The notes under the pieces were generated by a model. That model was given only the letters and a program-made list of their open reading frames with translations, did no database searches and was not told where the DNA came from. Made by a program: the position numbers and the translations under genes. This document shows positions 1 through 20,626 of a stretch of DNA of 20,626 bases, piece after piece (the stretch's first letter is position 1; the number at the start of each line of letters is the position of its first letter). Source of the DNA: a virus; IMG/VR virus record IMGVR_UViG_3300023242_001194, positions 1 through 20,626 of that record; one strand, 5' to 3'.

Positions 1-688
1 TAATTACCCCTTGCCCAATCTCTATAAAATTGCCATTAACACTGCTTACATAAGATAAAATCTCAGCAATAATCAGCGATGTTGCACCTCTAATAGCTAC
101 ATTTTGCCCACTCAATTCGATTCCCTGAAAAAGAGTGCCAGTATCTTCATCTCCTATTTTAAAGGTATGAGTTCTTTCAGCACTAGGAACAAGTGTTACA
201 TCTTCAGATACTACTCCTCCTAGTTTAAAAGTATTTGCATCATCAGTAAGTCCACTCCCTGCGGTCTTAGTTGCTCCCTCAACAATAGGAGGCTGGATAT
301 TCCCCTTATTAATGATTGCTTGACCAGCCGTTTGAAGTTCTTCTATGAAATAGTAACGAGAGAGGTCTATGTTTTGAGAAGCAGTAGCCTTGCTTACTTC
401 TGTCCAGCTTATGTTTTCAGCAGGGGTATTGTTGAGGTTATCGGAAATGAGAGATTTCCAAAACTTATCCTGATAGACCACGATAAAGCCTAATGAATAG
501 CCAATGACATTATTCCAAGTTGGCACCGAGATATTATTATTCAGCTGATCATCTGCTTTGTTGTAAGCACTATTGATGATTTCGGCAATCATAGCTCTTG
601 CATCTGCTGCGCTGATAAGTTCTTCATCATTATCAGGAAACAGAATTGTGAGCAATGCGTTGAGTTCCTGTCTTGTTTTTTCAGCCAT
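1..688 (-). CDS. Tail fibre or baseplate-appendage protein, N-terminal part (runs off left edge)
   Basis: An open frame starts with ATG at 688-686 and stays open to base 1, giving 229 codons without a stop, so the C-terminus lies outside the window. The protein begins MAEKTRQELN. It contains a W/Y-rich module around residues 55-95 (GYSLGFIVVYQDKFWKSL, then a WTEV) that resembles the short sugar-binding or structural repeats of phage tail fibres, where a tyrosine-start module ends in a tryptophan. A beta-rich low-complexity stretch follows. It is the last gene seen in the tail operon, after the spike and small baseplate genes, which is where fibre genes usually sit. The start lies 5 bases after the stop of the LysM-like gene. 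The role in receptor binding or fibre attachment is inferred; the receptor-binding tip is not visible. Confidence 0.65.
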   Translation of the reverse strand, partial: MAEKTRQELNALLTILFPDNDEELISAADARAMIAEIINSAYNKADDQLNNNISVPTWNNVIGYSLGFIVVYQDKFWKSLISDNLNNTPAENISWTEVSKATASQNIDLSRYYFIEELQTAGQAIINKGNIQPPIVEGATKTAGSGLTDDANTFKLGGVVSEDVTLVPSAERTHTFKIGDEDTGTLFQGIELSGQNVAIRGATSLIIAEILSYVSSVNGNFIEIGQGVI

Positions 689-693
689 TTCTT

Positions 694-960
694 TTAATTA
701 AAATCTTTGTTAAATTCTGAATTGAAAGCTCCTTTTGAATCACGTATTTCGCCTGTTGCCACAATGATATTTCGCTCATTGTAATACTTCATCACTTGCT
801 CGTCTGCCTGGCCCTCCCACTCTAAAATATCATAGCTACCAATGATTGAAGTAAGCGATAACCCATTTTGAGCCGCAAGGCTTATCCAAGTTTCAATATT
901 GCCACCTAACTGCAAAGCCACATCTACTATGTTTTGATTATGTCTTACTTCGTATTTCAT
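694..960 (-). CDS. LysM-like small tail/baseplate protein (tail protein X-like)
   Basis: This is an 88-residue protein starting MKYEVRHNQNIVDVALQLGG. The pattern of a short strand, NIVDVA, LGG, a helix with AAQNGLSL, then an ILEW strand resembles one LysM-type fold. That fold is what phage tail protein X (P2 gpX) and the LysM proteins of contractile tails and secretion systems use to bind the spike-hub region. The C-terminal third is polar and not recognisable. The start codon shares a base with the stop of the upstream gene (TAATG at 962-958), suggesting translational coupling. The family assignment is from pattern only. A role in attaching baseplate parts near the spike is inferred from gene order. 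Confidence 0.55.
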   Translation of the reverse strand: MKYEVRHNQNIVDVALQLGGNIETWISLAAQNGLSLTSIIGSYDILEWEGQADEQVMKYYNERNIIVATGEIRDSKGAFNSEFNKDFN

Positions 961-1199
961 TAGCTTACTCCATTATTAATCAGTATAGGTGCAGGGTTTT
1001 GCTGTGTAGTAGCAGAACCTACCACTACCAAAAATCCAGCAGGGATTGTAATAGTCGCATCTTTTATATAGTTATCTATCAGATTAGCCAATCTGCTTGC
1101 AAACTCTTGATGAGCCTCCGCAGAAGTGTTTGTTGTCTGATACAAGTCAGTCAAAAGAGTTTCTATTCCGTTCTGTAAATTCGCTTTATTAAGAGCCAT
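960..1199 (-). CDS. Small baseplate-region protein of unknown function
   Basis: This is a 79-residue protein beginning MALNKANLQNGIETLLTDLY. The first 45 residues form an amphipathic helical region (AEAHQEFASRLANLIDNYIK). A short beta-rich tail follows (ATITIPAGFLVVVGSATTQQ) and ends near Asn-Gly-Val-Ser. The domain logic, helix then a T/G/V-rich strand region, resembles small proteins found between spike and fibre genes of Bacteroidota prophages, but no function is known to me. It starts immediately after the stop of the spike gene (no gap) and overlaps the next gene by one base. That placement suggests it is made with, and probably incorporated near, the spike complex. Confidence 0.6.
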   Translation of the reverse strand: MALNKANLQNGIETLLTDLYQTTNTSAEAHQEFASRLANLIDNYIKDATITIPAGFLVVVGSATTQQNPAPILINNGVS

Positions 1200-1643
1200 C
1201 TATTTGAAAAATTTATTAATTCTTAATTCTATATTTTGAAAATCTAGCACATTGATGGGTGTGCCACTCGGACCTACTCCCGTAGGCACTGTGAGGGTTT
1301 TGATGGCTGTGAGCAAATCAGCTAGTATCGCTTTCAAATCTTCCTCATTAGATTGAAAGCTTACTTTCTTTATTTCGCTCATCATTGCGATGTAATAAGC
1401 ATCTGTATCTTTGATTTTAGCCATCAAAACCTGACTTCCTACTTTTGGGAATAGAACAAAACCTTTGTCTTGCTCATCATCTATTGCCCTTAATCTCACC
1501 TCTGAAAATATCAAATCTTCATTCTCTAAAATCTTCACCTCGCAAAGGACTTTCTCCATATCAACACTCACTACCTCGCCCATCACGGCCGAGCTGTCTT
1601 TTGATAGTGTCTTTTTAAGTGTATCTCTTAGTATATCATCCAT
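1200..1643 (-). CDS. Baseplate spike protein, gpV/gp5 OB-fold type
   Basis: This is a 147-residue protein. Residues about 18-95 (GEVVSVDMEKVLCEVKIL, then FPKVGSQVLMAKI and YYIAMMSEI) have the alternating strand pattern of the OB-fold found at the base of phage spikes (P2 gpV, T4 gp5 N-terminal domain, Mu gp45). After it comes a helix (ILADLLTAIKTL), then a short PTGVGPSGTP loop and a final strand. That tail is often seen in Bacteroidota spike proteins and replaces the long beta-helix tip of P2 gpV. The gene abuts the gp25-like wedge gene upstream and lies just after the hub gene, the usual hub-wedge-spike cluster. It probably sits at the tip of the tail and helps pierce the outer membrane (inferred). 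Confidence 0.75.
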   Translation of the reverse strand: MDDILRDTLKKTLSKDSSAVMGEVVSVDMEKVLCEVKILENEDLIFSEVRLRAIDDEQDKGFVLFPKVGSQVLMAKIKDTDAYYIAMMSEIKKVSFQSNEEDLKAILADLLTAIKTLTVPTGVGPSGTPINVLDFQNIELRINKFFK

Positions 1644-1934
1644 CTATTTATATTCTGCGATGACAGTTATTTTTTCATTAAAATTGATAGCTTGCACACG
1701 TAAGCCATCACGCTCTAACTCTTCCTGAGCATCCTGACGCACAAGGCTTGGATTCTTCTCTTCACTTACAAGCCTTGCTATGTCGGCACCCAATAACGGA
1801 AATTCTCTATAATCTCCCTTAGCAGCCAAAAGGATATGATTGATGTGTTGAGCTGTGCTTTCATCAATACTGAAGTCTCCTTGAGAGAACTCAAGGTCTA
1901 AATCATCACCTAAAATCATATCATATACTTTCAT
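1644..1934 (-). CDS. Baseplate wedge protein, gpW/gp25 family
   Basis: This is a 96-residue protein beginning MKVYDMILGDDLDLEFSQGD. The opening L-x-x-GDDL-F-x-QGDF segment, the central helix with HINHILLAAKGDYREFP-x-x-GADI, and the closing strand (ITVIAEYK) are the typical layout of the small gp25-like wedge family (T4 gp25, P2 gpW, type VI TssE). These proteins nucleate sheath polymerisation at the baseplate. Family size is normal. Its start overlaps the stop of the hub gene by four bases (ATGA), and its stop abuts the spike start, so the three are likely translated together. Confidence 0.85.
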   Translation of the reverse strand: MKVYDMILGDDLDLEFSQGDFSIDESTAQHINHILLAAKGDYREFPLLGADIARLVSEEKNPSLVRQDAQEELERDGLRVQAINFNEKITVIAEYK

Positions 1935-2920
1935 ACTTTTTTGCCTAATTCTATCAGTCTTCTAAATCCACTTGTACCCCAAGTAGTGCGTACACTATCA
2001 ACTATATATACTTGTCCTGCTCGCTCCTCATATCTTTCATCATATAAACTGACAGCAGAAGAGTGGCGAACATAAGGCAATCCAAAAGCGGTTATGTTAC
2101 CTGAATAGCCCTCATATTTCAATCTTCCTAGTTGGCTTTCTGCCCAACTTCTCAGTTTTTTAGTATCAGTTTCATTGTAAGTATGTAGGGTGCGTATTTC
2201 TCCATCTGCATCTCCTACTTCTATTTCTATCTTTTGATTGTTTTTCAAGATAGAGATAGCTTTTACTTTAATTTTGACATCTTCTGCTTTCCGATATTCC
2301 AAACTATCACTCACCACATTTTTTTGAAAGTCAAAATATACTGGCTCATAGTTTTCAAACTCACTATAAGGCAAGCCAACAAAGAGTGTCTGGCTAGCAG
2401 GTTTATAATAAGCAGATAATCCGTAACTGTCCTTGACTTTTTCAAGAATTTCAGCAGGAGTAACTTTATTCAACACAAAGTTGGAGAGTGTTACATCAGG
2501 GATATTCTTAGCAATCTCAACACCTGATAGATACTCACTCAATAATCCCTTTAAGGTGCCTGTAAATACTTTTGATATAGCTTTTTCACGCTTCAACTCA
2601 TAGACAGCATCTTCACAATGCAACTCAAAAGGAATGGTAGGCTTTATCGCTTTGATATAGCCTACAAAGCAAGGTTTGTTATTGCCATCATACCCTAGAT
2701 TTACTTCTATGCTCATCCCTGTTTCAAATCTTTCTCCAAAGCTAAACCGCTCTACATTTTGTCCATTTTCGCCTTTGCTCACTAGCACCCCTTTTGTGGG
2801 AATTTTGATTATACAAGTATCTCCTAATGTTTGCCAAGAAGAGTTGATTTCTACTTCTTTGGCAAAATTTAGCCTGTACTTGTTATCTATCAATATGTTG
2901 CAGGTGAGCAAATAACTCAT
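1931..2920 (-). CDS. Baseplate hub protein, gpD/gp27-like
   Basis: This is a 329-residue protein. The N-terminal 100 residues are beta-rich (MSYLLTCNILIDNKYRLNFA, IKIPTKG, MSIEVNLGYDG, CFVGYIKAI). A central region follows with a helix and the NVTPAEILEKV-like segment (KVTPAEILEKVKDSYGLSAY), and the end is again beta-rich. This is the arrangement of the P2 gpD / T4 gp27 / Mu gp44 hub family, which forms the ring connecting tube and spike. The C-terminal part contains GNITAFGLPYVRHSSAVSL, where the family places the strands that contact the spike. It overlaps both neighbours by four bases (ATGA at each junction). Earlier annotations would call this late control protein D; the structural role is the supported one. 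Confidence 0.8.
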   Translation of the reverse strand: MSYLLTCNILIDNKYRLNFAKEVEINSSWQTLGDTCIIKIPTKGVLVSKGENGQNVERFSFGERFETGMSIEVNLGYDGNNKPCFVGYIKAIKPTIPFELHCEDAVYELKREKAISKVFTGTLKGLLSEYLSGVEIAKNIPDVTLSNFVLNKVTPAEILEKVKDSYGLSAYYKPASQTLFVGLPYSEFENYEPVYFDFQKNVVSDSLEYRKAEDVKIKVKAISILKNNQKIEIEVGDADGEIRTLHTYNETDTKKLRSWAESQLGRLKYEGYSGNITAFGLPYVRHSSAVSLYDERYEERAGQVYIVDSVRTTWGTSGFRRLIELGKKV

Positions 2921-3525
2921 AGTTCTAATTGTATTTCCAAAGGTCTATCACTTACACACTGTATCTCGCAAGGAACTATCGAACTTACTCCTGACAAATC
3001 AGGGAAGCTAATGCCCGTCATCAGAAGATATTGCATGTTAAACAAACTCAAATAAGGGCTTACAACCCTCACACTTTGCTTTTCTTCGAATAAATTTCTT
3101 AATTCTCTGACACGAGTATCAGGAAATTCATTGTCTCTTAGGCTAATTGTAAATCTTTCTTCACTCGTTCCATTGGGGATAAACTCATTATTGGTGAGCA
3201 TCACTTTGATGTTCACTCGGTAATCCTCTACACTGATAACTTCTTTGACACTTCCATTTTGCCCAGCAACAGCAGTACTAATCACATTCAATTGTCCTTG
3301 CACAGTCAAGACAGGAGGAATGGCAAATTCAATATCTCCTAACTGTATTTCTGCCCAAGTAGGCTTGCCAAAATCAGGTGTAAAGAATCCAGCATCAGCC
3401 AAGCCTCGTTCCTTTCTGGTAAGCAAGGAGTAATCTTTTACACCTCCCGAAAGAGCCAAGGGAAAAGGGAGTTTCCATCCTACTTTTCCATACAGTTCAC
3501 GTACATCAAAACTTACTTCTGCCAT
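2917..3525 (-). CDS. DUF6046-like tail/baseplate protein
   Basis: This is a 202-residue protein beginning MAEVSFDVRELYGKVGWKLP. It is predicted mostly beta-structured, with a helix at RVRELRNLFEEKQSVRVVSP and a C-terminal half containing YLSLFNMQYLLMTGISFPD and ending VSDRPLEIQLEL. I recognise the pattern as the DUF6046 family, common in Bacteroidota phages, always between tape measure and hub; biochemical function is not established. By position it could be a tail-tube initiator or hub adaptor, comparable to T4 gp48/gp54, gp53 or Mu DNA circulation-type proteins (inference). The gene starts two bases after the tape measure stop and overlaps the hub start by four bases. Confidence 0.6.
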   Translation of the reverse strand: MAEVSFDVRELYGKVGWKLPFPLALSGGVKDYSLLTRKERGLADAGFFTPDFGKPTWAEIQLGDIEFAIPPVLTVQGQLNVISTAVAGQNGSVKEVISVEDYRVNIKVMLTNNEFIPNGTSEERFTISLRDNEFPDTRVRELRNLFEEKQSVRVVSPYLSLFNMQYLLMTGISFPDLSGVSSIVPCEIQCVSDRPLEIQLEL

Positions 3526-3527
3526 AA

Positions 3528-5528
3528 TTATCTTTGATTAGCACCATTCAAAACACGCATAAACATTTGGGTAATGATGGCTTCTATGTCATCTATTCCT
3601 TCTTTAAGATTAACCGTGCTTATTTCTATTTTTTCATTGAGCTTGCCAATACTAATGTTAATGTTTGTAGGCTTTGACCCTCCTCCTGAAACGCTGTCTA
3701 AGGCTGACTGAGTAGTAGGTGAGCCTTGCCGAGTAGCGGACGAAATATCTGCACCGCCAGTATTGCCATTTGGATTGATGAGTTTGTTTAGCCTCTCTTG
3801 ATTGGCTGTTTTTTTAGCTTCTTCAAGTTGTTTCGCATAAATACCTGTGCCTTTGCTTTTGTCAATGAAGACTCTCTTGTTATCTACCTTTGAAGCTTTA
3901 TCGAGTGTCTTGTCAGCTTCTTTGCTAAGCAATCCTAAGTATTGAAGTACGCTTTTAACTCCTTCCACAAGGTTCATTGCTTGCTTATAGACCCATCCAA
4001 ACATATCACCTATGGCTTTGCCTGCTGTATCTACTATATTTCTGAATCCTTCAAAATTTTGATATGCATAAATTAAACCCGCTGCTAATCCTGCAAGCAA
4101 AGCGATAGCAACTCCGATTGGGTTTGCCGAAAGAGCTGCATTGAATAACCATTGCCCAGCTGTGGCAAGCCCTATACTTGTAAGAAAACCTCCTGCAGTT
4201 ATTGCGGCTGCAATGCCCATTTGACCAATGTAGCGAAGTAAGCCTAATGAGGAAAGAGCTAGACTTGAAACGAACGGCACGAAGCCAGTAACTACAGAAC
4301 TAATCAAACTAGTTACAAATCCCATTGTCGCAGTACTCGCACTGATTATCCATCCTGTCATAGTAGTTAATCCAGTAATTATGAAAGGGAAAAGTGGTAG
4401 CAATTGAGCAAGCGAAAAGGCAACCATTCCTGTGCCTTGAATAAATGGAAGATAAGGAGCAAGCACATTGCCAATAGAAGTGGCATATCCTGTCATGGCT
4501 TTTTTGACCATGTCAATTTTCGCCCCTAATGTGTTTTGCATTAGTGAAGCCTCATTGTCAAGATCGTTTTTCTTGGAGAGTGCAAAGGCTGCTTGGGTTT
4601 GTCTTTGAGTAAGTTTATCGGTATTCTCTGTTAATAGCTTCACTACTTGACTTGCCTCTTGAGAGCCAATGCCAAGCATTTTTAAAGTTTGGTCTATTTG
4701 CGTAGAAGATGCCCCTTTAAGAGAATCAGCAAGTTTTAAAATAACATCATTTGGACTTGTATTGACCAAATTTTCAAACTCTTTGGTAGTCATCCCCACT
4801 ACTTTGGCGAATTTATCAGCATTCGTTCCCGCTAAACCATAGATGGCTTTCAAACCACCAGAGGCAATCTCAGCAGACAACCCAAGCTCTTCCAAAGTAG
4901 CTCCTAGTCCTGTTGCCTGAGCCAAGGTAAGACCAAGAGTGCTTACCCTCTGCGTAAATTCTGCCACATTAGGAGCAGAGTTTGCCCCTTGCTTGCCCAA
5001 ATAATTAATGGCTGAACCAATGCCTTGCAAAGCATCACCAAAGCCTATGCTTGAAAACTCCTTATACTGACCCTTTATTTTGCCTAAGACCATTGCAACA
5101 GCTTCGGCAGAACCTCCAAACTCATCACCAAGTGCAACTGTGGCTTTGTCTATGACCTTTACAAAACCCTCTAAATCTTGTTTTGGCACTCCTAGTTTGC
5201 CACCGACGCTTGCCATATCAAGCAAAGCCTCTGTGGCTGTACGAGTATTAAGGCTATCAATGGTTGTTTTTAAGTTAGCCATCTCAGAAGTAGAAAGTCC
5301 TGTATTTTTCTGGACAATAGCCATTTTATCAGACAAAGAAGCTGTCTTTTCGGTCATACTATCCAAAGCCTGTGTTACATTTCCTACAAGTGTAACGGCT
5401 TCGTTAAACCCTTGTAAACGCCTTTCAAGACTGCCGAATACGCCAGTAGCACTCTTGCTCATCCTTTCAAATTTTTCGAAAGCAGGAGAGAACTTATCTA
5501 CTATTTTTATGACGTATTCTAAATCCAT
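3528..5528 (-). CDS. Tail tape measure protein (TP901 type)
   Basis: This is a 666-residue protein. The N-terminal 280 residues are helical and contain the signature features of the TP901 tape measure family: a repeated pattern around TGLSTSEMANLKTTIDSL, a GKLGV segment, then LGKIKGQYKEFSSIGFGDAL and ATGLGATLEELGLSAE. Residues about 365-490 hold several strongly hydrophobic segments (LPLFPFIITGLTTMTGWII and others), typical of tape measure proteins that can form a channel in the host inner membrane. The C-terminal part is polar with a coiled tendency (ANQERLNKLINP). It sits directly downstream of the frameshifting chaperone gene, the conserved position in tailed phages. The length suggests a rather short tail, using the usual rule that the protein length scales with tail length. 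Confidence 0.93.
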   Translation of the reverse strand: MDLEYVIKIVDKFSPAFEKFERMSKSATGVFGSLERRLQGFNEAVTLVGNVTQALDSMTEKTASLSDKMAIVQKNTGLSTSEMANLKTTIDSLNTRTATEALLDMASVGGKLGVPKQDLEGFVKVIDKATVALGDEFGGSAEAVAMVLGKIKGQYKEFSSIGFGDALQGIGSAINYLGKQGANSAPNVAEFTQRVSTLGLTLAQATGLGATLEELGLSAEIASGGLKAIYGLAGTNADKFAKVVGMTTKEFENLVNTSPNDVILKLADSLKGASSTQIDQTLKMLGIGSQEASQVVKLLTENTDKLTQRQTQAAFALSKKNDLDNEASLMQNTLGAKIDMVKKAMTGYATSIGNVLAPYLPFIQGTGMVAFSLAQLLPLFPFIITGLTTMTGWIISASTATMGFVTSLISSVVTGFVPFVSSLALSSLGLLRYIGQMGIAAAITAGGFLTSIGLATAGQWLFNAALSANPIGVAIALLAGLAAGLIYAYQNFEGFRNIVDTAGKAIGDMFGWVYKQAMNLVEGVKSVLQYLGLLSKEADKTLDKASKVDNKRVFIDKSKGTGIYAKQLEEAKKTANQERLNKLINPNGNTGGADISSATRQGSPTTQSALDSVSGGGSKPTNINISIGKLNEKIEISTVNLKEGIDDIEAIITQMFMRVLNGANQR

Positions 5529-5553
5529 TTATGTGAGCGATTTTACGGTTTAC

Positions 5554-6101
5554 TTATGAACTAGTCTTTTTTGCTTCCTCTTGTCTGACCCAAACAAGGT
5601 TTTGATAAGCCTCTAAAAGTTGGAACTCATCAAGAGATTCTATCACGCCAGGAGGCCATCGGTAATAGTACATGAGCTGTGCTTCTATCTTTCTGATAAA
5701 CCAAGTATCAGATTTGATAGAAGCACTTTTTAGTTTTTTTCTATTGTAGCGATTTTGGTTGTGGTAAACTCATCAGCAAGAGGCAATAAAGCAATCATTA
5801 TCTCCTCATCTGCAAGCACAGCTTCTACACCATTCACAATACAATTTTTGATGATAATCTCACCATAGGCTACTGTATCACGAGACTTCACCAACTCTTT
5901 TTGAGCCAGTCGTAAAATGGAAAGTGAAGGCTGTTTGAAGTAGAAATACTGAGATTCTTCTTCATTATCCTTGTCTTGAACTTTCACTTTGGTGAGCTTT
6001 CCGTGCTTCTTTTCAAGTTCTTTGACTTGTGATTCGCTAGGATTGGTGTTGCTTTTAATATCAACACTTTCAATTTTTTCGATTTCGGTTTCTTTGTTCA
6101 T
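5554..6101 (-). CDS. Tail assembly chaperone, -1 frameshift fusion (GT-like)
   Basis: If ribosomes slip by -1 on A AAA AAC at 5739-5733, translation continues from CTA at 5733 for 59 codons to TAA at 5556-5554, giving a fusion of 182 residues. The extension has no ATG near its beginning, so gene callers miss it and it cannot easily be a separate gene. It is clearly protein-like: a helix with WFIRKIEAQLM, then YYYRWPPGVIESL and EFQLLEAYQNLVW. The pattern of aromatic-W-P followed by a leucine-rich helix is typical of the T extension in gpGT-type chaperones, which binds the tape measure protein (family knowledge). The fusion ends 25 bases before the tape measure start. Frameshifting itself has not been measured; the sequence case is strong. 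Confidence 0.85.
5679..5726 (-). promoter_or_regulatory. Frameshift-stimulating stem-loop
   Basis: Starting 6 bases after the slippery heptamer, GTGCTTCTATC (5726-5716) pairs perfectly with GATAGAAGCAC (5689-5679), an 11-bp lower stem. Above an AAA/AA internal loop, TCTGATA (5712-5706) pairs perfectly with TATCAGA (5698-5692), a 7-bp upper stem closed by a 7-base loop (CTTGGTT). The spacing fits the 5-9 bases typical of -1 stimulators. There is no T-run after it, so it is not a terminator. Confidence 0.88.
5730..6101 (-). CDS. Tail assembly chaperone, zero-frame product (G-like)
   Basis: This is a 123-residue protein ending in LysAsn just before TAA at 5732-5730. The first 45 residues are charged and probably disordered (many E/K). 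Residues 45-120 form the recognisable part: a strand with SQYFYFKQPSLSILRLA, helices with ELVKSRDTVAYGEIIIKNC and GVEAVLADEEIMIALLPLADE. This is like small Bacteroidota tail chaperones that precede the tape measure gene. Such proteins coat the tape measure protein and recruit tube subunits (lambda gpG). The gene lies between the tail tube and tape measure genes, as expected. The stop codon is embedded in a frameshift signal, so this is the more abundant short product of two. Confidence 0.8.
   Translation of the reverse strand: MNKETEIEKIESVDIKSNTNPSESQVKELEKKHGKLTKVKVQDKDNEEESQYFYFKQPSLSILRLAQKELVKSRDTVAYGEIIIKNCIVNGVEAVLADEEIMIALLPLADEFTTTKIATIEKN
5733..5739 (-). promoter_or_regulatory. Slippery heptamer A AAA AAC for -1 frameshifting
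   Basis: On the minus strand the zero-frame codons are ATA GAA AAA AAC TAA. The last A of GAA plus AAA AAC forms the canonical X XXY YYZ heptamer in correct phase, placed right before the zero-frame stop. After slippage both tRNAs can re-pair with AAA. Confidence 0.9.
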
Positions 6102-6113
6102 TTTGGGTTTTTA

Positions 6114-6266
6114 TTAAATATTATCATTCATTGAGTCTATGACTTCTTCTATAAACCACCAGATTGCAGCAATTAAGAGTATCAAGCCGTGGAAGAACAT
6201 ATATACCAATACACAGCAGATTCCTATGTCAAAAAGTACATCAAGGACATCTAATAAATCTACCAT
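6114..6266 (-). CDS. 50-residue membrane protein between tube and chaperone genes
   Basis: An unannotated small frame runs from ATG at 6266-6264 to TAA at 6116-6114. The protein has a polar start (MVDLLDVLFD), a strongly hydrophobic middle (IGICCVLVYMFFHGLILLIA, continuing AIWWFI), and an acidic end (EEVIDSMNDNI). This predicts one long or two short membrane segments. It starts 10 bases after the tail tube stop and ends 12 bases before the chaperone start, so it fills the only gap in this part of the operon. The family is unknown to me. It may be a small lysis or exclusion peptide, or a tail-module accessory. The evidence is composition, clean start/stop and tight operon spacing. Confidence 0.6.
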   Translation of the reverse strand: MVDLLDVLDVLFDIGICCVLVYMFFHGLILLIAAIWWFIEEVIDSMNDNI

Positions 6267-6276
6267 ATACTTTGAT

Positions 6277-6696
6277 TTAGCCTACATTCAGAAGTACACG
6301 ACCAATATTGAGAGGAAGTGTAATCTCCATCATATCATCATCTTCATTGATTTCTTTTTCGTACTCTGTGAATTCTACATCTTTCAATACATCAGTGATG
6401 ATGAAGCCTGTGTTTTCATCTACATACAGCACCACAATGTCAAAAGGAGCGATGTCCAGAGGGTCATTCCCAGCAGGAAGCGAGCGAACCAAGGCTTCAA
6501 ACTCAGACTGAAGCATTACAACCTCTCCTTCTGTCTCTTTTCTGCCTACCATTTTGGTATAAGGGTCTTTTTGCCCTAAGACATAGACATTTTGCTTTTC
6601 TTGTGAAGCCTTATACTTGATACTTCTAAGGGCCACAGGTCGCCCAAGCATTGATACTTGTACGTCCTTGCCTGAATATTCTCTTGTGTTTGCCAT
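6277..6696 (-). CDS. Tail tube protein
   Basis: This is a 139-residue protein beginning MANTREYSGKDVQVSMLGRP. The predicted beta-rich organisation, with a YSGKDVQVSMLGRPV opening and later strands around FIITDVLKDVEFTEYEKEI and the closing ITLPLNIGRV, resembles contractile-tail tube proteins (T4 gp19 / type VI Hcp fold group, and the DUF-type tubes of Bacteroidota phages). Size is normal. It directly follows the sheath gene, with a TAATG overlap at 6698-6694. Sheath followed by tube is the conserved order in contractile tails. The subunit forms the inner tube through which DNA passes. Identification rests on position plus general pattern rather than a catalytic motif. Confidence 0.8.
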   Translation of the reverse strand: MANTREYSGKDVQVSMLGRPVALRSIKYKASQEKQNVYVLGQKDPYTKMVGRKETEGEVVMLQSEFEALVRSLPAGNDPLDIAPFDIVVLYVDENTGFIITDVLKDVEFTEYEKEINEDDDMMEITLPLNIGRVLLNVG

Positions 6697-7937
6697 TATG
6701 AATTAGGATTAATAAGTTCTACCAAAGTTTCTATGATGCGAGCAGTTGCGAGAGGAATAATTTGTAGCTGGGCAACAATCTTAGAAGTAGCTAATACATT
6801 CTGTGCTGGGTCTATGGATACTTTTACGCTACTTATCTCACGATCACGAGTCGGATCAGGATTAGCGAGCATCTCATTTTCAATGGCAGATTGTAAGCGA
6901 TTTTCAAAGCCTTTAACGATGATAGGAGCAAGCTGACCAGTAGTGCTATCTACCAATATCTCATCTTTCAACTCTTCTACATAAGTGCTAACCACAATTC
7001 GGCTTGCCTTATTAAGCACCCGATTAAGAGCGAGATAGGCATTTGTCTGATTGACTGCCGTACAAGTATGGTCATCGTTCCAGAACCACCCCGATTTATT
7101 CGGGTATTTGTCCATAAAGATATATCCTTTGTCATTGAGTGAGTCTAATCCTGCTTCTGATATAGTTGAATAAGGAGTTTGACCACCTGAGAATTCTGCC
7201 TGACTAACATTAGGCAATGCTCCTGTGCGAACCCGTCCTACATTACGCCCTACGTGGATACTTGCAATTAAGCCAAGAAGTAAGCCTATTTGAGCATAGC
7301 CTGATGCCCCTGCATTTCCAGCAGTTGTAAGAGCGGATTTTCTTACTCCATCTCTTGCTACTACTACACTCACATTGCCAGAAGCCAAAGCACGCAAATC
7401 TTGTGCTTGAGCAATCGTACCTCCCAAAGCTCTCCCTTCAAGTATAATATCTATTGGTCTAAGACGAGTGTATTCAGCATCTGCTAATACTTGTGCAAGG
7501 GGAATGGCTGTGATTAAATCAGTACTTAAGCCTGTATTCGTCTCGACACCAATTGGCAAAAGAGTTACAGCCAATAACTTAATCGAGCCTGATTTTTCGG
7601 CAAGATAGTTTTTAAGGAGTGTATTGGAGAGGCTAGCATCTGTAAAAAGATTGGTGAAAGTCGTGGCTTCTGCTACTCTAAGGATATGTAACTCTGTGCC
7701 ACTTGCCAATGAAAAAAAATCTTTGCAATGCTCCCAAAGAAGATAATTATTTGCAAGGTCTCCTGCTTCTGTAATGCCTGCCTCTTCTAAATCTTTAAGC
7801 GTGTTGAAGATTAAATCTCCATCAGGTAGTGTGTATTCATCTGGTGAATTCACGACAAAAATTGTTACTCCATCTCTTGTAGGTGGATTACCTCCCAATG
7901 AGGCGATTTGTCTTACTATATTGACTTGTGGTCTCAT
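6696..7937 (-). CDS. Contractile tail sheath protein (DUF2586-like)
   Basis: This is a 413-residue protein. The central segment around residues 265-295 (NDKGYIFMDKYPNKSGWFWN, then DDHTCT) matches the G-Y-x-F-x-K-x-x-x-x-G-x-Y/F-x-N-D signature of DUF2586-type sheath proteins. The C-terminal 100 residues (an LVDSTTGQLAPI-like loop, then DREISSVKVSIDP, and a final long helix/strand) correspond to the conserved sheath core domain that carries the inter-subunit extended arms. Presence of this gene defines the phage as contractile-tailed. It contracts around the tube during DNA injection. It is followed by the tube gene with one-base overlap and preceded by a gene for a putative cell wall enzyme. 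Confidence 0.9.
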   Translation of the reverse strand: MRPQVNIVRQIASLGGNPPTRDGVTIFVVNSPDEYTLPDGDLIFNTLKDLEEAGITEAGDLANNYLLWEHCKDFFSLASGTELHILRVAEATTFTNLFTDASLSNTLLKNYLAEKSGSIKLLAVTLLPIGVETNTGLSTDLITAIPLAQVLADAEYTRLRPIDIILEGRALGGTIAQAQDLRALASGNVSVVVARDGVRKSALTTAGNAGASGYAQIGLLLGLIASIHVGRNVGRVRTGALPNVSQAEFSGGQTPYSTISEAGLDSLNDKGYIFMDKYPNKSGWFWNDDHTCTAVNQTNAYLALNRVLNKASRIVVSTYVEELKDEILVDSTTGQLAPIIVKGFENRLQSAIENEMLANPDPTRDREISSVKVSIDPAQNVLATSKIVAQLQIIPLATARIIETLVELINPNS

Positions 7938-7938
7938 A

Positions 7939-8583
7939 TTATTTACTTGCTTTTAGTTTAGTTTCTTTGGGGGTTGGTTTGAAATCTTCTCTATGGAGGA
8001 GTGTATAAGTGAATCTGCTACCATATAGATTGGTAGCGATGCGAGCCAAGGCTACAAGTTTGGAGAAATTAACCCAGTTAGTCCCTTGGCAACCTATTGA
8101 CCAGTTATTGACATACTGACCTTCCATTCTGTGCATATTGATGCCAAAAAGACCTTCTTGCTGAGGCATATCCCTTTCAAATACAAAATTCTTATTGCCA
8201 TCACGAAAAACCACCATAGGCTTGACTTGCCAAAAACAAGGTGATTTGTGGACATTAGTCCAATTATCAATAAGTTGATACAAACCTCTGTATTGATTTT
8301 CTTTCATTACAGCTGTACCTGTAATCCCGAATACAGTAATAGGAGATAGCACGCCGCCCCAGGTGCCTGGCATAGTGGTCCAAGGCATTTGTAATACTTG
8401 CCAGACTCCTGCTTTTTTGTAGAGTACAATAAGCGTATCTGAGTAGGTGTTATCAAAAATATCATCTTCTCTGATACCAATGATATTCAAATTAAAATCT
8501 CCACGCTCAAAGAAAGTGTATCTTTTTTGGGCGTAGATGGCTTTTATCTGAATGACTAATTTTTCTATTTCTGATTGTTGCAT
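7939..8583 (-). CDS. Putative peptidoglycan-acting enzyme with H...SxGCQ motif (endolysin or tail enzyme candidate)
   Basis: This is a 214-residue protein of a type I recognise from Bacteroidota prophages. Key segments are a KRYTFFERGDFNLNIIGIR opening, QYRGLYQL in the middle, VFRDGN, and the block FGINMHRMEGQYVNNWSIGC followed by Q. The last block has a histidine, then about 13 residues, then S-x-G-C-Q. It resembles the His...S/T-x-G-C signature of L,D-transpeptidase (YkuD-like) catalytic sites, so Cys at about residue 164 would be the nucleophile. No signal peptide is seen. It lies between tail terminator and sheath genes, so it could be a virion-associated wall enzyme or the missing endolysin of the nearby lysis cassette. 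The catalytic role is inferred. Confidence 0.6.
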   Translation of the reverse strand: MQQSEIEKLVIQIKAIYAQKRYTFFERGDFNLNIIGIREDDIFDNTYSDTLIVLYKKAGVWQVLQMPWTTMPGTWGGVLSPITVFGITGTAVMKENQYRGLYQLIDNWTNVHKSPCFWQVKPMVVFRDGNKNFVFERDMPQQEGLFGINMHRMEGQYVNNWSIGCQGTNWVNFSKLVALARIATNLYGSRFTYTLLHREDFKPTPKETKLKASK

Positions 8584-8587
8584 ATTG

Positions 8588-9079
8588 TTACGTGTCTATG
8601 CCTACTCTTTTAGGCTCTATGTCAGGCTCTATTTTGATGTACTTTGAGTTATCAGCTTTGGTGGTGTCTGTATATAGTGTCTTGAAAGTCAGAATATGAA
8701 TTATCACACTATCAAAATTTGTATCTGTATCTGTTTGAGTTCTTTCAAGTTTTGAGAAAGTCTCACCTGAAAAATCTTGTAGAAGAAGATAGACTTCCTC
8801 TACAAAATCAAATATTTCTAATGCCCTGCTTTGTGTTTCTGCACCCTCAAAAAAATCCTCATACAGTTCATTTACTATATGGAATCTAATGGTCATCTCT
8901 CCTTGCTGAACCCCCTGCTTGTTTCGTGACCAAGGAGTTGTCCCAAAATCAATCAAGATAGCAGGAAGAGCAAGTGTCTTTTTACCTTCATTGAAGTAGT
9001 TTTGGTTGTATAAATCAACCGTAACTACTTTCTCGTTGGTGGCTAATAGGTTTGCGAGTGCTTGATAGAGTATTTTCAT
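8588..9079 (-). CDS. Tail terminator / tail completion protein candidate
   Basis: This is a 163-residue protein beginning MKILYQALANLLATNEKVVTV. The layout is an N-terminal helix, strands with LPAILIDFG, a conserved-looking GEMTIRFHIVNELYEDFFEG segment, a long helix (ALEIFDFVEEVYLLLQDF), and a last strand region (SVIIHILTFKTLYTD). This alpha/beta arrangement is the fold pattern of gpU/minor capsid 10-like tail terminators. Its position before the sheath and tube genes suits a protein that caps the tail and joins it to the head. The start of this gene overlaps the lipoprotein ORF by 65 bases. No enzymatic motif is seen. The assignment is from pattern and gene order. Confidence 0.6.
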   Translation of the reverse strand: MKILYQALANLLATNEKVVTVDLYNQNYFNEGKKTLALPAILIDFGTTPWSRNKQGVQQGEMTIRFHIVNELYEDFFEGAETQSRALEIFDFVEEVYLLLQDFSGETFSKLERTQTDTDTNFDSVIIHILTFKTLYTDTTKADNSKYIKIEPDIEPKRVGIDT

Positions 9080-9548
9080 TGTTTTGATTGATTATGAAGC
9101 GATCAAATCTTAAACTACACCTACTTACTAGGTATGGGCTGCATATACTCTCTAAATCGTCATTACTAAGATCATTTCTTGGAAGCCTATAACTTGTATT
9201 ATTGTCTTGGCTTTCTTTAATTTTGGCTCGCCTAATTTTTCGTTCTTGGTATTTTTCATATAAAAAATCTCCAAGCCCACGCCAATTAAATTGCTCAGAG
9301 TGGTAAATGGAGTCAGATTTAAAGTTTGTCCGATTCTCAAATAGTTGATATGGACTATACCAGATGATGAGCGTATCTTGGTCAGGCACAGCGATTTTGT
9401 AAGACACCTTCTCGATGGGGATTTCATTTCCCAAATCAGCAAAGAAACTTGCGAAGTTTGCTTTGGTACAGCTTGTCATTCCAAACATTAAAAACGGCAT
9501 CAACAAAAGCAATATGCCAGTCAAAAAACTAAATCCTTTGGGTTTCAT
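9015..9548 (-). CDS. Phage lipoprotein, possible outer-membrane spanin
   Basis: This is a 177-residue protein with an N-terminal signal of type II: basic start (MKPKG), hydrophobic core (FLTGILLLLMPFLMFGM), then Thr-Ser-Cys with Cys27 as the likely lipid-modified residue. The mature part is polar, with FENRTNFKSDSIYHSEQFNW and a basic helical stretch (EKYQERKIRRAKIKE). It follows holin-like and helical small genes, so an outer-membrane spanin role in lysis is plausible but not shown. The last about 50 residues (after DLSNDDLE) look atypical, rich in S/R/N, and the final 21 codons lie inside the next gene in another frame. This suggests the original stop was lost or a frameshift occurred. Confidence 0.6.
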   Translation of the reverse strand: MKPKGFSFLTGILLLLMPFLMFGMTSCTKANFASFFADLGNEIPIEKVSYKIAVPDQDTLIIWYSPYQLFENRTNFKSDSIYHSEQFNWRGLGDFLYEKYQERKIRRAKIKESQDNNTSYRLPRNDLSNDDLESICSPYLVSRCSLRFDRFIINQNNENTLSSTRKPISHQRESSYG

Positions 9549-9561
9549 TTCACCTCCTCAT

Positions 9562-9876
9562 TTAATTATTAATAGTTCTAAAATTTTTAATATCCTTTAA
9601 GGCACTTTGCCAAGCATCTCCAAACCGCTTTTTGGCAAAGCTTTCGGCTTTCTTTTTATAGCGTTGGAAGTTTTCTCTACTTTTCTTGATATACTGTTGC
9701 TCACTAATGAGCTTGTTGTCTAGCAGATAATCTAATCCTTCTTGTGTTTTCTCGTATGACATAATGACATGATGAATAAAGTCCTCATAATCCTTCAAAG
9801 CGATTTGTGCTGCTTTGATTCTCTTTTTCTTCTTGCTGCTTATCAGCCGATTGATTAAAATAAAAAGATATTGCAT
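9562..9876 (-). CDS. Small basic helical protein of the lysis-like cassette
   Basis: This is a 104-residue protein from ATG at 9876. It has a short hydrophobic start (YLFILINRLI), a lysine-rich patch (SSKKKKRIK) and then long charged helices (QQYIKKSRENFQRYKKKAES). It overlaps the holin-like gene by 92 bases in another frame. An alternative start at 9762 (MSYEKTQEGLDYLLDNK) would give 66 residues and remove the overlap, leaving a 22-base gap. Both readings look protein-like. A coiled helical protein beside a holin and a lipoprotein could be an inner-membrane spanin, but the hydrophobic stretch is short for a membrane anchor. I do not recognise the family. Confidence 0.55.
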   Translation of the reverse strand: MQYLFILINRLISSKKKKRIKAAQIALKDYEDFIHHVIMSYEKTQEGLDYLLDNKLISEQQYIKKSRENFQRYKKKAESFAKKRFGDAWQSALKDIKNFRTINN

Positions 9877-10081
9877 TTTTCAACTCGATAATAAGCACAC
9901 CAATGATGATGTTGATGGCTTGGTTTTTCTCTGGGTTCAAGGCACTCGGGTTTACAATGAATGTAATTAGTACTGACCCAAACATTGCTAGAATAACACT
10001 CGTAATTAGCCCTCGCACGTTTGCAGGCTTCTCAAGCCAGCTACCAATATTACTTTTTATCTTTTCCATCTTTGTTTTCAA
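9785..10081 (-). CDS. Holin-like protein with two membrane segments
   Basis: This is a 98-residue protein with a polar start (MKTKMEKIKSNIGSWLEKP). The first membrane segment is at about residues 24-43 (GLITSVILAMFGSVLITFIV), followed by a loop with NPEKNQ, and the second is at about 55-75 (AINIIIGVLIIELKNAISFY). The C-terminal tail is charged (SADKQQEEKEN). Size, two-segment topology and the charged tail match small phage holins; the N-P-E-x-N-x loop followed by a helix ending in F-Y-F-x-x-S is like holins annotated in Bacteroidota phages. It overlaps the upstream gene end by 32 bases; a start at Met5 (10069) would shorten this. It would make the inner-membrane hole at lysis (inferred). Confidence 0.6.
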   Translation of the reverse strand: MKTKMEKIKSNIGSWLEKPANVRGLITSVILAMFGSVLITFIVNPSALNPEKNQAINIIIGVLIIELKNAISFYFNQSADKQQEEKENQSSTNRFEGL

Positions 10082-10457
10082 ACAAAATTGATTTTATAAT
10101 TTCAACTTCCCCTCTCAGTTCAGATACAGCTACATGATTGCTGTGAATGCGTCTGTCGTGAGATGTTTTCTCTTTATCTACCCTCTCAAACTCCTTTTTA
10201 TTATAATATTTCTCATTTTCCATCTTGACATCTATGCCACCGACTCTGTACCACACAGCGATGGTGATAGAGGTTTGCAAAAGCCCCACGATGACAGCCA
10301 GAGATAGTTGAGAGTTAAGCCATTTGATGGCTTGGTCTAAGTCTTCCCAATTCTGAAAAAGTGCTAAAGTCAGAAGAAGCCAAGCCAATACAAAAGCCAT
10401 TATGATAGTTTTTGCCTTCCAGCCTAGCAAGGAAAAGGCTTTTTGTATTTTCTTCAC
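10050..10457 (-). CDS. Small membrane protein with helical tail, lysis-cassette member
   Basis: This is a 135-residue protein. It has two hydrophobic segments, about residues 15-35 (KTIIMAFVLAWLLLTLALF) and 50-68 (LSLAVIVGLLQTSITIAVW), then a long charged helix with KEFERVDKEKTSHDRRIHSN and VAVSELRGEVEIIKSI. The tail could form a coiled coil in the cytoplasm. The layout resembles holin-associated or haemolysin XhlA-type phage proteins, but I cannot name the family. It is the first gene after the small capsid-partner protein and opens a run of four genes with lysis-type features, so a role in lysis or in holin control is likely but inferred. Confidence 0.6.
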   Translation of the reverse strand: MKKIQKAFSLLGWKAKTIIMAFVLAWLLLTLALFQNWEDLDQAIKWLNSQLSLAVIVGLLQTSITIAVWYRVGGIDVKMENEKYYNKKEFERVDKEKTSHDRRIHSNHVAVSELRGEVEIIKSILFENKDGKDKK

Positions 10458-10464
10458 TTACCAC

Positions 10465-10758
10465 CTATCTTGTGATTTTAAAAATCTTTTGCCTAGTGCT
10501 TCTGCCATAATTATGGGCATAGCTTATGTTTTTTTTCAAAAACGCTGTGCCATCTTCGGCTACATATAAGAATTCTTCTGAGGAATAAAACTCAAAAGTA
10601 TCCTTTATTTTCTCTTTTAGAGTAGCAATAGCTTCTTTGTAATCAGACTCTTCCTGAGAGTTAACTATATCACCTTTCTCTATTAGCGTTTCTTCTGCTT
10701 TTTTGATAAGTTCCTCTGGCAATTCAGAGGAACTTTCACGTGGATTTTTCTTAGCCAT
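10465..10758 (-). CDS. Small protein encoded after the major capsid gene
   Basis: This is a 97-residue, mostly charged protein. Residues 1-60 form a helical acidic/basic region (ELPEELIKKAEETLIEKGD, YKEAIATLKEKIKD). The end has a small beta-type motif, FLYVAEDGTAFLKKN, then a helix with a terminal basic strand (QKIFKITR). The D-G-x-x-F-x-x-x-x-x-A-x-x-H/N arrangement is like small proteins that follow the capsid gene in Mu-like phages (Mu gp35 position). It may be a head decoration or head-closure factor, but this is inferred from position only. It starts 13 bases after the capsid stop and precedes the membrane protein genes. Confidence 0.5.
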   Translation of the reverse strand: MAKKNPRESSSELPEELIKKAEETLIEKGDIVNSQEESDYKEAIATLKEKIKDTFEFYSSEEFLYVAEDGTAFLKKNISYAHNYGRSTRQKIFKITR

Positions 10759-10771
10759 GATATTTTCTAGT

Positions 10772-11665
10772 TTATGCTACTGCTACTGATACAATTGCTC
10801 CAATAGCCTCTTGCTTTTTAGGCAAGCAAATGAAGTATTGGCTAAAGCCAACAGTGCTTTGACGAAACTGAGGGTCTTCTTTTGCTATTCGGTAATACAT
10901 ATCTGTCTCTCCCATCGCCTTAAACATGCGAGGAGCAAAGAATGCTACAGATGAGTAACAATCCGTAGTAGGGGCAGCAGCAGCTTCAAATGCTTTTTTG
11001 GCATTTGATGCGTTAAAAACAGGGGTTTCGGTGTATTCATAGATATCAAAACCATACAGTCTCAATACTACACCTTCACGGATATTCATATACTGAGATG
11101 AAAACTGCTCATCAAACTCAAGAATCTGACTTACGTGTTCTGGACAAAGCACTAATACACGACCTCTTCTGGGCACTTTTGCAAGGTCAAAAGCTTTTTT
11201 CAAGTTAAGAATATCTTGCTTAGTGATTTTCTTTCTTGCATTTACCCCATTGTCAGTTGCCCCAGTTGTGACTATGACAGGCGTAGTAGCAGTATTGGTT
11301 TGGGGTGCAAGTGCGTGAATAGCTTTGTCAGCCGTCTTCTCTTTTAGTGATTCAATGTGTTGTACTGTATACTCACCAATCAAATCAAAGCTAATTGCAT
11401 ACAAATAAGTGTCTTTGATTCCAGTATTCTCTGTGTCGAATCTATCAAGTGAAATGGGAATATCCGAATCACTAGCATCTACTACACCGATAGGGTAAGT
11501 GCTGTTATTCACTAGCACATCAGGGTCAGCGCCTAAATCTACTAAGTGGATTACCTTATTATTTACTAGGTTGCTACGATCAGGAATGACATCTAAGAAG
11601 CTGTTATCCTTACGAAATTTTCTAAGGACTTCTCCTGTCCATATTTCTTTGTGTACTGTTGCCAT
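10772..11665 (-). CDS. Major capsid protein
   Basis: This is a 297-residue protein beginning MATVHKEIWTGEVLRKFRKD. It opens with the extended N-arm-like segment seen in HK97-fold capsid proteins of Bacteroidota Mu-like phages. An E-loop-like region follows (DLGADPDVLVNNSTYPIGVV), then the long spine helix region (ITKQDILNLKKAFDLAKVP followed by RRGRVLVLCPEHVSQIL), and a P/A-domain with NIREGVVLRLYGFDIYEY. The GRVLVLCPE and the G-F-x-I-x-E/Q-Y motifs are typical of these capsids. It directly follows the protease/scaffold gene (6-base gap). No cleavage site is obvious at the N-terminus, so maturation may act on the scaffold rather than on this protein. Confidence 0.9.
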   Translation of the reverse strand: MATVHKEIWTGEVLRKFRKDNSFLDVIPDRSNLVNNKVIHLVDLGADPDVLVNNSTYPIGVVDASDSDIPISLDRFDTENTGIKDTYLYAISFDLIGEYTVQHIESLKEKTADKAIHALAPQTNTATTPVIVTTGATDNGVNARKKITKQDILNLKKAFDLAKVPRRGRVLVLCPEHVSQILEFDEQFSSQYMNIREGVVLRLYGFDIYEYTETPVFNASNAKKAFEAAAAPTTDCYSSVAFFAPRMFKAMGETDMYYRIAKEDPQFRQSTVGFSQYFICLPKKQEAIGAIVSVAVA

Positions 11666-11671
11666 TGTTTA

Positions 11672-12172
11672 TTAATCCTCAATTTTAGGGGTCATACCAT
11701 AATAATTTTTGTAGAGGATGCTATACAAGCCTCTGTCCTCTTCTTTGAGCTTCATCAACCCTACTGAGTCATTTTGAGCCCACTTAGTCCAGTCCCAATC
11801 TGCACGCTCATCACCCGTTTTTTGGGTTAGTTGAGATAACTGTGGATGTCCATTCATTGCATCGATTGCTTTTTTAGCGGTGTCAAAAGACATCATAGCG
11901 ATTTCTAACCACTCTGCTTTTTGACTAGGGCGTAGCTTATTGTCTTTGATTGCTTCATCTACAAGATTTTCGCATTGCACCTTTTTAGTCTCTTGGACTT
12001 GTGCTTGCAATCTTTGATTTTCTGCACGGAGGATATCTATCTCGTTTTGTAAAGCTTTGCCTGTTACGGCTTCGGCTCTGAGAACAGAAATTTTATCTTT
12101 AATCTGTGATTCATTTGCATCTTTATCAATGCCTAAGTCATTGAGGATGCTTGAAAAATTAATATCAGGCAT
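11672..12172 (-). CDS. Nested scaffold protein (internal start)
   Basis: An in-frame ATG at 12172-12170 (residue 237 of the protease) begins MPDINFSSILNDLGIDKD, exactly at the boundary between the protease and the scaffold domains. It is preceded by AGGA at 12182-12179, 6 bases before the ATG, unusual here because other starts in the window lack this motif. The product would be 166 residues with the coiled coil and the C-terminal capsid-binding helix. Nested scaffolds from protease genes are established in lambda (C/Nu3) and Mu (I/Z). Whether this start is used is inferred. Confidence 0.55.
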   Translation of the reverse strand: MPDINFSSILNDLGIDKDANESQIKDKISVLRAEAVTGKALQNEIDILRAENQRLQAQVQETKKVQCENLVDEAIKDNKLRPSQKAEWLEIAMMSFDTAKKAIDAMNGHPQLSQLTQKTGDERADWDWTKWAQNDSVGLMKLKEEDRGLYSILYKNYYGMTPKIED

Positions 12173-12880
12173 AGTATTTCCTATTTTGTTGGGGGTTGTT
12201 TTTTCATTATTGTATTCCTCTATAATTTGCTTGTAGAGAGCGTGAGCATAGTCTGTTGATTTCAATTCATTGGTTGCTTCGCAAAGCACATTAAGAGCAT
12301 CAGACCTTTTTAATTTTGAAGTAGAGATGATTTCATCAATGAACCCTCCGTCGAGAGCTTGCTCGGCATTGAGCCAAGTTTCTTGATTCATCATTTCTTC
12401 AATTTCTTCTGTTGATTTTTTGGCTCTGCTTCTAAATATATTGACAAGGCTATTTTTAAACTCCATAAGTGATTTCTTTTCATTTTCACTCATTTGGTCT
12501 TCTGACTTGCCATAGCTAGGGTTATGAATCATAATCTTAGCCCAGTCTAGCATCATTACTTTCTTGCCAGCCATTAGGATGATTCCTGCAATAGATCCTG
12601 CCAAGCCATCATTGCAAGTATCTACGGCTACGCCATTTTTACCACGGTTGATATTAAGGATGCTTGATAAGATACTCCATCCTTCTAAGATGTTGCCCCC
12701 TGCTGAGTTGATATGGACAAGTATTTTTTTATACCCTGCACTCACGAGTAAGTCTAGTTCATTGGCGAACATCTGCCCAGAGATACCTTTATCGCCTCCA
12801 ATAGAGGAGTAGAGATACATATTGATAGTATCACCACTGGCGTTTTGAGCAAATTTAAGATGTTCTACATTTTTCGGCAT
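11672..12880 (-). CDS. ClpP-type head maturation protease with C-terminal scaffold
   Basis: This is a 402-residue protein. Residues 1-190 form a ClpP-like serine protease: VHINSAGGNILEG, then the nucleophile region DGLAGSIAGIILMAG with Ser96, and IMIHNPSYG with the catalytic His119; Asp177 in LDGGFID is a candidate third residue. Residues about 237-402 look like a scaffold: coiled segment (EIDILRAENQRLQAQVQETK), then a helical region with KLRPSQKAEWLEIA and TAKKAIDAMNGHP, which matches the end of Mu gpI/gpZ-type scaffolds. The protease processes scaffold during head assembly. It is the first structural gene after the accessory island and lies about 45 bases downstream of a clear promoter. Confidence 0.92.
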   Translation of the reverse strand: MPKNVEHLKFAQNASGDTINMYLYSSIGGDKGISGQMFANELDLLVSAGYKKILVHINSAGGNILEGWSILSSILNINRGKNGVAVDTCNDGLAGSIAGIILMAGKKVMMLDWAKIMIHNPSYGKSEDQMSENEKKSLMEFKNSLVNIFRSRAKKSTEEIEEMMNQETWLNAEQALDGGFIDEIISTSKLKRSDALNVLCEATNELKSTDYAHALYKQIIEEYNNEKTTPNKIGNTMPDINFSSILNDLGIDKDANESQIKDKISVLRAEAVTGKALQNEIDILRAENQRLQAQVQETKKVQCENLVDEAIKDNKLRPSQKAEWLEIAMMSFDTAKKAIDAMNGHPQLSQLTQKTGDERADWDWTKWAQNDSVGLMKLKEEDRGLYSILYKNYYGMTPKIED

Positions 12881-12926
12881 TATGTGATTTACATTATAGG
12901 TAATTTTTATTTACTTAATGGTTACA

Positions 12927-12959
12927 CAAATTTACGTTTATGTAATTTTTTTTACCAAA
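12927..12959 (-). promoter_or_regulatory. Bacteroidota-type promoter for the protease-capsid-tail operon
   Basis: On the minus strand TTTG (12959-12956) is followed by 21 bases and TAAATTTG (12934-12927). This fits the TTTG / TAnnTTTG consensus of the main Bacteroidota sigma factor exactly. The predicted transcript start is near 12920, about 40 bases before the protease ATG at 12880. Confidence 0.75.
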
Positions 12960-12979
12960 TATGTGTTAAATTAGCAAGG

Positions 12980-13018
12980 CTTATAAGGTATTTAAGAGCC
13001 TTACAGGTGCCTTATAAG
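12980..13018. promoter_or_regulatory. Inverted repeat CTTATAAGG / CCTTATAAG, candidate operator
   Basis: CTTATAAGG at 12980-12988 and CCTTATAAG at 13010-13018 form a perfect 9-base inverted repeat with each half itself containing the palindrome CTTATAAG. The copies are 30 bases apart, about three helical turns. The right copy overlaps the candidate plus-strand promoter, so a regulator such as the XRE protein of this operon could bind here (inferred). Confidence 0.5.
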
Positions 13019-13022
13019 TTTC
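12991..13022 (+). promoter_or_regulatory. Candidate promoter for the small plus-strand operon
   Basis: TTTA (12991-12994), 20 bases, then TAAGTTTC (13015-13022) matches the TTTG / TAnnTTTG consensus with one mismatch in each box. It lies 25 bases before the ATG at 13048 and is divergent from the structural promoter. Confidence 0.4.
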
Positions 13023-13047
13023 GTAAACTTTGTTATGTGAATAAAAT

Positions 13048-13245
13048 ATGAGAAGCAAAGCAATCAGAATAACTCCTAGCGGATTTCAATACAGGAAAAT
13101 CAGAGAAAAAGTAAAGCTGATGCAGATTGAGGATAACCCGAAATGTAGGTCGGTAGTCTTAAATGACATTTTGAATAAAGTGTTCTCAGGGGAACTATGC
13201 CTGCAAGATGGCAGAAATTATTTTCAAGATGTGATGGGTGATTAG
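13048..13245 (+). CDS. 65-residue protein of unknown function
   Basis: This is a small basic protein beginning MRSKAIRITPSGFQYRKIRE, with a helical C-terminal half (VVLNDILNKVFSGE and LQDGRNYFQDVM). The basic amphipathic start suggests nucleic acid contact, but no known fold is recognised. It is the first gene of a plus-strand trio, ending two bases before the zinc-ribbon gene, and is preceded by a candidate promoter and inverted repeat. Gene order with a zinc ribbon and an XRE regulator suggests a small regulatory or anti-host module. Confidence 0.6.
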   Translation: MRSKAIRITPSGFQYRKIREKVKLMQIEDNPKCRSVVLNDILNKVFSGELCLQDGRNYFQDVMGD

Positions 13246-13247
13246 CT

Positions 13248-13496
13248 ATGAAAAAAGTAAAGATAAGCGTCAAGTGCAAATCAACAGGCAGAAGAATTAA
13301 AGACGGCTTCATTGACTTTGCAGAGACAGAGTTTCAATGCCCATCTTGCAAAAAGAAGCACATAGATTCGGATGATAAATATCTTAATCGTGCTGATAAG
13401 AATAAATCATTCATCACAAGTGTAAAATGCGACTGTGGTGTGAAGTTTTGGCTGTCTTTTGAGTATTGGGGGATTGTGAGTTTTTTGAGAAAGTAG
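13248..13496 (+). CDS. Small zinc-ribbon-like protein
   Basis: This is an 82-residue protein with Cys10, a CPSC pair at 31-34 and CDCG at 61-64, a spacing consistent with one zinc ribbon formed by C31/C34 and C61/C63 (C10 may contribute). The rest is basic at the N-terminus (KKVKISVKCKSTGRRIK) and has an aromatic end (FWLSFEYWGIVSFLRK). Phages use small zinc ribbons as regulators of translation or transcription (for example Mu Com), but sequence similarity to Com is not visible. It sits between the unknown gene (2-base gap) and the XRE gene (2-base gap), so the three are co-transcribed. Confidence 0.65.
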   Translation: MKKVKISVKCKSTGRRIKDGFIDFAETEFQCPSCKKKHIDSDDKYLNRADKNKSFITSVKCDCGVKFWLSFEYWGIVSFLRK

Positions 13497-13498
13497 AG

Positions 13499-13705
13499 AT
13501 GACCAACATAGGAAAAAACATTAAAAAATACAGGCTCAAACAAGGCTACTCCCAATACGGTCTAGCTAGAATACTAGGAGTAAACAGGACATCAATTGCT
13601 TTATATGAGCAAGGGAGAAGCACACCTACCTTCGCAATGCTATTAAAAATAAAGGAATTGATTGATTGCTCTTATGATACTTTGATTGAAGGTGAATTAA
13701 AATAG
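13499..13705 (+). CDS. XRE/Cro-type transcriptional regulator
   Basis: This is a 68-residue protein from ATG at 13499, beginning MTNIGKNIKKYRLKQGYSQY. The helix-turn-helix is clear: YSQYGLARILGVNRTSIALY followed by EQGRSTP, then a helix with MLLKIKELID. This is the standard layout of Cro/C1-type HTH proteins, about one domain long. An upstream in-frame ATG at 13466 would extend it, but that lies inside the zinc-ribbon gene; the start 2 bases after that gene's stop is preferred. It likely represses its own operon or the nearby divergent promoters, with the CTTATAAG inverted repeat as a candidate site (inferred). Confidence 0.85.
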   Translation: MTNIGKNIKKYRLKQGYSQYGLARILGVNRTSIALYEQGRSTPTFAMLLKIKELIDCSYDTLIEGELK

Positions 13706-13861
13706 CATTGGCAAAAGTGAAAAATGAGAATGAGAGATTAGAGATAATCTATTTATTTCCTAACCCTTCCACAAACCCACACAAACAAATCTATAATAGC
13801 ATTTAATAAAAAAGCCCTACTATCTTTGAGATGGTAGGGGTTGTATGATTTATATGGTTTT
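13706..13861. other. Intergenic stretch between convergent genes
   Basis: This region separates the XRE operon from the convergent lipoprotein gene. Besides the terminator it has a small inverted repeat AGATTA-GAGA-TAATCT (near 13735-13752), followed by a T-rich segment that might be a weak plus-strand terminator. No ORF with a convincing start is seen. Confidence 0.4.
13806..13840 (-). terminator. Intrinsic terminator for the lipoprotein gene
   Basis: On the minus strand CCCTACCATC pairs with GATAGTAGGG (10 bp, one wobble) around a 5-base loop (TCAAA), followed by CTTTTTT. It lies 22 bases after the lipoprotein stop at 13862. The plus-strand reading has only scattered T residues after the stem, so function toward the XRE operon is weaker. 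Confidence 0.75.
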
Positions 13862-14218
13862 TTATTTTTCAACAAAACCTCCCTCTTTTTTGTATTTCTT
13901 GCCATCAATTACAACCATAACACTTCCAAGGGTTGGGTAATCAGTAGTTTTATATCTTTCACCAGCACTATTCTTAAAAGATACTACAGCAAAAACTTTC
14001 CCATCTCCATTCTTTTCTATTCTATCTACTTTCAAGTAGTACGAATAATCAATACTTAGTTCTACATCTTCCAAATCAAAGTCTTCATTGTTTTGAATAA
14101 TCATAAACACATCATCACCAATATTAATTCTTTTGACTGTTACGTCTAGTTCTTCATAGCTTTCGCAACCAAATAAGCTAAAAATAAATAAGAGTGATAT
14201 TAGTATTGCTTTTTTCAT
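13862..14218 (-). CDS. Accessory lipoprotein
   Basis: This is a 118-residue protein when started at ATG 14218 (MKKAILISLLFIFSLFGC), a classic type II signal with lipobox Leu-Phe-Gly-Cys and Cys18 as first mature residue. An upstream in-frame start at 14260 adds 14 residues before the basic start and is not preferred. The mature part is beta-rich (VTVKRINIGDDVFMIIQNNE, VMVVIDGKKYKKEG), with an acidic first third. The gene stands alone, with its own terminator, in the accessory island and is opposite in direction to neighbouring regulators, a layout typical of morons. A function in superinfection exclusion or surface modification of the lysogen is a reasonable guess only. Confidence 0.75.
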   Translation of the reverse strand: MKKAILISLLFIFSLFGCESYEELDVTVKRINIGDDVFMIIQNNEDFDLEDVELSIDYSYYLKVDRIEKNGDGKVFAVVSFKNSAGERYKTTDYPTLGSVMVVIDGKKYKKEGGFVEK

Positions 14219-14351
14219 AGGAGTATGTATTTTAAGTAATTCACAAACTTTAAGTTTCAATATGATACAATTAAAAGCTTTTAATGTTAAGGTGTAAATA
14301 AAGTAATTATTTAGAAATTTGCAAATTTTAATAAAAAAAATAGGTGAAATA

Positions 14352-14383
14352 TTTGCTCATTAACTTATCACTTGATAACTTTG
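14352..14383 (+). promoter_or_regulatory. Promoter of the regulator gene, overlapping an operator-like palindrome
   Basis: TTTG at 14352-14355, 20 bases, then TAACTTTG at 14376-14383 match the Bacteroidota consensus exactly. The ATG at 14389 lies only 5 bases after the box, so the transcript is probably leaderless or nearly so. Confidence 0.72.
14365..14378. promoter_or_regulatory. Operator-like palindrome TTATCA-CT-TGATAA (copy 1)
   Basis: This is a perfect 6-2-6 palindrome within the spacer and -7 box of the regulator promoter. A copy with one base difference (TTATCACTTAATAA) is at 14587-14600, just after the same gene, suggesting sites for autoregulation by the encoded HTH protein. Confidence 0.6.
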
Positions 14384-14388
14384 TTGAT

Positions 14389-14568
14389 ATGAAAGGTGAA
14401 GAACTTAAATTTTTTCGAAAGAAACATAATTTGACTCAAAAAGAATTAGGGGATAAAATTGGTGTTAGCGATACGAAAATATCTCAATGGGAGAATAATG
14501 TGCATAAAATAAGTAAAGCATATCTTCTACATATTGAGAGGTTATTTGATGAGTTTAATAACAAATAA
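14389..14568 (+). CDS. Short XRE-type repressor-like regulator
   Basis: This is a 59-residue protein starting MKGEELKFFRKKHNLTQKEL. The HTH covers residues about 12-35 (LTQKELGDKIGVSDTKISQW then EN), followed by a third helix (YLLHIERLFDEF). A GTG at 14344 would extend the frame by 15 residues, but that region holds the promoter, so the ATG at 14389 is preferred. The distance from the -7 box suggests a near-leaderless mRNA, as known for lambda cI. Operator-like palindromes lie at its promoter and directly downstream. It is smaller than a normal CI repressor (no C-terminal oligomerisation domain), so it may act like Cro or as a moron regulator. Confidence 0.82.
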   Translation: MKGEELKFFRKKHNLTQKELGDKIGVSDTKISQWENNVHKISKAYLLHIERLFDEFNNK

Positions 14569-14586
14569 TTTTTTTTACCCTTCATA

Positions 14587-14600
14587 TTATCACTTAATAA
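14587..14600. promoter_or_regulatory. Operator-like palindrome TTATCACTTAATAA (copy 2)
   Basis: It differs by one base from copy 1 at 14365-14378. It lies 19 bases after the regulator stop and overlaps a weak promoter-like pair (TTTT, 21 bases, TAAGTTTT) that could drive the clamp-like gene. Confidence 0.55.
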
Positions 14601-14619
14601 GTTTTTAAACATAGAAAAA

Positions 14620-14654
14620 CCCGTTTAGGTCGGCAAACTTTACAACGGGCTTTT
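14620..14654 (+). terminator. Possible intrinsic terminator after the regulator gene
   Basis: CCCGTT (14620-14625) pairs with AACGGG (14644-14649), followed by CTTTTC. The stem is only 6 bp and the loop 18 bases, so it is a weak candidate. It is the only terminator-like structure before the clamp-like gene. Confidence 0.35.
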
Positions 14655-14701
14655 CACAAACTTTTCAGAAAGATATTTATAATGCTTCCAAAAAAAGCAA
14701 A

Positions 14702-14727
14702 CTTTCAATAATTAGCTACATTGAAAG
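14702..14727. repeat. Hairpin CTTTCAAT / ATTGAAAG in the island's noncoding segment
   Basis: This is an 8-bp perfect inverted repeat with a 10-base loop, lacking a T-run. It sits in the 243-base gap (14569-14811) between regulator and clamp-like gene. A second short one, TCGGC/GCCGA, lies near 14755-14775. Function unknown. Confidence 0.4.
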
Positions 14728-14811
14728 CACTGGATATATCGGTTCTCGGCTTGGCGAAGTTGCCGAATACAAAACTTCAATACAATTACAAATGTTTAAA
14801 TTAAAAATAAA

Positions 14812-15489
14812 ATGTCAATAGAAAACGAAAACGGCAATTTTGCCAAACCGATGTTAGGCGATGTTTTCTTCCTTTTTGTCGGAGAAGATAAATTTCGTCC
14901 AGCGATGCACAAGCCATTTGAAATAAATGGTAAAGTATATGCAACCGATGCTTATACATTAGTTAGGACGGACAAAGCAAACATTGAATTTTTTTTAGAT
15001 AACGAACACAATCCACCAAATTGCGAAGGTGTAATTCCAGAGGTAAATACAAGTTTAATCTTAAACATAACGAAAGAAATGTTTGAGACTCTTAAAACTG
15101 CTGATGAATACGAAATTGCGGGAAAAGATATTGAATGTAAAACTTGCGAAGGTAGCGGGGAAGTTGAGTGGGACTTTGAACATTACACTCGTGATTTTGA
15201 ATGTCCTGTTTGCGAAGGTGCCGGATGGGAAGAACAAAAAACGAGTAGAAAAACGGGTGGTAAAACATTTGGTAAATGCATAGTGAAAATAAACGATGCT
15301 TGTTTCCACATTGATAAGTTTTATAAATTGATTAAAGTCCGTGACATTTTAGGTGGGGAAATTGAATTAATAAGCTATTCCAAAAGCACAAGCGGTGTAC
15401 TGTTTAAAATAGGTGTTTGCGAAATATTATTAATGCCTGTAATTTGCGGAGACGCTTCGGATTGGGATGCTGTTCTAAATATCGCCTAA
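14812..15489 (+). CDS. Beta-clamp-like protein with inserted DnaJ-type zinc module
   Basis: This is a 225-residue protein. Residues 27-54 (KFRPAMHKPFEINGKVYATD followed by AYTLV) resemble the LRPxL...ATDxHRL opening of sliding clamp domains. Residues 165-210 (FHIDKFYKLIKVRDILGGEI, then GVLFKI and EILLMPV) resemble the C-terminal repeat of bacterial beta clamps, which ends in a V/I-M-P-M/V strand. Between them are two CxxCxGxG motifs, at 109-116 (CKTCEGSG) and 131-138 (CPVCEGAG), the zinc-binding unit of DnaJ; only half the usual four repeats are present. The protein is much shorter than a real clamp (about 370 residues). It could modulate host or phage replication, but that is inference. Confidence 0.6.
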   Translation: MSIENENGNFAKPMLGDVFFLFVGEDKFRPAMHKPFEINGKVYATDAYTLVRTDKANIEFFLDNEHNPPNCEGVIPEVNTSLILNITKEMFETLKTADEYEIAGKDIECKTCEGSGEVEWDFEHYTRDFECPVCEGAGWEEQKTSRKTGGKTFGKCIVKINDACFHIDKFYKLIKVRDILGGEIELISYSKSTSGVLFKIGVCEILLMPVICGDASDWDAVLNIA

Positions 15490-15524
15490 CAGTGAACTAT
15501 ATGAAGTAGCAAAGGAGGTGGTAT

Positions 15525-15550
15525 GTAAAATAAAAACACCCTTATTTTAC
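15525..15550. repeat. Hairpin overlapping the stop codon of the gpG-like gene
   Basis: GTAAAATAA (15525-15533) and TTATTTTAC (15542-15550) are perfect 9-base complements around AAACACCC. It contains the gpG-like stop codon. As an AT-only stem it is a weak terminator for minus-strand transcripts, and it marks the right border of the accessory island. Confidence 0.4.
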
Positions 15551-16054
15551 TTTAAAGCCTTTAAATATAGTCTCATTAATTTTTGCTTTGATTTTCTCTT
15601 TTAGTTTAGGAGTTATTTTCAAGAATGGGCGAGCAGGAATATTTACTCTAAAACTATTTTGCTTAGTGGTAGCCATTGCTTTGAAGCGTGGATTCCCTGT
15701 TTTTTTATACATTGCCCAGAAAAATCTACGGCTTCGTGGAGTTACTTTGGGATTGGTGACACCTCCCTCATTGTGTATTTTGGCATAAGGCACGTCTGAG
15801 CCTACAGACACACTGTTAGCAGTTGCTTTGGTAACTCTAATAGACCTACGGAGCTTGCCTGATTTTACAAGCAAGTTTCTGCGACCTCCACGATCACCCG
15901 TGCTACTCCCATCTTTGCGAGGTTTCCATTTTTGCCCTTCAAAGGCTTCATCTTTGAAGTTTTTGAGAGCATCATTGACCACTAGCTCTCCTATCTCACG
16001 CATAAGACGAGGTTTATTATTTTTCCACTTGACTATTTGTTCTTTGAGGGTCAT
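15542..16054 (-). CDS. Phage virion morphogenesis protein (Mu gpG-like)
   Basis: This is a 170-residue basic protein. Key features are EGQKWKPRKDGS near residue 40, a G-K-L-R-R-S-I stretch (LLVKSGKLRRSIRV), YAKIHNEGG around residue 90, a Mu-typical basic/aromatic segment (RRFFWAMYKK) and IPARPFLKI near the end. The S-G-x-L-R-x-S, Y-A-x-x-H-x-x-G-G and R-P-F-L elements are the signature of the Mu gpG / P2 gpS virion morphogenesis family, which acts in head completion and head-tail joining. The start overlaps the portal-MuF stop by one base (TAATG). Its end coincides with the border of the accessory island, so it is the last gene of the upstream head module. Confidence 0.9.
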   Translation of the reverse strand: MTLKEQIVKWKNNKPRLMREIGELVVNDALKNFKDEAFEGQKWKPRKDGSSTGDRGGRRNLLVKSGKLRRSIRVTKATANSVSVGSDVPYAKIHNEGGVTNPKVTPRSRRFFWAMYKKTGNPRFKAMATTKQNSFRVNIPARPFLKITPKLKEKIKAKINETIFKGFKVK

Positions 16055-18078
16055 TATTCAGGCTTTAAATCTTCAATCTCTTTCTTTTGCTCATTAGTCA
16101 AGTTTTCAAAATAAGGGTGCTTATCTGAAAACACTTGATTTTTCTTGCTAGGATTGTTAGCAAACTCATTTTTGATTTCAGGCAATGAGCTTGGCTGTGA
16201 TATTTCTTGCCCACGCTTAATAGTGCTTCGGCATCCCCAGTGATTGGGGGGTGTGTAAATATCCCAGAAATCATTACTGGCTGGAAGAGTAACCCCATCA
16301 AGGCTAGTACATAATGGGGTAGTTAGCCCATCACCTACTGCGTCGAAGGTGAGTAGTGCATCAGGGTCATCTTGCGTGAGGTCAGCCCATCGAGATATGA
16401 CTTGAGATGTGGCAATGGCAAAGTTGTACTCAGTTGCTAAGTAATTGCGATTAAATTGGATATTGAGCTTCTCAAGTTCATTTTTGAAGTCTTGAAATTC
16501 TCTTCTTTCTCCATTCTCATTTATGAGTAAGGCGTTTATTTGCTCTAACATCTGATAAGTTTTGGCAGCCGCAAACTGAAAAATATTATCTCGTAGGGCA
16601 TTCACTGTTTGCTCATCTACTGTGTCATAGTCTATCTCAGCACTCACAGCCCCCCACAAAGCATTGAAGGTAAGGTCTAATAGCTTTTGAAAAAAATACT
16701 CTTTGATATTTTGAGTAAACCTAGTAAACCCACCAAACAGGCTGTTAAATCCTTCAAAAATATCATCTATGATTGAGTTTTGGGGTATTTCTATTTGACC
16801 ATAGATATCATCTAGGTCTTTTTTTTTTAATTCAATGTGATTATTAGCATCTTCAATTGCCTCACTATCATCCTCCACAGGATTAGGATTAGGCTTATCC
16901 TCTTCACTTTTAGGGGCTAGGGGTGAAGCTATTTTAGGGGTTGCTTTTTTCTTAACTGGTATTTCAAAGTTTTCTTCTATAAACTCGGCAGGGATATCAT
17001 AGTTATCCAAAAGGAGTTTAAGTAACTCTGGTGCCAGGCTTTTCTTTTTACGTGATTTTTCTTGAAGATAAGTATGTAAGTATTGAAACTTACAATCCTG
17101 TAAAGGATAGCCAAACTTGATGAGTCTAGGAATCAGCTCATCATTCACTAAATTCTCGATAAACTCCATATCAGCCTCTCGTCTTTCCTCAGAGGGCGTT
17201 TTGTTAGTTTCATTTTGATTTACATAGGTTTGTGAGCCTTGGTTGTCATCAGTTCCTTTGACATGACCGAGAAAGAGTTTGCTCATCTCGTTATTGGCGC
17301 GATCTTGCATTGCCTCAAAGTTTTGAAATGCTCCTTGTGAACCACTTGGATATTGCAACTCGAGTTCTTCATCTATCCCCAGCACACCTACTCTTTCTTT
17401 ACCAAGTGTTTTTAGTTCATCTAGCAAATCCTCTTTTCTATCATCATCCCCTCTTGATTTTGCGATGAGCATTGGTAGTCCAAAGTTTTCATTGAAAAGT
17501 GCGTGAGATGCTCCCGACATTCTTTTGTAGATAGTCCAATACACACATTTATTTATTAATCCTAATGGATAGTCACTCTCTACATGTATATAGAAATCTG
17601 AAATAGGAGGTAAGCTATAATTAACACCTTCTATGTCATAGAAATTAACAAGAACCTCTCTTTTTTCAGGCAAAATATTTCTTCGCTCAAGTAACTTGAC
17701 ATTGCTCATCAATCCTGAATTCAAAAGATTAAGTTCTAATACACTGTACCCATAAGGGATGGCATCAAGCGAAAGAGAAACGAAATCTCTAAACCATTTT
17801 GCTTTAAACATTTTGTGTGTCTCATCATCTACCTCATTATTTTTAACGATGATAGTAGGCTCACCAAGTAACTTCATCTTTCTATTATCAATGACAGCGT
17901 GCAAGTGATTATCTATCATCGCCATATCAAAAGAATCCATCAGCTTTACTCGGCGTGGAAAAAAAATATTTTCTGCTTGAATCCAAGCTGCAAGCCAATC
18001 TTGAATTGACTTCTTAGAGCGGTCAAAGTTTTGGATTTTAGTCCTTGTAGAAAACTCGTAGGTGTTTTTGTTTTTCAT
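16054..18078 (-). CDS. Portal protein fused to Mu F-like minor head protein
   Basis: This is a 674-residue protein. Residues 1-380 are a Mu gp29-like (DUF935) portal: AMIDNHLHAVIDNRKMKLLG, then PYGYSVLEL, a KCVYWTIYKRMSGASHALF, and FGLPMLIAKSRG. Residues 385-430 form a proline/charge-rich linker with a run of 10 A on the coding strand. Residues 430-674 form an SPP1 gp7/Mu F-like domain, recognised by CTSLDGVTLP and FWDIYTPPNHWGCRSTIKR, the family's characteristic final motif. The portal makes the ring for DNA entry, and the F-like part is a minor head protein injected or located near it. In Mu these are separate genes (29 and 30), so this is a natural fusion. It overlaps both neighbours by one base (TAATG). 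Confidence 0.93.
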   Translation of the reverse strand: MKNKNTYEFSTRTKIQNFDRSKKSIQDWLAAWIQAENIFFPRRVKLMDSFDMAMIDNHLHAVIDNRKMKLLGEPTIIVKNNEVDDETHKMFKAKWFRDFVSLSLDAIPYGYSVLELNLLNSGLMSNVKLLERRNILPEKREVLVNFYDIEGVNYSLPPISDFYIHVESDYPLGLINKCVYWTIYKRMSGASHALFNENFGLPMLIAKSRGDDDRKEDLLDELKTLGKERVGVLGIDEELELQYPSGSQGAFQNFEAMQDRANNEMSKLFLGHVKGTDDNQGSQTYVNQNETNKTPSEERREADMEFIENLVNDELIPRLIKFGYPLQDCKFQYLHTYLQEKSRKKKSLAPELLKLLLDNYDIPAEFIEENFEIPVKKKATPKIASPLAPKSEEDKPNPNPVEDDSEAIEDANNHIELKKKDLDDIYGQIEIPQNSIIDDIFEGFNSLFGGFTRFTQNIKEYFFQKLLDLTFNALWGAVSAEIDYDTVDEQTVNALRDNIFQFAAAKTYQMLEQINALLINENGERREFQDFKNELEKLNIQFNRNYLATEYNFAIATSQVISRWADLTQDDPDALLTFDAVGDGLTTPLCTSLDGVTLPASNDFWDIYTPPNHWGCRSTIKRGQEISQPSSLPEIKNEFANNPSKKNQVFSDKHPYFENLTNEQKKEIEDLKPE

Positions 18079-18497
18079 TAGAAATCAAAGTCTTGAGGTG
18101 AATACTTCGAGCTAACGAAGTTGTTTTTAGGGCTTGTCAAATCTTCCTCTTCAACGATGGGCAAGTCAGGGCTTAAATCGCCATCACGCACATCTCTGAG
18201 CCAAGAAACAGCTTCTTGATATCTTTGAAGTCTTACTTCATTCATTTGCTCGGGAGCGATGCGAGAGAATAAGTCATACAAAGCAATGTCAATCATATAC
18301 CTGACGATTAGCTTGTTTCGGTTATTACCTATGGCCGAAAATATAGCCACTACATTGTACCTTGCCCTGAGATATGACTCCATAAATGCCTGAGCTGTAT
18401 TCTCAGCTAGAGTCCTGTTTGTGTCATTGTTATCAATCACCCTGTCAAGTACATCTTGGCGAATGATACTGTAATAATCTGCTTTTTCTAAAAACAT
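18078..18497 (-). CDS. Head protein, Mu gp36-like (DUF1320)
   Basis: This is a 139-residue protein beginning MFLEKADYYSIIRQDVLDRV. Characteristic features are a region with NRTLAENTAQAFMESYLRAR followed by YNVVAIF, then a helix (RYMIDIALYDLFSRI) and RLQRYQEAVSWLRDVRDGDL, then P. The order of an initial helix pair, A-x-x-x-x-x-S-Y-L-x-x-R-Y, D-I-A-x-Y-x-L, R-Y-x-x-A-x-x-W/F-L, and G is the Gp36/DUF1320 pattern for Mu-type head-tail adaptor proteins. In Mu this gene comes after the major capsid gene, here it sits between terminase and portal, a rearrangement commonly seen in Bacteroidota members. Confidence 0.8.
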   Translation of the reverse strand: MFLEKADYYSIIRQDVLDRVIDNNDTNRTLAENTAQAFMESYLRARYNVVAIFSAIGNNRNKLIVRYMIDIALYDLFSRIAPEQMNEVRLQRYQEAVSWLRDVRDGDLSPDLPIVEEEDLTSPKNNFVSSKYSPQDFDF

Positions 18498-18509
18498 AGT
18501 ATTTTTATT

Positions 18510-20057
18510 TTAAAATGCGTGTTCATTCTCTTCTCTTTTAGTGGTCATTATAGGCTTCCCTCCTTTGCCTAAGAAGTAAGCAAACTCCTGTGAGAACCTA
18601 CTACAAAAAAAGTATCTCTTGGCATCTAGGCAGTGTCCAAAGGGTTCGTAAGTAATCCCTGTCTCTGGGTTTTTGACTTTCTTTTTTTCCATAGAGCCAT
18701 CCGCTGCCTCTTTGGTATATCGCAAGTCCGCAATAGTCCTTTTACAAGAAGTATCAATAATAAGGGAGATGCCTTGATATTCATTTTCAAGAACAAGGTC
18801 TAAGAAATCTCTTGAAATACTCACACTAGGTGCAGATGATAATATTTTATTTTCAAGTCTAAATACTTTTCCAAGCTCTGAAAATATCACGTCAAAATCA
18901 CTTTTCTTTGTTCTGCTGATAGTAGAGCGATTGCCTGATGCACCTGATGGGTCTCCATAGACCCACACTTTGGCTACGTGATTTTTGAAGTAAGCTATAA
19001 TCTCATCACAAAGAGAAGGGGTTGAGTTTTTTGGTGGCTCGAGGCAAAACTCCTTTACCTCCAATACTTGCTTGCCGATGGTCTGATAAGCCAAGCAGGT
19101 GATGTATGGATGACTATTGAAGTCAAAACTAAGATGCAATACTTCTTGTGTTGAGTAAAGTTGTTTTAACTTACCCGTGTGCTTAAGCTCTGTAAATTTC
19201 TTCACAAACTCTCCACCTGACTTCGCAAATGGACTTCCATATATCAGCATTGGGTGCAAATAGCTTGGCAAATTTGCTTTTTGATTAGGGATGTATGTCT
19301 TTGGTAGATTTCGTTTGTTGAGATAGGTAGAAGATATAGTTACAAGCTTGTTTCCTATTTCCTTTTTAAAATATTTTGGTGGAAAGAATATAAGACTATC
19401 TATCTCTGCTTGGTATTCTTCCAACTCAAACTTCTCATTAAGCCAGGCAACCTTGGCAGGAGAAGTAAAAATATAAAGTGGCAAGAATGGTTCATCTGTT
19501 TTTGTGCTTGTTAAATCTCCATTTTTGTTAACGAAAACACCTTCTTGCCTAAGCCTACCTAGTAACACTTCGTCCAGTGCTTCTTTTTTGGTGTCTTTCG
19601 TTTCATCAAGAAGCATCCAGCCTACTTCCATACCATCCAAAGCTTTGTAGTTATCTAAAGACCCAATAAAAATAACAGCTCCCCAGCGAAAGGAGATAAT
19701 ATTATTGTATAGTTCAAAGTTATGCCATTCGGTGTCAAAGCTTGCAGGAGGTCTTTTGCCAATCACATAATCTCCCTCTTTGGTTTTGTCGGAGTACTCT
19801 ATAACATTAAAATACTCTTCCCAAACTTGCCTGATACGAAACATAGTAGATCGGTTGAGCTGATCATAAGTATTGGCACAAATCAGCCCCCTCACTTTTG
19901 GGAAATAAGAAGAGTAGATGGCAGAAAGCACACCCATAATATGAGTCTTGCCACTTCCTTGACCAGCAAGAAAGAGGTTAAGTTGCTTCCTAGAGGAATA
20001 TATATCATACTGAGGTTTACTCAGTATCATCTCCTTCTCCTTCTTCTTCATCATCAT
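18510..20057 (-). CDS. Terminase large subunit
   Basis: This is a 515-residue packaging motor and nuclease. The ATPase domain has a Walker A AGQGSGKT at about 31-38 and a Walker B VGWMLLDE at about 145-152. The nuclease half carries candidate metal-binding aspartates in LHLSFDFNSHPY (Asp312), VYGDPSGASGNRS (Asp369), and CLDAKRYF near residue 478. It translocates DNA into the prohead with the small subunit. The longest frame starts MMMKKKEKEM at 20057 and overlaps the small subunit gene by 41 bases; an internal ATG at 20030 (MILSKPQYDIYSSRKQ) is more probable, overlapping by 14. Its stop is 12 bases before the gp36-like gene. Confidence 0.95.
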   Translation of the reverse strand: MMMKKKEKEMILSKPQYDIYSSRKQLNLFLAGQGSGKTHIMGVLSAIYSSYFPKVRGLICANTYDQLNRSTMFRIRQVWEEYFNVIEYSDKTKEGDYVIGKRPPASFDTEWHNFELYNNIISFRWGAVIFIGSLDNYKALDGMEVGWMLLDETKDTKKEALDEVLLGRLRQEGVFVNKNGDLTSTKTDEPFLPLYIFTSPAKVAWLNEKFELEEYQAEIDSLIFFPPKYFKKEIGNKLVTISSTYLNKRNLPKTYIPNQKANLPSYLHPMLIYGSPFAKSGGEFVKKFTELKHTGKLKQLYSTQEVLHLSFDFNSHPYITCLAYQTIGKQVLEVKEFCLEPPKNSTPSLCDEIIAYFKNHVAKVWVYGDPSGASGNRSTISRTKKSDFDVIFSELGKVFRLENKILSSAPSVSISRDFLDLVLENEYQGISLIIDTSCKRTIADLRYTKEAADGSMEKKKVKNPETGITYEPFGHCLDAKRYFFCSRFSQEFAYFLGKGGKPIMTTKREENEHAF

Positions 20058-20469
20058 TTACTTTTAAAATCAATTGGAATGGCACTGGCTTATCTTTATT
20101 GCCAAATACTTCTAGTTTTTTAGTGTACAATCCTTCTAACTCGGCTGTATCTTTCATAATAGCAAGTGCCGTTTTTATGTCTTTATCATGAAGAGCCTTA
20201 GCATAAAGACTAGTCCTTACAGAAATATGAAAGGCAAGTTTCTCATCAGATTTAGCTTTATTCTGCTCAATAAAGAGTTTCCTAGCTTCACGGATATATC
20301 GGTGGGCTTGCCTCTCACCGATGTTCCAGTTCTGTGCAATATTCATAATAATATCAGATACAGGTTTCCCAATGAGCAACCATTCTTGTACAGTTCTCAC
20401 ACGGTCATAAAACAGAGGTTTATCTGCCCTCTGTCTTTCGTATTCTATATCTGCTATGTCTTTTGCCAT
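20017..20469 (-). CDS. Terminase small subunit candidate
   Basis: This is a 150-residue protein beginning MAKDIADIEYERQRADKPLF. An N-terminal helical region includes an HTH-like stretch (NIAQNWNIGERQAHRYIREA), then a coiled region with EQNKAKSDEKLAFHISVRTS and a helix ending KKLEV. A polar acidic tail follows (DDEEEGEGDDTE). HTH for pac-site recognition, a central oligomerisation core and an acidic tail contacting the large subunit is the usual layout. It lies immediately upstream of the large subunit gene, which it overlaps. The assignment is from layout and position, as small terminases diverge strongly. Confidence 0.75.
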   Translation of the reverse strand: MAKDIADIEYERQRADKPLFYDRVRTVQEWLLIGKPVSDIIMNIAQNWNIGERQAHRYIREARKLFIEQNKAKSDEKLAFHISVRTSLYAKALHDKDIKTALAIMKDTAELEGLYTKKLEVFGNKDKPVPFQLILKVNDDEEEGEGDDTE

Positions 20470-20535
20470 TATATCAATCCATAAATCATTTTGACCTGCT
20501 CATAATCATAATCCCTCCGACTCCACAACTTTATT

Positions 20536-20572
20536 ACACAACTCAGAACATGTTCCGAGTTGTGTTTTTTTT
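20536..20572 (+). terminator. Strong intrinsic-terminator-like palindrome, plus strand
   Basis: ACACAACTC (20536-20544) pairs with GAGTTGTGT (20557-20565), the centre is the palindrome GAACATGTTC (20546-20555), and a run of eight T follows (20565-20572). Only the A/C pair at 20545/20556 is unpaired. The T-run is on the plus strand, although no plus-strand gene precedes it in the window, so it may block antisense transcription or be an operator for the minus-strand late genes. Confidence 0.6.
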
Positions 20573-20626
20573 ATGGGATTCAAGATAAGTTTACTGAAAT
20601 TTTACTGCAAATCAGATGAATATTTG

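Follow-up and report, generated by a model that had tools for sequence, protein, structure and literature searches.

Does the putative tail assembly chaperone gene at 5554–6101 on the minus strand of this phage DNA encode two proteins by means of a programmed –1 ribosomal frameshift? The stretch analysed, hereafter the window, is 20,626 bases long and constitutes one IMG/VR record; the region in question was read directly on its minus strand. The original prediction placed here a frameshift of the G/GT type in the tail chaperone gene, and it is now supported by conservation, selection, the predicted fold and the gene order.

Slip site and reading frames

The elements of the locus are arranged as follows.

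6101–5730, minus strand: 0-frame ORF, 123 aa, with the 3′ end ATA GAA AAA AAC TAA
5739–5733, minus strand: slippery heptamer A_AAA_AAC, in phase and immediately 5′ of the stop, read directly
5732–5730, minus strand: 0-frame stop TAA, abutting the heptamer
5733–5554, minus strand: –1 extension, 59 codons (LKSASIKSDTW...KKTSS) plus TAA at 5556–5554
5726–5679, minus strand: probable stimulatory hairpin, beginning 6 nt past the heptamer, from folding, relatives and covariation

The heptamer consists of the last six residues of a seven-A run plus C, read as the codons GAA AAA AAC TAA, and its coordinates bear out the claim of an A_AAA_AAC site in phase right before the stop. The –1 frame starts with CTA AAA AGT GCT TCT ATC on the minus strand and would give a predicted fusion product of 182 aa. 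Both figures given for this frame in the original prediction proved correct: it is open for 59 codons, and its stop is followed, after 25 nt, by the ATG of the tape measure gene at 5528. However, given that 59 open codons are expected by chance with a P of about 0.014 at the base composition of the window, openness of the –1 frame alone is weak evidence. The context of the heptamer is more telling than this openness. In the 5,771 codons of the called genes, no gene but the chaperone gene terminates right after an in-phase A_AAA_AAN heptamer.

Conservation in related phages

Scans of viral and genome collections yielded four close relatives, L002, L003, L012 and L011. Given that L011 sits in a Cytophagales MAG, the sequence evidence points to a Bacteroidota host for the window phage. 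The string GAA AAA AAC TAA is identical in all four relatives, each of which also carries an aligned –1 extension. In all ten pairs of these five sequences the extension has a pN/pS of 0.24–0.50 in the –1 frame, and the 0 frame contains 4–6 stops over the same stretch. These pN/pS values indicate purifying selection in the –1 frame. The extension is thus protein-like, as had been claimed from its peptide, which was given correctly.

More distant loci were collected via the sheath, via profile searches (291 same-order and 395 same-class genomes) and from phage records. Homologous extensions were found in 38 loci besides the window. In a tally of 39 phage and prophage loci, which includes near duplicates (for example L008/L010, L027/L028 and L037/L038) and leaves out L053, whose locus is truncated by a contig end, the protein continues in –1 in 39 of 39; some of the loci were found with fusion profiles, which means that detecting the extension in them is not wholly independent, whereas neither register nor heptamer was selected for. 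A canonical X_XXY_YYZ site lies 0–8 codons 5′ of the 0-frame stop in 34 of the 39, most commonly as A_AAA_AAG followed by one codon and then the stop. The search of related phages for the heptamer and the –1 frame, proposed as a check on the prediction, therefore came out in its favour, both being kept in the four close relatives and the –1 continuation in every locus tallied.

Slip sites vary among the distant loci. G_GGA_AAG is the site in L027, L028 and L046 as well as in Flavobacterium phage fF4. The slip region is a ten-A run in L008 (6300–6320) and L010 (7305–7325). The canonical heptamer is missing in five of the 39 loci (L005, L050, L055, L056 and L063): L005 and L055 carry only GTA AAG, L050 and L056 only GAA AAG, and in L063, despite a –1 extension, no slippery heptamer could be recognised close to the stop of the 0 frame. 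Near-identical copies of the chaperone and its –1 extension also occur within single genomes, namely L037, L039, L041, L042 and L043 in one (G108) and L038 and L040 in another (G053); these are possibly repeated prophages or phage-derived particles.

Hairpin 3′ of the heptamer

A stem had been claimed without coordinates, and it is real. In the window it comprises a perfect outer stem of 11 bp (5726–5716 with 5689–5679) and an inner stem of 7 bp (5712–5706 with 5698–5692), capped by the loop CUUGGUU. The hairpin has a folding energy of –23.8 kcal/mol, with a z of –6.35 against dinucleotide shuffles and of –4.6 against synonymous recodings of the –1 frame, where 0 of 300 were equally stable. 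Over 20 loci subjected to the latter test, the hairpin beats its synonymous recodings in stability in most, with a mean z of –1.6 (–4.1 in L002 and –3.6 in L025); no strong hairpin was detected by it in L026, L030 and L006.

Among the close relatives, L002, L003 and L011 form a hairpin at the same position and spacing from a different sequence, and that of L012 is weaker. In the DNA alignment of the window with these four, the stem arms of the window are out of register with the others, its stem showing no base-for-base homology to those of the relatives. Covariation was therefore counted on the other four sequences. Across the 13 pairs that they share, 92% of cells are paired and both sides have changed in two pairs; shifting the partner by one to three bases halved the pairing. 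The covariation score was equalled by 16 of 500 shuffles; because just four sequences exist, the covariation signal is modest. Altogether, the slip site is followed within a few nucleotides by an RNA structure, which probably has a stimulatory role.

Both the A-rich slip site and the hairpin bear on transcriptional slippage, by which the polymerase would add or drop an A in the seven-A run, yielding a shifted fraction of mRNA on which ribosomes do not slip. Runs of seven A are found in the window and its four closest relatives, and runs of nine A in L062 and L064; for the ten-A runs of L008 and L010, such slippage may even replace or add to ribosomal slippage. However, most relatives keep the –1 layout with runs of just 3–6 A, including those with G_GGA_AAG (L027, L028 and L046), which makes this explanation very unlikely for the family. 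Furthermore, a hairpin located 3′ of the slip site suits the stalling of a ribosome, and would still be untranscribed with the polymerase on the run.

Initiation of the extension

Programmed –1 frameshifting was predicted together with an extension that has no start of its own. This holds for the first 20 codons in the window, from which ATG, GTG and TTG are absent, but codon 21 is an ATG (5673–5671) inside a conserved block, with the Met lost in several relatives. The extension might be a separate small gene, translated after reinitiation or from an internal start codon such as this ATG. Met is found at the same position in L002, L003 and L011, and annotators of Winoviridae list such ORFs separately. 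Nevertheless, independent initiation is very unlikely, because conservation runs from the heptamer on, upstream of the ATG (LKSA.I...F.RKI), because the Met is not kept but replaced by Lys, Ser or Arg in L005, L012, L025 and L026, and because ATG, GTG and TTG are all absent from the –1 frame as far as 12 codons beyond the stop in more than half of the loci (22 of 39).

That an error of sequencing or assembly split one gene, or that the extension is decayed and functionless, has a negligible probability. The window does come from the virus records of IMG/VR, and errors are frequent in A runs, but independent genomes already refute this reading: independent viral contigs as well as bacterial genomes and cultured phages have the gene split alike, in the same register and at the same type of heptamer. 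Purifying selection on the –1 frame also speaks against decay.

Gene order

The chaperone gene is surrounded by the following tail genes.

6696–7937, minus strand: tail sheath protein (DUF2586); PF10758, E=5e-40; PHROG 907, tail sheath; Winoviridae sheaths
6277–6696, minus strand: tail tube protein, from position and weak similarity; PHROG 4579, tail protein, 8e-11
3528–5528, minus strand: tail tape measure protein, 666 aa; PhageMin_Tail, 4e-13; PHROG 25337, tape measure, 1e-61

The order in the window is thus sheath, tube, chaperone (5730–6101) and, directly downstream, tape measure. A position between the tube and tape measure genes fits a tail assembly chaperone, as had been proposed. The top match of the tube gene is PHROG 9206, which carries the label major head protein.

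Several other features of the region were observed. Between the tube and chaperone genes, a 50-codon ORF (6114–6266, minus strand) encodes what looks like a small single-pass membrane protein, MVDLLDVLDVLFDIGICCVLVYMFFHGLILLIAAIWWFIEEVIDSMNDNI. The ORF at 16054–18078 (minus strand) contains a Mu-type portal domain (residues 48–373) and a Mu gpF-like head morphogenesis domain (residues 528–620), so that portal and F appear fused; it also carries an in-phase T_TTA_AAG heptamer two codons 5′ of its stop. The ORF at 11672–12880 (minus strand) has an N-terminal Clp-type protease domain and a C-terminal half that weakly matches Mu-like I protein, and probably unites a prohead protease with a scaffold. 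In three related phages, ORFs adjoin the sheath gene (2871–3515 in L008; 4713–5261 and 5645–6181 in L009 and L010) and contain YKVVNKVNGKIYIGKT and YIAINKITNKVYIGQT; judged by eye, this GIY-YIG-type sequence looks like that of homing endonucleases.

Predicted folds of the two parts

The 0-frame product belongs to PHROG 19076 (E=5.9e-10), a family without a function label that is matched by 11 of 13 family members scanned. No Pfam family scored above its cut-off for the 0-frame part or the extension; DUF6848 (E=0.005) fell below its own cut-off and was not used. A tblastn search of the fusion against phage records gave zero matches, and cultured phage relatives were reached using the sheath and a distant chaperone as bait. 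An AlphaFold model of the 0-frame product has a pLDDT of 87. Foldseek placed YqbN (3KLU) and the HK97 chaperone (2OB9) at ranks 1–3 of the PDB, with E values of 0.27–0.65 that are non-significant alone. A second structural aligner put 3FGX on top (Z 9.6 over 92 residues at 2.7 A), followed by 3KLU (Z 5.8), 5IR0 (Z 4.8) and 2OB9 (Z 4.7), and the sequence profile of the family also matches 3FGX (RBSTP2171; E=0.0023). The structures 2OB9, 3KLU and 3FGX are phage tail assembly chaperones with a common core (PMC9603447). The 0-frame product is thus predicted from its model to have a gpG-like tail assembly chaperone fold.

The extension is modelled as a three-helix unit with a pLDDT of 92.8. PHROGs offered no convincing family for it, and Foldseek, run with the extension model alone, returned only weak matches. 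It contains the motif YRWPP, which resembles the HWPP of P2 E′, weakly so by profile (hhalign P 0.0034, probability 10%). On the model, this predicted helical unit would be a gpT-like domain.

Proposed mechanism

Conservation of the heptamer, the frame and the hairpin, purifying selection on the –1 frame, the predicted fold and the gene order enable us to propose, with high confidence, that a programmed –1 frameshift yields a short chaperone and a 182-aa fusion; we infer the slippage itself, its efficiency and the binding roles. Most ribosomes would halt at the TAA after A_AAA_AAC and release the 123-aa chaperone, which by analogy with lambda would coat the tape measure protein. In a minority of cases the hairpin located 6 nt past the heptamer would stall the ribosome, which would then move back by one base at the slip site, continue with CTA AAA AGT and so on, and produce the fusion. 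Its C-terminal helical domain would recruit tube subunits, like the T domain of lambda gpGT.

Choice of the slip site

In E. coli, A_AAA_AAC promotes shifting far less than A_AAA_AAG does, yet it is among the most shifty sites for mammalian ribosomes, and haloarchaeal virus HCTV-2 also uses it (PMC5009743). In our clade AAC is kept in 5 of 5 members (the window and its four close relatives), and distant relatives mostly have AAG. Asn is encoded in the window by AAT 247 times versus 107 times by AAC. That Bacteroidota ribosomes use the "mammalian-type" A_AAA_AAC efficiently is conceivable but doubtful; if true, bacteria would have a slip-site preference that is specific to a lineage. Also considered as the reason for AAC was a second lysine tRNA by which slippage at AAG would be blocked. 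This explanation is not supported, because the 30 tRNA genes inspected of the 32 detected in the Cytophagales MAG include tRNA-Lys(UUU) but not tRNA-Lys(CUU).

The family provides natural slip sites for frameshifting studies in Bacteroidota, namely A_AAA_AAC, A_AAA_AAG, G_GGA_AAG and A_AAA_AAA. In addition, the hitherto unannotated members of PHROG 19076 can be named tail assembly chaperones.

Comparison with known frameshifted chaperones

Phage lambda has a non-contractile tail and the slip site G_GGA_AAG. Lambda and the window are alike in a –1 frameshift and in short and long chaperone forms encoded ahead of the tape measure gene, and lambda gpG/gpGT provides the model of the mechanism (PMC5009743). 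The original prediction regarded this layout as special in a contractile-tail phage. This part did not hold: the records of P2 (–1) and Mu (–2) show the same order and annotate such frameshifts, so that there is nothing unusual about finding one together with a contractile tail. Indeed, G-T frameshifting is widely conserved among long-tailed phages, T4 excepted (PMC5009743).

According to its record, P2 resembles the window in its contractile tail and in the series of sheath FI, tube FII, E/E+E′ with a –1 frameshift, and tape measure T. The slip also lies near the end of the first ORF, and the HWPP of its extension corresponds to the YRWPP noted above, at the weak profile match already given. 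In contrast, the slippery run of P2 is T6G (PMC3931495). Comparing single sequences by hhalign, we detected no similarity between P2 E and the 0-frame product, nor any sequence similarity between Mu gp41 and that product. Mu shares the gene order and has a verified chaperone frameshift (PMID 15469818, quoted in its record), but its shift is –2 and that of the window –1.

The cultured Winoviridae Peternella_1, FPSV-S1, pippi8-1 and fF4 were compared over sheath and chaperone. They have a DUF2586-type sheath, about 26–31% identical to that of the window, a related module and a –1 extension before the tape measure gene. Their slip sites are TTA AAA AAG (FPSV-S1), ATA AAA AAG (pippi8-1), GTA AAA AAG (Peternella_1) and G_GGA_AAG (fF4). 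In their records the chaperone is a "hypothetical protein", and the extension is omitted or given as a separate small ORF. ORF callers thus miss or mis-split the extension, as had been anticipated, and published annotations of Bacteroidota phage genomes, these cultured ones included, omit the second half of the chaperone or call it wrongly. The open-licence literature yielded no paper on a –1 frameshift in Winoviridae, Flavobacterium or Bacteroides phages.

In summary, a known assembly mechanism is extended here to the Bacteroidota phages with a DUF2586 sheath. How this mechanism is understood does not change, and the novelty is modest, consisting of the extension that records of cultured Winoviridae omit or list separately, a name for PHROG 19076 and the occurrence of A_AAA_AAC in this clade. 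The locus is a divergent new example of the well-known chaperone frameshift of lambda, P2 and Mu.
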